From Bradyrhizobium sp. CCBAU 53340 (GTDB lineage: Bacteria; Pseudomonadota; Alphaproteobacteria; Rhizobiales; Xanthobacteraceae), in contig NZ_CP030055.1 in assembly GCF_015291645.1 (NCBI RefSeq), positions 7,673,221-7,737,220 of the forward strand: 64,000 nucleotides of DNA, given 5' to 3'. The notes beneath the pieces are model-generated. The model did not search any database. It had not been told where the DNA came from and saw only the letters and a list, made by a program, of their open reading frames with translations. This document shows positions 1-64,000 of the stretch, one piece after another. Within the stretch, counting starts at the first letter, position 1; every line of letters starts with the position of its first letter. The translations under genes were made by a program, and so were the position numbers.

Positions 1-131
1 GGCGTGTTGCCGCGAGATGTGTGGTGGATTGGTCGAAGGCGTTGATGTGATGAGGCAAATCAGAGACGTGACGCAATCAGCGCTGCGAATCGGTGAAGCA
101 CAAGAAGTGCGCTGCTCTTGCCTACCCCTCG

Positions 132-262
132 GTGTCATCCCGGCGAAAGCCGGGATCCATACCGCGTCATCTATCGAGGGCGGAAGGTGGGAGTACCGAA
201 CCACTAATCTTCGCCAAACCACTCCCTGTGGCTATGGGTCCCGGCCTTCGCCGGGACGACAT
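132..262. repeat. Intergenic palindromic repeat, family A (copy 1)
   Basis: Two inverted cores, GTCATCCCGGCGAAAGCCGGGA on the left (written here as a 22-bp core read in halves GTCATCCCGG and GAAAGCCGGGA) and CCGGCCTTCGCCGGGACGAC on the right, flank a spacer with the phrase CTGTGGCTATGGGTCC. The same layout recurs near 7.8, 12.3, 16.7, 18.3, 22.0, 23.7, 59.3 and 60.0 kb. Bases 1-131 to its left show no gene I can support. Confidence 0.85.
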
Positions 263-286
263 CGAGTGTTTGGCTTGCAGCGAGGC

Positions 287-1042
287 CTAATCCTCGACCC
301 CGTACCGGTGCAGGTCGTTGCCATAGGTGTCGAGCCACTTCTTGGCGCGCTCCATCGAGGGGCACACCTTGCCGCAGACGCGCCAGAACCGGGCGGAGTG
401 GTTCATCTCGACGAGATGGGCCACTTCATGCGCGGCGAGATAGTCGAGCACGTAGGGCGGCGCGAGGATCAGGCGCCAGGAGAACGACAGCGAGCCGGCC
501 GACGTGCAGGAGCCCCAGCGGCTGGACTGATCGCGGATCGAGAGCCGCTTCACCCGGACGCCGAGCTCGGCGGCATGGATCTCCGCCGACCGCTGCAAAT
601 CGTGGCGCGCCTCGCGCTTGAGGAAATCACCGACACGGCGATCGACATAGTCGAGGCCGCCGGCGACGCAGAGAATGCGTTCACCGCTGTCGCGCGTCTC
701 GGTCCACACCGTGCCGCGCTCGCCGGCGCGATGCACGATGCGATGGGGGACGCCGCGAAGCGGTATCACTGTGCCAGGCTGGAAGGGCGCCGCCTTCGGC
801 AGACGACCAAGACGCGCCGCGATCCATGCGCCGTGACGCTGCGCGAAGTCTTTTGCTTCGGCGAGCGTGCCACGCGGAGGCATGGTGAGGATGGCTTCGC
901 GGTCGCTCGGATGAATCCGAAGCGTATAGCGGCGCGCTCGGCGGTGCCTGCGCAGCCGAATCGCAAAAAATTGCGATCCGTGGGTGATGACGAGGGTCTT
1001 CGGTTCGTGGGGCCGCCGATAAAGGAGCGCGCGAGTGGCCAT
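287..1042 (-). CDS. SprT/YgjP-like zinc metallohydrolase (DUF45 family)
   Basis: A 251-residue protein of the YgjP/DUF45 metal-dependent hydrolase family, related to the SprT zinc peptidases. The zinc motif HEVAHLVEMNHS lies at about residues 205-216 and gives the two HExxH histidines (205, 209), the catalytic glutamate 206 and a third ligand, His215. A conserved RWGSCTSAG segment precedes it, as in the family. The ATG at 1042 is preferred over an ATG at 1126 because family similarity starts there. The natural substrate is not known. The gene stands alone, with a palindromic repeat downstream, and no regulatory site is evident. Confidence 0.85.
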   Translation of the reverse strand: MATRALLYRRPHEPKTLVITHGSQFFAIRLRRHRRARRYTLRIHPSDREAILTMPPRGTLAEAKDFAQRHGAWIAARLGRLPKAAPFQPGTVIPLRGVPHRIVHRAGERGTVWTETRDSGERILCVAGGLDYVDRRVGDFLKREARHDLQRSAEIHAAELGVRVKRLSIRDQSSRWGSCTSAGSLSFSWRLILAPPYVLDYLAAHEVAHLVEMNHSARFWRVCGKVCPSMERAKKWLDTYGNDLHRYGVED

Positions 1043-1343
1043 GTCTGTCAGTCCGGGGAGCAGGAGTTCGCCCGGATTCTGCCATAACCGCCGCCAGGGA
1101 AAGCGCTCGGCGCAAAAACAAATCATTTGCCCAATATACAGGGGTCAGGCGTCCGGGAGACCCTACAGACTGGGGTTGGAACCGGCTTTTTTCGCCCCCG
1201 CTGGACGCATGCGACACCCCCAAAAGGTGAGGGAAGACTCACTCCTATAAAGCTACCTAAATACCGCGAATCTGGCGGGGTCTGGACCCTCCCGGAACCA
1301 CCGGCAGGGCCTGAATTTTCGACGGGAAAGCCGAAATCCGCGG

Positions 1344-2672
1344 TTATTCAGCCGCGCGCGCCTGCAATGACGCCGGATTCGCCGCCGAGACCATGAAGTC
1401 ATGGATGCGCGGCACGATTTCCGACTTGAAGCGCGAGCCGTTGAACACGCCGTAATGTCCGACGCCCTTCTGGACGTAATGAATGCGGCGGTGATCGGGG
1501 ATCGCACTGCATAGCGAGTGCGTTGCTTCGGTTTGACCGAGCCCCGAGATGTCGTCGTTCTCGCCTTCGACCGTCATCAACGCAACGCGCGTCACCTTGG
1601 ACGGATCGACGCGGGTTCCGCGATGGGTCATCTCGCCCTTCGGCAGCGAATGTTTCACGAACACGGTGTCGACCGTCTGCAGGTAATACTCGGCCGGAAG
1701 ATCCATCACCGCGAGATACTCGTCATAGAATTCGCGATGCTTGTCGACGAGATCGCCGTCGCCCTTCACCAGATGGGCGAACAGCTGCTTGTGGGCGTCC
1801 ATGTGCCGATCAAGGTTCATGCTGATGAACCCGTTGAGCTGGAGGAAGCCCGGATAAACGTCGCGCATCATGCCCGGATGCGGGAATGGCACCTTGGTGA
1901 TGACGTGGTTGCGGAACCAGTCGATACCGCGCTCCTGGGCGAGGTTGTTCACCGCAGTCGGATTGCGGCGGGTGTCGATCGGACCGCCCATCAGCGTCAT
2001 CGAGGTCGGCACGAAGGGATCGCGGCGCGCTTCCATGACCGAAACGGCGGCGACAACGGGCACGGAGGGCTGGCACACCGCCATGACGTGGGTATTGCCG
2101 CCGAGGACGTGCAGCATCTCGATGACGTAGTCGATGTAATCGTCGAGATCGAAGCGGCCTTCGCTCAAGGGCACCATGCGGGCGTCGGCCCAATCAGTGA
2201 TGTAGACCTCATGCGCGGGCAGAAAGGCCTCGACCGTGCCGCGGAGCAGCGTTGCGTAGTGGCCGGACATCGGCGCGACGATCAGCACGCGCGGCTGCGG
2301 GCTGCGCAGGGGACGCGCGAATTTCCGATCGAAGTAGAGCAGCCGGCAGAACGGCTTTTCCCAGACCGAGCGGACCTCGACCGGGACGCGGATGCCGTTC
2401 ACCTCGGTGTCGTCGAGGCCCCATTCCGGCTTGCCGTAACGGCGCGTGGTGCGCTCGAACAATTCGCAGGCCGCGGCAACCGACTTGCCGACCTGGGTGC
2501 GCGCCCACGGATTCAAGGGATTCTGGAACAGCAGCTTGGTCGCGTCGGTGACGGCGCGCGCCGGATTGAGAGAGGCGTGCGCCATCTCGTACATCCAGTA
2601 CATCGGTGTCGTTAGGACCGGACTGCCTTCACTCGCCAGGGGCGGCGCACCGCCAAACTCACCAATGGGCAT
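1344..2672 (-). CDS. phaZ: Intracellular polyhydroxybutyrate depolymerase
   Basis: A 442-residue alpha/beta hydrolase that degrades stored poly(3-hydroxybutyrate) granules in the cytoplasm. It belongs to the intracellular PhaZa family, in which the nucleophile is a cysteine. Here Cys200 sits in VMAVCQPSVP, and the other triad members are probably Asp373 (EGENDD) and His406 (GVGHYGVF). There is no signal peptide, as expected for the intracellular type. The ATG at 2672 has GAGGAA about 8 nt upstream; an internal ATG at 2603 (MYWMYEMAH) is closer to the start of some relatives. It lies downstream of and on the same strand as the ABC permease, but a 120-bp gap argues for its own transcript. Confidence 0.9.
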   Translation of the reverse strand: MPIGEFGGAPPLASEGSPVLTTPMYWMYEMAHASLNPARAVTDATKLLFQNPLNPWARTQVGKSVAAACELFERTTRRYGKPEWGLDDTEVNGIRVPVEVRSVWEKPFCRLLYFDRKFARPLRSPQPRVLIVAPMSGHYATLLRGTVEAFLPAHEVYITDWADARMVPLSEGRFDLDDYIDYVIEMLHVLGGNTHVMAVCQPSVPVVAAVSVMEARRDPFVPTSMTLMGGPIDTRRNPTAVNNLAQERGIDWFRNHVITKVPFPHPGMMRDVYPGFLQLNGFISMNLDRHMDAHKQLFAHLVKGDGDLVDKHREFYDEYLAVMDLPAEYYLQTVDTVFVKHSLPKGEMTHRGTRVDPSKVTRVALMTVEGENDDISGLGQTEATHSLCSAIPDHRRIHYVQKGVGHYGVFNGSRFKSEIVPRIHDFMVSAANPASLQARAAE

Positions 2673-2793
2673 CGCTATATTCCTCTTCGCATCGCAGCAT
2701 ACTGCCGAATGCGTAATATTGCGTCAATGCATGGTTCCGTACATCTACGTGCTCCAAACCGCCAAACCAGCCTGAATCCACGAGAAATTGACA

Positions 2794-3612
2794 TTATTCG
2801 CCGGCTGACAGCAGCGAGCCGTGCTTCCTGGCGCTGCGCAAGAGGGCAAGGAATGCCCCAAAAGAAGCAACCAGCAGAGCTGCGTTGATGGCCAACGCGG
2901 CCAGCATCAGGTCGGTCCGGAAGGTTTGCTCGATCAGCAGCGCGCGCATCCCCTCGAACACGTAAGTCGGTGGCAGCGACCAGGCGACGTATTGCAGCCA
3001 GGCCGGCAGCACGCTGACCGGATAATAGATGCAGGCGAGCGGCATGATCGCGAACATCAGCGTCCAGACGATGCTCTCGGCGCCGAGGCCGTTGCGCAGC
3101 ACCAGGCCCGAGACGAAGATGCCGACCGACCAGCTGGTGAAGATCAGATTGCAGAAGAAGGCAATCAGCGGCAGGCCGAGGCTGTAGACATTGAAGTGAA
3201 ACAACACCAGCGCGAGCAGCGTCATCGGGATCACGCCGATCGCGAGCCGGATCAGGCTCATCACCATCAGCGAGAGCAGAAACTCGATCGGCCGGAGCGG
3301 GCTCATCATGAGGTTGCCGAGGTTGCGCGCCCACATCTCCTCCAGGAAGGAGATCGAGAAGCCGAGCTGGCCGCGGAACAGGATGTCCCAGAGGATCACG
3401 GCGCCGATCAGCGTGCCGCCGGCGCGCGCGAAGAAATTGGCGTTCTGCGCGATGTAGAGCTGGAGGAAGCCCCAGGTGATGACCTGGAGCGCCGGCCAGT
3501 ACAACAGCTCGAGCAGCCGCGGCCAGGACGACAACAGCAGATACCAATAGCGCAGGATCATCGCGCCGATGCGGTGGACGGAGATGCCGCGGTGGAGGGA
3601 AACCTCGCTCAT
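2794..3612 (-). CDS. ABC-2 type transporter permease
   Basis: A 272-residue membrane protein of the ABC-2 permease family with about six hydrophobic segments spread over the whole length. These exporters carry polysaccharides, lipids or drugs, and the sequence does not tell which. The ATG at 3612 (MSEVSLHRG) was chosen because the twelve codons upstream read into the flanking repeat. Its partner ATPase is very probably the gene at 4109-4912 on the same strand. The two are separated by about 500 bp of repeats instead of the usual overlap, so they may not share one transcript. Confidence 0.85.
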   Translation of the reverse strand: MSEVSLHRGISVHRIGAMILRYWYLLLSSWPRLLELLYWPALQVITWGFLQLYIAQNANFFARAGGTLIGAVILWDILFRGQLGFSISFLEEMWARNLGNLMMSPLRPIEFLLSLMVMSLIRLAIGVIPMTLLALVLFHFNVYSLGLPLIAFFCNLIFTSWSVGIFVSGLVLRNGLGAESIVWTLMFAIMPLACIYYPVSVLPAWLQYVAWSLPPTYVFEGMRALLIEQTFRTDLMLAALAINAALLVASFGAFLALLRSARKHGSLLSAGE

Positions 3613-3622
3613 GGCACGCCCC

Positions 3623-3660
3623 CGTAGCCCGGATGGAGCGCAGCGCAATCCGGGCTACGG
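3623..3660. repeat. Short inverted repeat, family F
   Basis: CGTAGCCCGGAT and ATCCGGGCTACGG flank a short GAGCGCAGCGCA centre, giving a near-perfect hairpin. A diverged copy lies at 4061-4098. Confidence 0.8.
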
Positions 3661-3877
3661 CGCCAGCCACGCACGTCGGCGTCATCCTGAGAGCCTGACT
3701 CAAAATAAGTCCTTGAAAACCAAGGAAGGCAGAGTTGGTGTTTCTGGGAGGTAGTCGATTCCTCCTGATCGGAAATCCCTATGCATTGAGCACGTTCGTT
3801 ACAGCGAACCTGGTTTTCGAAGCTAACGACCACCGCCGCAAGATGTTGAAATGACTCGACTTCATTTTCGGTCAGGC

Positions 3878-3998
3878 TCTGAGGTGCAAACCTTGCGATG
3901 CGTACCGCATCGCAAGGTTTGCCTCGAAGGATGGGCCAAGCACGCTTGCGGCACATCCTTCGAGGCGCGCCAAAGGGGGCGCGCACCTCAGGATGACG
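3878..3998. repeat. Intergenic repeat, family B (copy 1), with a 17-bp hairpin insert
   Basis: The outer ends read CTGAGGTGC and GCACCTCAGGATGACGG, the signature of family B, also found at 7031-7160 and 46971-47102. Inside, at 3886-3922, lies a perfect 17-bp hairpin with loop TAC (arms beginning GCAAACCTTGCG), which is absent from the other copies. The rest of the 3613-4108 gap holds no gene that I can support. Confidence 0.8.
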
Positions 3999-4060
3999 GC
4001 TGTGCGCGCGGATAGAACAATCATCATGGTTTGCATGCGCGAACCGGCGGGCGGCAATCG

Positions 4061-4098
4061 ACGGCCCCGGATTTCGCTGCACTCCATCCCGGCTACGG
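4061..4098. repeat. Diverged copy of inverted repeat family F
   Basis: CCCCGGATTTCGCTGCACTCC followed by ATCCCGGCTACGG matches the repeat at 3623-3660 with several substitutions; the left arm is written here in parts CCCCGGATT and TCGCTGCACT. Confidence 0.6.
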
Positions 4099-4108
4099 AC
4101 CATCTCCC

Positions 4109-4912
4109 TCATCTCGCCCCCTCCTTCGCATCGTTCACCCGGCCACGCGCGACGTCGAGAAAAACTTCTTCCAGCGTGGTGCGGTTGTAGCGGGCCATGA
4201 TGGCGTCGGGCGTGTCGTCGTCCTCGATGCGGCCGCGCTTCATGATGATGACGCGGTCGCAGAGACGCTCGACTTCGAGCATGTTGTGCGACGCCAACAG
4301 GATGGTGGCGTTATTCTCCTTGCGGTAACTCTCCAGGTGGCTCCGCACCCAATCGGCCGTGTCAGGGTCGAGCGAGGCGGTCGGCTCGTCCAGCAACAGC
4401 AGCTCCGGCTGGTTGATCAGGGCCTTCGCCAGTGCGACGCGGGTCTTTTGCCCGGCCGAGAGTTTTCCGTTGGCGCGGTCGATGAACTCGGTGAGATCGA
4501 GATCATCGGCCAGTTTTGCGATGCGGTCGGCGAGGCCTTTCACCGCATAGAGCTTGCCGAAGATGGTGAGGTTCTGCCGCACCGTGAGCCGCATCGGCAT
4601 GTCGACATAAGGGCTTTCGAAATTCATCCGCCCCAGCACCGCCGCGCTCTCCTCCGGCATCCGATGGCCGAGCACGCGGACGCGGCCTGAGGTCGGCAGC
4701 ACCAGCCCCATGATCATCGCGATGGTGGTGGTCTTGCCGGCGCCGTTGCCGCCCAGCAGCCCGGTGATGCTGCCGCGGGGAAGCGAGAAGGAGATGCCGT
4801 CGACCGCGCGGGTCTGCTTGTAGACCTTGACCAGATGGTCGACCTCGATCGCCGCGGGCAAAGTGTCATCCGCGACAGTCGGCCAGCTTGAAGCCTTGTC
4901 ATTCTCGGTCAT
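4109..4912 (-). CDS. ABC transporter ATP-binding protein
   Basis: A 267-residue ABC ATPase that would energise the ABC-2 permease at 2794-3612. Walker A GGNGAGKTT is at residues 54-62, the signature LSAGQ at 151-155, and Walker B LLLLDE at 171-176, followed by the usual PTASLD. The open frame extends to 5428, but the ATG at 4912 (MTENDKASS) is the sensible start: the upstream part is antisense to regS and has no ATPase similarity. It is divergent from regS with about 125 bp between the starts, so both promoters must lie there. The transported substrate is unknown. Confidence 0.88.
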   Translation of the reverse strand: MTENDKASSWPTVADDTLPAAIEVDHLVKVYKQTRAVDGISFSLPRGSITGLLGGNGAGKTTTIAMIMGLVLPTSGRVRVLGHRMPEESAAVLGRMNFESPYVDMPMRLTVRQNLTIFGKLYAVKGLADRIAKLADDLDLTEFIDRANGKLSAGQKTRVALAKALINQPELLLLDEPTASLDPDTADWVRSHLESYRKENNATILLASHNMLEVERLCDRVIIMKRGRIEDDDTPDAIMARYNRTTLEEVFLDVARGRVNDAKEGAR

Positions 4913-5036
4913 GCTGCAGGCGTTCTTCGGCCATTGCGGCGTGGAGCGCAAGACTTGATGTCCGGGACTTCCGCCCCATGGGCCTTCGGACAAGCGTGTT
5001 TGTGATCGGACACGCGCACCGCTAGATTGGCCAGAT

Positions 5037-6347
5037 ATGACCGAGACCGCAGCTTCCGACTTCCGCCCGTCGCAACGACACATCCGCCTGGACACCATCC
5101 TGCGGCTGCGCTGGCTCGCGGTGCTGGGACAGCTCGCCGCGATCTTCATCGTGGCGCAGGGGCTCGAGTTCGATGTCGCGATCGTTCCCTGTGTCAGCAT
5201 CATCGGCCTGTCGGCCACGCTCAATCTGGTGCTGCAGACCGCGGTCAATCCGATGCGGCGGCTCGAACCGCTCCACGCCGCCGCGCTGCTGGCCCTGAAC
5301 ATCGTGGAACTGGCCGGGCTGTTGTTCTTCACTGGCGGATTGCAGAACCCCTTCTCGTTCCTGTTCCTCGCTCCGGTCTTGATCTCGGCCACGGCGTTGC
5401 CGGCGCGGCTGACCTTCGGCCTTGGCATTCTGGCCGTCGCCTGCGCCTCGATCCTGTTCTTCGTCCATTTCCCGCTGCCTTGGGACTCCGAGGATCCCGT
5501 GGTGCTGCCGCCGATCTATCTCGTCGGCGTCTGGCTTTCGATCGTGCTCGCGATCGGCGTCACCAGCCTCTACTCGTTCCAGGTGACCGAGGAGGCGCGC
5601 AAACTCGCCGACGCACTCGCCGCGACCGAGCTGGTGCTGACGCGCGAGCAGCATCTGACCCAGCTCGACGGATTGGCTGCGGCCGCTGCGCACGAGCTCG
5701 GCACGCCGCTTGCGACCATCTTCCTGATCTCGCGCGAGTTGGAGAAGACGGTGAAGGACCCGAGCTTCGCCGCCGACCTCAAAACCTTGCGCGAGCAGAC
5801 GCAGCGTTGCCGCGACATCCTGAGCAAGATCACCCAGCTCTCCTCGACCGGCGCGCCGTTCGACCGCATGAAACTGTCCGAGCTGATCGAGGAGGTGGTG
5901 GCGCCGCATCGCGATTTCGGCATCGCCATCAAGGTGCGGATTGCCGTGACCGCAACAACCGAGCCGGTCGGATCACGCAATCCGGCGGTGCTCTACGGCG
6001 TCGGCAATATCGTCGAGAATGCCGTCGATTTCGCGCGCACCACCGTGGAAGTGAATGCGTGGTGGAACAACGAAACCATCGAAATCGTGATCTCCGACGA
6101 CGGTCCGGGCATTCCGCCCGATCTCATGAACCGGATCGGCGAGCCCTATCTGACGCGGCGGCGCGCCCAGGATGCCGGCGGCGGCCTCGGGCTCGGCGTG
6201 TTCATCGCCCGCACGCTGCTCGAACGTACCGGCGCCAAGGTCTCGTTTAGCAACAGGACCTTTCCGGAACATGGTGCGGTGGTCCAGATCACCTGGCCGC
6301 GCGAGCGATTTGAGGCTATCGAGAGCCTAGAGGAAACAATAGGATAG
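5037..6347 (+). CDS. regS: Redox-responsive sensor histidine kinase RegS (RegB/PrrB/ActS family)
   Basis: A 436-residue inner-membrane histidine kinase. About six transmembrane segments occupy residues 25-180 and include the family's quinone-site heptapeptide GGLQNPF at 100-106. The H-box AAAAHELGTPLAT puts the phosphorylated histidine at 219. Cys258 in QRCRDIL matches the redox-active cysteine of RegB. N and G boxes follow (IVENAVDFA, DDGPGIPP, GGLGLGVF). In this family the kinase senses the ubiquinone pool and oxygen and phosphorylates RegR/RegA. The regulator gene follows 103 bp downstream on the same strand. No senC homologue is present next to it. Confidence 0.92.
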   Translation: MTETAASDFRPSQRHIRLDTILRLRWLAVLGQLAAIFIVAQGLEFDVAIVPCVSIIGLSATLNLVLQTAVNPMRRLEPLHAAALLALNIVELAGLLFFTGGLQNPFSFLFLAPVLISATALPARLTFGLGILAVACASILFFVHFPLPWDSEDPVVLPPIYLVGVWLSIVLAIGVTSLYSFQVTEEARKLADALAATELVLTREQHLTQLDGLAAAAAHELGTPLATIFLISRELEKTVKDPSFAADLKTLREQTQRCRDILSKITQLSSTGAPFDRMKLSELIEEVVAPHRDFGIAIKVRIAVTATTEPVGSRNPAVLYGVGNIVENAVDFARTTVEVNAWWNNETIEIVISDDGPGIPPDLMNRIGEPYLTRRRAQDAGGGLGLGVFIARTLLERTGAKVSFSNRTFPEHGAVVQITWPRERFEAIESLEETIG

Positions 6348-6450
6348 GGCGCGACCTTGCGTCGCATGTGAGGCCCGATCGACTATTGGCGGCCTTGGCA
6401 TCGCCGGATGGCGAGGCCATATGTAGATGTGCAGGAGAGAGGACAAAACC

Positions 6451-7005
6451 TTGAACGCCATCGCCGAACTGAACGAACAGGCCGACCGCTCGCTTCTCAT
6501 CGTGGAAGACGACAAGCCGTTCCTGGAGCGCCTGTCGCGCGCCATGGAAACGCGCGGCTTTGCGGTGACGTCATGTGACACGGTCTCGGATGGTCTGGCG
6601 CAGATCGGCAGGTCCGCGCCGGCTTTCGCCGTGGTCGATCTCAGGCTCGGCGACGGCAACGGTCTCGACGTCGTCTCCGCGCTGAAGAAGAAGCGCCCCG
6701 AAGCGCGCGCCATCGTGCTGACCGGCTATGGCAACATCGCCACCGCCGTCACCGCGGTGAAGATGGGCGCGATCGACTATCTCTCGAAGCCCGCTGATGC
6801 CGACGACGTCGTCGCCGCGCTGCTCTCGACCAGCGCTGAAAAGTCCGAGCTGCCCGCCAACCCGATGTCGGCCGACCGCGTGCGCTGGGAGCACATCCAG
6901 CGCATCTACGAGATGTGCAACCGCAACGTCTCGGAAACGGCGCGCCGCCTCAACATGCACCGCCGTACGCTGCAGCGGATCCTGGCGAAGCGCGCGCCAA
7001 GGTAA
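6451..7005 (+). CDS. regR: Redox response regulator RegR (RegA/PrrA/ActR family)
   Basis: A 184-residue response regulator. The receiver domain fills residues 13-125, with the phosphoacceptor Asp63 in VVDLRLGDG and the switch Lys113. A Fis-type helix-turn-helix ends the protein (NVSETARRLNMHRRTLQRIL). In Bradyrhizobium japonicum this regulator activates the fixR-nifA operon and other oxygen-controlled genes; that role is from family knowledge, not from this window. I chose a TTG start at 6451 because it gives the exact family length and has GGAGAGAGGA about 8 nt upstream. An ATG at 6427 would add eight residues. Confidence 0.92.
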   Translation: MNAIAELNEQADRSLLIVEDDKPFLERLSRAMETRGFAVTSCDTVSDGLAQIGRSAPAFAVVDLRLGDGNGLDVVSALKKKRPEARAIVLTGYGNIATAVTAVKMGAIDYLSKPADADDVVAALLSTSAEKSELPANPMSADRVRWEHIQRIYEMCNRNVSETARRLNMHRRTLQRILAKRAPR

Positions 7006-7030
7006 TTTTAGCCATAAACAATCCATCCCC

Positions 7031-7160
7031 GTCACCCTGAGGTGGCCGCTTCTTCAGCGGCCCTCGAAGGGCGACGGCCCGGCTGCATCGGGGCCGTTCA
7101 TCCTTCGAGGCTCCCGATGGGGCGCTACGCGCCCCATCACTCGCACCTCAGGATGACGGG
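7031..7160. repeat. Intergenic repeat, family B (copy 2)
   Basis: It begins GTCACCCTGAGGTGG and ends CACCTCAGGATGACGG. Internal arms CCTCGAAGGGCGACGG and CGTTCATCCTTCGAGG pair with each other. It fills the gap between the convergent regR and mmcB. Confidence 0.85.
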
Positions 7161-7179
7161 TCGTTAGATCCGCTCGCCG

Positions 7180-7668
7180 CTACTCCCAAAAATCGGCGTG
7201 CCCTTGTGGATCGACCAGGCGGTTGATGCGCAGCGCCGCCGCCATGCCGAACCGCACCGTCATCTGCTTGCGCGTCGCCGCGGCCAACTTGTGCTCGGGC
7301 GCTTCGCAATGCATGTGCGCGCCATAGGCGTCGGCGATGATCAGGCCGGTGTCTTGCGGAAAGATCTCGCAGGGCAGGTCCTGCGTGAAGGCGAAGAACA
7401 GCCGGTCGCAATGGGCGCGATATTCGTGCCATTTCTGATCGGCGCGCAGATCCTCGACCGACGACTTGATCTCGACGATCCAGATCTCGCCGCGCTCGTT
7501 CAGCGCCACGAGATCGGCGCGTCGGCCCGACGGCAGCGGCAATTCGCTGATGCAGGAAAAGCCGAGCGAGCGCAACAGCCGCGCCGTGCCGCGCGCGATC
7601 GCGAGCGCAGTCTCCGACTGGCGGCGGTCGGGCGGTGGAACGAGGGCGATGCGGGCGGGGTTTTCCAT
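7180..7668 (-). CDS. mmcB: MmcB-family DNA repair protein (DUF1052)
   Basis: A 162-residue protein of the MmcB family, whose Caulobacter member is linked to the response to DNA damage. The core resembles a restriction-endonuclease-like fold: LPSGRRADLVALNERGEIWI is followed by IVEIKSS, which gives the D...ExK pattern of PD-(D/E)XK proteins. The ATG at 7668 (MENPARIAL) is preferred to a start twelve codons upstream at 7704, because the extra residues have no family match. It is convergent with regR and divergent from the GH13 gene. Direct nuclease activity is not established. Confidence 0.82.
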   Translation of the reverse strand: MENPARIALVPPPDRRQSETALAIARGTARLLRSLGFSCISELPLPSGRRADLVALNERGEIWIVEIKSSVEDLRADQKWHEYRAHCDRLFFAFTQDLPCEIFPQDTGLIIADAYGAHMHCEAPEHKLAAATRKQMTVRFGMAAALRINRLVDPQGHADFWE

Positions 7669-7738
7669 GGCGGGAGAGTAGCCGATTCCGGTGTGACCGC
7701 ACACTGCCCGATGGAGGCGGGCTGCTGCCTCAATTACC

Positions 7739-7878
7739 GCTGTCGTCCCCGCGAACGCGGGGACCCATAACCACAGGAAGGAGTTTCAGCACGAGCTGGC
7801 AACTCCGAGTCCTCGCAAAACTGCTCCCTGTGGTTATGGGTCCCGGGCTCGCGACTACGTCGCGCCCCGGGACGACGG
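7739..7878. repeat. Intergenic palindromic repeat, family A (copy 2)
   Basis: GTCGTCCCCGCGAACGCGGGG at the left end is split GTCGTCCCCGCG / AACGCGGGGACC, and the right end is GCGCCCCGGGACGACGG. The central CTGTGGTTATGGGTCCCGG phrase is shared with the other family A copies. It occupies most of the mmcB-GH13 divergent gap (7669-7957), leaving about 80 bp for promoters. Confidence 0.85.
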
Positions 7879-7957
7879 CGAATGTGGGAACCCGATCTCA
7901 TCAAATCACTTATCACGCAGCCGCCGCACCTCGGCGGGAGCATCGAGGCTGCGGTCC

Positions 7958-9655
7958 ATGATCGACGATCTCTGGTACAAGAACGCCATCATCTATTGCC
8001 TCTCCGTCGGCACCTATATGGATGCCAATGGCGACGGCGTCGGCGACTTCAAGGGGCTCTTGCGCCGGCTCGACTATCTGCACGGCCTTGGCATCACCAC
8101 GATCTGGCTGATGCCGTTCCAGACCTCGCCGGGCCGCGACGACGGCTACGACATCGCCGATTATTACAGCGTCGATTCCCGCTACGGCACGCTCGGCGAT
8201 TTCGTCGAGTTCGCCCATGGCTGCAAGCAGCGCGGCATCCGCATCATCATCGACCTCGTCGTCAACCACACCTCCGACCAGCATCACTGGTTCAAGGAGG
8301 CGCGGCGCGACAAGAATTCACCCTATCGCGACTGGTATGTCTGGTCGGACAAGAAGCCTGCCAATGCCAACAAGGGCATGGTGTTTCCCGGCGTGCAGAA
8401 ATCGACCTGGACGCGCGACAAGGAAGCCGGTGCGTATTACTTCCATCGCTTCTACGATTTCCAGCCTGACCTGAACACGTCGAACCCGCATGTGCAGGCG
8501 GAGATCCTCAAGATCATGGGCTTCTGGATCCAGCTCGGCGTCTCCGGCTTCCGCATGGACGCGGTGCCCTTCGTGATCGCCACCAAGGGCGCGAAGGTGA
8601 ACAAGCCGGTCGAGCAGTACGACATGTTGCGCGCGTTCCGCGAATTCCTGCAATGGCGCGAGGGCGACGCCATCATCCTGGCCGAAGCCAATGTGCTGCC
8701 GGATACCGATCTGGAGTATTTCGGCCGCGCGGCCGACCGCATGCACATGATGTTCAATTTCCACGTCAACCAGCATCTGTTCTATGCGCTGGCATCCGGC
8801 GACTCCCGCCCGCTCGCGAAGGCGCTGAAAGCGACAAAGCCGCGGCCGCCCTCGGCGCAATGGGGCCTGTTCCTGCGCAATCACGACGAGCTCGATCTCG
8901 GACGCCTGACCAAGGCGCAACGCGAGACGGTCTTCAAAAGCTTCGGCCCCGACAAGGACATGCAGCTCTACGACCGCGGCATCCGTCGCCGCCTCGCGCC
9001 GATGCTGGGCGGCGACCGCCGGCGGCTCGAGCTCGCCTACAGCCTGATGTGCACGCTGCCGGGAACGCCCGTGATCCGCTACGGCGACGAGATCGCGATG
9101 GGCGACGATCTGGCGCTGCCGGAACGCAATTGCGCGCGCACGCCGATGCAATGGTCGACCGAACCGCAAGGTGGCTTCACCAAGAGCAACAGGCCGGCCA
9201 TCCCCGTCATCGACAAGGGGCCTTACGGCTATGAGCACGTCAACGTCGCCAAGCAGCGGCGCGATCCCAACTCGATGCTGAACTGGACCGAGCGCATCGT
9301 GCGCATGCGCAAGGAAGTGCCCGAGATAGGCTGGGGCGATTTTTCGATCGTCCCGGTGCGCGATCCCGCCGTGTTCATCATCCGCTACGACTGGCGCAAC
9401 AATTCCGTGCTGTTCGTGCACAATCTCGACAAGAAGCCGCGCGAGATCGCGTTTGCGACGGGGCTGCCCGACGATGCCGGCGCGCACCTGATCAATCTGC
9501 TGGCAGAAGACCACAGCCACGCCGACAAGCGCGGCCAGCACCGCGTCGTGCTGGAGCCGTATGGTTATCGCTGGTATCGCGTCGGCGGGCTGGATTATCT
9601 GCTGAAGCGGAGTGAGGTGGAGAAGACGACGGTGGGGAAGAGGCGCGGAAGGTAG
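7958..9655 (+). CDS. GH13 alpha-amylase family protein, trehalose-synthase-like
   Basis: A 565-residue (beta/alpha)8-barrel enzyme of glycoside hydrolase family 13. The four GH13 regions are present: DLVVNHTSDQ (99-108), GFRMDAVPF with nucleophile Asp201, ILAEANV with acid/base Glu243, and LRNHDELDL with Asp310. The sequence most resembles the trehalose synthase / maltose glucosyltransferase branch, which interconverts maltose and trehalose, but I cannot separate this from a related hydrolase by eye. It has no maltokinase domain, unlike the long TreS fusions. It is convergent with a second GH13 gene, which suggests a small alpha-glucan/trehalose module. Confidence 0.82.
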   Translation: MIDDLWYKNAIIYCLSVGTYMDANGDGVGDFKGLLRRLDYLHGLGITTIWLMPFQTSPGRDDGYDIADYYSVDSRYGTLGDFVEFAHGCKQRGIRIIIDLVVNHTSDQHHWFKEARRDKNSPYRDWYVWSDKKPANANKGMVFPGVQKSTWTRDKEAGAYYFHRFYDFQPDLNTSNPHVQAEILKIMGFWIQLGVSGFRMDAVPFVIATKGAKVNKPVEQYDMLRAFREFLQWREGDAIILAEANVLPDTDLEYFGRAADRMHMMFNFHVNQHLFYALASGDSRPLAKALKATKPRPPSAQWGLFLRNHDELDLGRLTKAQRETVFKSFGPDKDMQLYDRGIRRRLAPMLGGDRRRLELAYSLMCTLPGTPVIRYGDEIAMGDDLALPERNCARTPMQWSTEPQGGFTKSNRPAIPVIDKGPYGYEHVNVAKQRRDPNSMLNWTERIVRMRKEVPEIGWGDFSIVPVRDPAVFIIRYDWRNNSVLFVHNLDKKPREIAFATGLPDDAGAHLINLLAEDHSHADKRGQHRVVLEPYGYRWYRVGGLDYLLKRSEVEKTTVGKRRGR

Positions 9656-9661
9656 CTCCAA

Positions 9662-9690
9662 TGTCGTCCCGGCGAAGGCCGGGACGACGG
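9662..9690. repeat. Solo core of repeat family A
   Basis: TGTCGTCCCGGCGAAGGCC followed by GGGACGACGG is a single hairpin equal to one half of the bipartite family A repeat. It lies between two convergent GH13 genes, where it could also act as a terminator. Confidence 0.75.
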
Positions 9691-9721
9691 CGGAGAATAA
9701 CGCTGGCGCTTTACCCTTCAC

Positions 9722-11320
<1,599 letters not shown>

Positions 11321-11494
11321 CTGTCGAAAACCCACCCAAAATCGGTATCTCGCGCGAGAGAACGCGGAAGGGATGCCCCCGGTTCAAACAGCCACGCCAA
11401 TTGGGACGGCTGTGTGACGATCGCTGCCGCTGTTCCGCGGACCAACCACGACTATTTTGCTTGGCGGCGCAGCAAAAATCGGCATTGTGAGGCC

Positions 11495-12181
11495 ATGACC
11501 GAGCAACCCGACACCCAACAAGCCAAATCTGAAGCGCCGAAGGCCGGCGCGATCATTGTCCCCGTGACGCTGTTCGAGCAGAACTGCACCATCATCTGGG
11601 ACGAGCCTTCCAAGAAGGCCGTGGTGATCGATCCCGGCGGCGACGTGCCGAAGATTCTCGACGCGATCAAGCAGACCGGCGTCACCGTGGAGAAGATCTG
11701 GCTGACCCACGGCCATATCGATCATGTCGGCGGCGCGGCTGACTTGCGCGATGCGCTGAAGGTGCCGATCGAGGGTCCGCACGTCGCGGACAAATATCTG
11801 CTCGACAACGTGGTCGAAAGCGGCGCGCGCTTCGGCATGACGGGGGTGCGCAATTTCGAGCCGGACCGTTGGCTCGAGGAGGGCGACACGGTAGCGATCG
11901 GCGACTTGACCTTCGACATCCTGCACTGCCCCGGTCACTCGCCGGGCAGCGTGGTGTTCTTCAACAAGGATCTGCGGTTCGCCCATGTCGGCGACGTGCT
12001 GTTCGCGGGCTCGGTCGGCCGCACCGATTTGCCCGGCGGCAGTCACGCCACGCTGATCAACTCGATTCTGACAAAACTGCTGCCGCTCGGCGATGACGTC
12101 GGCTTCATCTGCGGCCATGGCGCCGGCTCGAGCATCGGCCAGGAGCGGATGACGAACCCGTTCATCACCGGCGAGATGTGA
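11495..12181 (+). CDS. MBL-fold metallohydrolase (glyoxalase II-like, YcbL type)
   Basis: A 228-residue metallo-beta-lactamase-fold hydrolase. The binuclear metal motif THGHIDH supplies His72, His74, Asp76 and His77. Further ligands are His148 (CPGHSPGS), Asp167 (VGDVLFAGSVGR) and His208 (CGHGAG). The pattern, with GRTDLPGG after the Asp ligand, fits the YcbL / type II glyoxalase-related subgroup that cleaves thioesters such as S-lactoylglutathione. The frame is open far upstream through the GH13 antisense strand, but the ATG at 11495 is where family similarity starts. It is divergent from the alpha-glucosidase gene. Confidence 0.88.
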   Translation: MTEQPDTQQAKSEAPKAGAIIVPVTLFEQNCTIIWDEPSKKAVVIDPGGDVPKILDAIKQTGVTVEKIWLTHGHIDHVGGAADLRDALKVPIEGPHVADKYLLDNVVESGARFGMTGVRNFEPDRWLEEGDTVAIGDLTFDILHCPGHSPGSVVFFNKDLRFAHVGDVLFAGSVGRTDLPGGSHATLINSILTKLLPLGDDVGFICGHGAGSSIGQERMTNPFITGEM

Positions 12182-12222
12182 GTTTTGTGCGGCGGCGTCC
12201 GCTTGGCGCCGCCACAAACTCC

Positions 12223-12394
12223 GCTGTCGTCCCGGACAAGCGTAGCGAAGCGGAGCGCTGATCCGAGACCCATAGCCACAGGGAGATGTGGTTACGGAGA
12301 CTCGGAGTTACGCCTTCGCGCCAAGCCTTGTCCTGTGATTATGGGTCCCGGATCGGCGCGCGCTTGAGGCGCGCTTGTCCGGGACGACAGCGGA
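12223..12394. repeat. Intergenic palindromic repeat, family A (copy 4)
   Basis: It begins CTGTCGTCCCGGACAAGCG and ends CTTGTCCGGGACGACAGCGG, with the inner CCTGTGATTATGGGTCCCGG phrase. It lies between convergent genes and may terminate both. Confidence 0.85.
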
Positions 12395-12396
12395 GA

Positions 12397-13623
12397 CTAC
12401 TTCATCAATCCCGCCGCCGTCAGCGCCCGGGTGATGATCTGGCCGAGATCGAAGCCGCGTCCCTGCTCGCGCTTCGGCTCGGACTTCTCCTCGGCGACCT
12501 TCACACGGATCGCGCGGGCGAGATGCGGCGCCGGCGGGCGCACAGGGGCTGCCTTTGCCGGAGCAGACTTTGCCGGAGCGGCGGGCTTCGCCTCCGCCTT
12601 CTTCTTCGCCTCCTGGATCCAGCCGGTGAGGCCGAAGAATTTTGCAATGTGGTAGGACGACGAAATGCCGGCCTCGATCAGGAACGCACCCTCGACGCCG
12701 TAGCGCTGGTCGTTGTCGGCAAGGCCAAGCGGCGTGCCGTGCGCCATGCCGGTGATGGCGTAGGATTCGACCAGCGTCTCGCCGTCCTTGTTCCACCAGG
12801 CCTGACGCGGATAGCCGTCGACATTGGTCTCGGCCATCGGCGTCATCGGCAGGTCATGCAGATCGAGCCACTGCTTGACGATCTCGTTAGCATTGCCGGG
12901 ATTGACGGTGCGATCGGCGCTGCCGTGCCATACCGAGACCCGCGGCCAGGGACCGCGATGGTTCGAGGCCCGCCGCACGAAATCGCCGAGCTCGCGCTCG
13001 GGTCGTTCGGGGGAATGAAACATGCCGTCCAGCGCTTCGCGCAGGTTCGAGGCAATGCCGTAGGGCAATCCCGCGATGATCGCGCCGGCCGCGAACACGT
13101 CAGGATAGGTGGCGAGCATCGCCGAGGTCATGCCGCCGCCGGCGGAAAGGCCGGTGATGAAGATGCGCCTGGGATCGATGCGATGCGTCTCCACCATATG
13201 CGCGATCATCTGGCGGATCGAACGCGCCTCGCCATTGTCGCGCGTGGTGTCCTCGGGATTGAACCAGTTGAAGCAGGTGTTGCCGTTGTTGATGCGCTGC
13301 TGCTCGGGCATCACGAGCGCAAAGCCGTAGTGACGTGCGAGCGTCGACCAGCCCGCGCCGAGATCGTAGGACGCTGCGGTCTGGCCGCAGCCGTGCAGCA
13401 CAACGACCAGCGCGTGCGGCTTCTGCAACTGCGCCGGCACGAACGCGAACATGCGCAAGGCGCCGGGATTGTCGCCGAAGCCGTTCACTTCCGCCAGCGG
13501 ACTGGACGCAGCGCCGCTCGCGCCAAAGTCGGGCAAGCGCAGACCGTCCATCCTTGGCAGACGTCTCAAGAGGTCGACATTACGGGCAAGCGACACGGCA
13601 AATTCCTGGTGGGCGACTTTCAA
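12397..13623 (-). CDS. PHB-depolymerase-family esterase
   Basis: A 408-residue alpha/beta hydrolase of the esterase-PHB/LpqC family, which includes extracellular-type PHB depolymerases and feruloyl esterases. The oxyanion segment is HGCGQ (77-81), the nucleophile is Ser160 in GLSAGGGM, and the acid and base are Asp237 (HGSADRTV) and His295 (GMAHGTPL). The family cysteine motif GNTCFNWF is near 114-121. No clear signal peptide is visible, so a cytoplasmic ester substrate is possible. Residues 325-385 form an Ala/Pro/Lys-rich tail of uncertain role. It is unrelated in mechanism to the intracellular depolymerase at 1344-2672. Confidence 0.83.
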   Translation of the reverse strand: MKVAHQEFAVSLARNVDLLRRLPRMDGLRLPDFGASGAASSPLAEVNGFGDNPGALRMFAFVPAQLQKPHALVVVLHGCGQTAASYDLGAGWSTLARHYGFALVMPEQQRINNGNTCFNWFNPEDTTRDNGEARSIRQMIAHMVETHRIDPRRIFITGLSAGGGMTSAMLATYPDVFAAGAIIAGLPYGIASNLREALDGMFHSPERPERELGDFVRRASNHRGPWPRVSVWHGSADRTVNPGNANEIVKQWLDLHDLPMTPMAETNVDGYPRQAWWNKDGETLVESYAITGMAHGTPLGLADNDQRYGVEGAFLIEAGISSSYHIAKFFGLTGWIQEAKKKAEAKPAAPAKSAPAKAAPVRPPAPHLARAIRVKVAEEKSEPKREQGRGFDLGQIITRALTAAGLMK

Positions 13624-13735
13624 CGTTTACCCGACCAGATAGTTGCTGCAGTGCGAAATGAAAAGACCGTGTGCTGCCGCTCCACCGGAATCACGCAAAA
13701 TCCAGCGGAAATCGACACATATTAACCGCACTGCC

Positions 13736-15148
13736 TCAACTTCGTGCAGCGGCGCGGCGCATCCACGACAGAAATGCGACGCAGATCATGATTAACGCCG
13801 CAAACAACGCAAGCGAGACGAGAAATCCTGCGCGCGCTGATTGCAACGTCTCGATTGCGAAGAACGCCGCACCGATTGCGGCCACTCCGGCCGCATTTCC
13901 GATCTGCGCCGTCGTGCCGTACATGCCGGACGCCGAGCCTGCCGCGACCGGCTTTACCGTCGCGAGCACCGCGCCTGACAGCGGCGCCATCACCAGCCCC
14001 TGGCCGTAGCCGAAGATGATCATGACGAGCGCGAGCATGACCGGCGTCGGCGCATCGATCAGGCCGGCAGCAAGCGCGAGCGCCACCAGGCCCGCGATCT
14101 GCAGCGCGCAGCCTTCGATCAACACCTTGGTGCCGCGATGCTTCGCGCGTGCGCCGCTGTGGCGCGAGGCGACGACGAAAGCCAGCGCGAGCGGGATGAA
14201 GGCGAGGCCGGCGTCGAGCGGCACAATCTTCAAACCGCGCTGCATGAACAGCGTCATCACCAGATAGAACGAGAGATTGGCGGCGAAGAAAAACAAGGCG
14301 GCGCCGAGCCCGCGCAGGAAGGCTGCGTCCGCCAGCAGCGTCAGGTCGATCAGCGGCATGCCGCCGGCGCGCGCGACCGCGTGCTCGAGCCTCACGAACG
14401 CGAACAGGATCACGCCGCCGCCTCCCATCATGGCCCACAGCCACGGCGCCCAGCCGACATCGTGACCGAACAGCAGCGGGCCGATCACGCAGAGCAGCCC
14501 GGCGAACAGGACGACGCTGCCTTTGATGTCGAGCCTCGTGCCCGCGCGCCGCGGCGCCGTCGGCATGATGCGCCAGGCGGCGATGGCGATAACGAGCCCG
14601 CAGGGCACATTGACGAAGAACACCGAGCGCCAGCCGGTGTGGGCAAGGTCGATCGTGACCAGCAGGCCACCGAGCAAGAAGCCGGCAGCGCCCGCAAGCC
14701 CGAGCACGATGCCGTAGATGCCGAAGGCGCGGCTGCGCGTTTCGTCCGTGAAAAGCAGGTGCAGCGTCGCCAGCACCTGCGGCACCATCAGCGCCGCGGT
14801 TGCGCCCTGTGCCAGCCGGGCGATGATCAGCTCCGCGCCTGATGCCGCGAGGCCGCACCACAGCGACGTCGCGGTGAAGCCGACCACGCCGGCGAGAAAC
14901 ACGTTCCTGGTGCCGTGGATGTCGCCGAGCCGGCCGCCGGTGACGACCAGCGTCGCGTAAGCGATCAGATAGATCGCAATGACGGATTCGATCTGCGCCG
15001 GCGTCGCGTGCAGCTCGACCGCGATGGTCGGAATGGCGACGTTCACGATGAAGGCATCGACGCCGAACATGAACTGCGCGGCGACGACGATCGCCAGCAC
15101 CCACCAGCGGCGGGTCGAATCGACAGGCTTTGTGACGATTTGATGCAT
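13736..15148 (-). CDS. MFS multidrug efflux transporter (DHA2, EmrB/QacA type)
   Basis: A 470-residue inner-membrane protein with about fourteen hydrophobic segments, the pattern of the 14-helix DHA2 drug:proton antiporters. The first segment carries FGVDAFIVNVAIPTI, close to the DHA2 motif D1, and GRLGDIHGTR after helix 2 is MFS motif A. I used the ATG at 15148 (MHQIVTKPV); the longer frame to 15328 has no membrane or family features. It is divergent from the LLM oxidoreductase, and the 260 bp between contain no other gene. The substrate is unknown. Confidence 0.87.
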   Translation of the reverse strand: MHQIVTKPVDSTRRWWVLAIVVAAQFMFGVDAFIVNVAIPTIAVELHATPAQIESVIAIYLIAYATLVVTGGRLGDIHGTRNVFLAGVVGFTATSLWCGLAASGAELIIARLAQGATAALMVPQVLATLHLLFTDETRSRAFGIYGIVLGLAGAAGFLLGGLLVTIDLAHTGWRSVFFVNVPCGLVIAIAAWRIMPTAPRRAGTRLDIKGSVVLFAGLLCVIGPLLFGHDVGWAPWLWAMMGGGGVILFAFVRLEHAVARAGGMPLIDLTLLADAAFLRGLGAALFFFAANLSFYLVMTLFMQRGLKIVPLDAGLAFIPLALAFVVASRHSGARAKHRGTKVLIEGCALQIAGLVALALAAGLIDAPTPVMLALVMIIFGYGQGLVMAPLSGAVLATVKPVAAGSASGMYGTTAQIGNAAGVAAIGAAFFAIETLQSARAGFLVSLALFAALIMICVAFLSWMRRAAARS

Positions 15149-15408
15149 CGGCGCGGGACCCTCGGAATTTCTCCCCGATGCTCCCAGATCTCCGTCATCG
15201 CGGCGATTACCTCCGAGGTAGGATTGGCCTGCCTTATCCCCCTCACCTCTCTCCGTAAGAACGTGGACAGGGAGATGAGACATCTCGTCTCGCCGCCACG
15301 CATGCCTGCATTCCGCCGCGCGGGACATCGCGCGATTGCGTTCGCGGCATTGGGCACGTAGCCTTGCGCGGACCCAACAAACAGAAAATCAAAGCCGGAG
15401 AGAACGCC

Positions 15409-16644
15409 ATGGCGCGCCTGAAATTCGGAGCCTTCCTTGCCCCGCATCATCCGATCGGGGAGCATCCGATGCTCCAGTTTCGGCGCGATCTCGACTTCGT
15501 CGAGCAGCTCGATGCGCTCGGCTATGACGAGTTCTGGTGCGGCGAGCATCATTCCTCCGGCTGGGAGATGATCGCCTCGCCCGAGATGTTCCTGGCCGCG
15601 GCCGGCGAGCGCACCAAGCGGATCAAGCTCGGCACCGGCGTGGTGTCGCTGCCCTATCACCATCCCTTCAACGTCGCCCAGCGCATGGTGCAGCTCGACC
15701 ACATGACCGGCGGCCGCGCCATCTTCGGCTCCGGCCCCGGCGCGCTTGCGTCCGACGCCCATACGCTCGGCATCGACCCGATGACCCAGCGCGACCGTCA
15801 GGACGAGGCGATCGGAATCATCCGCCGCCTGTTCAACGGCGAGCGCGTCACCGCGAAGAGCGACTGGTTCACCATGAACGACGCGGCGCTGCAGCTCCTG
15901 CCCTTGCAGGAGGAGATGCCGTTCGTGGTGGCGTCGCAGATCTCGCCCTCCGGCATGACGCTCGCCGGCAAATATGGCATCGGCATCATCTCGCTTGGCT
16001 CGATGACGACGCAGGGCCTGATGTCGCTGCAGCAGCAATGGCAGTTCGCCGAGGATGCCGCCAGGAAGCACGGCACCACGGTGAGCCGCGCCGACTGGCG
16101 CGTGCTGCTGACCTTCCACATCGCCGAGACCCGGGAACAAGCGCGCCGCGAAGCCGGGGCCGGACTGATGCGCTGGCACAACGAATATAATGTCGGCACG
16201 CTGCAGCGGCCGGGCCTCACCGCATTCTCCTCGCCGGATGAAGCCGTGGACAAGACCGCCTTCGTCGAGGGTGCGGCCTCCACCATCGGCACACCCGACG
16301 ACCTCGTCAAAACCATCAAGAACGTGATGCAGGTCTCCGGCGGCGTCGGCGCCATCATCGGCTTCGTGCACGACTGGGCCAACCCGGAAGCCACCCGCCG
16401 AAGCTGGGACATGGTGGCGCGCTACGTCGTGCCTGAAATCAACGGCTACATCGATGGCCTGCGCAGGTCGCAAAAATTCGTGATCGAGAACCGCGCGATC
16501 TTCGAACGTGCGGGCCAGGCCGTGATGGCCAAGATCATGGAGAATGAGAAGGCCGCCGAGGCGCTGAAGGTGACCGGCCCCGGCCGCGTCGCCATTCCCG
16601 CGGTCAACGCGCCCGATCTGCAGAAGGAAGCGGCGAAGCGGTAG
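15409..16644 (+). CDS. LLM-class flavin-dependent oxidoreductase
   Basis: A 411-residue member of the bacterial luciferase-like monooxygenase family. It has the typical N-terminal MARLKFGAFLAP strand, the GYDEFWCGEHH segment after helix 1, and RIKLGTGVVSLPYHHP, all hallmarks of FMN-dependent enzymes of the limonene monooxygenase/LuxA-like group. These use reduced flavin supplied by a separate reductase; none is encoded next to it. The ATG at 15409 has GGAGAG 7 nt upstream, better than the earlier TTG. A P450 gene follows about 230 bp downstream on the same strand, beyond a family A repeat, so cotranscription is uncertain. Confidence 0.87.
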   Translation: MARLKFGAFLAPHHPIGEHPMLQFRRDLDFVEQLDALGYDEFWCGEHHSSGWEMIASPEMFLAAAGERTKRIKLGTGVVSLPYHHPFNVAQRMVQLDHMTGGRAIFGSGPGALASDAHTLGIDPMTQRDRQDEAIGIIRRLFNGERVTAKSDWFTMNDAALQLLPLQEEMPFVVASQISPSGMTLAGKYGIGIISLGSMTTQGLMSLQQQWQFAEDAARKHGTTVSRADWRVLLTFHIAETREQARREAGAGLMRWHNEYNVGTLQRPGLTAFSSPDEAVDKTAFVEGAASTIGTPDDLVKTIKNVMQVSGGVGAIIGFVHDWANPEATRRSWDMVARYVVPEINGYIDGLRRSQKFVIENRAIFERAGQAVMAKIMENEKAAEALKVTGPGRVAIPAVNAPDLQKEAAKR

Positions 16645-16661
16645 GGCGCAAGACCATCCAG

Positions 16662-16785
16662 TGGTCGTCCCGGCGAAAGCCGGGACCCATACGCCGCAGC
16701 AATAGTGTTGCGAAGACTCGGAGTTACCAGTTCGTTCTACAACTACGCCCTGTGGTTATGGGTCCCGGCCTTCGCCGGGACGACA
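16662..16785. repeat. Intergenic palindromic repeat, family A (copy 5)
   Basis: It begins GTCGTCCCGGCGAAAGCC and ends GGCCTTCGCCGGGACGAC, with CCTGTGGTTATGGGTCCCGG inside. The layout is the same as copy 1. Confidence 0.88.
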
Positions 16786-16871
16786 ATAGCGATGATGCGA
16801 TCAAGACTACCGCGTTATCGTGCCCATATTGTGCTACTGTCTTCGGGGTCAGCCAAGCCGGAGCAATCGTC

Positions 16872-18248
16872 ATGTCGATGCAGAATGTCGCCACGCCTGT
16901 GCTCGAATATACGGCGCCACGGCGCAACGAGCTGACGCATATTCCCGGCGACGAAGGCTGGCCGGTCATCGGCATGACCTTCAAGGTGCTCGCTGATCCC
17001 AAGGGGCATATCGAGCGGAACGGCGCCAAATACGGGCTCGTCTATCGCACCCACATTTTCGGCGAGACCAACGTCGTGCTGCTCGGCCCCGAAGCCAACG
17101 AGCTGGTGCTGTTCGATCAGCAGAAGCTGTTCTCGTCGACCCATGGCTGGAACAAGGTGCTCGGCCTGTTGTTTCCGCGCGGCCTGATGCTGCTCGATTT
17201 CGACGAGCACCGGCTGCATCGCAAGGCGCTGTCGGTCGCCTTCAAATCGGGGCCGATGAAATCCTATCTCAGCGATCTCGACCGCGGCATCTCGGCGCGG
17301 GTGGCGGAGTGGAAGGCCAAACCCGACGAAATGCAGCTCTATCCGGCGATGAAGCAGCTCACGCTCGATCTGGCCGCGACGTCCTTTCTCGGCGCCGACA
17401 TCGGGCCGGAGGTCGACGAAATCAACCGCGCCTTCGTCGACATGGTCGCGGCCGCCGTCGCCCCGATCCGCCGTCCCCTGCCCGGCACGCAGATGGCGGC
17501 AGGCGTGAGGGGGCGCAAGCGCATCATCGCCTATTTCCGCGAGCAGATCCCGCTGCGCCGCGGCAATCACGGCGGCGACGATCTGTTTTCACACCTCTGC
17601 CGCGCCACCCATGAGGATGGCGCGCTGTTGTCCGACCAGGACATCATCGACCATATGAGCTTTTTGATGATGGCCGCGCACGATACGCTGACCTCGTCGC
17701 TGACGTCCTTCATCGGCGAGCTCGCCGCCAATCCGGAGTGGCAGACCAGACTGCGCGACGAAGTGCTCGCGCTCGGACTTGCCCCGGGCGCGCCGAGCAG
17801 CTTCGACGATCTCGAAAAGATGCCGTTGACGGAGATGGCATTCAAGGAAGCGCTGCGGATCAAGCCGCCGGTGCCGTCGATGCCGCGCCGTGCGATGCGC
17901 GATTTCACCTTCAAAGGTTATACGATTCCTGCCGGCACCGCGGTCGGCGTCAATCCGCTGTTTACGCATCACATGAAGGACATCTGGCCGGAGCCGGATC
18001 ACTTCGATCCCCTGCGCTTCACCGAGGACGCCCAGCGCAACCGTCACCGCTTTGCGTGGGTCCCGTTCGGTGGCGGCGCGCATATGTGCCTCGGCCTGCA
18101 CTTCGCCTACATGCAGGCAAAGTGCTTTGCCCGACACTTCCTGCAGAATATCGAGGTGTCGCTGGAGCCGGGCTACAAGCCGGACTGGCAGATGTGGCCG
18201 ATCCCGAAGCCGCGGGATGGGCTGAGGGTGCGGATGAAGGCGGTGTGA
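16872..18248 (+). CDS. Cytochrome P450
   Basis: A 458-residue soluble cytochrome P450. The heme-binding loop FGGGAHMCLG places the cysteine ligand at 406; His replaces the more usual Arg in that loop, which the P450 signature allows. The ExxR pair is in KEALR (helix K), and the I-helix reads MMAAHDTLTSS. The overall pattern, with an N-terminal IPGDEGWPVIG and loops like CYP51/CYP120 relatives, suggests a lipid or terpenoid substrate, but that is inference. The ATG at 16872 (MSMQNVATP) was chosen over a longer frame that begins inside the repeat. No ferredoxin gene is adjacent. Confidence 0.88.
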   Translation: MSMQNVATPVLEYTAPRRNELTHIPGDEGWPVIGMTFKVLADPKGHIERNGAKYGLVYRTHIFGETNVVLLGPEANELVLFDQQKLFSSTHGWNKVLGLLFPRGLMLLDFDEHRLHRKALSVAFKSGPMKSYLSDLDRGISARVAEWKAKPDEMQLYPAMKQLTLDLAATSFLGADIGPEVDEINRAFVDMVAAAVAPIRRPLPGTQMAAGVRGRKRIIAYFREQIPLRRGNHGGDDLFSHLCRATHEDGALLSDQDIIDHMSFLMMAAHDTLTSSLTSFIGELAANPEWQTRLRDEVLALGLAPGAPSSFDDLEKMPLTEMAFKEALRIKPPVPSMPRRAMRDFTFKGYTIPAGTAVGVNPLFTHHMKDIWPEPDHFDPLRFTEDAQRNRHRFAWVPFGGGAHMCLGLHFAYMQAKCFARHFLQNIEVSLEPGYKPDWQMWPIPKPRDGLRVRMKAV

Positions 18249-18249
18249 T

Positions 18250-18382
18250 TTTTTCGTATCCCGGACGCGCGCAGCGCGAGCCGGGACCCAGACTCTTGAA
18301 GCGCGCTCCGTTCGGAGAGATGGGCCCCGGCTCTGCAGCGCACCGCTGAAGAGGCGCTGCGCTGCGTCCGGGGCACGAGACA
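18250..18382. repeat. Diverged family A-like inverted repeat
   Basis: CCCGGACGCGCGCAGCGCGAG followed by CCGGGACCCAGAC (the former read in two parts CCCGGACGCG / CGCAGCGCGAG) pairs with GCGCTGCGTCCGGGGCACGAG at the far end. It opens the 18249-18878 gap downstream of the P450. Confidence 0.65.
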
Positions 18383-18405
18383 TCTCCATCCGCGATCACA
18401 ACACT

Positions 18406-18508
18406 CGTAGGGTGGGCAAAGGCGCGGAGCGCCATGCCCACCCTCTTTTTTCTCTAGAGGCAATTGGTGGGCACGGCGCGCGAGGGGCGCGCCTTTGCCC
18501 ACCCTACG
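18406..18508. repeat. Intergenic repeat, family C (copy 1)
   Basis: The ends CGTAGGGTGGGCAAAGGCGC and CGCCTTTGCCCACCCTACG are inverted repeats, with GCCCACC and GGTGGGC nested inside. Copies lie at 52450-52526 and 57057-57149. Confidence 0.85.
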
Positions 18509-18544
18509 GCATCTCCGCTCGCTGCTACGCTCCCCGATTAAAAG

Positions 18545-18687
18545 CTTTGCGCAAAGCAGCGCCTCGCCTTCCGGCATGCGCCGGCCTGCGATCACAATTT
18601 TGGCACCTTCGGCAACGAAGACTTCCGCAGTCCGATCCCGCTCGTCGCCCCCGTGATCACCGCAACCCTGCCGTCCAGCCAACCGAT
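18545..18687 (-). pseudogene. Frameshifted remnant of a short-chain dehydrogenase/reductase
   Basis: Read on the minus strand, one frame gives LDGRVAVITGATSGIG, the NAD(P)-binding TGxxxGIG start of an SDR enzyme. Immediately after it the reading continues only in another frame as RTAEVFVAEGAKIVIAGRR, the next beta-alpha-beta unit, and then EGEAL. The switch lies near 18630. The fragment ends about residue 50, where repeat sequence takes over, so roughly four-fifths of the gene is missing. It is a decayed N-terminal piece; no function is expected. Confidence 0.75.
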
Positions 18688-18878
18688 GGAATGCCTCTGT
18701 TTTCGAATGATTTGATGCCAAATGGCGGACACCGGTCGATGACGCCGCGACGATCGGCGCCACGGCCGTCGCGATTTTCGCCGGCTGCTGACACGGCAAG
18801 CTTTGCTTGCGCATGCGAGATGCGTAACATTCTCAACCGCCACTCGATTTTCGGACGCATATCGTCACCGGGCTGTGC

Positions 18879-19844
18879 ATGGGGAAGCTGATCGACGAAT
18901 TCCGCAAGGGCTGGCAGGGCGTGGCGTCGCCATCGCTCGGCCTGAGCATTGCGTTTGCGGTGGCCTGCCTGCTGGTCGCGACCCTGGCCCGCTGGGGTCT
19001 CGCGCATGTGCGTCCCGACGTCTACTTCACGCCGTACTTCCCGGCGGTGTTCTTTGCGGCCGCCTTCGGAGGGCTCCGGATCGGCATCGTGACGGCGCTG
19101 GTCGGCGGCGTGCTCGGCGTCGTCGTGAATTTCGGCGATGCCTATGCCGATCGCGCGCGCTTCGCCCTGCTGACGCTCTATTGGGGCGTCTCCGCGCTGA
19201 CCATCTGGGGCGTCGAGCACTACCGCACGATGCTGGCGGAGCAGCGCCGGATCTCCAGGCGTCTGATCGAGGAGGAAGACTATCGCAAGGTGCTGGTCGA
19301 CGAACTGCAGCACCGGCTGAAAAACAAGCTGTCGACCGTGCATGCCGTGGTGCATCAGGTATTGCACGACCAGCCGCAGGTCTGGGCCAGGGTCGATCCG
19401 CGACTACGCTCGCTGGCCGCGACCGACGATCTGATCTCACGGATCGACAAGGCGGGCTGCGACATCCGCGATCTCCTGATCTCCGAGCTCGGCCCCTACG
19501 GCCATGTCCGCTTCACCCTCAACGGCGACCGCCTGTTCCTGCCGCCGAAGCTCGCGGTCACGCTGTCACTGATGTTTCACGAGCTCGCCACCAATGCCGG
19601 CAAATACGGCGCGTTCTCCTCGCCGCGGGGATTGTTGCAGGTGTCGTGGACCGTCAGCGACGATCGCCTGACCATCACGTGGGACGAAACCGAGGGACCG
19701 ACCATTGGCGAAATCTCCGCGCCCGGGTTCGGCACCAAGCTGCTGAACTCCGCACTGTCCGCCTTCGACGGCAAGACCGATATCTCCTATTTGAAGACCG
19801 GCCTGCATTGCATCATGCAATGTCGCATTCCCAAGAGCGAATAG
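18879..19844 (+). CDS. Membrane histidine kinase of the HWE/HisKA_2 type
   Basis: A 321-residue kinase. Residues 20-115 hold three to four membrane segments resembling the DUF4118 (KdpD-like) sensor region. The dimerisation box DELQHRLKNKLSTV puts the phosphorylated histidine at 145, and HELATNAGKYGA (Asn239) with FGTKLL form the ATP lid of the HisKA_2/HATPase pair. Such kinases often feed general stress response regulators (PhyR) in alphaproteobacteria, but no partner is encoded nearby. The ATG at 18879 opens the membrane domain. A perfect 12-bp hairpin follows the stop codon. Confidence 0.85.
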   Translation: MGKLIDEFRKGWQGVASPSLGLSIAFAVACLLVATLARWGLAHVRPDVYFTPYFPAVFFAAAFGGLRIGIVTALVGGVLGVVVNFGDAYADRARFALLTLYWGVSALTIWGVEHYRTMLAEQRRISRRLIEEEDYRKVLVDELQHRLKNKLSTVHAVVHQVLHDQPQVWARVDPRLRSLAATDDLISRIDKAGCDIRDLLISELGPYGHVRFTLNGDRLFLPPKLAVTLSLMFHELATNAGKYGAFSSPRGLLQVSWTVSDDRLTITWDETEGPTIGEISAPGFGTKLLNSALSAFDGKTDISYLKTGLHCIMQCRIPKSE

Positions 19845-19876
19845 CCGATAGTTCAAGTCGGCCTGATCGGTCGGGT

Positions 19877-19903
19877 TCACCTCTCCCCGACGGGGAGAGG
19901 TGA
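19877..19903. terminator. Hairpin after the HWE kinase (family E repeat)
   Basis: TCACCTCTCCCC pairs perfectly with GGGGAGAGGTGA around a GAC loop. There is no T tract, so it may be a terminator or simply a repeat; similar ends occur at 28805-28928. The rest of 19845-20160 shows no gene. Confidence 0.55.
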
Positions 19904-20160
19904 CAACTGCGGCTTCGGCGCAATGTCAATCAAAGCCATCCCACGATTGGAGCCGCCGCAAACGAAAGCAAACCGCGCATTATGCTCGCGCTTTCGCAAG
20001 CGACGTTGACCTTCTGTTAATGACGATCGGCGGCGCGCGTCGCATCGTCGCAAGTTTCTCGCAAAACACCCCCGTATTTCTTCGGACCCCTTAACCAAAC
20101 CTAAGAGGGAACTGCGCATGATCGCGCTCATTGCAAATGCGCGCTGAAACAACAAGATTC

Positions 20161-21906
20161 ATGACTTCTATGAACGACAATACATATAACGGCGCGAGTG
20201 AAGCCGAACTCGGATTTCTCAAGGAAATCGTTAGAATGCTGCCTGCCGGCCTGACCGTGCAGGACGCGCAGGGCAAGCTTCTGCTGGTCAACGATGTCGC
20301 CGCGTCCCAGCTCGGCATGGACGGCAGCCGCCCCTCGCCCGATCTCGCGCCGCGCCGCGCGGCTTGCCAGCAGGCACTCAACTCCGGCCAGTCTGTTGTC
20401 TCCGAAGAAGCGCTCCACGACGGGGCCGCTCGCCAGGTGCTGCTGACCACCCATCGTCCGGTCCGCCTTGCCGGACGCGAGCTCCTGATCTCGGCCTCCT
20501 CCGACATCACCGAGCAGAAGAATTTCGAGGACCAGCTGTTCCGCTCGGCCTATTTCGATGAGCTGACCGGCCTGCCCTCGCGGCGCGTAATCGAGCACCG
20601 CGCCAACAGCCTGCTGGCGCGCGACCACACGGCAGAGCGCTTTGCGCTGGCCTTTCTCGACGTCGACAATTTCAAGCACATCAACGACTATTACGGCCAT
20701 GCCGTCGGCGACGCGCTGCTGATCGAGCTGTCGAAGCGGCTCGGGCGCGACTTGCGCGATTCCGACATGCTATCGCGCATCTCCGGCGACGAATTTTTGC
20801 TGCTGCTCTCGCCGATCCAGAGCCAGGAGGAAGTCGCCGAGTTCATGCAGTCGACGCTGGAACGGCTGACCGCGCCGTTCTTCATCGACAATTCGGAGGT
20901 GTTCGCCTCGACCTCGGTCGGTGTCAGCCTTTATCCCGATCACGGCCGCAGCTTCGAAACGTTGCGCCAGAATGCCGATATCGCGATGTACCGCATCAAG
21001 AACAACGGCAAGGGATGCGCCGCCTTCTTCGATGCCGGCATGGAGCGCGAGGCCCTGGCGCGGATGAAGATCGAGCAGTCGTTGCGGCTCGCCATCCTCG
21101 AAAAGCGCTTCTGCTGCGCGTTCCAATCCAAGGTCGACATCCGCACCCAGGCGGTGAAGGGCATCGAAGCGCTGGTGCGCCTGCGCGACGACGAGGGCGT
21201 GATCCAGGCGCCCGGCTCGTTCATCGATCTCGCCAGCGAGCTCGGGCTGATCGACGAACTGACCCACCTCGTGCTGGCCGAGATCGTGAAATCGATCGAC
21301 CTGATCAATGACACCTTCGGCGCGGAAGCGACCATCAGTATCAACGTCGCCGCCAAACAGGCCGGCAACCCCGATTTCATGCGCGGGTTCGCGCAGGCGC
21401 TTCGGGACACCGGCTTTCCCCAGCGCTTCATGATCGAGGTGACGGAAGACGCCTTCGTCGCCAAGAATCATTTCCAGAGCGAGATTCTGCCGTTGTTCCG
21501 CAAGCTCGGCGTCGGCATCTCGATCGACGATTTCGGCACCGGCTATTCCTCGCTGTCGGCGCTCGCCGACATCACCGCCGACGAGATCAAGATCGACCGC
21601 TCCTTCATCACCGACATCCATAAACGGCCGCGCAGCCAGGGCATTCTGCGCGCGATCGAGTCCTTAAGCGAAGCGCTCGGCATGACCGTGATCGCCGAGG
21701 GTCTCGAAACCTACGAAGAGCTCGCCTATCTCCAGGCCGCGACCAAGATCCGCTACGCGCAGGGCTATTATTTCGCGCGGCCCATCTTCCTGGAAGAGCT
21801 GAGGCTCGCCACGCCGGCCTCGAGTGAGTCCCGCGCCAGCGTGTCCGCCCGTCCGGCGCAGCAGAACCGCCAGGGCTATTCGCGGGCGAGCGGGTATCGG
21901 CGATAA
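20161..21906 (+). CDS. Cyclic-di-GMP enzyme with PAS, GGDEF and EAL domains
   Basis: A 581-residue cytoplasmic protein. A PAS-like sensor covers about residues 15-120. The GGDEF domain (about 125-290) has SGDEF at 208-212, a variant known in active cyclases, and an RDSD inhibitory site five residues before it. The EAL domain follows, with EALVRL at 336-341 and later EVTED, IDDFGTGYSS, IKIDRSF and AEGLE, so the phosphodiesterase metal and catalytic positions look intact. It could make, break, or do both with c-di-GMP. The start is uncertain: ATG 20161 is used, with ATG 20170 and 20137 and TTG 20131 also possible. Confidence 0.85.
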   Translation: MTSMNDNTYNGASEAELGFLKEIVRMLPAGLTVQDAQGKLLLVNDVAASQLGMDGSRPSPDLAPRRAACQQALNSGQSVVSEEALHDGAARQVLLTTHRPVRLAGRELLISASSDITEQKNFEDQLFRSAYFDELTGLPSRRVIEHRANSLLARDHTAERFALAFLDVDNFKHINDYYGHAVGDALLIELSKRLGRDLRDSDMLSRISGDEFLLLLSPIQSQEEVAEFMQSTLERLTAPFFIDNSEVFASTSVGVSLYPDHGRSFETLRQNADIAMYRIKNNGKGCAAFFDAGMEREALARMKIEQSLRLAILEKRFCCAFQSKVDIRTQAVKGIEALVRLRDDEGVIQAPGSFIDLASELGLIDELTHLVLAEIVKSIDLINDTFGAEATISINVAAKQAGNPDFMRGFAQALRDTGFPQRFMIEVTEDAFVAKNHFQSEILPLFRKLGVGISIDDFGTGYSSLSALADITADEIKIDRSFITDIHKRPRSQGILRAIESLSEALGMTVIAEGLETYEELAYLQAATKIRYAQGYYFARPIFLEELRLATPASSESRASVSARPAQQNRQGYSRASGYRR

Positions 21907-21948
21907 GCCGACTGAGGCGTAGGACGCAAGAGCGGCGCGACACCTACC

Positions 21949-22092
21949 GCTGTCATACCGGGGCGCGAAGCGCGAACCCGGGATCCATAATCCCAGGGAG
22001 CGGTGTGACGCGAAGCTCCCACCCCGAGTCTTCGTCAAACTTCTCCCTGTGGGTATGGGTCCCGGGCTCGCTTCGCGCCCCGGGACGACAGC
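21949..22092. repeat. Intergenic palindromic repeat, family A (copy 6)
   Basis: It starts CTGTCATACCGGGGCGCGAAG and ends CTTCGCGCCCCGGGACGACAG; the arms (shown as CTGTCATACCGG and CTTCGCGCCCCGG for length) surround the CCCTGTGGGTATGGGTCCCGG spacer. It sits just upstream of the sigma54 activator gene. Confidence 0.85.
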
Positions 22093-22179
22093 AATTGCCG
22101 AGCTGCCTCAGGTGCCTTTTCCCCCTTTGAAATTACTGCCCTTTTGGTAATACACAGGCGGACCTCCCCGAGGCACGCC

Positions 22180-23622
<1,443 letters not shown>

Positions 23623-23664
23623 GATCCTTGACGCGGATGGAGTGGTAGCTGCTGCCAAACTCTC

Positions 23665-23825
23665 GGTGTCGTCCCGGACAAGCGTAAGCGCAGATCCGGG
23701 ATCCATAGCCACAGGATTGAGTTTGGAGAAGATTCGCAGTTGCCAGCTCGCGCCAAACCAAATTTCGTGGTTATGGGTCCCGGATCAGCGCTCCGCTTCG
23801 CTGCGCTTGTCCGGGACGACAGCGG
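23665..23825. repeat. Intergenic palindromic repeat, family A (copy 7)
   Basis: Left end GTGTCGTCCCGGACAAGCG and right end CGCTTGTCCGGGACGACAGC are inverted; GTGGTTATGGGTCCCGG lies inside. It separates the activator gene from the regulatory region of the permease. Confidence 0.85.
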
Positions 23826-23880
23826 AGTAAATGGCTCGCCGTCGTGCGTACTGCTCAGTCGCCTGAGCTCGTCTGAGTTT

Positions 23881-23906
23881 CGAGACTGATTTTGTCTGGA
23901 GTCTCG
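23881..23906. promoter_or_regulatory. Inverted repeat, candidate enhancer site for the sigma54 activator
   Basis: CGAGACT, twelve bases, then AGTCTCG. It is centred about 128 bp upstream of the predicted sigma54 start site, the usual distance for an enhancer-binding protein. That the adjacent activator binds it is inference. Confidence 0.5.
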
Positions 23907-23994
23907 GATTCCGGACACCTCGCCGGGCGCCTCGTTCCCCCTCCAGATGCGGAAATTGCCGGGTTTTCAGCCATATTGCGCAATGCCAATGCAG

Positions 23995-24011
23995 TTGGCG
24001 CGGGCCTTGCT
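23995..24011 (+). promoter_or_regulatory. Candidate sigma54 (-24/-12) promoter
   Basis: TTGGCGCGGGCCTTGCT matches the consensus TTGGCACG-N4-TTGCT at every fixed position except one (A to G), with exactly 10 bp between the invariant GG and GC. The predicted start is near 24022, fifty bases before the permease ATG at 24072. Confidence 0.7.
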
Positions 24012-24071
24012 CTTCGCTTTGCACAATGACGCATGCTGCACATGCGCATTCGCAACCAGGGAGGACGCAAG

Positions 24072-25376
24072 ATGAGTGAAGCGATCTCAGTCCATCAGCT
24101 TCAGGCGAAACAGCCCTCGCACGTCACGGTCGCCACCGCGAGCCTGATCGGCACGGCCATCGAGTGGTACGATTTTTTCCTCTACGGCACCGCCGCGGCG
24201 CTGATCTTCAACAAGCTGTTCTTCCCGACCTTCGACCCCATGATGGGCACGCTGCTGGCGTTCGCGACCTACGCGCTCGGCTTCATCGCGCGTCCGCTCG
24301 GCGGCGTCGTGTTCGGGCATTACGGCGACAAGATCGGCCGCAAGACCATGCTGTATCTGACGCTGCTGATCATGGGCGCGGCGACGGCGGCGATCGGCTT
24401 CCTGCCGACCTATGAAACCGCCGGCATCGGGGCTGCGATCCTGCTCGTCACCTGCCGTCTGGTCCAGGGCTTCGGCCTCGGGGGCGAATGGGGCGGCGCG
24501 GTGCTGATGGCGGTCGAGCATGCGCCGGAAGACAAGAAAGGGTTCTATGGCAGTTGGCCGCAGCTCGGGGCGCCGCTCGGCCTCGTGCTCGGTACGCTGG
24601 TCTTCTCGGTGGTGTCGGCGATGCTGACGGACGCCCAGCTCCTTGCCTGGGGTTGGCGCATCCCGTTCCTGTTCTCGATCGCGCTGGTGCTGGTCGGCCT
24701 GTGGATCCGCTTCACCATCGCGGAATCTCCCGAGTTCCAGAAGGTCAAGGACTCCAAGCAGGAAGTGAAGATGCCGATCGTCGACGCGATCAGGATGTAT
24801 CCCAAGAACATCCTGCTCGCGATGGGCGCGCGCTTTGCGGAGAACGGCTTCTTCTACATCTACGCCACCTTCGTGCTGGCCTATGCGACACAATCGCTCG
24901 GCATGAACAAGCAGGACATGCTGAACGGCGTGCTGATCGCCGCCGCGATCGAGACCTTCACCATCCCCGCCTTCGGCGCGCTGTCGGACCGGATCGGGCG
25001 GCGGCCGATCTACATTTTCGGCGCGGTATTTTCCGCGCTGATGTCGTTCCCGCTGTTCATGCTGCTGGCGACCAAGAACCCGCATACGGCCTGGATCGCC
25101 ATCGTGCTGGGCCTCGCCATCGGGCATGCGGCGATGTACGGTCCGCAGGCGAGCTTCCTGTCGGAGCTGTTCGGCACCAAGGTGCGCTATAGCGGCGTCT
25201 CGCTCGGCTACAACCTCGCCTCGATCTTCGCCGGCGCGCTGTCGCCGTTGATCGCGACGGGCCTGATGACGGCCTATGCGCCCGCGACCTGGCCGGTCTC
25301 GCTCTACATGATCGCGCTCGCTATCATCACGGTGGTCTCGGTCTATTTCGCCACCGAGACGCGCAAGGCCGGTTAG
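24072..25376 (+). CDS. MFS transporter of the metabolite:H+ symporter (MHS) family
   Basis: A 434-residue inner-membrane symporter with about twelve helices. It starts with the MHS hallmark IGTAIEWYDFFLYGTAAAL, has motif A GDKIGRKTM after helix 2, QGFGLGGEWGGA in helix 4, and a second motif A copy SDRIGRRP in the middle. MHS proteins import organic acids and betaines (shikimate, alpha-ketoglutarate, proline/betaine). The ATG at 24072 has GGGAGGA upstream. The sigma54 promoter and neighbouring CoA-transferase point to an organic acid that is activated to a CoA ester; the exact substrate is unknown. Confidence 0.9.
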   Translation: MSEAISVHQLQAKQPSHVTVATASLIGTAIEWYDFFLYGTAAALIFNKLFFPTFDPMMGTLLAFATYALGFIARPLGGVVFGHYGDKIGRKTMLYLTLLIMGAATAAIGFLPTYETAGIGAAILLVTCRLVQGFGLGGEWGGAVLMAVEHAPEDKKGFYGSWPQLGAPLGLVLGTLVFSVVSAMLTDAQLLAWGWRIPFLFSIALVLVGLWIRFTIAESPEFQKVKDSKQEVKMPIVDAIRMYPKNILLAMGARFAENGFFYIYATFVLAYATQSLGMNKQDMLNGVLIAAAIETFTIPAFGALSDRIGRRPIYIFGAVFSALMSFPLFMLLATKNPHTAWIAIVLGLAIGHAAMYGPQASFLSELFGTKVRYSGVSLGYNLASIFAGALSPLIATGLMTAYAPATWPVSLYMIALAIITVVSVYFATETRKAG

Positions 25377-25405
25377 CCCCGGCCCGACCGCAGGCTACAA
25401 ATATC

Positions 25406-25429
25406 GGAGCGGCCATCGAAGGCCGCTCC
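25406..25429. other. Hairpin between permease and CoA-transferase genes
   Basis: GGAGCGGCC and GGCCGCTCC form a perfect 9-bp stem with loop ATCGAA, 29 nt after the permease stop. There is no T tract; it could dampen read-through or protect the upstream transcript. Confidence 0.5.
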
Positions 25430-25457
25430 CGACAAGATCAACATGGGAGAACACGCC

Positions 25458-27506
25458 GTGAGCCAGCATCCTGCCTTGGCTTACCTGCCCAATTCCGAGA
25501 AGGGCAAGATCGTCACGGCGACTGAAGCCGTGATGCTGATCCGCGACGGCGACACGGTCGCCACCGGCGGCTTCGTCGGCATCGGCTTTGCCGAGGAGAT
25601 CGCGCTGGCGCTGGAGGAGGTCTATCTGGCGAGCGAGGGCGATGCGCCCTACACGCAAGGCAAGCCGCGCAACCTGACGCTGGTCTATGCCGCGGGCCAG
25701 GGCGACGGCAAACACCGCGGCCTCAATCATTTCGCGCATGAAGGCCTCGTCCGCCGCGTGATCGGCGGCCATTGGGGCCTTGCGCCGAAATTGCAACAGC
25801 TTGCGATCGCAAACCAGATCGAGGCCTACAACCTGCCGCAGGGCGTGATCACGCATCTGTTCCGCGACATCGCAGCACATCGGCCAGCCCACGTCACGCG
25901 CGTCGGCATCGGCACCTTCGTCGACCCCCGGCACGGCGGCGGCAAGCTCAATGCGCGCACCACCGAGGACATGGTGGAGCTGATCACGCTACGCGGCGAG
26001 GAATGCCTGCTGTATCGGACGTTCCCGATCAATGTCGGGATCATCCGCGCCACCACAGGCGATCCCGACGGCAATCTGACCATGGAGAAGGAGGCACTGA
26101 CGCTGGAAGCGCTGGCGATCGCCATGGCCGCGCATAATTCCGGCGGCATCGTCATCGCCCAGGTCGAGCGGGTCGCCGAGAGCGGCAGCCTCAACCCGCG
26201 CCAGGTCAAGATCCCCGGCGTGCTGGTCGACTGCGTCGTCGTGGCCAAGCCCGAGCATCACTGGCAGACCTTTGGCACGCAGTACAACCCGGCCTATTCC
26301 AGCGAAATCCGGGTGCGCGCGACCTCGCTGCCTGAAATGCCGATGAGCGAGCGCAAGATCATCGCGCGCCGCGCGGCTTTCGAGCTGAAGGCCAACAGCG
26401 TCGTCAATCTCGGCATCGGCATGCCCGAAGGGATTGCCTCCGTCGCCAATGAAGAGCGCATCATCGACCTCATCACGCTGACGGCGGAGCCCGGCGTGAT
26501 CGGCGGCATTCCCGCCAGCGGCATCGATTTCGGCGCGGCAATCAACACCCAGGCGGTGATCGACCAGCCCTATCAGTTCGACTTCTACGACGGCGGCGGG
26601 CTGGATGCCGCCTTTCTCGGGTTGGCGCAGGTCGATCGCACCGGCAATCTCAATGTCAGCAAGTTCGGGCCGAAGCTCGCCGGCGCCGGCGGCTTCATCA
26701 ATATCAGCCAGAACGCCAAGGAGGTCGTGTTCGTCGGCACCTTTGCCGCCGGCAAGCAGCGGATCGCCGTCAACGACGGACAGCTCGCCATTGTCGAGGA
26801 GGCGAAATCCCGCAAATTCGTCGATCACGTCGAGCACGTCACCTTCAGCGGTCCCTTCGCCGCTGCGCGCGGACAGCGCGTGCTTTACGTGACCGAGCGC
26901 TGCGTCTTCGCGCTCCGGCCCGACGGGCTCGAGCTCACGGAGGTCGCGCCCGGCATCGACATCGAGCGCGATATCCTGCGCCTGATGGATTTCAAGCCGC
27001 TGATCCCGCGCGATCCGAGCCTGATGGATGCGCGCATCTTCCGCGAAGGTCCCATGGATCTGCGCGAACGGCTGCTGACCATCCCGCTCGACCAGCGCTT
27101 CACCCTCGACGAGGACCAGAACCTGTTCTTCATCAACCTCGAGCGCTATCCCTTGCGCAGCAAGGCCGAGATCGACGAGATCGGACGGATTGTCGCGGCC
27201 AGGCTCGGCCCGCTCGGCCGCAAGGTCTACGCCATCGTCAATTATGACAACTTCTCGATCCTGCCCGAGCTACTGGACGATTATTCGGCCATGGTGCGCA
27301 GCCTGGTCGACCGCTTCTATGTCGGCGTGTCGCGCTACACCACATCAGGCTTCCTGCGCATCAAGCTCGGCGAGGCGCTGGAGCGGCGCGGCGTCGCGCC
27401 ACATATTTTCGAGAGTGCGGAGGAAGCGCAGTCGGATTGGCGGCAGGTCGAGGGCGCGCCTCCGATCTCCGGCGAGCCGCCTCCCGCGCGGCAAGCTCAA
27501 AAATAA
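25458..27506 (+). CDS. Acyl-CoA:carboxylate CoA-transferase (YdiF/propionate CoA-transferase type) with C-terminal extension
   Basis: A 682-residue single-chain family I CoA-transferase in which alpha and beta subunits are fused, as in YdiF and propionate CoA-transferase. The glycine-rich [17 protein letters not shown] and [10 protein letters not shown] belong to the alpha half; [11 protein letters not shown] and [11 protein letters not shown], with the covalent-intermediate glutamate about residue 344, belong to the beta half. Family members are about 520-530 residues; here about 150 more follow (from [13 protein letters not shown] on), with no motif I recognise. The GTG at 25458 has GGGAGAA upstream; ATG 25443 is an alternative. 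It probably activates the acid imported by the flanking transporters. Confidence 0.87.
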
Positions 27507-27611
27507 TGCATGCTCGCCTACCGATACAGTCGACCGGAAGGTTGAATTGCAATGTTCACACCGTTGTGCAAATCGCTATTGCCGAGAAACTTTAAATCAG
27601 GAGGGACCATC

Positions 27612-28796
27612 GTGCGTCGATCATTTGTCATAACAACAACCATTCTCGCGCTCGCCGCGGGCGTGTCCGCGCACGCCGATGACCTCAAGGTCGCGCTGAT
27701 CTACGGCAAGACCGGTCCGCTGGAGGCCTATGCCAAGCAGACCGAGACCGGCCTGCAGATGGGCTTTGAATACGCCACCAAGGGCACCATGACGATCGAC
27801 GGTCGCAAGATCGTCATCATCCCCAAGGACGACCAGAGCAAGCCGGACCTTGCCAAGACGGCACTCGCCGAGGCCTATCAGGACGACAAGGCCGACATCG
27901 CCATCGGCACCACCTTCTCGGCCGCGGCGCTGGCGATGCTCCCCGTCGCCGAAGAGAACAAGAAGATCCTGATCGTCGAGCCCGCCGTCGCGGATCAGAT
28001 TACCGGCGAGAAGTGGAATCGCTACATCTTCCGCACCGCGCGCAACTCATCGCAGGATGCGATCTCGAATGCGGTCGCGATCGGCAAGCAGGGCGTCACC
28101 GTCGCGACGCTGGCGCAAGACTATGCCTTCGGCCGCGACGGCGTCGCCGCCTTCAAGGAGGCGCTGGCCAAGACCGGCGCGACGCTCGCCGCGGAGGAAT
28201 ATGCTCCGACCTCGACCACCGACTTCACCGCGGTCGGCCAGCGCCTGTTTGATGCGCTGAAGGATAAGCCCGGCCGCAAGGTGATCTGGGTGATCTGGGC
28301 CGGCGCCGGCAATCCGCTGGCGAAACTCCAGGACATGGACCCGAAGCGTTACGGCATCGAGCTCTCCACCGGCGGCAACATCTTGCCGGCGCTCGCCGCC
28401 TATAAGAGCCTGCCCGGCATGGAAGGCGCGACCTATTACTACTACGACATCCCGAAGAACCCGGTGAACGACTGGCTGGTCGCCGAGCACCAGAAGCGCT
28501 TCAACTCGCCGCCGGACTTCTTCACCGCGGGCGGCTTTGCGGCTGCAATGTCCGTCGTCGCCGCCGTCACCAAGGCGAAGTCGACCGACACCGAGAAGCT
28601 GATCACGGCGATGGAAGGCATGGAGTTCGACACGCCGAAGGGCAAGATGGTGTTCCGCAAAGAAGACCATCAGGCACTGCAGAGCATGTATCACTTCAAG
28701 GTCAAGGTCGATCCGAACGTCGCCTGGGCCATTCTCGAGCCGGTGCGCGAGCTAAAGATCGAGGACATGGACGTTCCGATCCGCAACAAGCGGTGA
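27612..28796 (+). CDS. ABC transporter substrate-binding protein, branched-chain amino acid type
   Basis: A 394-residue periplasmic binding protein of the LivJ/LivK (Peripla_BP_6) family. The GTG start at 27612 has AGGAGG 6 nt upstream and opens a signal peptide that ends in SAHADD. The mature part begins LKVALIYGKTGPLEAYAKQT, the family's first strand and binding loop. It leads a cluster with two ATPases and two permeases. In Rhizobiales such HAAT systems carry amino acids but also aromatic acids, urea and dicarboxylates; its place behind a CoA-transferase makes a carboxylate ligand plausible. Confidence 0.9.
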   Translation: MRRSFVITTTILALAAGVSAHADDLKVALIYGKTGPLEAYAKQTETGLQMGFEYATKGTMTIDGRKIVIIPKDDQSKPDLAKTALAEAYQDDKADIAIGTTFSAAALAMLPVAEENKKILIVEPAVADQITGEKWNRYIFRTARNSSQDAISNAVAIGKQGVTVATLAQDYAFGRDGVAAFKEALAKTGATLAAEEYAPTSTTDFTAVGQRLFDALKDKPGRKVIWVIWAGAGNPLAKLQDMDPKRYGIELSTGGNILPALAAYKSLPGMEGATYYYYDIPKNPVNDWLVAEHQKRFNSPPDFFTAGGFAAAMSVVAAVTKAKSTDTEKLITAMEGMEFDTPKGKMVFRKEDHQALQSMYHFKVKVDPNVAWAILEPVRELKIEDMDVPIRNKR

Positions 28797-28804
28797 GCGT
28801 GCTT

Positions 28805-28928
28805 CACCTCTCCCATAGGGAGAGGTCGCGCCGAAGGCGCGGGTGAGGGGTTCCGAACTTTCGTGGGACCCGAGCCCCCTCACCCGATTTGCTGCGCAAA
28901 TCGACCTCTCCCCGTTGGGGAGAGGTGT
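28805..28928. repeat. Intergenic repeat, family E
   Basis: CACCTCTCCCATAGGGAGAGGT is a hairpin at the left end (CACCTCTCCC / GGGAGAGG), and CGACCTCTCCCCGTTGGGGAG is one at the right (GACCTCTCCCC / GGGGAGAGGTG). The centre has GGGTGAGGGGTTCC paired with CCCCTCACCC. It lies inside the transporter cluster, between binding protein and ATPase, and may lower downstream expression. Confidence 0.8.
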
Positions 28929-28954
28929 CACAACCGGCGACGAATTTGGCTCCA

Positions 28955-29731
28955 ATGACGCTTTCCCTCGAAACCCGCGACCTCACCATCCGTTTCGGCG
29001 GCCATGTCGCGGTCAACAATGTCAGCTGTACGTTCCGCCCGGGCGAGCTCACCGCCATCGTCGGGCCGAACGGCGCCGGCAAGACCACCTATTTCAATCT
29101 GATCTCGGGTCAGCTGCGCGCTTCCAGCGGAAGCATCCTGTTCGACGGCACCGACATCACCCAGCACTCCGCGCCGCTGCGCACCCGCGCGGGGCTTGGG
29201 CGCGCATTCCAGCTCACCAACCTCTTTCCGAATCTCTCCGTCGAAGAGAACGTCCGCCTGGCCGTGCAGGCGGCGAACGGCACCCATTACGATATGCTGC
29301 GGCCCTGGATGGTCCGCCGCGATCTGATCGCGCGCGCCGATGGCATCCTCGACCAGGTCGCGCTCGGCAATCGCCGCAGCGTCGCCGCGACCGCGCTGTC
29401 GCATGGCGACCAGCGCAAGCTCGAGGTCGCGCTGATGATGGCGCTGGAGCCAAAGGTCTTCATGTTCGACGAGCCGACCGCCGGCATGAGCATCGACGAG
29501 GTGCCGGTCGTTTTGAACCTGATCGCGCAGCTCAAGCAGGACAAGAGCAAGATCATTCTGCTGGTCGAGCACAAGATGGACGTGGTGCGCTCGCTCGCCG
29601 ACCGCATCATCGTGCTGCACAACGGCCAGCTCGTCGCCGACGGCGCACCTGCCGAGGTGATCGCCTCGCCGATCGTGCAGGAAGCCTATCTCGGCGTCGC
29701 CCCCAAGAGCGCTGCAGGGAGTGCAGCATGA
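28955..29731 (+). CDS. livG: ABC transporter ATP-binding protein, LivG type
   Basis: A 258-residue ABC ATPase with Walker A GPNGAGKTT, family-typical Q-loop FQLTNLFPNLSVEENV, a signature that reads LSHGDQRKLE, and Walker B VFMFDEPTAGM. The LSHGDQ signature in place of LSGGQ is seen in urea- and amino-acid-type LivG proteins. It pairs with the LivF protein to drive the two permeases. The ATG at 28955 (MTLSLETRD) is used; the upstream frame belongs to the repeat. Its TGA overlaps the next ATG (ATGA), so translation is coupled. Confidence 0.9.
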   Translation: MTLSLETRDLTIRFGGHVAVNNVSCTFRPGELTAIVGPNGAGKTTYFNLISGQLRASSGSILFDGTDITQHSAPLRTRAGLGRAFQLTNLFPNLSVEENVRLAVQAANGTHYDMLRPWMVRRDLIARADGILDQVALGNRRSVAATALSHGDQRKLEVALMMALEPKVFMFDEPTAGMSIDEVPVVLNLIAQLKQDKSKIILLVEHKMDVVRSLADRIIVLHNGQLVADGAPAEVIASPIVQEAYLGVAPKSAAGSAA

Positions 29732-30450
29732 CCGACCTTCTGAAACTCTCCGGCGTTCACACCCATATCGGCCGGTACCACATCCTCCAGGGCATCGATC
29801 TCGCCGTGCCGCAGGGGCAGGTCACGATGCTGCTCGGCCGCAACGGCGCCGGAAAGACCACGACGCTGCGCACCATCATGGGCCTGTGGCCGGCCTCCTC
29901 AGGCGAGATCACGCTCGCCGGCGAGCGCATCGAGAGCCGCGCCACGCCCGACATCGCCCGGCTCGGCGTCGGCTATGTGCCGGAAAGCATGGCGGTGTTC
30001 TCCGACCTCACGGTGAGAGAGAATCTCGTTCTCGCCGCCCGCGATGCGGCGATGGACGACAAGCAGCTGGAGTGGATCTTCGGCTTCTTCCCGGCGCTGC
30101 GCCGGTTCTGGCTGTCGCGCGCGGGAAGCCTCTCGGGCGGGCAGAAGCAGATGCTGTCGATCGCACGCGCGATCATCGAGCCGCGCAAGCTGCTCTTGAT
30201 CGACGAACCGACCAAGGGCCTCGCGCCCGCCATCGTGATGGCGCTGATCGAGTGCCTGAAGGAGATCAAGCGCAAGGGCGCGACGATCCTGCTGGTCGAG
30301 CAGAATTTCTTTGCCGCCCGCGAGCTCGGCGACAGCGTACTCGTGATGGACAACGGCACCATCGTCCATCGCGGCGAGATGGCGGCGCTTGCCGCCGACG
30401 TGCCGTTGCAAGAGCGGCTGCTCGGCCTGAGCCTGGAGGCACATCAGTGA
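29728..30450 (+). CDS. livF: ABC transporter ATP-binding protein, LivF type
   Basis: A 240-residue ABC ATPase, the usual length for LivF. Walker A is GRNGAGKTT, the signature is LSGGQKQM, Walker B is LLLIDEPTKGLAP, and the H-loop lies in LLVEQN. GYVPESMAVFSDLTVRENL is the typical LivF Q-loop region. It overlaps livG by 4 nt at the start, and its own TGA overlaps the GTG of the permease. Confidence 0.92.
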   Translation: MTDLLKLSGVHTHIGRYHILQGIDLAVPQGQVTMLLGRNGAGKTTTLRTIMGLWPASSGEITLAGERIESRATPDIARLGVGYVPESMAVFSDLTVRENLVLAARDAAMDDKQLEWIFGFFPALRRFWLSRAGSLSGGQKQMLSIARAIIEPRKLLLIDEPTKGLAPAIVMALIECLKEIKRKGATILLVEQNFFAARELGDSVLVMDNGTIVHRGEMAALAADVPLQERLLGLSLEAHQ

Positions 30451-31457
30451 CTGAACTTGCCGCGTCAGATCCGCTGCCGAAGCCGAAGCGCGACATCGCA
30501 CCGATCCTGCTGCCGGTCGCGCTCGCGCTTGTCATGATCCCGCTGGTCGGCTCGCCCTCGACCTGGCTGACGCTGACGGCCGCGAGCCTTGCGATGGGCA
30601 TGATGATCTTCATCATGGCCTCCGGGCTGACGCTGGTGTTCGGCCTGATGGACGTGCTGAATTTCGGCCACGGCGCCTTTATCGCGGTCGGCGCCTATAT
30701 CGCGACCCTGGTGTTTGCGCCGTTCGCAGCCTCGGTACAGGCCGATTCGCTCTGGGTGAATCTTGCCGTGCTGGCGCCGGCGGCGCTGCTCTCGATGGCC
30801 GTCTCCGGCGCGCTTGGCCTCGTCGTCGAGCGCGTGCTGATCCTGCCCGTATATGGTCAGCACCTGAAGCAGATCCTGATGACGACGGGCGGCCTCATCG
30901 TTGCGGAACAGACGCTCTATGCGTTGTGGGGGCCGCAGATCATCCCGATGCCGCTGCCGACCTCGCTGCGAGGCTCCTTCATCCTGGGCGACGTCGCAAT
31001 CGCCAAATACCGCGTGCTGGCGATGCTGATCGGGCTCGCCGTCTTCATCGCGATCCAGCTCGTGCTCAACCGCACCAAGCTCGGCCTTCTGATCCGCGCC
31101 GGCGTCGAGAACCGCGAGATGGTCGAGGCGCTCGGCTATCGCATCCGCCGCCTGTTCCTCGGCGTGTTCATGACGGGATCGGCGCTCGCCGGCCTCGGCG
31201 GGGTAATGTGGGCGCTCTATCGCGAGCAGGTCCACGCCTCCATGAGCGACGAACTCACGGTCTTGATCTTCGTCGTCGTCATCATCGGCGGCCTCGGCTC
31301 GATCGGTGGCTGCTTCATCGGCGCGATCCTGGTGGCAATGGTCGCCAATTACGGCGGCTTTCTGCTGCCGAAACTCGCCCTCGTCTCCAACATCCTGCTG
31401 ATGGTTGCCATTCTGATGTGGCGGCCGCGCGGCCTCTATGCGGTGACCAGCCGATGA
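30447..31457 (+). CDS. livH: Branched-chain amino acid type ABC permease, LivH type
   Basis: A 336-residue inner-membrane permease with about eight to nine helices. The motif ASGLTLVFGLMDVLNFGHGAF is the LivH signature near residue 55 (the first part ASGLTLVFG and the second LNFGHGAF), and the cytoplasmic EAA-like loop AGVENREMVEALGY follows helix 5. The GTG start at 30447 overlaps the livF stop (GTGA), and its stop overlaps the next ATG, so the four genes form one translational unit. Confidence 0.92.
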   Translation: MTELAASDPLPKPKRDIAPILLPVALALVMIPLVGSPSTWLTLTAASLAMGMMIFIMASGLTLVFGLMDVLNFGHGAFIAVGAYIATLVFAPFAASVQADSLWVNLAVLAPAALLSMAVSGALGLVVERVLILPVYGQHLKQILMTTGGLIVAEQTLYALWGPQIIPMPLPTSLRGSFILGDVAIAKYRVLAMLIGLAVFIAIQLVLNRTKLGLLIRAGVENREMVEALGYRIRRLFLGVFMTGSALAGLGGVMWALYREQVHASMSDELTVLIFVVVIIGGLGSIGGCFIGAILVAMVANYGGFLLPKLALVSNILLMVAILMWRPRGLYAVTSR

Positions 31458-32536
31458 TGATCCTGTCGGGCGATCTGCCGCGGAGCCGCGTGCTCACCCT
31501 CATTCTCGTCGTCATCATCCTGGCGCTGGCGGCGACACCGTTCCTGTTCCCCGGCGCCAAGGCGCTGAACGTCGCGGCCAAGATCTGCGTCTTCGCCGCG
31601 CTGGTCGCGTCCTACGATCTGCTGCTCGGCTATACCGGCTCGGTGTCGTTCGCGCACACCATGTTCTACGGCATCGGCAGCTATGCGATCGCGATCGCGC
31701 TCTACGGCATGGGTCCGAACTGGGCCGCGGTCGCAACCGGCATCGTCGTCGGCCTGCCGCTGGCCGCGCTGCTCGCGCTCGCCATCGGCCTGTTCTCGCT
31801 GCGGGTCGCGGCGATCTTCTTTGCCATGATCACGCTCGCGGTCGCCTCCGCCTTCCAGGTGCTGGCCTCGCAGCTCTCCTGGCTGACCGGCGGCGAAGAC
31901 GGGCGCAGCTTCCAATTGCCCGAGCTGCTCCGTCCCGGCACGGTGCTGATCTCCAAGAATCTGCTCGGCTTCGAGATCAACGGCCGCATCCTGACCTTCT
32001 ACCTGGTGTTCGCCATCTCGGCCCTGATGATCCTCGCGCTGCTGCGCGTGGTGAACTCCCCGTTCGGGCGCGTGCTGCAGGCCATCCGCGAGAACCGCTT
32101 TCGCGCCGAAGCGCTCGGCTTCCGCACCGTATTCCACCTGACCTACGCCAACTGCCTCGCGGCGCTGGTCGCCGCCGGCGCCGGCATCCTGAACGCGCTA
32201 TGGCTGCGCTATGCAGGCCCCGACACCTCGCTCAGCTTCTCGATCATGCTCGACATCCTGCTGATGGTCGTGATCGGCGGCATGGGCACGATCTACGGCG
32301 CGATCATCGGCGCCACCATCTTCATCCTTGCCCAGAACTACCTGCAGTCGTTGATGGGCGTCGCCTCCAAGGCAGCGAGCGAAGCCGGTCTGCCGCTGCT
32401 GCCCGGGCTGCTTCATCCCGACCGCTGGCTGCTCTGGCTCGGGCTGCTGTTCATTGCCAGCGTGTATTTCTTCCCGACTGGCGTGGTCGGACGGCTGCGC
32501 CATGGCGGCGGCAAGAGCGCAAGCGCCTCGCGTTAA
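31454..32536 (+). CDS. livM: Branched-chain amino acid type ABC permease, LivM type
   Basis: A 360-residue permease with about nine to ten helices. YDLLLGYTGSVSFAHTMFYG is the LivM counterpart of the LivH signature, and IRENRFRAEALGF is its EAA-like coupling loop. The ATG at 31454 overlaps the livH stop codon. A CGTTAA/TTAACG inverted pair follows at the stop but has no T tract. This gene closes the operon; the next gene is a c-di-GMP enzyme about 170 bp further on. Confidence 0.92.
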   Translation: MMILSGDLPRSRVLTLILVVIILALAATPFLFPGAKALNVAAKICVFAALVASYDLLLGYTGSVSFAHTMFYGIGSYAIAIALYGMGPNWAAVATGIVVGLPLAALLALAIGLFSLRVAAIFFAMITLAVASAFQVLASQLSWLTGGEDGRSFQLPELLRPGTVLISKNLLGFEINGRILTFYLVFAISALMILALLRVVNSPFGRVLQAIRENRFRAEALGFRTVFHLTYANCLAALVAAGAGILNALWLRYAGPDTSLSFSIMLDILLMVVIGGMGTIYGAIIGATIFILAQNYLQSLMGVASKAASEAGLPLLPGLLHPDRWLLWLGLLFIASVYFFPTGVVGRLRHGGGKSASASR

Positions 32537-32709
32537 GCTTCGATTAACGATGCAGCGCAGCGTGCCATGCAGGTGCTGTGCAACCGGCGCGCGGCGCTCC
32601 CGGGCTCGCCGGCCGTACAGGTCTGCAACCGGTTTAAGCCATAGGTAACCGGCTTTCCTAAGCATTGCGCCATCTGTCCATAGTATTGCTGTTCCTCCAG
32701 GGGAGTGGG

Positions 32710-35700
32710 ATGCGCCGGATTTTTTCAGCGATGGCAGCTGCGACGTTCCTGGCCGCGAAGAGCGGCTGGGACGCGGCCATGCGGCGCGGCCCCGTGCTGT
32801 GGCTGACGCTCTCGGGCGCGTTGCTGGTCGCCGGCATCTTCGCCGTGACCGCAATGGCCGTCGGCGAGTTTCGCGAACGCACGCTGACAAATCGCGGGCG
32901 CGAGCTGGAGAATACGGTGCAGCTGATCGCGCGGCACTTCGATCAGCAGTTCGAGGATTCCGACGTCGTCGCGGCCGACCTGATCGGGCAGATGCATCTG
33001 CCCGATATCACCTCGCCACAGATGTTCCGCGAGCGCATGTCGGGGCCCGAAGCCAACCGGATGCTGATGGGCAAGATCAGCGCGGTCTCGTATCTCGGCG
33101 ACATCGCCATCTATGACGCCGACGGCGAGATCATCTCCTGGTCGCGCGCGCAGCCGCTGCCCAAGATCAACATCTCCTCGCGCGCCTACTTCCAGACCTT
33201 CAAGACCAACCCGAGGTCGGATCCGGTCCTGCTGGAATCCGTGCGCAGCTTCCTGATCGGCAAATGGACCACGGTCGTCGCGCGCCGCCTGAGCCTGCCG
33301 GACGGCACTTTCGTCGGCGCGATGGTCCGGCGGATCGATCCCGACAGCTATCAGAACTACTTCGCGTCGGTCGCGCTGGCGGACGGGGCCGCCATCTCGC
33401 TGTTCGACCGCGAAGGCGTGATGCTGGCGCGCTACCCGAACGTCGAATCGATGATCGGGAGAAGCTACAAGGACGCGCCGCTGATGCGGCAGGTGCTGAC
33501 CCATGGCGGGCAGCACACGCTTCGCGTCAAGAGCCCGGTCGACGGCGAAGAGAAGATCGGCTCGGCCGTATCGCTGACCCATTTCCCGCTGGTCATCGTG
33601 GCGACCAACACCACGTCGGCAGCTTTGGCCGACTGGCGGCAGCAGACCGGGTTCATGGTCACCACCGCGACATTGTCGGCAGCCGTGATCGCGCTGATCC
33701 TTTTCATGATCATCCGCCAGATCATCCGGCAGAACCGCGAGGCCCAGCAGCGGCTGGAGGCGGAGCGGCTGCGGCTCGACACCGCTCTCAACAACATGTC
33801 GCAAGGGCTTATCCTTTACGACGCTGCCGGCTATATCGTCACCTGCAATCGCCGCTATGCCGACATGTTCGGCCTCTCGCACGACGTCATCAGGCCCGGC
33901 TGTCATATTCACGAGGCGATGTATCATCGCAAGGAGCGCAACGCGTTCAGCGGCAACGTCGAAGAGTTTTGCGCCGACGTGATGCGGGGGGTCGCCGAAG
34001 GCAAGGTCGCGATAAAGTTGCATCAGTTGCCCAACGGGCGCGCTTTCCAGGTCATCAACACGCCGCTTGCGCAAGGCGGATGGGTCGCCACGATCGAGGA
34101 GATCACCGAGCGGCGCAATCTGGAGCAGGAGCGCGACCGCAACTACACCTTCCTTCGCGAGATCATCGACCACATCCCGTCGCAGATCACGGTGAAGGAT
34201 GCGCACACGCGGCGCTACCTGCTGGTCAACCGGATCGCCGAAGAGATCTTTGGGGAAGGCGGCAAGACGATCGTCGGCAAGACGGCAGGCGATATCCTGC
34301 CCGAAGCGGACGCCGACATCGTCACGCGCGACGATGACGCCGTACTGCAATCGCCGGAACGGCTGCTGCAAAAGGAGCAAAGCTGGAAAACCCCGGCCGA
34401 CGGCCAGCGCCACACCATTTCGAAGCGGATCGGCATCTGCGACAAGGCCGGCGACCCCCGCTACATCATCAACGTCATCGAGGACGTCACCGAACAGCGC
34501 AACGCCGCCGAGAAGATCGCGCATTTGGCGCATTACGATGCGCTCACCGACCTGCCCAACCGCGTCCTGTTCCGCGAGCAGATCGAGCGCGAGCTGGAGA
34601 AGGTCGCCAGCGGCGCCCAGTTCGCGCTGCTTTATATCGACGTCGACGAATTCAAGGGCATCAACGACTCGCTCGGCCATCATGTCGGCGACGAGCTGTT
34701 GAAGGCGATCGCCGGCCGCATCCGGGCCTGCCTCAAGCCGGGCGATCTGATCGCGCGGCTCGGCGGCGACGAATTCGCCGTGATCCAGACCGGAATCGAA
34801 TCCTCCAGCGACGTGCTGGCCTTCGTGACGCGGGTCCATGAGGCGATCCGCCGCCCGTATCATTGCCTCGGGCACCAGCTCTCCACCGACGCCAGCATCG
34901 GCATCGCGCTGGCGCCGCAGGACGGCGCCGATCTAGACCAGCTCGTCAAGAATGCCGACCTTGCGATGTACGGCGCCAAGGCCGAAGGACGGCGCACCTA
35001 TCGCTTCTTCGTGCCGGAGATGGACGCGAGCGCCAAAGCACGCCTGATGCTGGAGCAGGACCTGCGCCAGGCGCTGATCGATGGCGGCTTCGAGATCCAT
35101 TACCAGCCGCTGGTCAATCTGCACTCGGGCGTGGTTTCCGGCTGCGAGGCGCTGCTGCGCTGGCGCCATCCCGAACGCGGCATGGTATCGCCGGCCGAAT
35201 TCATTCCGATCGCCGAGGACACCGGATTGATCAACGAGCTCGGCGACTGGGTGCTGCGCACGGCCTGCAACGAGGCCGCGACCTGGCCCTCCCATATCCG
35301 CCTCGCCGTCAACGTCTCGCCGGTACAGCTCAAATGCGACACGCTGGCGCTCCGGATTGCGGGTGCCCTCGCCGCCTCCGGGCTGGAGCCACGACGGCTC
35401 GAGCTCGAGATCACCGAGGCGGTGCTGATCCGCGACGACGAGGCGGCACTCTCGATCCTGCACCAGCTCCGTTCGATCGGCGTGCGGATCGCACTCGACG
35501 ATTTCGGCACGGGCTATTCGTCGCTGAGCTATCTGAAGCGCTTCCCGTTCGACAAGATCAAGATCGACCGTTGTTTCGTCGCCGACATCGCCGAGTCCAG
35601 CGGATCACCCGTGATCGTGCAGGCGGTGGTGAACATCGCCACCACCAGCAACATGACGACGGTCGCCGAAGGCGTCGAGACCGAGGCGCAGCGCGAGATG

Positions 35701-35820
35701 CTGCGCGCGCTCGGTTGCACCGAGATGCAGGGCTATCTGTTCAGCAAGCCGAGACCGGCGGCCGAGGTACGCAAATTGTTCGGTCCGGGCGACGCTTTGC
35801 CTGTGGCGGCGGTGGCCTGA
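32710..35820 (+). CDS. Membrane c-di-GMP enzyme with Cache, PAS, GGDEF and EAL domains
   Basis: A 1036-residue inner-membrane protein. Transmembrane helices near residues 32-55 and 312-335 enclose a periplasmic dCache-like sensor (SSRAYFQTFK, GMVRR-type strands). Two PAS-like domains follow, about 350-460 and 475-590. The GGDEF domain has LGGDEF at about 683-688 but KPGD where an RxxD inhibitory site would be. The EAL domain keeps EALLRW (about 812), NVSPVQL, EITEAVL, DDFGTGYSSL, KIKIDRCF and AEGVET. Both activities may therefore be intact. ATG 32710 has GGGGAGTGGG just upstream; an earlier ATG at 32665 is less likely. It is followed one base later by a second cyclase gene. Confidence 0.88.
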   Translation: MRRIFSAMAAATFLAAKSGWDAAMRRGPVLWLTLSGALLVAGIFAVTAMAVGEFRERTLTNRGRELENTVQLIARHFDQQFEDSDVVAADLIGQMHLPDITSPQMFRERMSGPEANRMLMGKISAVSYLGDIAIYDADGEIISWSRAQPLPKINISSRAYFQTFKTNPRSDPVLLESVRSFLIGKWTTVVARRLSLPDGTFVGAMVRRIDPDSYQNYFASVALADGAAISLFDREGVMLARYPNVESMIGRSYKDAPLMRQVLTHGGQHTLRVKSPVDGEEKIGSAVSLTHFPLVIVATNTTSAALADWRQQTGFMVTTATLSAAVIALILFMIIRQIIRQNREAQQRLEAERLRLDTALNNMSQGLILYDAAGYIVTCNRRYADMFGLSHDVIRPGCHIHEAMYHRKERNAFSGNVEEFCADVMRGVAEGKVAIKLHQLPNGRAFQVINTPLAQGGWVATIEEITERRNLEQERDRNYTFLREIIDHIPSQITVKDAHTRRYLLVNRIAEEIFGEGGKTIVGKTAGDILPEADADIVTRDDDAVLQSPERLLQKEQSWKTPADGQRHTISKRIGICDKAGDPRYIINVIEDVTEQRNAAEKIAHLAHYDALTDLPNRVLFREQIERELEKVASGAQFALLYIDVDEFKGINDSLGHHVGDELLKAIAGRIRACLKPGDLIARLGGDEFAVIQTGIESSSDVLAFVTRVHEAIRRPYHCLGHQLSTDASIGIALAPQDGADLDQLVKNADLAMYGAKAEGRRTYRFFVPEMDASAKARLMLEQDLRQALIDGGFEIHYQPLVNLHSGVVSGCEALLRWRHPERGMVSPAEFIPIAEDTGLINELGDWVLRTACNEAATWPSHIRLAVNVSPVQLKCDTLALRIAGALAASGLEPRRLELEITEAVLIRDDEAALSILHQLRSIGVRIALDDFGTGYSSLSYLKRFPFDKIKIDRCFVADIAESSGSPVIVQAVVNIATTSNMTTVAEGVETEAQREMLRALGCTEMQGYLFSKPRPAAEVRKLFGPGDALPVAAVA

Positions 35821-35821
35821 G

Positions 35822-36892
35822 ATGCAAAAACGCATCAAGACCCCTTCCAGGAAGGCTCCTGCCAAGGCCGTCGACATCGCGGATTCCTACGCGGTGCGGC
35901 TGATGCAGCATCTGGTGGTGCCGACCTTCGTGATCGATCCGAAGCGGCGCGTCGTGATCTGGAACAGGGCCTGCGAGCGGCTGACCGGCGTTGCTGCCGC
36001 TGATGTGATCGGCACCAACAAGCACTGGCAGGCCTTCTACGAGACCAAGCGTCCCTGCCTTGCCGATCTGGTCGCGCTCGACCAGCCCGAGCAGCTGCCG
36101 GAATTCTATCCGGAATATGCCGCGCGCGGCCATAACGGGCTCGGCTTTTCCGCCGAGAACTGGTGCGTGATGCCGAAGCTCGGCAGCCAGCTTTATCTCG
36201 CGATCGACGCCGGTCCGATCCATGACGAGGCCGGCAATCTAATCGCGGTCGTGGAGACGCTGCGCGATCTTACCGACCAGAAGCGCGCCGAGACGGCCCT
36301 GAAGGAGCTCGCCACCAAGGACGGGCTGACCGGGCTGTCGAACCGCCGCGCGTTCGACCAGATGCTGATGAGCGAGTGGGCGCGCGCCCAGCGGACGCGG
36401 AAGTCGCTGGCCCTGCTGTTCGTCGACGTCGATCATTTCAAGCTGTTCAACGATCAGCATGGCCACCAGAGCGGCGATGAGTGCCTGCGGGCGGTCGCCG
36501 GTGTCGTCAGCGGCTACGCCACGCGCCCGCTCGACCTTGCCAGCCGCTACGGCGGCGAGGAATTCGCGCTGATCCTGCCCGACATGAGCTGCGACGATGC
36601 CTGCGCCATAGCCGAAGAGATCCGCCGCGCCGTCATGGCGCTGCGGATCGTCCACGGCGCGCATGGGGCCGGCAGCCATGTCACCCTCAGTGTCGGCGTT
36701 GCCAGTCACGTCCCCGGCGAGGCCGATCGCGCCCCCGACCATCTCCTGGGCGAGGCGGACCAGGCCCTCTATGCCGCCAAGCGTCTCGGCCGCAACCGCG
36801 TGGTCTGCTCCGAGCGCGTGCTGGCCGAATTCACAGGGCTCGGCCGGGATAATGGGCCAGTTCCTGCCGCCGCCCCGCGCAAATCGGCCTGA
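35822..36892 (+). CDS. Diguanylate cyclase with PAS domain
   Basis: A 356-residue cytoplasmic protein. A PAS domain (about 25-155) starts [21 protein letters not shown] in form ([10 protein letters not shown] then [10 protein letters not shown]). The GGDEF domain (about 160-330) has GGEEF near residue 244, and RPLD five residues before it, so both catalysis and product inhibition look intact. It begins one base after the stop of the upstream GGDEF-EAL gene, so the two are cotranscribed: one protein that can degrade c-di-GMP and one that makes it. Confidence 0.9.
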
Positions 36893-36959
36893 ACCGCTGC
36901 GATTGCCGCGGCCAGACCGGTTGCTCCCCCCTCGCCATTAGGCTAAATGAAGCCTCGCT

Positions 36960-37036
36960 GCACCCGTAGCTCAGCTGGATAGAGCGTTGCCCTCCGAAGG
37001 CAAAGGTCACACGTTCGAATCGTGTCGGGTGCGCCA
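36960..37036 (+). tRNA. tRNA-Arg (anticodon CCG)
   Basis: A full cloverleaf can be drawn: acceptor GCACCCG/CGGGTGC, D-arm GCTC/GAGC, anticodon stem TTGCC/GGCAA with loop CTCCGAA (anticodon CCG), a 5-nt variable loop AGGTC, and T-arm ACACG/CGTGT with loop TTCGAAT. Encoded GCCA closes the 3' end. It reads CGG codons. Confidence 0.97.
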
Positions 37037-37047
37037 TTTCGCGGCTT

Positions 37048-37998
37048 TCAACGCGGTGGGCGCAATAATCGGTTGATGAGCTGAACCAGGGTGCCCTCCA
37101 ACTCTTCCGGAGAGCTGATGGTGATACCCTGCTTGTAGTAGTGCTCGACCGGGTGACCGATGCCGATCGCTGCAAGCTGGATGTCACCGGCCTGCTCGAT
37201 CTCGCCGGTGACCCGCCGCAAATGATCGTCCAGATATCCCCCTCCGTTCGCCTGCAATGTGGAATCGTCGACCGGCGCACCGTCGGACAGCACAATCAGG
37301 CATTTCCGCCTTTCTTCACGCTGCCGCAAACGCGACACAGCCCATTCGACGGCCTCGCCGTCGATATTCTCCTTGACGAGGTCTGGCCGTAGCATCGCGG
37401 CGCAGTGCCGCGCACTCAGCTTCTCGCCGGCGCTGCAATAGACGATGTGCAACAGGTCGTTCAGTCGCCCAGGGTAGGGAGGTCGGCCGTTCCTCAGCCA
37501 TTTTTCCCAGCTTCGGCCGCCCTTCCAACGCGCAGTCGTAAAACCGAGCACTTCCTGCCTTGCTCCGAGACTATCGAGCAGATCCGAAGCGATCAGCGCC
37601 GCCCTGGCCGCAAACAGCATCGGTTGTCCGCGCATTGATCCGGAATGATCGATGAGCAATGACACGATGGCATCAGCAGCACCGGGAGCGGAGCTGTCTT
37701 GCGGCTGGGCAGTCCCGACGTGCGCACGCCGTGCAGCAAGGTCCTTTTCGAGGTCGTACAGCTGTTCGGGATCGACCTCCGGAAAGCGCTTGGCCCAGTT
37801 CCGGTCTGACCCCGGGAGCGCCGCCAGGATCGAGTCCAAATCGTTGACCTTGGTCTCCACGTCGAAGTCTCGGGTATAGACTTGATAAGGCCGATCGGGA
37901 TCGAATCGAACCGGGCGACGCGATCTCCGAAGCGATGGCAAAAAGCTCAACGCAATCAGCGCAACGAGCATCGTCATGAACGCGTTACGCCAAAGCAA
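37048..37998 (-). CDS. Membrane-anchored CobT-like VWA-domain protein
   Basis: A 316-residue protein with one N-terminal membrane helix (about 7-22), a 90-residue linker and a von Willebrand A domain that matches the C-terminal domain of cobaltochelatase subunit CobT. The MIDAS is [13 protein letters not shown] (DxSxS), and conserved CobT stretches follow: [46 protein letters not shown] and [11 protein letters not shown]. Full CobT is about twice as long and soluble, and works with CobN and CobS, none of which is here. A metal-chelatase role is therefore doubtful; a membrane-tethered MoxR/VWA-type function is an alternative. The TTG at 37998 has GGAG 7 nt upstream. Confidence 0.82.
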
Positions 37999-38112
37999 GG
38001 CGGGCTCCAGTGATCTCGACGATAATGTGCAGCGCGTGACAGCAGTCCAAGTGGTCGCACCACCATATGGGACATGCTATTCTAGCTCAGGTAAGCCGCC
38101 AATCGACAGCGA

Positions 38113-39891
38113 TCAGAAGGTCCATGCTCGCAATTCGTCCAGTACCCGATCCAGCACGCTCTCGAATTCGCACGTCTCGGTCTGCCGGAACAGACGCACG
38201 CTCGGATACCAGGGGCTGTCCGTGCGGTCGAGCAGCCAGCGATAATCGGGCGTCCACGGCAGCAGGATCCACGTTGGGCAGCCGAGCGCGCCGGCGAGAT
38301 GGGCGACGCTGGTGTCGACGGTGATCACGACATCGAGGCATCTGATCAAGGCGGCGGTGTCAGTGAAGTCGGTGAGATCAGCGGTCAGGTCGACGATGTC
38401 GCTTCGCTCGCGCAGCACCGCCGCATCATGCGGGCGCGGGACTTTCTGCAGGCTGATGAAGGTGGCATCGACGTCGAGGATGATGCGGGACAGCGTTCGC
38501 AGTGGAATGGAGCGGGTCTCGTCATTCACATGCGAGGGATCGCCGGACCAGACCAGGCCGACCCTGAGTCTGGTTCGAGGACCCAGGCGATTCTCCCAGG
38601 CCTGAACAAGACTGTCTGGAGGAGGAGGAAGATACGGCATGTCTGCCGGGATCGTATCGAGACGCGTCTTGAAGGCCAGCGGCAGGCTGGAGATCGGGCA
38701 GTGCAGATCGAAGGCCGGTAGCGTGCCCAAGGCCGACATCGGCACGCAGTGGGAGACATCGCGCAGCGACTGCAACAGCCGATGCAGCGGGTCCTGAACG
38801 GCAAGCAGAACGCGCGCTCGGCGCTCCGCCAGCATGGGAACGTAGCGGGCGAAGTGAATGGTGTCGCCCAAGCCCTCGTCCGCTGCGATCAGGATCGTCT
38901 TTCCGTCAATACTGTCGTCACCGAGCCACATCGGCTGCGAAAACCTGGGGTATTTCGCCGAAGGCAGTTTCGATCGGGTCTGGTGTCCGCGCCAGCCGGC
39001 TTCGAAATTGCCTGTCAGCAGATAGGCCAGGGACACATTCCACTCGGTCACCACATCGCTGAGCCCGAGCGACTTCATGGAATCGGCCAGCGCAAAGACC
39101 TCGTCGAAGCGATGCAGGTGGAACAGCGCGACCAGCTTGTTGTCGAAGGCATCCGCGAAGCGCGGTTGAAGCGCGATGGCTTTTTCGAACCATGTCAGCG
39201 CCCCCTCGTTGCGACGAAGCCGCCGCAAGGCAAGACCCAGATTGTTGCAGATCTCGGCATTGTCGGGATCAAGCTGATGCGCCCGCATGCCGTCGCGCGC
39301 GGACTCCTCGTAGCGTTTCAGGCCATAGAGAACCCATGCGCGCGTCCGCAGTGTCGGGGCATGGTTCGGTAACAGGCTGTCGCTGAGATCGAGGCAGGCA
39401 AGCGCCTCTTCGTTCCGCCCGAGCTTGTGGAGGACAATACCGTTCTTGTAGAGGGCGTCGCACTGATGCGGATTGAGCTTGAGTGCATGCTGGAAGCTCA
39501 GGAGGGCCTGCTCTAGGCGCGCAAGCTGGATGAAGATGTCGCCGCGCTGGCACCACAATGCGGCGTCGTCGGCGCGAAGCTGGATCGCTTTGTCGAGGAC
39601 GCCGAGCGCTTCCTCGCAGCGCCCATGCTGCTGCAGCACGCTGGCGAAGCTCGCAAGATATTCGGGCTTGGGCGCGCGCCGGATCGCGCGGACGATCCAC
39701 TCCAGCGCGTCATTGTAGTGCCTGGCGTGGAGAAACAGCAGCCCCCTGAGATGCTGGGCGTCCGTATGCTCCGCATCGATGCTGAGGGCCTGCTGGCAGC
39801 AAACGCTGGCGTCGAGATGCCGCCCGTCTCTGAAATGCTGAAAGCCCGCGGCACAGAACGCGGCTGGTGTGCTCATCTCAATCCCGTTCAT
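38113..39891 (-). CDS. TPR protein with C-terminal glycosyltransferase-like domain
   Basis: A 592-residue protein. Residues about 15-330 are tetratricopeptide repeats (seen in NPHQCDALYKNGIVLHKLGR, then DNAEICNNLGLALRRLRRNE and similar units spaced by 34). The C-terminal part (about 350-590) resembles family 9-type glycosyltransferases: IAADEGLGDTIHFARYVPML, RVGLVWSGDPSH and TVDTSVAHLAGALGCPTWIL. The combination is common in Rhizobiales, and acceptors are unknown. ATG 39891 or 39876 may be the true start; the frame upstream is not TPR-like. It is divergent from the double-glycine peptide gene, about 275 bp away. Confidence 0.82.
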   Translation of the reverse strand: MNGIEMSTPAAFCAAGFQHFRDGRHLDASVCCQQALSIDAEHTDAQHLRGLLFLHARHYNDALEWIVRAIRRAPKPEYLASFASVLQQHGRCEEALGVLDKAIQLRADDAALWCQRGDIFIQLARLEQALLSFQHALKLNPHQCDALYKNGIVLHKLGRNEEALACLDLSDSLLPNHAPTLRTRAWVLYGLKRYEESARDGMRAHQLDPDNAEICNNLGLALRRLRRNEGALTWFEKAIALQPRFADAFDNKLVALFHLHRFDEVFALADSMKSLGLSDVVTEWNVSLAYLLTGNFEAGWRGHQTRSKLPSAKYPRFSQPMWLGDDSIDGKTILIAADEGLGDTIHFARYVPMLAERRARVLLAVQDPLHRLLQSLRDVSHCVPMSALGTLPAFDLHCPISSLPLAFKTRLDTIPADMPYLPPPPDSLVQAWENRLGPRTRLRVGLVWSGDPSHVNDETRSIPLRTLSRIILDVDATFISLQKVPRPHDAAVLRERSDIVDLTADLTDFTDTAALIRCLDVVITVDTSVAHLAGALGCPTWILLPWTPDYRWLLDRTDSPWYPSVRLFRQTETCEFESVLDRVLDELRAWTF

Positions 39892-40044
39892 GACCAAGGC
39901 CCGCCTCGGTAGCGGCAGCCGCTTCTGTTCAAATGGCGGATGAACGGGCCAACCCCCGCTCCGTTGGCATCGCGGTCGGCGACATCTCAGCAGACGAAGA
40001 TTGCGTGGGGGTTGCGGAGCGACGACCTGAACCAGCGAATGAGA

Positions 40045-40070
40045 CCATCCTTCGGCCCGCCGAAGGATGG
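40045..40070. other. Perfect hairpin in the TPR-peptide divergent gap
   Basis: CCATCCTTCGG and CCGAAGGATGG form an 11-bp stem with loop CCCG, about 95 bp upstream of the peptide start. It may be a protein-binding palindrome or a repeat fragment. The rest of 39892-40165 shows nothing else. Confidence 0.5.
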
Positions 40071-40165
40071 CTGTGTGTCTCCCGTCACGGCAGCGCGACT
40101 GACATAGCCGCATTCTCCTCGCATCGCGCGGAATGGACCGCCCGATGGGAAATGAGGAGACTGCC

Positions 40166-40306
40166 ATGCAGACCATGGCTCGCGAATTGACGGAGACGGA
40201 ACTGGAGACGATCGCCGGCGGAAGCTTCTGGGGCAGCATTGCCGGCTTCTTCCGCGGCCTGTTCGGCGGCCCCGGCGATCTTCGCCGTCCGCTCGACCGC
40301 CCCTGA
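40166..40306 (+). CDS. Small peptide with a double-glycine leader (candidate bacteriocin or other exported peptide)
   Basis: A 46-codon gene with GAGGAG seven to eight bases before the ATG. The N-terminus, MARELTETELETIAGG (from residue 4), follows the double-glycine leader pattern LxxxELxxIxGG cut by C39-peptidase ABC exporters. Cleavage after Gly19 would release a 27-residue core that starts SFWGSIAGFFRGLFGG and ends in a proline- and arginine-rich tail. The core is glycine- and phenylalanine-rich with no cysteine, so disulfides or lanthionines are excluded. A strong hairpin follows at 40336-40363. No exporter, immunity gene or obvious modifying enzyme is adjacent apart from the divergent TPR-glycosyltransferase. 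Exported signal, bacteriocin and chance are all possible; the leader and ribosome site argue against chance. Confidence 0.68.
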   Translation: MQTMARELTETELETIAGGSFWGSIAGFFRGLFGGPGDLRRPLDRP

Positions 40307-40335
40307 TCTCAACCGATCTTTCGATCGCAGCAGTC

Positions 40336-40363
40336 GGACGGGGGGCGCGCGCGGCCCCCGTCC
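40336..40363. terminator. Bidirectional terminator-like hairpin
   Basis: GGACGGGGG and CCCCCGTCC form a perfect 9-bp GC stem with a 10-nt loop. It lies between the convergent peptide gene (ends 40306) and the 97-residue gene (ends 40373). There is no T tract. Confidence 0.6.
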
Positions 40364-40372
40364 TCGCAGAAT

Positions 40373-40666
40373 TCAGTGCCTCACATGCTCGAACACGACG
40401 ATCACGCCGGTCGGTTCGGGCTCGTGTGCCATCAGGCGCGTCAAATCAGCATCGCTCCAGTCCGCGAGGCTGACGACTTCGCCCGTCTGGCGTTCCGCGC
40501 TCAGCGAAGGCGTCGGCTCGAGAACCTTCAACCCCATTTCGTCGACGAAGAACGTGTGTTCACCGAACATGCTGTTGAGCTGCGGCATGGCGGGATGTTC
40601 GTCGGGCAGCACCTGGGCGCCGAGCTGGTTGACGGTCTGCTTCACCTGTTCGGATGTGAGCTTCAT
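40373..40666 (-). CDS. Hypothetical protein, 97 residues
   Basis: A small, acidic, soluble-looking protein that starts MKLTSEQVKQTVNQLGAQVL; I do not recognise the family. It has no signal peptide, membrane helix or cysteine. Its middle (MFGEHTFFVDEMGLKVLEP) looks like a beta-hairpin, and the C-terminus VIVVFEHVRH like a buried strand. ACGGAGC stands about 8 nt before the ATG. It converges with the double-glycine peptide gene, sharing a terminator with it; a role as immunity protein is only a thought. Bases 40667-40891 upstream hold no other gene I can support. Confidence 0.65.
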   Translation of the reverse strand: MKLTSEQVKQTVNQLGAQVLPDEHPAMPQLNSMFGEHTFFVDEMGLKVLEPTPSLSAERQTGEVVSLADWSDADLTRLMAHEPEPTGVIVVFEHVRH

Positions 40667-40891
40667 GAGCTGCTCCGTTCTGTCGTTCGAGTTTCATGGC
40701 ATGAACCAGGGTTTTTTTGGCCGGAGCGCTCTTGTTCCCCGCGCCTGCGTCGCCTGGCTCAAACGTCCGAACGGGTGCTGCGCACAAATGTTCCTGTGAA
40801 ATGTATTTCGTGATCGCGCCTGCCGCGCAGATGGCGCGAGATCGCCACATGATGTCCACGATTCGCCGCCTGGCGCGCGCGGTCGACCCCG

Positions 40892-41578
40892 CTACTCGCT
40901 TCGGTTTTCACCAATCGAGAGCGCGCAGATGCGTGACAGATAGGTGTAGGGCAGCCCCGTCTCCTCGGCCCAGGCATTGAACTGCGCCTGCACCTTGGCG
41001 AGATCGCCCTTCGACTTGACCTCTTCGGCAATGTCGAGGCCGGCATCGCGCAAGGCCGCGACGACGTCCTTCGACGTGACAAAACCGTCCCATCCCACGA
41101 AGCGCAGCAGCATCTGCCCGGTGTTGCCGCCGAGCCGGCTGCCGCGCTTGGTCAGGAGATCGAGCAGGCCGATCTCGTCGGACGGCGGCCATTTCGCCAG
41201 AAACTTGCCGAAGCTGCCGTGCTCTTTCGCAATCTCCTGCACGAAGGCGGCATTGTCGCGCACCGACATGATCTTGGCGCCGTTGCGCACGATCCGCGCG
41301 TCGCGCAGCAGAGCCTCCCAATAGTCTTCCGGTTGGAAGCTGAGCTTGGCCGGCTGGAAGCGCAGAAAAGCGTCTTCGAAACCGTCCCATTTCGCGTCGA
41401 TTACGCTCCACGCAAAGCCTGCGCAAAAGACCCGCTTCGTCATCTCGGCGAGAATGCGATCGTCACCAAGCTTGGCCAGGCGCTTCAGATCGGGCTTGTC
41501 AGGCATCAGCTTTTCGAGCGCCCTGGGCCCACCCTTGCGCTTCTCGGCGCGGGCACGAATGGTCTTGAAAGAGGTCAT
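40892..41578 (-). CDS. DNA-3-methyladenine glycosylase I-like protein
   Basis: A 228-residue member of the Tag (Adenine_glyco) branch of the HhH-GPD DNA glycosylases, which remove 3-methyladenine. The region KRVFCAGFAWSVIDAKWDGF and the following FQPEDYWEALLRDARIVRN correspond to the substrate-binding core, and LGGNTGQMLLRFVGWDGF to the helix-hairpin-helix part. The N-terminal Cys and His that help hold the zinc snap of E. coli Tag are not evident, so it is Tag-like and not certain to be a true Tag. It stands alone, next to a divergent phosphoesterase. Confidence 0.8.
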   Translation of the reverse strand: MTSFKTIRARAEKRKGGPRALEKLMPDKPDLKRLAKLGDDRILAEMTKRVFCAGFAWSVIDAKWDGFEDAFLRFQPAKLSFQPEDYWEALLRDARIVRNGAKIMSVRDNAAFVQEIAKEHGSFGKFLAKWPPSDEIGLLDLLTKRGSRLGGNTGQMLLRFVGWDGFVTSKDVVAALRDAGLDIAEEVKSKGDLAKVQAQFNAWAEETGLPYTYLSRICALSIGENRSE

Positions 41579-41774
41579 GCGACACCGGCGTTGAATACGT
41601 GCACGACAGCAGAATTCGACGATCCGGTCCAGCCCTGCGACACCACCGGCACTTGCGCATTCCCACGCAACGCAGCATTCTCAACTGGCCGGGCCTGTCG
41701 CGTTGGTCTGCTTCTTGCTTCATAATAATTTGGAATTCCCAGATTTTTTTCACGCTCTCTCCGGCGGATTATCG

Positions 41775-42602
41775 ATGCGCTGTCTGGTCGTAGCCGACCT
41801 TCACTACTCACTGCCGCAGTTCGACTGGCTGGTCAGCGCGGCACCGCAGTTCGACCTTCTGATCTTCGCCGGCGATGCGCTCGACATCGGCTCGATGGTG
41901 GATTTTCGCGCGCAGATCGTGGTGATGAAGAAGTACCTCGCGCTGATCGCTGCGCAGACCCGCGTGATCCTCTGCTCCGGCAATCATGACCTCGACGAGC
42001 GCAATGCGGAGGGCGAGAAGATCTCACGCTGGATCTCGGAGCTGCGCGAGCTCGGCATCGCCTGCGACGGCGACAATCTGGCCATCGGCGACACGCTGTT
42101 CACGGTGTGCCCATGGTGGGACGGGCCCCTGGTCAAGCAGCGCCTCGCCGACCAGCTTCGTGATGCATCTGTCAATCGCCCGCAGCGCTGGATCTGGGCG
42201 CACCACGCGCCGCCGGCAAATTCGCCAACGAGCTGGGGCGGCAAGCGCTTCTTCGGCGATGTCGAGCTGGTGCAGTGGATCACGCAGTACCAGCCCTCCA
42301 TGGTGATCTCGGGCCATGTTCATCAATCGCCCTTCATCAGGGACGGCTCGTGGTTCGACCGGATCGGCCAGACCTGGGTGTTTAACGCCGGCCTGCAACC
42401 CGGACGACCGCCTACGCATATCGTTCTGGATCTGGAAGAGAACAAGGCGTTCTGGCTTGCGGCCGGCGAGGCGCAGTGGATCGATCTCGGCGCGCCGCCG
42501 AAGCGGCCAGCGTCCTACATCGAAGAGGCGCCGGACTGGCTCACATCCTTGGATCGGATTGCCGATCGGAGCCTGGCGAGACCTCGAGCGGCTGCAGGTT
42601 GA
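41775..42602 (+). CDS. Metallophosphoesterase
   Basis: A 275-residue calcineurin-like phosphoesterase with the five metal-site blocks in order: DLH (VVADLHYS), GDALD, GNHD (CSGNHDLDE), HH (IWAHHAPPA) and GHVH (VISGHVHQSP). The N-terminus starts directly with the first metal-binding strand, so ATG 41775 is favoured over 41703. The substrate (phosphodiester or phosphomonoester) cannot be told. Its last 62 bases overlap the 3' end of the convergent cyclic-nucleotide-binding gene. Confidence 0.86.
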   Translation: MRCLVVADLHYSLPQFDWLVSAAPQFDLLIFAGDALDIGSMVDFRAQIVVMKKYLALIAAQTRVILCSGNHDLDERNAEGEKISRWISELRELGIACDGDNLAIGDTLFTVCPWWDGPLVKQRLADQLRDASVNRPQRWIWAHHAPPANSPTSWGGKRFFGDVELVQWITQYQPSMVISGHVHQSPFIRDGSWFDRIGQTWVFNAGLQPGRPPTHIVLDLEENKAFWLAAGEAQWIDLGAPPKRPASYIEEAPDWLTSLDRIADRSLARPRAAAG

Positions 42603-43026
42603 TCATGCTCTGGAGCACCTCGCCGACCATGGCGAGATGCGTGCCGTGGCCGGCATATTGCCGCTTGAGGTCGGCGAGATAGGTGTTGGCGACATTGAGC
42701 CGCTGTGCCAGCAGTTTTGCGATCAGGAGCGCGACCTCCGGCTCCTGCTTGAGGAACGAAGCGGCATCCTCGAATTCGTAGATCACAGCATCCGAACAGG
42801 CCCGCACCGTTGCGGTGTGCGCCTGGCCCAGCAGCACCGACATTTCTCCCAGCACCGCGCCAGGCTCGGTGACGGTCGCCACCACCATGTCGCCCTTGAG
42901 CACCTCGAGCTTGCCCTGCATCAGCACGTAGAGATGTCCGCTGGTGCCGCCCTCGGTGACGACCAGCGTCCCGGCCGCAACCTGTCGCTTCGTTCCACCG
43001 GTGCAATAGTCCAGAACCGCGCGCAT
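42541..43026 (-). CDS. Cyclic-nucleotide-binding domain protein without HTH
   Basis: A 161-residue protein made of little more than one cNMP-binding domain of the Crp/Fnr type. The phosphate-binding cassette region reads GAVLGEMSVLLGQAHTATVRA, here noted as GEMSVLLGQ and HTATVRA; the usual Arg after GE-S is replaced by the HTATVRA arrangement. There is no C-terminal helix-turn-helix, only a helical tail of about 40 residues, so it is not a classical transcription factor. GGGAGC precedes the ATG at 43026. It may act as a cNMP or ligand-sensing partner protein. Confidence 0.8.
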   Translation of the reverse strand: MRAVLDYCTGGTKRQVAAGTLVVTEGGTSGHLYVLMQGKLEVLKGDMVVATVTEPGAVLGEMSVLLGQAHTATVRACSDAVIYEFEDAASFLKQEPEVALLIAKLLAQRLNVANTYLADLKRQYAGHGTHLAMVGEVLQSMINLQPLEVSPGSDRQSDPRM

Positions 43027-43102
43027 CGCCGAAAGCTCCCGTCGGGATATTCGGGATGACACTAGAGCACGATCCGTGCCACGCGGCAAATCGGGGAGAT
43101 GG

Positions 43103-43630
43103 CTATCGCGACAGGCGTTTTGCGAATTGAACCGATTGCCAGTCCCCAAGGCCCGTATCTTCAAAGCCGGCCTTCCGGGCAAGACCGCGCATTTCGGCGT
43201 TTGTCCGCGCCGTTTCGGCCGCAATCATCTCGTGACCGAGGTTGCTTGCATGCCGCTCCATCGCCGTCACCATTTGCAGGCCGATGCCCTTGCGCTGAAA
43301 CACATCGGTCACGGAGATGGCGAAATCGCCGTGGCGCGCGGCGGCATCATAGGCGTAGCGCGTTTCGCCGATGATCCTGCTCTCGCCCTCCCGCCTGAGT
43401 TCGGCGAGCAAGGTGAAGTGATCGGGATGGCCCGTCTTGGCCAGGCACTCGGCCGCAACCACGGACGAGTCCGCCCGCGCGCCCATGAAGCGCTTGTTGC
43501 GCGTTGTCGTGGAAAGGCCCGTGAAATAGATCGAGAGGCCCTCTACATCGGACGCATTGGCGGTCCTGATGCAGACCGTGCCGTTCGGCCCGTCCGGCGC
43601 AACAACGGTGTTCGGAAATGGCGGTGACAT
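43103..43630 (-). CDS. GNAT-family N-acetyltransferase
   Basis: A 175-residue acetyltransferase of the GCN5 superfamily. VFQRKGIGLQMVTAMERHA is the acetyl-CoA pyrophosphate loop (Q/RxxGxG/A) of motif A, followed by AETARTNAEMRGLARKAGF, the typical motif B. The N-terminal FTGLSTTTRNKRFMG resembles the acetyltransferase module of protein acetylases of the Pat type, which hints at a protein substrate. ATG 43630 (MSPPFPNTV) is preferred over 43666. Confidence 0.83.
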   Translation of the reverse strand: MSPPFPNTVVAPDGPNGTVCIRTANASDVEGLSIYFTGLSTTTRNKRFMGARADSSVVAAECLAKTGHPDHFTLLAELRREGESRIIGETRYAYDAAARHGDFAISVTDVFQRKGIGLQMVTAMERHASNLGHEMIAAETARTNAEMRGLARKAGFEDTGLGDWQSVQFAKRLSR

Positions 43631-43750
43631 GCGCGCGGCTCTCGGCAGGTTGCAATGACTGCACACCTAGCCGAGCCTCGCGCCCGCCGCTTGGACGAGA
43701 CCGCCAATCTCGCGGCCGAAAACGAACCGATCGCCTCTCCGTGCGGCGCG

Positions 43751-44491
43751 TCACACGCGCGACAGCGCCGGCACCTCCTCCGGCATGATGGCCTGAAGGC
43801 CGCCGAAGCGGCGCTCGCGGTCGTGGAAGGAGGCGAGCGCCGCAGTGAGATCGCCCGCGTCGAATTCGGGCCACATCCGCTCGGTGAAATGCAGCTCGGC
43901 ATAGGCGCCTTCCCAGAGCAGGAAGTCGGACAGCCGCTTTTCGCCTGACGTGCGGATGATCAGATCGACATCGCGCAAGCCTGCCTCGCCGGTGACGAGC
44001 TGCGAGAAGGCCTCGCGGGTCAGGCTGGTCAGCGCCGCGGCCTTCGCGGCGGCATTCAGGATGGCGTCGCGCGCGGAATAGTCGACGGCAATGCGCAGAT
44101 GCAGCGTGTTGCCGTGCGCGGTGGCCTCCTCCGCGCGTGCGATGGCGCTGGCGATGCCGTCGGGCAGGCGGTCGCGACGGCCGATCACGTTGAGCCGCAC
44201 GCCGTTTTTCACCAGGCTCTGCACTTCATTGGCGAGATAGAAGCGCAGGAGCGTCATCAGCGCCGCGACCTCGGCCTTGGGCCGGCGCCAATTGTCGGTC
44301 GAGAACGCATAGAGCGTCAGCGTGCCGATGCCGTGCTTGGGCGCGGCCTCGACGATGCGGCGGATGGCCTCGACGCCGGCCTCGTGACCGCGCACGCGCG
44401 ACAGGCCGCGCCGCGTCGCCCACCGTCCGTTACCGTCCATGATGATGCCGACATGAAGTTTCTCATTGCGGGACGTGACATCACTTTGCAT
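43751..44491 (-). CDS. Undecaprenyl-diphosphate-synthase-like cis-prenyltransferase (probable paralogue)
   Basis: A 246-residue cis-prenyltransferase that condenses isopentenyl diphosphate onto an allylic primer. VGIIMDGNGRWA carries the catalytic Asp19; RGHEAG, TLYAFSTDNWRRP, DLIIRTSGEKRLSDFLLW and YAELHFTE are the other family blocks. The housekeeping uppS normally sits in the frr-uppS-cdsA-dxr cluster, which is not here, so this is probably a second copy. The ATG at 44491 has TGGAG about 9 nt upstream. That start lies in a 17-bp palindrome that also controls the two upstream genes. The gene begins 30 bp after the regulator stop, so it is likely the third gene of that operon. Confidence 0.85.
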   Translation of the reverse strand: MQSDVTSRNEKLHVGIIMDGNGRWATRRGLSRVRGHEAGVEAIRRIVEAAPKHGIGTLTLYAFSTDNWRRPKAEVAALMTLLRFYLANEVQSLVKNGVRLNVIGRRDRLPDGIASAIARAEEATAHGNTLHLRIAVDYSARDAILNAAAKAAALTSLTREAFSQLVTGEAGLRDVDLIIRTSGEKRLSDFLLWEGAYAELHFTERMWPEFDAGDLTAALASFHDRERRFGGLQAIMPEEVPALSRV

Positions 44492-44499
44492 TGCAAAGT
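44483..44499. promoter_or_regulatory. Palindromic operator over the UppS-like start codon
   Basis: ACTTTGCATTGCAAAGT is a perfect 17-bp palindrome (8-bp arms) that includes the ATG of the UppS-like gene. It matches the site at 45553-45569 at 15 of 17 bases. Confidence 0.7.
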
Positions 44500-44520
44500 C
44501 TCCAGTCAAAAAGGGGACGA

Positions 44521-44895
44521 TCAGGTCGGGAGAATGCCGAGGCGGCCGAGCGGCGGCGCCTCGCGGCCGGCGGCCTTGGCGGCGTCGCGCACGAGCCGCT
44601 CGAGGACAGCGAGATAGTCGAGGAAACGGCGGCGTCCGGTCTTGGTCAGCCGGCAGGTGGTGTGCGGGCGATTGCCCTCATAGCCCTTCGTCACCTCGAC
44701 GAGACCGGCCTCCTGAAGCACGGCAAGATGCCGGCTGAGATTACCGTCGGTCAGACCGCAGAGCTGTTTCAGATCGGCAAATGCAAGCCCCTTCGGGTGA
44801 GCCATCAACGAGGTCAGAAGGCCGAGCCTCGCCTTCTCGTGGATCACACGGTCGAGCCCCTCATAGGAGAAAGGCGCGCTGTCAGTCTTCGACAT
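44521..44895 (-). CDS. Winged-helix transcriptional regulator (ArsR/MarR-like, HTH_34 type)
   Basis: A 124-residue DNA-binding protein. The winged helix covers about residues 15-90: HEKARLGLLTSLMAHPKGLAF, then ADLKQLCGLTDGNLSRHLAVL as the helix-turn-helix (recognition part DGNLSRHLAVLQEAGLV), then the wing EVTKGYEGNRPHTTCRLT. Proteins of this type are typically autorepressors encoded beside the membrane protein they control. Two ACTTTG-N5-CAAAGT palindromes flank this operon and are its probable targets. The second of two adjacent ATGs (44895) has the better spacing to GGAG. It overlaps the upstream gene by 14 nt. Confidence 0.85.
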   Translation of the reverse strand: MSKTDSAPFSYEGLDRVIHEKARLGLLTSLMAHPKGLAFADLKQLCGLTDGNLSRHLAVLQEAGLVEVTKGYEGNRPHTTCRLTKTGRRRFLDYLAVLERLVRDAAKAAGREAPPLGRLGILPT

Positions 44896-45499
44896 CATTG
44901 TCTCCGGACGCGAAATACAGAATGGCCGCCATTACCGACTGGCCGATCACGAAGGGCAATCCCATGGTCCACGGCGACAGCGTGTGGGTTCGACTCGCCA
45001 GCACCACCACCGCAAAACCGGAAACGAAATACCAGGCCCCGGCGAATGCCACGCTGCGCGGCAGCGAGCGGACGGACGCAAAAATGCCGAGCGACACCAG
45101 GATCTGCCACAGCCCCGGCAGGAGCCACAGCGTCTCGGCAGCGAACTTCCACATCACCACCGCAAGCAGGATTCCGGCGACGCCAGCGGGCAAGAACTGC
45201 TCGACCGCCTGATGGATCATGGCGTCGGCCAGACCCGAATGATGACGACGCGAACGCGCGCGCATCTCGATCCAGATCATCAGGCCGGATAGCGCGGCTG
45301 CGACGAACCAGCCGAAGAAAAAGCCAAGCGGCTCGCTGGTGGGATCGCCGAGCAGCCAGAATTGCAGGATCGCGGTCAGAAGCGCGACCGCGCCAGTCGC
45401 AGCCATCGTCGCCGGACCGTAGCCGCGGAACGCGGTGCCGGCCGCGATCCGGCTGCGGATCTCCACGATGTCGGCCAGCGCCTTGTCGAGATCGCGCAT
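44882..45499 (-). CDS. Hypothetical membrane protein
   Basis: A 205-residue protein with about five hydrophobic segments (near 30-50, 60-80, 105-125, 130-150, 160-195) after a short cytoplasmic N-terminus that starts MRDLDKALADIVEIRSRIAA. I do not recognise a named family. It is translated upstream of and overlapping a winged-helix regulator, an arrangement typical of small self-regulating membrane modules. The ATG at 45499 is used; a TTG at 45511 has a better-placed GGAG and would add four residues. Confidence 0.78.
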   Translation of the reverse strand: MRDLDKALADIVEIRSRIAAGTAFRGYGPATMAATGAVALLTAILQFWLLGDPTSEPLGFFFGWFVAAALSGLMIWIEMRARSRRHHSGLADAMIHQAVEQFLPAGVAGILLAVVMWKFAAETLWLLPGLWQILVSLGIFASVRSLPRSVAFAGAWYFVSGFAVVVLASRTHTLSPWTMGLPFVIGQSVMAAILYFASGDNDVED

Positions 45500-45552
45500 C
45501 GGCAACGCCAAAACTCCGCTCCACCCAAGTTCACGGACCAGCTCACCCGGTC

Positions 45553-45594
45553 ACTTTGTATCGCAAAGTATACCGCGTTACAAAGTAAAGGCAA
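45553..45594 (-). promoter_or_regulatory. Promoter with overlapping operator for the membrane protein/regulator operon
   Basis: On the minus strand, TTGCCT (45594-45589), a 16-bp spacer and TATACT (45572-45567) form a good sigma70-type promoter. The operator ACTTTG-N5-CAAAGT (45553-45569) covers the -10 box and start point, and an extra half site (CAAAGT, 45581-45586) lies in the spacer. The arrangement is that of a repressor site. Confidence 0.68.
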
Positions 45595-45699
45595 GCCGGG
45601 AAATCGCCTGCCGCTCACGGGGTCCGGCCAGACAACTGCCGGTTGCATCTCCGCAGCCGACGCAGCTAAGATGCGGCCAAGGTGTCCTTGGGGGAAGTC

Positions 45700-46950
45700 A
45701 TGTGGTTGAGGTCGCTCGTCGCTGCAGTTCTGCTGCAGGTGTGTGTTATCGGGACAGCGCATGCGAAAGGACCATTTGGCACCGTCAATGTCGGCAACTG
45801 GGTCGGCGGCGCCTTCAGCAACGACGAGACGGGCGCCTTCTCGCATTGCGCGGCGACGGCGCCTTATGCGAACGGCGTCATCCTCGTCGTGAGCCAAAAT
45901 GCCGCCGGCACATGGTCGCTCGCCTTCGCGAGTCCCAGCTATCACTTCAACAAGGGCGAGAACGCCGCGATCGACGTGACCTTTGACGGGCAGGAGCAGG
46001 CCAGGCTGTACGCCACGGCGTACCGACCCGACATGCTCACGGCCGTCATGCCGCTCAATGTCGTGCGTACGTTTCAAAGGGCGAGCCTGATGGTCGCGAC
46101 GGCCGGCCGCGCCGCCCTGAATTTCGACCTGACATCGACGGGGCCCGTGATCGCGGCCTTGGCCAATTGCGTGACCCACGTGAAGGCCCAGGGGCTCGAC
46201 AAGGCCGGCGATTTCACCAAGGGTGCCGCGAAGCCGGCGGCCACGGCGGACAAGCAAGGCGCGCCGCCGGCGAGTAAACCGGGCAAAGGTACCAAGGGTG
46301 GCTTCGGCACCGGCTTTGTCGTCAGCGCCAGCGGGCACATCGTCACCAACAACCACGTGATCGAGGGTTGCAGCGAACTCAAGGGCAATCTCACCGGCGA
46401 AGCCGCTATGGTCTTGCGCGTCGTCTCTGCTGACCCGAACAACGATCTGGCTTTGTTGCAGCCGTCGACCACGGCGGCATTCAAGGACTTTGCCCGGATT
46501 CGCGACCGCTCCTTCCACTCCGGTGATTCCGTCGTCGTCATCGGTTTTCCCTATCACGGCTTGCTGACGTCGGACTTCAGCGTGACGACCGGGATCGTGA
46601 GCTCGCTCAGCGGCATGCGCAACGACACGCGCTTCCTGCAAATCAGCGCACCGGTGCAGCCCGGCAACAGCGGCGGCCCGCTGTTCGACACCAGCGGGCA
46701 GATCGTGGGTGTCGTCACGGCAAAGCTCCCCGGATTGCGCATTGCCGCGCTGACCGGCGACATCCCCGAGAACATCAACTTCGCCATCAAGACCGGCGCG
46801 CTGCGCGATTTCCTCGATAATTCGGTGGTGCCGTACCAGACGGCCGAGCCCAAGGGCGAGCTCAAGACCCCTGAGATTGCCGGCAATGCGCGGGCTTATA
46901 CGATGCTGATCTCGTGCAAGGGCACAGAAGAGGCCGACGCGAAGAAGTAG
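45700..46950 (+). CDS. Secreted trypsin-like serine protease
   Basis: A 416-residue exported protein. The signal peptide runs MWLRSLVAAVLLQVCVIGTA and is cut after HA (residue 22). A unique N-terminal domain of about 150 residues and a low-complexity Lys/Pro/Gly linker (175-200) precede a trypsin-like (DegP-type) domain with the triad His219 (TNNHVIEG), Asp249 (NNDLALL) and Ser324 (PGNSGGP). There is no PDZ domain, so it is not a true DegP. A GTG at 45682 is possible, but ATG 45700 has GGGGGAAG 4 nt upstream and opens the signal peptide. Confidence 0.85.
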   Translation: MWLRSLVAAVLLQVCVIGTAHAKGPFGTVNVGNWVGGAFSNDETGAFSHCAATAPYANGVILVVSQNAAGTWSLAFASPSYHFNKGENAAIDVTFDGQEQARLYATAYRPDMLTAVMPLNVVRTFQRASLMVATAGRAALNFDLTSTGPVIAALANCVTHVKAQGLDKAGDFTKGAAKPAATADKQGAPPASKPGKGTKGGFGTGFVVSASGHIVTNNHVIEGCSELKGNLTGEAAMVLRVVSADPNNDLALLQPSTTAAFKDFARIRDRSFHSGDSVVVIGFPYHGLLTSDFSVTTGIVSSLSGMRNDTRFLQISAPVQPGNSGGPLFDTSGQIVGVVTAKLPGLRIAALTGDIPENINFAIKTGALRDFLDNSVVPYQTAEPKGELKTPEIAGNARAYTMLISCKGTEEADAKK

Positions 46951-46970
46951 AGCGAGTCGATACTGCCGAA

Positions 46971-47102
46971 CCCGTCATCCTGAGGTGCGAGGCATGGGAC
47001 GGGGCGCGTCCCATGGGGAACCTCGAAGGATGAGCGGGCCCGATGCATCCGGGCCGTCGCCCTTCGAGGGCCGCTGAAGGAGCGGCCACCTCAGGGTGAC
47101 GG
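46971..47102. repeat. Intergenic repeat, family B (copy 3)
   Basis: It begins CCGTCATCCTGAGGTGCGAGG and ends CCACCTCAGGGTGACGG (outer arms CATCCTGAGGTG and CACCTCAGGGTG). CCTCGAAGGATGAGC and CGCCCTTCGAGGG are the inner arms. It lies between convergent genes. Confidence 0.87.
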
Positions 47103-47128
47103 TGATGCAGGTTCATCGCGTCATCAAT

Positions 47129-47863
47129 TCACCCGTGGCAGCACGCGCCTTTCGCCTGAGGCTCGTATTGATCGCGCAGGCGGACCCAGTCCATCGGATA
47201 GGGCAGTCCCTCCTCGTGACGGCCGAGTGGCGTGAGGTCGAGATATTGGTAAGCCGCATTCATCATGTCGAGGCCGCGGGCGAAGCAGGAATAGGTGTGA
47301 AAGATCTCGCCGGCCTCGTTGCGGTAGAACACGCTGATGCCGGGCAGCTCCGGGCCATAGAACGGCGTGGTGCCGAAATTGTATTTCGGTACGCCCTTCT
47401 CGATCTGCTCCCGCGTGAACGAGACCTCGTAATCATAGTTGAAGTCGTTGCCGCCCGAGGACACCCAGTCGAACGTCCAGCCCATCCGCTTCTTGAACGC
47501 CTCGAGCTTTTCACTAGGTGCCAGCGAGATTGCGACCATGGTGGTGTCGCGCGCCGCCAGGTGCGGCACCATGCGCTCGAAGCCATCCGCCCAGAACGAG
47601 CAGCTCTTGCATGCTGCCTCCCAATCCGGCGCGAACATCACGTGCTGGACCACGAGCTGCGGACGGCCTTTGAAGAGCTCGCCGAGCGTCACCTTGCCGT
47701 CAGGTCCGTCGAACACATAATTCTTGTCGACCTTCACCCAGGGTAATGCGCGGCGCTCCTCGGCGAGGCGCTCGCGGGCCTGCGAAAACGCCTTCTCGTG
47801 CGCCAGATGGGCCTTGCGGGCCGCGACCCACTGCTCGCGCGAGACGATCTGATGTTGCTGCAT
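47129..47863 (-). CDS. DUF899 thioredoxin-like protein
   Basis: A 244-residue protein of the DUF899 family, a thioredoxin-fold group without the CxxC pair. Typical blocks are LPWVKVDKNYVFDGPDGKV, LFKGRPQLVVQHVMFAPDW, CKSCSFWADGF and VFYRNEAGEIFHTYS. Its biochemical role is not established. AGAGGAGG stands 6 nt before the ATG at 47863. It lies downstream of the SRPBCC and ArsR genes on the same strand (gap 21 bp), a trio that is common in Rhizobiales. Confidence 0.88.
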   Translation of the reverse strand: MQQHQIVSREQWVAARKAHLAHEKAFSQARERLAEERRALPWVKVDKNYVFDGPDGKVTLGELFKGRPQLVVQHVMFAPDWEAACKSCSFWADGFERMVPHLAARDTTMVAISLAPSEKLEAFKKRMGWTFDWVSSGGNDFNYDYEVSFTREQIEKGVPKYNFGTTPFYGPELPGISVFYRNEAGEIFHTYSCFARGLDMMNAAYQYLDLTPLGRHEEGLPYPMDWVRLRDQYEPQAKGACCHG

Positions 47864-47884
47864 AATGTCCTCCTCTGACAGGAA

Positions 47885-48364
47885 TCAGGCGACGAAGGCG
47901 TCGAGCTTGTCGAAGAACGAGCTCCAGCCACGTTGGTGGTTGTCGCGCGCGGTCTCGTCGAAGAACTGGGCATGATGAAAGACCATCAGCGTGCCGGCGC
48001 TGTCGGGCTTCAGCGTAATCGTCACCAGCGACTCGCGCTCGGGCGTTGAATGCCAGGCCCAGGTGAAGACCAGCCGCTCGTTCGGTACCACCTCGCGGTA
48101 GATGCCACCGGCCTCGAAATATTCGCCATCGTCTCGGGTGAACGAGATGCGGTAACGGCCGCCGGAGCGAACGTCGAGCTCGGCGTTCAACGTCGCCGGC
48201 TTCATGTTCGGCGGGCCGAACCATTGCACTAGCTGCGCAGCTTGCGTCCAGGCGGCGAAGACTTTTTCCGGCCGCGCCCGGAGCCGGCGCGTGAGGGTAA
48301 GGCTTGGACCGTCGCTTGCGGGTCCGGCGCTGCGGCGATCGGCGTTGGCGACTGCGTTGGCCAT
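47885..48364 (-). CDS. SRPBCC (AHSA1-type) domain protein
   Basis: A 159-residue START/SRPBCC-fold protein of the AHSA1 (ATPase activator homologue) group, which forms a hydrophobic ligand pocket. RARPEKVFAAWTQAAQLVQW, WFGPPNMKPATLNAELDVR, GGRYRISF and GWSSFFDKLDAFV are the family landmarks. The ATG at 48364 has GGAGG 7 nt upstream, so this start is firm although it lies 136 bp inside the upstream ArsR gene. With the ArsR and DUF899 genes it forms one operon. Confidence 0.87.
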   Translation of the reverse strand: MANAVANADRRSAGPASDGPSLTLTRRLRARPEKVFAAWTQAAQLVQWFGPPNMKPATLNAELDVRSGGRYRISFTRDDGEYFEAGGIYREVVPNERLVFTWAWHSTPERESLVTITLKPDSAGTLMVFHHAQFFDETARDNHQRGWSSFFDKLDAFVA

Positions 48365-48693
48365 GGTTTGTCCTCCACAAAGGCGGCAAGGCGATCGAAA
48401 CGCTCGGACCAGAACTGCGCGTAGCGATTGAGCCAGTTCATGGCCTGCTCCATCGGCTGCGCGGTGAGCCGGCAAGCGACCGTGCGCCCGGTCTTCTCGC
48501 GCACGATCAGGCCTGCGTCCGTGAGCACGTCGAGATGCTTCATGATCGCCGGCAGCGAGATCGAGAACGGCGCGGCGAGCTCGCTCACCGACAGGCCGTC
48601 CTTTTCGCCGAGGCGCGCCAGCAGGGCGCGTCGCGTCGGGTCCGACAGCGCCGCAAAAGTCCGGTCCAGCGTCTCATCTTTATACTTAACCAT
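48229..48693 (-). CDS. ArsR-family transcriptional regulator
   Basis: A 154-residue regulator. The winged helix (about 8-100) starts TLDRTFAALSDPTRRALLAR and has the recognition helix SISLPAIMKHLDVLTDAGLI. It lacks a metal-binding CxC, so it belongs to the metal-independent ArsR/SRPBCC-associated group. The last 45 residues (from about 110) are a Pro/Ser/Arg-rich tail that is read from DNA which also encodes the start of the SRPBCC protein in another frame. The ATG sits in a 26-bp palindrome and about 7 nt after a -10 box, so the mRNA is probably leaderless and autorepressed. Confidence 0.87.
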   Translation of the reverse strand: MVKYKDETLDRTFAALSDPTRRALLARLGEKDGLSVSELAAPFSISLPAIMKHLDVLTDAGLIVREKTGRTVACRLTAQPMEQAMNWLNRYAQFWSERFDRLAAFVEDKPWPTQSPTPIAAAPDPQATVQALPSRAGSGRGRKKSSPPGRKLRS

Positions 48694-48706
48694 ATGGTTT
48701 AGTATA
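48681..48706. promoter_or_regulatory. 26-bp near-perfect palindromic operator at the ArsR start
   Basis: TATACTTAACCAT followed by ATGGTTTAGTATA is a palindrome with a single mismatched pair. It covers the -10 box and the start codon of the ArsR gene and matches the TTAACCATATGG-type sites expected for ArsR/SRPBCC operons. Confidence 0.75.
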
Positions 48707-48728
48707 GACGCAACCGCAATGACGTCAA
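48701..48728 (-). promoter_or_regulatory. Promoter of the ArsR-SRPBCC-DUF899 operon
   Basis: On the minus strand TTGACG (48728-48723), a 16-bp spacer and TATACT (48706-48701) match five of six bases at both boxes. The start point would fall on or next to the A of the ArsR ATG (48693). Confidence 0.72.
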
Positions 48729-48777
48729 GCGGGAACCCGCACGTCTGCGTGATCAGGCGGCGATCAGTGAGGCGCGA

Positions 48778-49062
48778 TCAATACGGCGCGACTGGGCGCA
48801 CGCGACGATGTGGCCGGGGTTGTGGAAGCGGCTGCGGCGCCTGGCCATAGGCGACCAGCGGATTGGGTCCACAGTACAGCAGCCGGCCGGAGACGCTGGC
48901 CTGGCATTGCTCATAGGTGCTGTAGGCACATTCGCCGGGATAGTCGAACTCGCCGCCCTGGGCGCACCAGGGATAATTGCGGGCGGCTGCGGGCGTGATG
49001 GTGATGAAACCGGCAAGGACCGTCGCGCCCAGCGTCAGCAACGCCAATTGCGTCTTGCGCAT
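48778..49062 (-). CDS. DUF3551 secreted small protein
   Basis: A 94-residue protein with a signal peptide (MRKTQLALLTLGATVLAGFI, cleaved near PAAA) and the DUF3551 pattern of YPWCAQGG, CAYSTYEQCQAS and LYCGPNP, with three to four cysteines. The family is short and almost restricted to Bradyrhizobium and relatives; its role is unknown. The C-terminal tail is Pro/Arg-rich. AGGAG lies 7 nt before the ATG at 49062, which is clearly better than the upstream start of the open frame at 49176. Confidence 0.85.
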   Translation of the reverse strand: MRKTQLALLTLGATVLAGFITITPAAARNYPWCAQGGEFDYPGECAYSTYEQCQASVSGRLLYCGPNPLVAYGQAPQPLPQPRPHRRVRPVAPY

Positions 49063-49165
49063 GATCCCAACTCCTCTGTTCGTGGCACCAGATACGGCGC
49101 CATCTATGATGAGGTTTCGTCCCGCCGTTTTATTCCAGATCAATGGATCAGGGTATGCAAGAAAA

Positions 49166-49187
49166 AGCCCTGCCATGCGGCAGGGCT
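49166..49187 (-). terminator. Rho-independent terminator after the TctC-like gene
   Basis: AGCCCTGCC and GGCAGGGCT form a 9-bp stem with a 4-nt loop; on the minus strand it is followed by TTTTTC. It lies 25 bp after the stop of the gene at 49212-50186. Confidence 0.75.
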
Positions 49188-49211
49188 CCAGTCCCGGTCA
49201 TCACAAGATCG

Positions 49212-50186
49212 CTACTCGACCTTGAGGCCGGCGAACTCGACGACCTTCTTCCACTTGGCGGTCTCGGCCTCGATCTCCTTGCCGAATGCTTCCGGCGTCT
49301 CGATCAGCGGATCGCCGCCGAGCTCGACCAGGCGCTTGGTCATATCGGGCTCCTTCATCAGCGTGTTGATCTCGTTGTTGAGCTTGGCGATCAGGTCCTT
49401 GGGCATGTTCTTCGGCGCGCCGATGCCGAACAGCGCGCTCGCCTCGTAATCCTTCACGGTCTCGCCGATGGTGGGCACGTCGGGCAGTTGCGGCGAGCGC
49501 TGGGCGGTGGTGACGCCGAGCGCGCGAAGCGAGCCGGAGCGGATGTGCTGGATGATCGAAGGCATGTTGTCGAAGATCACCTGCACCTGGCCGCCGAGCA
49601 TGTCGGTGATCGCGGGCGCCGCGCCGCGATAGGGGACGTGCTGCATCTTGCAGCCCGTCATCGCCATGAACATCTCGCCGGACAGATGCACCGAGGTGCC
49701 GTTGCCGGAGGACGCCATGTTCACCTTGCCGGGATTGGCCTTCACATAGTCGATGAATTCGGCGACGGTCTTTGCCGGCACGTCCTTGTTGACGGTCATC
49801 ACGTTCGGCACGCGCTGGAACGCGGCGATCGGCGCGATGTCGCGGACGAAGTTGAACTTGAGGTTGGTGTAGAGCGTGGTGTTGATGTAGTTCGCCGGAT
49901 TGATCAGCAGCACGGTGTACCCGTCCGGTTCGGCGTTCACGACGGATTCTGTGCCGATATTGTTGCCGGCGCCCGGCTTGTTCTCGATCACGAATTGCTG
50001 GCCGAGCCGCTCCGACAGGCGCTGGCCGATCAGGCGCGCCAGAATGTCGGTGGCGCCGCCCGGCGGATAGCCGACCACGAACTTCACCGGCCGGGACGGA
50101 TAATCCGCCGCAAGAGCCTTCGACAGCGGGCTGGCTGCAAGCGGGGTGGCGGCGAGCAGACCGAGTGCGGAACGGCGGGTGATCAT
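49212..50186 (-). CDS. Tripartite tricarboxylate transporter substrate-binding protein (TctC/Bug family)
   Basis: A 324-residue periplasmic binding protein of the Bug family. A signal peptide starts MITRRSALGLLAATPLAASP and ends at ALAAD, with an RR that hints at Tat export. Family blocks are YPSRPVKFVVGYPPGGATDI, NKPGAGNNIGTE and PANYINTTLY. Bug proteins bind carboxylates such as citrate, glutamate or nicotinate. No TctA/TctB membrane genes are nearby, which is common for these orphan receptors. The leader contains three 15-bp tandem repeats (50201-50245). ATG 50186 is preceded by GGGAGAA. Confidence 0.88.
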   Translation of the reverse strand: MITRRSALGLLAATPLAASPLSKALAADYPSRPVKFVVGYPPGGATDILARLIGQRLSERLGQQFVIENKPGAGNNIGTESVVNAEPDGYTVLLINPANYINTTLYTNLKFNFVRDIAPIAAFQRVPNVMTVNKDVPAKTVAEFIDYVKANPGKVNMASSGNGTSVHLSGEMFMAMTGCKMQHVPYRGAAPAITDMLGGQVQVIFDNMPSIIQHIRSGSLRALGVTTAQRSPQLPDVPTIGETVKDYEASALFGIGAPKNMPKDLIAKLNNEINTLMKEPDMTKRLVELGGDPLIETPEAFGKEIEAETAKWKKVVEFAGLKVE

Positions 50187-50200
50187 CTCGAGGGTTCTCC

Positions 50201-50245
50201 CAAGTGTTATTTTTGCAGGTGTTGTTCTTGCAAGTCTTGTTCTTG
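50201..50245. repeat. Three 15-bp tandem repeats in the leader of the TctC-like gene
   Basis: CAAGTGTTATTTTTG, CAGGTGTTGTTCTTG and CAAGTCTTGTTCTTG follow one another without gaps, 15 bp before the start codon (minus-strand gene). Copy number change here would alter the spacing between promoter and ribosome site. Confidence 0.7.
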
Positions 50246-50341
50246 AAAAGCAGTCGTCTTGATCGTTGCGTCTGCGGCGTTGTAACAAAGCCCGCTTGCT
50301 GCGGAAAGTGCGCAAGTTCCATAGCGACGAAAGGATAAGGC

Positions 50342-50752
50342 ATGCCGGTCAAGGTTCAGGCCCTCGATCACCTCGTGATCAACGTCGCAGACGTCGCCGT
50401 CACCACCGAGTGGTATCGCAAGATCCTCGGCATGGAAGTCAAAGTGTTCGACCCCGGCGGCGGCAAAGCGCCGCGGACCTCGCTTCAGTTTGGTCAACAG
50501 AAGATCAACGTGCGGCCGCGCAACGCCGACAAGGTGGAGTGGTTCACCGCCGATCATCAGACCGCCGGCAGCGAGGATTTGTGTTTCCTCACCGCCTCGA
50601 CGCCCGACGAGGTCGTGGCGCATTTGAAGGCGCATGGCGTCGCCATCGAGGACGGCCCGTCTCGCAGGCAGGGCGCGCGCGGCACGCTGCGTTCGGTCTA
50701 TTGCAGGGATCCGGATGGCAGCCTGATCGAGATCTCCTCGTACGAGGATTAG
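50342..50752 (+). CDS. VOC (glyoxalase/bleomycin-resistance) family protein
   Basis: A 136-residue vicinal-oxygen-chelate protein made of two beta-alpha-beta-beta-beta modules. ALDHLVINVADVAVTTEWYR starts the first, with His9 as the probable first metal ligand, and YCRDPDGSLIEISSYED ends the second, with Glu as the last ligand. The family includes lyases, dioxygenases and antibiotic-resistance proteins, and the reaction here is unknown. AAGGATAAGG precedes the ATG. It is divergent from the TctC-like gene and followed by an acyl-CoA ligase. Confidence 0.85.
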   Translation: MPVKVQALDHLVINVADVAVTTEWYRKILGMEVKVFDPGGGKAPRTSLQFGQQKINVRPRNADKVEWFTADHQTAGSEDLCFLTASTPDEVVAHLKAHGVAIEDGPSRRQGARGTLRSVYCRDPDGSLIEISSYED

Positions 50753-50860
50753 ACGGCACACGGCTCTCTCGCCTGATTGCGCTTCGCGCCATGTGATGGC
50801 AGGAAGACGCAATAATCAAAAGGCAGCCGCCAGCAAGATGCAGGCTGCAGGGGAGGATGC

Positions 50861-52441
50861 ATGGCCATTCAACAGACCGCTGCCGGGGTCGTGGGCCCGT
50901 TCGACGGGCTCGATGTGCCGTGGCTGCTCAAGATGCGTGCCGAGGTGCGGCGTGATCATCCGTTCCTGATCTGGGCCCCGTTCGACGCGCCGGCGCGGCG
51001 CTGGAGCTATGGCGAGTTTCACGATCGGGTCGGCGCGCTGGCGGCGGGGCTCGTCAGGCGCGGCGTGAAGCCGGGCGAATATGTGCTCATTCACCTCGAT
51101 AATTGCATCGAGGCGCTGCTGGCCTGGTTTGCCAGCGTCGAGTGCGGGGCGATCGCGGTCACCACCAACACCCGCTCGGCGCCGGCGGAAATGGAGTATT
51201 TCGCCGATCATTGCGGCGCGGTCGCCGCGATCACGCAGCCGGCCTATGCGGAAATGGTCGCGCAGAACTGCCGCAACATCCGCTGGATGGCGGTGACCGC
51301 GCACGATGCCGGCGCCGCACCCGCGCAAGCCCCTTCCCGCGGCGACAGTTTCGACTCGCTGTTCGCCGACAGCGCCGACCGCCCCGGGCGCGCGACCAAT
51401 CCGCTGGCGCCGTGCAGCGTGCAGTACACATCGGGCACGACCTCGCGCCCCAAGGCGGTGCTCTGGACCCACGCCAATGCGCTGTGGGGCGCCAAGATCA
51501 ATGCTGCGCATGAAGACCTGCACGCCAGCGACGTGCACCAGACCTATCTGCCGCTATTCCACACCAATGCGCTGGCCTATTCGATGCTGGCCACGCTCTG
51601 GGTCGGGGCGACTTGCGTGATCCAGCCGCGCTTCTCCGCCAGCCGGTTCTGGAGCGTCGCGCGCGAGCACGGCTCGACCTGGACCTCGACAATTCCGTTC
51701 TGCATGAAGGCGCTGCTCGAGCAGGAGATCCCGCGCGATCACAAATTCCGTCTGTGGGGCTCGGCGGTGAACGAGCCGCCGCCCTTCGCCGCCTTTGGCG
51801 TCAAGATCATCGGCTGGTGGGGCATGACCGAGACCATCACCCACGGCATCATCGGCGAGGTCGACCAGCCCAACATCCCGTTGTCGATCGGCCGCGCCGC
51901 AGGCGAATATCAGATCCGCATCACCGACGATGACGGCCGGCCGACCGAAGTCGGCGACACCGGCAATCTCGCCATCAGGGGCATCCCCGGCCTGTCATTG
52001 TTTGCCGAATATCTGCACAACGAAAAAGCGACGCGCGAGAGCTTTGACGAGCACGGCTTCTTCCTCACCGGCGATCGCGTCGAGCGCCTGGAGAACGGCT
52101 TCATCAAGTTCGGCGACCGCGCCAAGGACATGCTGAAGGTCGGCGGCGAGAACGTCGCGGCGTCCGAGATCGAGCAGGTGATCGCCCTCGTGTCAGGCGT
52201 GCGCGAGGCTGCGGTGGTGGCCAAGAAGCATCCGATGCTGGACGAGGTGCCCGTCGTCTTCATCATCCCGCAGGGCGGCGTCGCGGGTGCGATGCCCGAC
52301 CTGCACGACCGCGTGATGGCGGCCTGCCGCAAAGGCCTCGCCGACTTCAAGGTGCCGCGCGAGATCAGGCTGGTCGACGACATGCCGCGCTCCACCCTTG
52401 AGAAGGTGGCGAAGGCGGAGCTGCGGAAGCTGGTGGAGTAA
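50861..52441 (+). CDS. Acyl-CoA ligase (AMP-forming, CaiC/FadD-like)
   Basis: A 526-residue member of the adenylate-forming enzyme superfamily. The P-loop reads YTSGTTSRPKAVLWTH (about 190-205), GWWGMTET is motif A5, TGDRVERLENGFIKFGDRAK the hinge, and the catalytic lysine of motif A10 lies in RSTLEKVAKAEL. The enzyme joins a carboxylic acid to CoA using ATP; the closest annotated relatives are crotonobetaine/carnitine-CoA ligases. The ATG at 50861 follows GGGGAGGATGC. The carboxylate receptor upstream (49212-50186) and the VOC protein may belong to the same acid-using pathway, but that is inference. Confidence 0.88.
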   Translation: MAIQQTAAGVVGPFDGLDVPWLLKMRAEVRRDHPFLIWAPFDAPARRWSYGEFHDRVGALAAGLVRRGVKPGEYVLIHLDNCIEALLAWFASVECGAIAVTTNTRSAPAEMEYFADHCGAVAAITQPAYAEMVAQNCRNIRWMAVTAHDAGAAPAQAPSRGDSFDSLFADSADRPGRATNPLAPCSVQYTSGTTSRPKAVLWTHANALWGAKINAAHEDLHASDVHQTYLPLFHTNALAYSMLATLWVGATCVIQPRFSASRFWSVAREHGSTWTSTIPFCMKALLEQEIPRDHKFRLWGSAVNEPPPFAAFGVKIIGWWGMTETITHGIIGEVDQPNIPLSIGRAAGEYQIRITDDDGRPTEVGDTGNLAIRGIPGLSLFAEYLHNEKATRESFDEHGFFLTGDRVERLENGFIKFGDRAKDMLKVGGENVAASEIEQVIALVSGVREAAVVAKKHPMLDEVPVVFIIPQGGVAGAMPDLHDRVMAACRKGLADFKVPREIRLVDDMPRSTLEKVAKAELRKLVE

Positions 52442-52449
52442 GGAAGTGC

Positions 52450-52526
52450 CGTAGGGTGGGCAAAGCGAAGCGTGCCCACCAACGGTCTCGTGGGCACGGC
52501 GCGTCGCGCCTTTGCCCACCCTACGG
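52450..52526. repeat. Intergenic repeat, family C (copy 2)
   Basis: CGTAGGGTGGGCAAAGCG and CGCCTTTGCCCACCCTACGG are the ends, with CGTGCCCACC and GTGGGCACG inside. It separates the convergent ligase and HD-GYP genes. Confidence 0.88.
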
Positions 52527-52543
52527 CAGCGGAGAATGCAGCC

Positions 52544-53638
52544 TCAGAACGATCCCAGCGCCACCGGGCGGAATGCCTGCAGCAGCTGCTGATCAAGCTT
52601 GCCGCCCATGCCTTCCATCATCGTGAACGCACGCGCGTGGGTGAAGGGCATGCGGTAGGCGCGCTTCTCGACCAGGGCCGCGTAGATGTCGACGATCGTC
52701 GTCAGCCGCACGATGTCGCTGATCTGGTTCGACGACAGGCCATTCGGATAGCCGGTGCCGTCGAGGAATTCGTGGTGATGCAGGACGACGTCGAGCATCT
52801 CCGGCGGGAAGCCGCCCTGGGCTGCAAGCGCATCATAGCCGCGGCGCGGATGCTCGCGGACCTCGGCCATCTCCTCGTCGGTGAGCTTACCGGGCTTGTC
52901 GAGCAGGTGGGAGGGAACGAAGGCCTTGCCGACATCGTGCAGCAGCGCGGCGCGGGTCAGGCGGCGCTGGTCGTCCTCGCGCATGCCGAGATGCTGCGCG
53001 AAAGAGACCGCAAAGCCGGTGACGAACAGGCAGTGGCGGTAGCTGCCGACATGATGACAGCCGACCGTGGTGAGCCATTCGCGCAGCGAGGAGTGCTTGA
53101 TCGCCTTCAGGATCTTGTTCTCGGCGGCGATGACGTCGTCGAAGGTCAAGGGCACGCCGAGCGGCAGCTTCTCGAACATCTTCTTCAGCACCGCATGCGC
53201 CGCCTCGACGCCGCGGTTGAGCGTCTTGCCGCGATCGGTTGCGTCATAGACGGCGGTGTCCGGGAACGCGGCGCGGATGCGCTGCAGGATCGCCTCGGCC
53301 TGCAGCGGCCGCGAGATGGTGTCGGTGGCGCCCAGCGCCCAGGCCTGCATGGTGCCGTGGTGAAGTGCGTCCGCCAGCACGAACAGGCGCGGCATCGAGC
53401 GGTAGGCCTCGCCGCGCAGCTTGTTGCGCACCCGCTGCACGCTTTCGGGCGAGCGCAGGTTGATGTCGACCACGAGGCCGGAGAGATCCCGCGACGGCTG
53501 CTCGGGGATTCCTTCCGTCGTCACCGTCGAGACGTCGCCGACCGCCTTCAGGATGCTGGCGAGCTCGGTGCTCGCGTCGCTCCGGTCGGAGGCAAGCAGA
53601 AGCCGGCGTTTGGTGGCGGATTTGGCTGGCGCGTTCAT
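52544..53638 (-). CDS. HD-GYP domain protein (candidate c-di-GMP phosphodiesterase) with degenerate receiver
   Basis: A 364-residue protein. Residues 10-125 resemble a receiver domain but the acceptor region (SGLVVDINLRSPES) is altered. The HD-GYP domain (about 170-350) has LLHDVGKAFVPSHLLDKPGK (the HD pair), HHHEFLDGTGYPNGL (HHExxDGxGYP) and later AALVEKRAYR, so the metal and signature residues are present. HD-GYP enzymes hydrolyse c-di-GMP to GMP or pGpG. The ATG at 53638 follows GGGGAAG. With the three GGDEF proteins between 20 and 37 kb, this window codes for four c-di-GMP proteins. Confidence 0.87.
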   Translation of the reverse strand: MNAPAKSATKRRLLLASDRSDASTELASILKAVGDVSTVTTEGIPEQPSRDLSGLVVDINLRSPESVQRVRNKLRGEAYRSMPRLFVLADALHHGTMQAWALGATDTISRPLQAEAILQRIRAAFPDTAVYDATDRGKTLNRGVEAAHAVLKKMFEKLPLGVPLTFDDVIAAENKILKAIKHSSLREWLTTVGCHHVGSYRHCLFVTGFAVSFAQHLGMREDDQRRLTRAALLHDVGKAFVPSHLLDKPGKLTDEEMAEVREHPRRGYDALAAQGGFPPEMLDVVLHHHEFLDGTGYPNGLSSNQISDIVRLTTIVDIYAALVEKRAYRMPFTHARAFTMMEGMGGKLDQQLLQAFRPVALGSF

Positions 53639-53824
53639 GGCTTCCCCAAAGCACGGGAGTGTATTCGGCATCAGCCTAAGCCGGATCAGGTTCTCCGGCC
53701 CTTAAGAGGCGTGCTCAACGGAACCTGCCGCAATTGCACGCAATTTTACGGATCGGGTTTCCAGCAAAGCAAAACAACCCCATGCACAGTAGAACGCCCA
53801 TTGATGGATAAGGGGAATTTGCTC

Positions 53825-53911
53825 CGTCATGGCCGGGCTTGTCCCGGCCATCCACGACCTTGGCGCAGGGTACGAAGAGCGTGGATGCCCGGGACAAGCC
53901 CGGGCATGACG
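53825..53911. repeat. Intergenic repeat, family D (copy 1)
   Basis: GTCATGGCCGGGCTTGTCCCGG and CCGGGACAAGCCCGGGCATGAC are inverted (arms shown here as CATGGCCGGGCTTGTCCC and GGGACAAGCCCGGGCATG). CATCCACG and CGTGGATG lie inside. A second copy is at 58407-58492. Confidence 0.87.
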
Positions 53912-53932
53912 AAATCCTGGGGTTCAAAACAA

Positions 53933-53960
53933 ATCCGCCGGAGGCTAGCCTCCGGCGGAT
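53933..53960 (-). terminator. Rho-independent terminator of the molybdenum hydroxylase operon
   Basis: ATCCGCCGGAGGC and GCCTCCGGCGGAT form a perfect 13-bp stem around TA; on the minus strand TTTGTTTT follows. It lies 24 bp after the stop of the large subunit. Confidence 0.85.
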
Positions 53961-53983
53961 CAATCTTCGCGAGCCGATCCGGC

Positions 53984-56278
53984 TTACGCCTTCATCGCCC
54001 CCTTCACGGCTTCCGCCGTAATCGGCAGCGCCCGGACGCGGGCGCCGCTGGCATTGAAGATGGCATTGCCGATGGCGGGCGCCACGACCGTCACCGCCGG
54101 CTCGCCGACACCGGTCGCCTTCTCGCCGTTGGCGATCACGGCGACCGCGACCTCCGGCATCTGGCTCATGCGCAGCGGCGTGTAGCTGTCGAAATTGGTC
54201 TGCTCGATGCCGCCGTTCTTCAGGGTCGCCTTCTCGTACAGCGCCAGCGACAGGCCCCACAGCGCCGCCCCCTCGACCTGGGCGCGGATGTTGTCGGGAT
54301 GCACCTGCGTGCCGACGTCGGTTGCGACCGTGAGCTTCTTCACGGTCACCTCGCCCGTCGGCGCCACCGCAACATGGGCGACGCAGGCGGTCCAGCTTGC
54401 CGTCGCGCGCTCCTGTGAGGAGACGCAGGCCACGCCCATGCCCTCGCCTTTCGGCAATTGCTTGGTGCCGTAACCCGACAGTCCCATCGCCGCGAGCAGC
54501 GTGTTGCGCAGCCGCTGCGCGCCGCCGTCGTTCTTGCCGGCGCCGTCGAGCAACGAGATGCGGAACTGCGCGGGATCCTTGCCCGTCGCCGCCGCGATCT
54601 CGTCGATCATGCTTTCGACGGCCCAGAAGGTCCAGCCCGGTGCCACCGAGCGCAGCTGACCGGACGGGGTGGCGTTGTGCGCCATCTCGTTCTTGATCGC
54701 CCGCACGTGATGGTTGGGCACGGTGTAGAAGAAGTCCGACCCGTTGACCGTGAAGCTGTCGAGCGGACCTTTCTTGTCGACCGAGGGCGTGAGGAAATCG
54801 GGAATGCCCCAGCGCGCCGTCGGCCAGGCCGAGACCACGTCATGGCTGATCGCGACCAGCTTGCCGTCGCCGTCCACGCCGGCCTTTACTTTTTGGTAGG
54901 TGAGCGGACGCGAGAAATCCATCGTCATGTCGTTCTCGCGCGTGTAGATCACCTTCACCGGCTTGCCCACGGCCTTCGCCGCCTGCACCGCCGGCACCAT
55001 CATGTCGGCATCGAGCCTGCGGCCGAAGCCGCCGCCCAGCCACATCTGGTGCATCACCACGAACTTCGGATCGATCCCGGCAGCGCCCGCGGCGATCGCG
55101 CCGGAGCGCGTCGCGAACTGGTTGCCGGAATAGATGTGCAGGATGTCGCCCTTGAACTCCGCGGTGGCGTTCATCGGCTCCATCGGCGCGTGGATGTTGA
55201 TGCTGGTGGTGTACTCCGCCTCCAGCACCTTGGCGGCCGTGCCGAGGGCGGCTGCGGGATCGCCGTCCTTGACGAAGAACTGGCCGGAATCCTCCAGTCC
55301 CTGAAGCCGCTTGGCTTCATCGAGCAGCGACTGGCTCGACAGCGTTGCATTCGGACCGCCGTCATAGGCGATCTTCAGTGCCTGCGCTGCCTTCTTGGCG
55401 TTGGCGTAGGTGCCGGCGACCGCGACCACCCAGCCCGACGTGGTCTGCGTCTTGTCGTCGAGGATGACGGCCTTGATGAAGCCCGGCACCTTCTTGGCAT
55501 CGCCGTCGTCGACCGATTTCACCGTGGCGCCGAAGCGCACCGGCGGCGTCACGACCGCGCCATAGACCATGCCCGGAATCATCGCGTCGATGCCGTATTT
55601 GGCCGTGCCGTTGGTCTTGGAGGGAATGTCGAGCTGCGGCACCGACACGCCGATCATGGTGTATTGATCCGGCGTCTTCAGCTTGATCGCCTTCAGCTCG
55701 TCGGGCGTGAAGGTCTTGGTTGCCTTGCCGCTCTTGACGATCTCGGCAAACGACATCTGCTTCTTCGACTTCGGATGCGACACCATGGAGTCGCGGACGA
55801 CGAGCTGGTCCTTGAAGTAGGGCGGCAGGCCCATCGCCGCGGCTGCGGCTTCGGTCAGGGCCATGCGGCCGGCAGCGCCCGCACGGCTCATCGCCTCGAA
55901 GTTCATCATGGTCGACCAGCTGCCGCCGGTGATCTGCGCACCGAGCACCGGATCGTTGAACTTCGGATCGTTGGAGGCGAGGTTGACCCGCATGTCGCTC
56001 CACTTCGCGCCCAGTTCCTCGCAGACGATCTGCGCCATGGTGGAGGCGATGTGCTGGCCCATGTCGGCCTTGCCGCAGGTCACGGTGACGAGGCCATCAG
56101 GCGAGATCGAATACCAGACGCTCGGCTCGAAATTGGCAGGCGCGGCAGCCAGTGCTTCACCTGTTCCGGGCACGCCGGCATAGCCGAGCACGAGGCCGGT
56201 TGCGGCCGTGCCGACCAGGAAGGAGCGGCGGCTGAGATCCGATGTCTCAGGCGTGACGTTTTTCACGTGCTTGTTCAT
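53984..56278 (-). CDS. Molybdopterin-binding large subunit of a xanthine-oxidase-family dehydrogenase (IorB type)
   Basis: A 764-residue molybdenum hydroxylase subunit. A Tat signal, LSRRSFLVG, lies at residues 16-24, so the protein is exported folded. [20 protein letters not shown] and the GGGFGRR motif (in [16 protein letters not shown]) are molybdopterin-binding; [14 protein letters not shown] contains the active-site glutamate. The organisation matches isoquinoline 1-oxidoreductase beta and related aldehyde dehydrogenases, which hydroxylate N-heterocycles or oxidise aldehydes. It overlaps the 2Fe-2S subunit gene by 4 nt. The substrate is unknown, and the usual cytochrome c subunit is missing from this operon. 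Confidence 0.9.
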
Positions 56279-56766
56279 GTGGGCCTCCGCTCGTTGCCGG
56301 CGGCGGATGCGGTGCGCATCTCGGTGGCGGCGCGCATGATCGCCTTCTGGATCCGCGAATAGGTCATGCAACGGCAGAGATTGCCGTCCATATGCGCCAC
56401 GACCTCTTCCTTGGTCGGATTGGAATTCTTCGCCAGCAGCGAAGCCGCCTGCATGATCTGCCCGGACTGGCAGTAGCCGCATTGCGGCACCTGCTCGGCG
56501 ATCCACGCCTTCTGCAAGGGATGATCGCCCTTGGCGGACAGGCCTTCGATGGTGGTGATCTTCTTGCCGGCGACATCGCCGACCATGGTCTGGCACGAGC
56601 GCACGGCTTCGCCGTTGACGTGCACGGTGCAGGCACCGCACAGGCCGGCACCGCAGCCGAACTTCGTGCCGGTCATCTGCAATTGTTCGCGGATGGCCCA
56701 AAGGAGCGGCGTGTCGTTTGCCGCATCCACGGACATACTCCGCCCGTTGATCGTGAGCGTTGGCAT
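56275..56766 (-). CDS. 2Fe-2S subunit of a xanthine-oxidase-family dehydrogenase (IorA type)
   Basis: A 163-residue iron-sulfur protein with two [2Fe-2S] clusters. The plant-ferredoxin-like set is Cys38, Cys43, Cys46 and Cys58 (CGAGLCGAC ... C); the second, helical set is Cys96, Cys99, Cys131 and Cys133 (CGYC ... CRC). It passes electrons from the molybdenum centre to an outside acceptor. It has no signal peptide of its own and probably leaves with the Tat-tagged large subunit. The ATG at 56766 follows GGGGAAG and matches family length; the frame extends to 56841. Bases 56767-57056 upstream show no gene. Confidence 0.92.
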
Positions 56767-57056
56767 AGGCGTCTTCCCCTGCCGGTGCATGAAGCCGCTT
56801 ACGGCGGCAACTTGAATGGCGGACACCCACCGGGCTGGCATCCACCTTGCGCGGAAGAATGATCGCGTTCACGCGCGGAGGCAAATGCAATTTGGAAGCG
56901 ATCGAAACTATCTCGGCGCCGGACCGTGTGCGTTGCGACAACAGCGCTGATGTTAGCGACTGGACACAACAAGCAGCGCCGCATGCATGCCATCGCAGCG
57001 AGGTGGTTTCTTCCGAGTAACCTTGCGAGCTAGGATGCAGAGGAACGCAACAGTGT

Positions 57057-57149
57057 CGTAGGGTGGGCAAAGCGAAGCGTACTCACCACCCGTTGCGATC
57101 GGAAACAGGTGGTGGGCACGGCGCAAGTGCGCCTTTGCCCACCCTACGA
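57057..57149. repeat. Intergenic repeat, family C (copy 3)
   Basis: GTCGTAGGGTGGGCAAAGCG and GCGCCTTTGCCCACCCTACG are inverted ends; CACCACC and GGTGGTGGGC lie inside. It fills part of the gap between the dehydrogenase operon and the hydrolase gene. Confidence 0.87.
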
Positions 57150-57254
57150 TTCCGGGCCGGCGGAGAGATACTCCACCTCGCCGCTCTTTCCTGTCGGTAG
57201 GGAGGGTGCACCGTCGTCATGGCTCGATAGAAAGAGAAAAGAAAGGCGGAAACA

Positions 57255-58019
57255 ATGCCAAGGATCGATCGGGACGGCGTCGGCATCTATTACGAGGTTC
57301 ACGGCGACGGGCCGCCGCTGCTGCTCACGCACGGCTACTCATCCACGTCGGCGATGTGGTACGGGCAGGTCGATGCGCTGGCGCGCGATCACCAACTGAT
57401 CTTGTGGGACATGCGCGGTCATGGCCAATCCGATTATCCCGACGAGCCTGCGGCCTACAGCGAAGCGCTGACCGTCGGCGACATGGCGGCGATCCTCGAT
57501 GCGGTCGGCGCTAACAGCGCCATCATCGGCGGGCTGTCGCTCGGCGGCTACATGTCGCTGGCGTTCTATCGCGCCCATCCCTCGCGCACGCGTGCGCTGC
57601 TGATCATCGACACCGGTCCCGGCTTCAAGAAGGACGACGCGCGCGAGGCCTGGAACGCCCGGGCACTCGCCACCGCCGACAAGCTCGATCGCGAAGGTCT
57701 CGACGCACTGAAATCAGCGACGCGCGAGCGCGCCACGGCCAGCCATCGCAATGCGAGGGGATTGGCGCTCGCCGCGCGCGGCATGCTGACCCAGCGCGAT
57801 GCCAAGGTGATGGAGCTGCTGCCGGAGATCGCGGTGCCCAGCCTGATCGTGGTCGGCGCCGACGACACGCCGTTCCTGGCGGCGTCCGACTACATGGCGG
57901 CCAAGATCCCCGGCGCACAAAAAGTCGTGATCCCCGCGGCCGGACACGCCGTCAACATCGATCAGCCGCAGGCTTTTGTTGACGCCGTGCTGCCTTTCCT
58001 GAAGAACTTGCCGGAATAG
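57255..58019 (+). CDS. Alpha/beta hydrolase
   Basis: A 254-residue alpha/beta-fold hydrolase resembling 3-oxoadipate enol-lactonase and related esterases. HGYSSTSAMW is the oxyanion loop, Ser95 in GGLSLGGYM is the nucleophile, and an Asp near 206 (VVGADDTPF) and the His of PAAGHAVNID complete the triad. The N-terminus PRIDRDGVGIYYEVHGDGPP is typical of the family. AAAGGCGGAAACA precedes the ATG. No pathway genes for protocatechuate degradation are nearby, so the substrate is open. Confidence 0.85.
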   Translation: MPRIDRDGVGIYYEVHGDGPPLLLTHGYSSTSAMWYGQVDALARDHQLILWDMRGHGQSDYPDEPAAYSEALTVGDMAAILDAVGANSAIIGGLSLGGYMSLAFYRAHPSRTRALLIIDTGPGFKKDDAREAWNARALATADKLDREGLDALKSATRERATASHRNARGLALAARGMLTQRDAKVMELLPEIAVPSLIVVGADDTPFLAASDYMAAKIPGAQKVVIPAAGHAVNIDQPQAFVDAVLPFLKNLPE

Positions 58020-58042
58020 AAGGTCGGACGGGGATCTCGGCA

Positions 58043-58384
58043 ATGAAGCGGACAATCCTGGCTGTGGGCGCCGCGCTGCTCGCGATGGCAGCGTCGGTGC
58101 AGGCCGAGCCGTTCGGCACGGTGCCGCTGCGCCGCCCCTTCGTCGACACCTTGTCGAACAACACGCCTTTGGCGTTCGGGATGGATGCGGAGCAGACCGC
58201 GCATGCGCTCGGTCAGCCCCTGCAATATGTCCGGGGCCGCCCCGGCAATGAGATCTATCTCGCCCTTCGCGACATCGGCGGCAGCGGATTGGTGCCGTAC
58301 CGTCACCGCCTGTTCCTGCAATTCCGTCATGGACGGCTGGCAGGATGGAAGGAGGATTACGGCGAGAACTGGATGTGGGAGTGA
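58043..58384 (+). CDS. Secreted hypothetical protein, 113 residues
   Basis: A small exported protein: MKRTILAVGAALLAMAASVQ is a signal peptide cut at AEP. The mature 90 residues contain NNTPLAFGMDAEQTAHALGQPL, where the segment FGMDAEQTAHALG resembles the helix of BamE/SmpA-like lipoproteins, then YLALRD and LFLQFRHGRLAGW, probable strands. No lipobox is present. It follows the hydrolase gene by 23 bp on the same strand and may be cotranscribed with it. No function can be given. Confidence 0.75.
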   Translation: MKRTILAVGAALLAMAASVQAEPFGTVPLRRPFVDTLSNNTPLAFGMDAEQTAHALGQPLQYVRGRPGNEIYLALRDIGGSGLVPYRHRLFLQFRHGRLAGWKEDYGENWMWE

Positions 58385-58406
58385 GGATGCATTGAAGTCG
58401 GCACAC

Positions 58407-58492
58407 CGTCATGCCCGGGCTTGTCCCGGGCATCCACGTTCCTAGTGCCGCTCGAAAGATCGTGGATGGCCCGGACAAGCCCGGCCATGACG
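58407..58492. repeat. Intergenic repeat, family D (copy 2)
   Basis: CGTCATGCCCGGGCTTGTCC and GGACAAGCCCGGCCATGACG form the outer inverted repeat; GCATCCACG and CGTGGATGG the inner one. It has the same layout as copy 1. Confidence 0.87.
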
Positions 58493-58547
58493 AGTTTGTG
58501 GAACGGCCAGAGCTCCTATCGACCATCAACCAAGAAGGACAACCCGC

Positions 58548-59222
58548 GTGGGACAAGACATCAAACTGACGGCCTCGGACAATTTTCAACTCGGCGCCTA
58601 TCGCGCTGATCCCTCCGGCAGCCCGAAGGGCGCGGTGGTGGTGATCCAGGAGATCTTTGGCGTCAATCATCACATCCGCTCGGTCTGCGACCGTCTTGCG
58701 GGCGAAGGCTATGTCGCGATCGCGCCGTCGATCTTCGATCGCAGCGAGCCCAACTTCCAGTCGGGCTATACGCCCGACGAGATCGCCGTCGCACGCAAGT
58801 TCGTCGCCAATCCCGATTGGGAGGCGATGCTGCGCGACACGCAGGCCGCAATCGATGCGGTGAAGGATATCGGCCCGGTCGGCATCATCGGCTTTTGCCT
58901 GGGCGGCAGCATCGCCTATGTCGCGGCAACACGGCTGACCGGCCTGAAGGCCGCGATCGGCTATTACGGCGGCGCCGTGGTGCGCTTTGCGGACGAGACG
59001 CCGAAAGTGCCGACGCAATTGCATTTCGGCGAGAAGGATGCCGGCATTCCCCTCAGCGACGTCGAGACGGTCAAGGCCAAGCGGCCTGACGTCGAGGTCT
59101 TCATCTATCCGAACGCCCAGCACGGCTTCCATTGCGACGAGCGGCCGAGCTACGACAAGGTCAGCTCGGATATCGCCTGGCCGCGCTCGATGGAATTTTT
59201 CGCGAAGCATCTGACGAAGTAG
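58548..59222 (+). CDS. Dienelactone hydrolase family protein
   Basis: A 224-residue alpha/beta hydrolase of the dienelactone hydrolase family. The nucleophile is Cys117 in IGFCLGGS, with Asp164 (FGEKDAGIP) and His192 (NAQHGFHCDERP) completing the Cys-His-Asp triad that defines the family. IQEIFGVNHHIRSVCDRLA is the conserved N-terminal block. Classical members open dienelactones in chlorocatechol breakdown, but many act on other esters, and no such pathway genes are adjacent. The start is GTG 58548, with AAGAAGGA about 9 nt upstream. Confidence 0.9.
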   Translation: MGQDIKLTASDNFQLGAYRADPSGSPKGAVVVIQEIFGVNHHIRSVCDRLAGEGYVAIAPSIFDRSEPNFQSGYTPDEIAVARKFVANPDWEAMLRDTQAAIDAVKDIGPVGIIGFCLGGSIAYVAATRLTGLKAAIGYYGGAVVRFADETPKVPTQLHFGEKDAGIPLSDVETVKAKRPDVEVFIYPNAQHGFHCDERPSYDKVSSDIAWPRSMEFFAKHLTK

Positions 59223-59235
59223 CGCGCGCCTCTCT

Positions 59236-59338
59236 GCCGTCATTCCGGGATGCGCCGTAAGGCGCAGGCCCGGAATCCATAACCACGAAATGGGGTTATG
59301 GATTCCGGGCTCGCGCTACGCGCGCCCCGGAATGACGA
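59236..59338. repeat. Intergenic palindromic repeat, family A variant (copy 8)
   Basis: GCCGTCATTCCGGGATGCGC and GCGCGCCCCGGAATGACG are inverted ends, with CCCGGAATCCATAACCACG paired to GGTTATGGATTCCGGG. It is a CATTCCGGG variant shared with 59936-60057. Confidence 0.85.
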
Positions 59339-59444
59339 GGAGAGAGATTTGCGTCACCCCCCAAGAACAGAAATCGGGTGGCTGCACCACGTTGCCCGGC
59401 GATAGAGCTGGCCGATCAAGCCAGGTCACGCCGGGAGAGCGCCC

Positions 59445-59927
59445 ATGCAGCAAGCCAATACCAACATCGTCATCCGCAATCCGTTCGGCACCATGGATGT
59501 TCCAGCGCCGGGGGATTGCGAAGTCCTGCACTATGCCATTTCAGCCGCGCTGGCCGGCGATGACGCCGATGGCAATGCGGCGCAGTGGGCGTCGATTCCC
59601 GCAGCATCCGATCCCCTTGAAGGTGCCTGGGCGAGCCGCTGGAACGGCGGCGCCGATCCGACGATTGCCGGCGATACGCCGGAGCGATGGAAACAGGGCC
59701 GCGCGGAAGTCCGCGTCGTGGGCGGGCGGATCTACCTGCGGTTCGACTGGGATGACGGCCGTCGGCACGGATTGATCGATGCTATCAGCGAGAGCGGCGA
59801 TCGTCTGATCGGGAAGTACATCAACCTGACCAATCCCGCGATCATGCGGCCGTGGATCGGGCTGGTGGTTGACACTAACAGGATCGACGGATGCTTTCCG
59901 AACGGGCGGCTGGATTTCAGGAGGTGA
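59445..59927 (+). CDS. Hypothetical protein, 160 residues
   Basis: A soluble protein that I do not recognise. It starts MQQANTNIVIRNPFGTMDVP after a clear GGGAGAG site. The middle (WASRWNGGADPTIAGDTPER, then VRVVGGRIYLRFDWDDGRR) and the end (GKYINLTNPAIMRPWIGLVV) look like a small beta-barrel with tryptophans, reminiscent of lipid- or sugar-binding proteins, but this is only impression. It stands alone between two copies of the family A variant repeat. Confidence 0.72.
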   Translation: MQQANTNIVIRNPFGTMDVPAPGDCEVLHYAISAALAGDDADGNAAQWASIPAASDPLEGAWASRWNGGADPTIAGDTPERWKQGRAEVRVVGGRIYLRFDWDDGRRHGLIDAISESGDRLIGKYINLTNPAIMRPWIGLVVDTNRIDGCFPNGRLDFRR

Positions 59928-59935
59928 CTCTATCT

Positions 59936-60057
59936 TTCATTCCGGGATGCGCCGCGAAGCGGTGCAGGCCCGGAATCCATAACCACGATCGGGAGTATGG
60001 ATTCTCAGGTGCGCAATTGCGCACCATGGCTCGCGCTACGCGCGCCCCGGAATGACC
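59936..60057. repeat. Intergenic palindromic repeat, family A variant (copy 9)
   Basis: TTTCATTCCGGGATGCGCC and GCGCCCCGGAATGACC are the ends, with GGCCCGGAATCCATAACCACG inside (noted as CCCGGAATCC and ATAACCACG). An extra CAGGTGCGCAATTGCGCACC hairpin is inserted near 60006. Confidence 0.82.
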
Positions 60058-60082
60058 AAGGGATAGAGTTGGCCCGAAGCCT

Positions 60083-60814
60083 CTAAAACCAGCGCTCGCC
60101 GACGAACACTGTGTCGCCGGGGCTGACGGGCGTGCCGAGCGGAACGACGGCGCGCATGGCACTACCGGCTTCGGTGTGGGTGACGGTGACCACGTCGCGC
60201 TTGGCACGCGGCGAGAAGCCGCCGGCGATCGCGACCGCGCTTTCGACCGTCATGTTGGGCACGTAAGGATATTGGCCGGGCGCGGCGACTTCGCCGAGAA
60301 TGAAGAACGGGCGATACGACTCGATCTCCACCGCGACCGAAGGTTCGCGAATATAGCCGTTGCGCAGACGCGCGGCGATCTCGCCGGCAAGTCCCGCCGT
60401 GGTGCGGCCGCGCGCCGGCACCGAACCGATCAGCGGCATGGTGATGGAGCCGCCGGCATCGATGGCGTAGCTGTTGGTGAGACCTTCCTGGCCGTAGACC
60501 ACGACGCGCAGCTTGTCGCCGGCATCGAGGTGATAGGAGGAATCGTAACGGACCGGAGCTGCCACCACCGGCGCGGCATAGGCGACCGGCACGGGACCCG
60601 GGCCAAGGGAATTGGTGAGCGCATCGATGGCGCCGCCGCCGTTGGCAACGACGACCGGCTGCGGCGCGCTATAGGGCTGGCCATAGGCCATGGTATCGAG
60701 ATCGGCGCGAGGCTGCACGTAGGCGACGGGACCTGCAGTCTGCATGCAGCCGCCCAGGGTCAGCGCGGCGGACGCTGCCAAGATCGACCATCGAAACGCG
60801 CGCAGAACCCGCAC
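60083..60814 (-). CDS. Polysaccharide export lipoprotein (Wza/GumB-like)
   Basis: A 243-residue outer-membrane-type lipoprotein. The signal peptide ends in the lipobox LTLGGC (Cys23). The Poly_export domain begins YHLDAGDKLRVVVYGQEGLT, and SITMPLIGSVPARGRTTAGL and the SLBB-like FFILGEVAAPGQYPYVPNMT follow. Relatives form the outer-membrane channel for exopolysaccharide export. No tyrosine kinase, flippase or glycosyltransferase genes are beside it, so it is probably an orphan copy. The start is unsure: GTG 60814 is used because the lipobox distance fits; a TTG at 60853 would add thirteen residues. Confidence 0.83.
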   Translation of the reverse strand: MRVLRAFRWSILAASAALTLGGCMQTAGPVAYVQPRADLDTMAYGQPYSAPQPVVVANGGGAIDALTNSLGPGPVPVAYAAPVVAAPVRYDSSYHLDAGDKLRVVVYGQEGLTNSYAIDAGGSITMPLIGSVPARGRTTAGLAGEIAARLRNGYIREPSVAVEIESYRPFFILGEVAAPGQYPYVPNMTVESAVAIAGGFSPRAKRDVVTVTHTEAGSAMRAVVPLGTPVSPGDTVFVGERWF

Positions 60815-60899
60815 CGGAGCATCCCTGAAAACGAGATAGGTCCAGTCTTGCACCCGTTATGGTTAATAAAGGGTTGAGGGGGCGGGGCACGGCGGTCGC

Positions 60900-60922
60900 A
60901 CCCTCCCCTGGAGGGGGAGGGT
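60900..60922. terminator. GC-rich hairpin after msrA
   Basis: ACCCTCCCC and GGGGAGGGT form a 9-bp stem 14 bp beyond the msrA stop (minus strand). There is no T tract; it resembles a repeat end as well as a terminator. Confidence 0.4.
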
Positions 60923-60935
60923 AAGAGAAGCACGC

Positions 60936-61592
60936 TTACACACTCACACCCACGCCGATCGGGCACGACACGCCGGTGCCGCCAAGGCCGCAATAGCCGG
61001 CGGGATTCTTCGCCAGATATTGCTGATGATAGTCCTCGGCGAAATAGAACGGACCTGCAGGCGCGATCTCCGTGGTGATAGCGCCGAGACCTTTTGCAGC
61101 GAGCGCCTTCTGATAGAGCGCCTTCGACTGGTCGGCCGCCTTCTTCTGCGCGTCGGAATACGTATAGATCGCACTGCGATATTGCGTGCCGACGTCGTTG
61201 CCCTGGCGCATGCCCTGCGTCGGGTTGTGGTTCTCCCAGAACGTCTTCAGCAGTTTTTCGTAGGAGATCTTGTTCGGATCGAACACGACCAGCACCACTT
61301 CGGTGTGGCCGGTGCGCCCCGAACAGGTCTCTTCATAGGTCGGGTTCGGCGTGTGGCCACCGGCATAGCCGACAGCGGTCGCATAGATGCCCTCGCCAAG
61401 CTCCCAGAATTTGCGCTCCGCGCCCCAGAAGCAGCCGAGCCCGAACACAGCCTGCTCGAGGCCGGCAGGATAGGGCGGCTGCAACTTCGCGCCGTTGACG
61501 AAATGGGTGGTCGCGGTCGGAATCGGCTGCGCACGGCCCGGCAGCGCGTCGGCTGCATCAGGCAGTGCGGTGGTCTTGCGCGTGAACAGCAT
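60936..61592 (-). CDS. msrA: Peptide-methionine (S)-S-oxide reductase
   Basis: A 218-residue MsrA that reduces methionine-S-sulfoxide in damaged proteins. The catalytic Cys54 is in the signature GCFWGAE, and [41 protein letters not shown] (blocks FWENHNPTQ and NDVGTQYRS) and AEDYHQQYL follow. Recycling cysteines are near the end ([13 protein letters not shown]). GGAG lies 9-10 nt before ATG 61592. The N-terminal extension of about 45 residues is usual for this long MsrA form. Confidence 0.95.
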
Positions 61593-61748
61593 GATCGGGT
61601 CTCCGAAAGAACGAGCCGTGCGTCGCCGGAACCAGGCGCTCAGGCGGCGTGCTCGCGATCGAGTGGGAATATAGGTCTTTACGCAGCAAGGGACAGGCTT
61701 GTTACAGCGTCCTTGTTCGGGAGCCCAATCCCGGCGGGAATTGAAAGA

Positions 61749-62066
61749 TCAATCCCGGGAATAGCCGATCAGCGGCTTGCGCGGACGGAACAGGATCATC
61801 AGCAGGATGCCGAGCAGGCCGAGGACGGCGAAAACCGGCTGGTCCAGCACCAGGCGGATCACCGAGGTCCAGAGCCAGGGCGCCTTGGCCTCGACCCAGC
61901 TCCGGAAGGCCGATTGGCTGGCCTGGTTGATGTCGTTCCAGAATTGGCCGAACCGGGTAAAGCGCAGGGTCTGGTCGGCCACCCAGCGGGCGCCGTCATA
62001 GACCATGAAGAAGAACCCGCCGGCCAGCAGCAGCAAGCCAATCAGTCGGAAAAAGCCGCGGATCAT
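61749..62066 (-). CDS. Small membrane protein, 105 residues
   Basis: A hypothetical protein with two hydrophobic helices: MIRGFFRLIGLLLLAGGFFF at the start and PVFAVLGLLGILLMILF near the end, joined by a soluble loop. The ends RPRKPLIGYSRD suggest the C-terminus lies in the cytoplasm. The ATG at 62066 has GGTGGG just before it. It is divergent from rpsT, whose promoter lies in the 386 bp between. The family is unknown to me. Confidence 0.78.
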   Translation of the reverse strand: MIRGFFRLIGLLLLAGGFFFMVYDGARWVADQTLRFTRFGQFWNDINQASQSAFRSWVEAKAPWLWTSVIRLVLDQPVFAVLGLLGILLMILFRPRKPLIGYSRD

Positions 62067-62208
62067 GTCCCACCCCAATGGCCGTCCGGTCGCACGACCT
62101 TCGAAACGCCGCCAGCCAATAGCCAAGAGACGGCAGAAATTCAACCTCATCAGGGCGTTACGGCCCCCTCCGGCACGTCAGGGGCCTGTTTTCCAGCCCC
62201 TTAAAGCG

Positions 62209-62237
62209 TTGACGGTGCCAAAGACCCCCTCTATAAG
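62209..62237 (+). promoter_or_regulatory. rpsT promoter
   Basis: TTGACG, a 17-bp spacer and TATAAG form a strong housekeeping promoter. The start would be near 62244, which gives an unusually long 5' leader of about 209 nt before rpsT. Confidence 0.7.
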
Positions 62238-62452
62238 GGCGCCAACTGGCGGTGGGCGCAATCCTGCCGCCGCTGTTCTTTGAGCAGTTGCAGGCTCTTT
62301 TGGGGCCGCAGAGATGGTCGCAAGGCCTATCGCTCATGTTCCGGGAACGGCCCAGCAACCGAACACCCTAAATCCGAGCGTCGATTCCGCGGTCAAGCTG
62401 CCGGCGCTACCCGACCAAGACGCGACCGGTACCCGCAAAGGACATTGAGACC

Positions 62453-62719
62453 ATGGCCAATACCACTTCCGCCAAGAAAGCGACGCGCAAGATCGCCCGC
62501 CGCACCGCCGTCAACAAGTCGCGCCGCACCCAGATGCGTGGTGCCGTGCGCAACGTCGAAGAAGCGATCAAGAGCGGTGATCGCGCCGCCGCCGCGAAGG
62601 CGCTGGCCGCTGCCGAGCCCGCGCTGATGCGCGCCGCCCAGCGCAACATCATTCACAAGAACAACGCCAGCCGCAAAGTCTCGCGCCTCACCGCGCAGAT
62701 CGCCAAGCTTGCCAAGTAA
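62453..62719 (+). CDS. rpsT: 30S ribosomal protein S20
   Basis: An 88-residue primary rRNA-binding protein of the small subunit. The sequence begins [20 protein letters not shown] and has the lysine/arginine/alanine-rich helices of S20, with [19 protein letters not shown] near the end. AAGGA is 8-9 nt before the ATG. Its promoter (62209-62237) and terminator (62808-62834) are both visible, so it is monocistronic. In alphaproteobacteria dnaA usually lies just downstream of rpsT, which would place dnaA beyond the right end of this window. Confidence 0.97.
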
Positions 62720-62807
62720 AACTGCGAATTTAAAACTGCGAAGTAAAGTTCGCAGCACGATCCGATCTCTTCATTCGATCGGTTGACGCGAACATCGCAC
62801 GCCAATC

Positions 62808-62834
62808 AGCCCGGCTTTCACGCCGGGCTTTTTG
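62808..62834 (+). terminator. Rho-independent terminator of rpsT
   Basis: AGCCCGGC and GCCGGGCT form an 8-bp stem with loop TTTCAC, followed by a run of T. Confidence 0.88.
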
Positions 62835-63683
62835 TTGCCCGTCACAATTCATGCTTGCGGTCTTTGGGCGCCCCAATCTTCCATTGGAAGAACCTCGTCG
62901 CGCGCGCTATGCTCCATCCGTAGTTTTACCTGCCGTCGTTTTTGCAACAGCGGAAACTTTCACTGCGCTGCGAAAAACCCCTGCGGTATAGGCTTAAGTT
63001 GAATTCGCGCGCACCGGAGTTCTGCACACCGTAGTTTCCCCGGAACACGTTTCGAGATTGGGTTACCCTTCGAAACGAGACTCAAAAAACGAAGACTCGC
63101 TAATCACTTATCGACATAGCAGCCACAAGCATTTGAAAAATTCGCGCACAACTCAGATGCGTGACGATTTTGTAAAAATTTTTTGGCGGTGGCGCAGCCG
63201 TTGTCACATGACAGGCGCGATTTTCGAATCTGTGCACGAATCCAAAAACTTGGTCTCAAGCCTGTGAACAACTCGCGCGCGGCGTTAACGCTGGTCAAGT
63301 TTTTTGATGCCTCAAGTCTGAATCAATTTCGTTGCGAGTCTTTCCGCTTAGTGTATTCCTTAAGTCGTTCGCGGCGCCCACGATCTTGAGACCAGCGCGG
63401 TTTAGGAAACGGGGCGAGCGTGCAAATCGGCGGCGGTGTGCACGTAGGCGACGCTTCAACAAGCGATTGTCGGTTCAGAACTCATAGCAATATGGGAATG
63501 GTAGGGCTTTGTCTTGATGTCTCCAAGCGGGATCTTAGCGATCCCGCTCGCGCCAAGCGAAAATGAGAGACACATCGACGCTGCCCCGACACGCGCGCTG
63601 GCGAAGCCGAGCGGACGACACGAGCAGACGGGCAGGACATCCGCGACTTGAGTATAGCGTGGGCGTCTATTTACGCAGGACCT

Positions 63684-63703
63684 TGCCGTGAGCGATCACG
63701 GCA
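63684..63703 (+). other. GNRA-tetraloop hairpin
   Basis: TGCCGTGA and TCACGGCA form a perfect 8-bp stem closed by the stable tetraloop GCGA. A strong ribosome site (GGGGAGG) follows within about 5 bases, so in RNA this could be a 5'-leader structure. Confidence 0.5.
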
Positions 63704-63718
63704 GGACGGGGAGGTATC

Positions 63719-63829
63719 ATGTCCTACGGATTAAACGCGGTATTGACTTTCGTTTCATCGTTCAACGATGCCGTTTCCAATCCGTCTTGCGACCATCCTC
63801 CGTGTGAGGGCGCGTCGAGTACGCGCTGA
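63719..63829 (+). CDS. Possible 36-residue leader peptide
   Basis: ATG 63719 has GGGGAGG four to five bases upstream, one of the best ribosome sites in the window, and opens a 36-codon frame starting MSYGLNAVLTFVSSFNDAV. Codon use lacks the strong GC3 bias of neighbours, and the peptide resembles nothing I know. It could be a regulatory leader peptide for the gene beyond the window, a small protein, or chance. Confidence 0.3.
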   Translation: MSYGLNAVLTFVSSFNDAVSNPSCDHPPCEGASSTR

Positions 63830-64000
63830 CCTCGCGAATCCTCCATCGCAGACATCGCTGATCTGAGCTGCGGCGTTCGCGCCGGGCGGTCGAGCTATGC
63901 CCGAAGATGGACTCGCTTGAGGTCGCACCATGACCGAGATCCCGCAGGAACTCCGCATGGCGCCCACCACGCAACCTTATCTCTCAAGAAAAGTTTTCAA

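Follow-up and report, generated by a model that had tools for sequence, protein, structure and literature searches.

Peptides with double-glycine (GG) leaders, C39 exporters, the NHLP export cassette and precursors located at a distance from their export genes are known already. Among the closest described systems are the ComC/BlpC-type precursors (PF03047) and the class II bacteriocins or microcins, which share with the locus analyzed here a short leader of the RELx3ELx2IxGG type, a small core free of Cys and a C39 exporter in the genome. They differ from it in several respects. In the window, which is the whole 64,000-nucleotide stretch of Bradyrhizobium sp. CCBAU 53340 that was analyzed, no linked exporter, immunity or regulator gene was found at the peptide site; the leader just missed the TIGR01847 cut-off (14.4 against 15.7 bits) and did not reach that of the class II bacteriocin model PF10439 (17.7 against 27.1 bits); and this core family appears, from sequence searches, almost only in Bradyrhizobium.

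The NHLP and N11P precursors (Haft et al. 2010, PMC2887384) use, according to the available part of that paper, the same three-gene exporter (TIGR03794, TIGR03796 and TIGR03797), and precursors far from the export genes were already noted there. Their leaders are long, with the Gly-Gly at average positions 83 and 70, whereas the leader studied here ends with Gly-Gly at residue 19, matches ComC, and gave no match in Pfam or NCBIfam to a long leader of this type (nitrile hydratase- or Nif11-related). The cyanobacterial GG-motif biofilm proteins (PMC4997328) and C39 clusters (PMC3140520) are alike in being small GG-motif proteins of Gram-negative bacteria, several per genome; the parts of these two papers covered mention no CRP-type box or scattered regulon, and it is by description that those sets are kept apart. 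The contact-dependent bacteriocin Cdz of Caulobacter (PMC5380434) is likewise a case of small peptides that leave an alphaproteobacterium by type I export, and a tandem GG peptide in G024 and two other genomes extends the likeness. According to the available part of its description, however, Cdz is encoded in a single cluster that includes an exporter and an immunity gene, and the Gly spacing of the core studied here is not kept in the relatives of that core. In Bradyrhizobium, bacteriocin-like killing has been reported with the responsible gene left open (PMC4520892), and the accessible part of another paper describes self-suppression by a diffusible agent (PMC11896636). The titles and abstract beginnings that searches of an open-licence library listed contained no description of Bradyrhizobium GG peptides or of such a regulon. 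What appears to be new is a set of short-leader GG peptides that are dispersed, seemingly co-regulated and served by one exporter in trans, together with a CRP-type palindrome common to unlinked GG-precursor genes.

The precursor reads MQTMARELTETELETIAGG/SFWGSIAGFFRGLFGGPGDLRRPLDRP (leader/core), and the features of its locus are collected in Table 1. The leader scored 23.6 bits against PF03047 (ComC), above the cut-off of 20.4. The consensus (R/K)ELx3E(I/L)x2(I/V)xG(G/A) is present as RELTETELETIAGG, with one Ala between Met and (R/K); in the consensus of PMC3140520, as given in the part available, Met immediately precedes (R/K). An earlier note on this DNA had described an unannotated 46-residue frame with a GG leader and a strong ribosome site. 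Both were confirmed, the frame by the leader score and nine close orthologues at the same site, and the ribosome site as a good Shine-Dalgarno stretch. The additional remark of that note, that the core belongs to no described family, stands only partly: two relatives are named 'ComC/BlpC family leader-containing pheromone/bacteriocin' by NCBI, a generic name based on the leader.

Table 1. Features of the peptide locus, in positions of the window
Feature	Position	Strand	Basis or remark
46-residue GG precursor gene	40166..40306	+	ORF, leader profile match, conservation
Leader, residues 1-19, Gly-Gly end	40166..40222	+	PF03047 above cut-off; variation in 3/15 columns (residues 5-19)
Core: variable amphipathic segment, residues 20-35	40223..40270	+	
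Core: conserved Arg-rich tail, residues 36-46	40271..40303	+	GDLRR invariant in 13 aligned rows
Shine-Dalgarno GAGGAG	40154..40159	+	
CRP-type box GTGTCTCCCGTCACGGC	40075..40091	+	91 nt before ATG; two mismatches to GTGAN6TCACAGC
Proposed -10 element CATTCT	40111..40116	+	box-based alignment
Inverted repeat GCGGAATGGACCGC, in the inferred 5'-UTR	40128..40141	+	
GC hairpin between convergent genes, common to the peptide gene and the neighbour gene	40336..40363	.	
Convergent 97-residue gene, neighbour	40373..40666	-	no Pfam match

Across 265 Bradyrhizobium genomes, 17 gave a match at E <= 0.01, the own genome included. One match (G258; E 0.008, inside a frame of 607 aa) was not credible and was dropped, leaving 16. 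In a first scan of 60 genomes, 41 had a match at E <= 10 and only five, again with the own genome, were better than E 0.02; in 24 genomes taken from other families of the order, no match was better than E 0.02. A scan of the GTDB species genomes gave 16 loci, 14 of them in Bradyrhizobium, one in a MAG and one in Paenibacillus, the last of which was taken as a chance match. Besides the own copy, close orthologues are found in G018, G137, G095, G014, G229 and G230 (98-91% identity), G153 (80%) and G211 (74%). The two downstream neighbours, the convergent 97-residue gene and a glycosylase-type gene, are the same in 9/9 close orthologues, own included.

The earlier note had named as signs against the gene a lack of conservation of leader or frame in close relatives, a dN/dS near 1, and absence of a C39-type exporter from the genome. 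Leader and frame are both conserved. Pairwise dN/dS was 0.05-0.29 among the seven closest orthologues (one identical pair has no ratio) and 0.23-1.0 where G153 or G211 enters the comparison. The exporter, too, is present in the genome, with Cys, His and Asp in place. Across seven orthologue sequences (the G230 copy, which repeats that of G229, and the decayed G153 copy being left out), variation affected 3 of 15 columns in the leader, 10 of 16 in the helix and 2 of 11 in the tail. The distant homologues have 43-67% identity over the matched part and keep the leader and the GDLRR tail, with GDQRR in the G193 member, while the helix is changed. A longer ORF with 11 additional codons (start 40133) exists; the 46-residue start is the one common to the relatives, and it is lost in G153. 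The ORF is short and is overlapped by ORFs of the opposite strand, as a chance reading frame might be, but synonymous changes are in excess, the leader is conserved, and homologues with the same leader and tail occur at other loci. A chance frame is thereby almost inconceivable, and it was rejected on the evidence of dN/dS, leader and shared site. The 46-residue ORF is a real gene, and its identity as a GG-type exported peptide is well supported.

Not all copies remain whole. In G153 the Shine-Dalgarno stretch and the shared ATG are lost and the end runs on; in G084 the last codons alone remain, beside the 97-residue gene and unrelated sequence (L106). The G137 copy looks intact. Two further observations concern the relatives. 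In a metagenomic relative (P0007) a short block of the core differs while leader and tail are alike, as paired compensating frame changes would give. In G195, G249 and G024 (L045, L048, L113) the homologue has a tandem partner downstream, a second GG peptide with the core SML.MA..A..KYL.G, an arrangement like that of two-peptide bacteriocins.

The 97-residue gene occurs in 214 of the 265 genomes, whether the peptide is present or absent; an immunity role was rejected on this distribution, and the gene is regarded as a neighbour and not as part of the system. It is the only close downstream neighbour, and no immunity gene is evident beside the peptide gene. The GC hairpin that the earlier note had seen after the gene is real (stretch 40307-40372, folding energy -30.3 kcal/mol, z -2.36), but it does not belong to the peptide alone. 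The genes on its two sides are convergent, and a match at the DNA level persists in 6 of 24 neighbour loci that lack the peptide; a peptide-specific terminator was therefore rejected. Elsewhere nearby, a TPR protein with a weak glycosyltransferase-9 match (38113-39894, minus strand) is divergent from the peptide gene; of the nine orthologues, only the own copy and that of G014 have it at a distance of 1.5 kb or less. A cyclic-nucleotide-binding protein without a detected HTH (42541-43224, minus strand) lies 2.2 kb from the peptide gene.

Three C39 matches were found in the own genome, and the one with Cys, His and Asp in place is part of a full NHLP-type cassette (peptidase-ABC1, ABC2, HlyD) 1.74 Mb from the window. 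All three components lie at one locus and exceed their cut-offs (TIGR03796, 1035 bits; TIGR03797, 840; TIGR03794, 304), and two other GG precursors flank the exporter. The peptidase subunit was detected in 69 of the 265 genomes, 67 of which exceeded the curated cut-off; 14 control genomes gave no match. The exporter occurs in 13 of the 16 genomes with the peptide family against 56 of the 249 others (p 2.9e-6, uncorrected for genome relatedness); if G258 is kept, the count is 13 of 17 and p 9.6e-6. In G024 two GG peptides, one of them the homologue, are located about 1.4-1.8 kb away from where the exporter genes begin, with a third GG-type ORF between. The peptide carriers without the exporter are G137, G153 and G211; these hold ten C39-type matches, and Cys is absent in 6/6 of those read. 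G084 likewise gave no exporter match. The apparently intact copy of G137 in a genome without exporter speaks against strict dependence on it. In both exporter loci that were read, the gene divergent to hlyD (L113:8086-8613, minus strand; L034:9897-10511, plus strand) encodes a small protein that no Pfam model matched above cut-off; an immunity or assembly role is possible.

Alignment of the upstream DNA revealed a CRP-type palindrome some 90 nt ahead of the ATG, and unlinked GG-precursor genes of the own genome are preceded by it as well. Sites as good as the window box number 24 in the 64 kb, counting both strands; the box gains weight from its position and from the sequence GTG-N7-TCACGGC, which occurs 90-92 nt before the start in the window and in all six close orthologues examined. 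The full palindrome TGTGA-N6-TCACA occurs in unlinked members. A scan for the sigma-70 consensus found nothing. When 16 representatives were aligned on the box, an A was present at box+37 in 15, a peak unmatched in 5000 shuffles. Class II CRP promoters have a palindrome centred at -41.5, and if this A is read as the -11 A, the palindrome centre falls at exactly that position. The window box shares the spacing of the representatives. The transcription start would then lie near 40123, and the promoter geometry, as judged from sequence, resembles that of a class II CRP-type promoter to which a CRP-type protein may bind.

The inverted repeat GCGGAATGGACCGC also precedes homologues and the unlinked L037 peptide; it might form an RNA hairpin or serve as a second operator. 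A motif common to the whole set it is not: three exact sites occur in the own genome, two of them before GG peptides, and of 32 sites with up to one mismatch, the 30 that were read gave no further GG peptide.

The two mismatches of the window box to the full form, the GTGT or GTGC that replaces GTGA in the close group, and the decay in G153 and G084 could also mean that the gene is a leftover that has lost both its export and its control. This is very improbable given the low dN/dS of the seven closest orthologues and the intact exporter of the own genome.

The association of the box with GG precursors was examined in all 265 genomes with the strict form GTGANNNNSGTCACAGCG. It occurs at 94 sites in 70 genomes, and the downstream DNA was read at 94/94. 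With a GG leader, a ribosome site and a start within 350 nt as the criterion, a GG-leader ORF follows 29 of the 45 sites in exporter genomes against 1 of the 49 elsewhere (p 1.6e-11, relatedness uncorrected), and the single case without an exporter (L254) is unconvincing. The start of the ORF lies 82-98 nt after the start of the box in 27 of the 29, and at 121 nt in two, the true start being used for G024. All nine strict boxes located 10 kb or less from an exporter have a GG ORF downstream. The exporter-less genomes show 0.25 chance sites per genome. At that rate the 69 exporter genomes should contain about 17, and the sites without a GG ORF seen there numbered 16. At this rate of chance sites, the link between box and exporter per genome is only modest, any strict box being found in 26 of 69 exporter genomes and 44 of 196 others (p 0.017). 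The strong signal is what follows the box and not its presence. The cores behind the boxes are of several types and look unrelated by eye.

A looser form, GTGAN6TCACRGC, has 25 sites in the own genome against 8 in the reversed control. By the filter, 4 of the 25 have a GG ORF downstream, and a fifth (L148) precedes L329; of 4600 random positions in the retrieved loci, which include some with known GG peptides, 104 passed the filter. The 500 nt preceding hlyD contained no box in either the own genome or G024, even with three mismatches allowed; control of the exporter may therefore be of another kind. Beside the own exporter locus, a box GTGACTGCCCTCACAGC (L034:10770-10786, minus strand) has an ATG about 94 nt downstream and no GG-leader ORF; it is perhaps a decayed member.

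A model of the leader alone, built from 21 rows of which seven came from the own genome and were those already known, gave 16 matches in this genome at E <= 10 and ten at E <= 0.11. Eight of the ten have a box 83-121 nt upstream, a box being here GTG-N7-TCAC or a site with up to two mismatches to the full form. Of the remaining two, one follows a boxed gene as its tandem partner and the other is unboxed; the six weaker matches have no box (0/6). L329 and L330 are new boxed members from this search. One GG-leader ORF of this genome, L328 (C1:6230194), scores well on its leader (E 0.005) but has no box. By leader search the own genome thus encodes ten GG precursors, scattered and of about eight core types by eye.

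A mechanism may be proposed from these observations. A CRP-type regulator would bind the box and switch on the dispersed GG-precursor genes together. The leader would bring the precursor to the unlinked NHLP-type exporter, whose C39 peptidase domain would read the leader and cut after Gly19, and the 27-residue core would leave the cell, probably unmodified. The own genome has 23 matches to the Crp-type HTH; one candidate regulator among them is a protein of 224 residues with a cyclic-nucleotide domain and a helix, RESVNR, that resembles the RExxxR of E. coli CRP. We regard it as moderately probable that this gene belongs to such a co-regulated set of NHLP-exported, C39-cleaved GG peptides, and that its core is membrane-active against nearby and probably related bacteria.

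The core is free of Cys and has a charge of about +1.5 and a computed monoisotopic mass of 2977.55 Da. The earlier note had likened it to pore-forming class II bacteriocins or a secreted signal, either of which would be a putative activity. Its own helix is moderately amphipathic (p 0.03), and 10 of the 12 cores tested have an amphipathicity p under 0.05, the other two being at 0.08 and 0.11. The structure model is weak (mean pLDDT 64.6) and predominantly helical, with its highest value, 77, over residues 21-30. Gly is located at positions 4, 8, 12 and 16 of the core, but by eye the relatives have Asn or other residues at 8 and 12; a conserved glycine zipper (GxxxG repeats) was therefore rejected. 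A variable helix joined to a constant tail is, on sequence grounds, consistent with a peptide that acts on membranes and whose tail serves for anchoring or recognition. The amphipathic helix and the Arg-rich tail would most likely act on the membranes of nearby, probably related, bacteria.

The target could also be the producer population itself. With the same promoter and export, the peptides might be factors of biofilm, surface or colony behaviour, or signals, and not bacteriocins. The lack of an evident immunity gene next to the peptide gene makes this the main rival. Many different cores are placed under one control, and the available part of a study of Synechococcus GG-motif proteins offers a precedent (PMC4997328). 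An amphipathic helix with fast-changing residues behind a constant leader is nevertheless more typical of antagonism, and a role within the producer population seems to us possible but rather unlikely. Action of the exported core on the plant host is improbable: the relatives include Bradyrhizobium that are legume-associated by name, but the core is without Tyr and so unlike the RaxX type, which is sulfated. Antagonism toward nearby bacteria remains the preferred reading.

Secreted peptides are usually sought beside their exporters. Most members of the present set stand by themselves, and what they have in common is a promoter motif. A search for gene clusters would overlook them, and the motif itself offers a way to list the secreted peptides of a bacterium. 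For the exporter-bearing Bradyrhizobium, members of a common soil genus that is also used as inoculant, we think it reasonably likely that one CRP-type regulator, perhaps dependent on cAMP, drives dispersed and unrelated GG peptides toward a single NHLP exporter. New cores would be added where the unit of promoter and leader is placed before new sequences, and members would decay when the exporter is lost.
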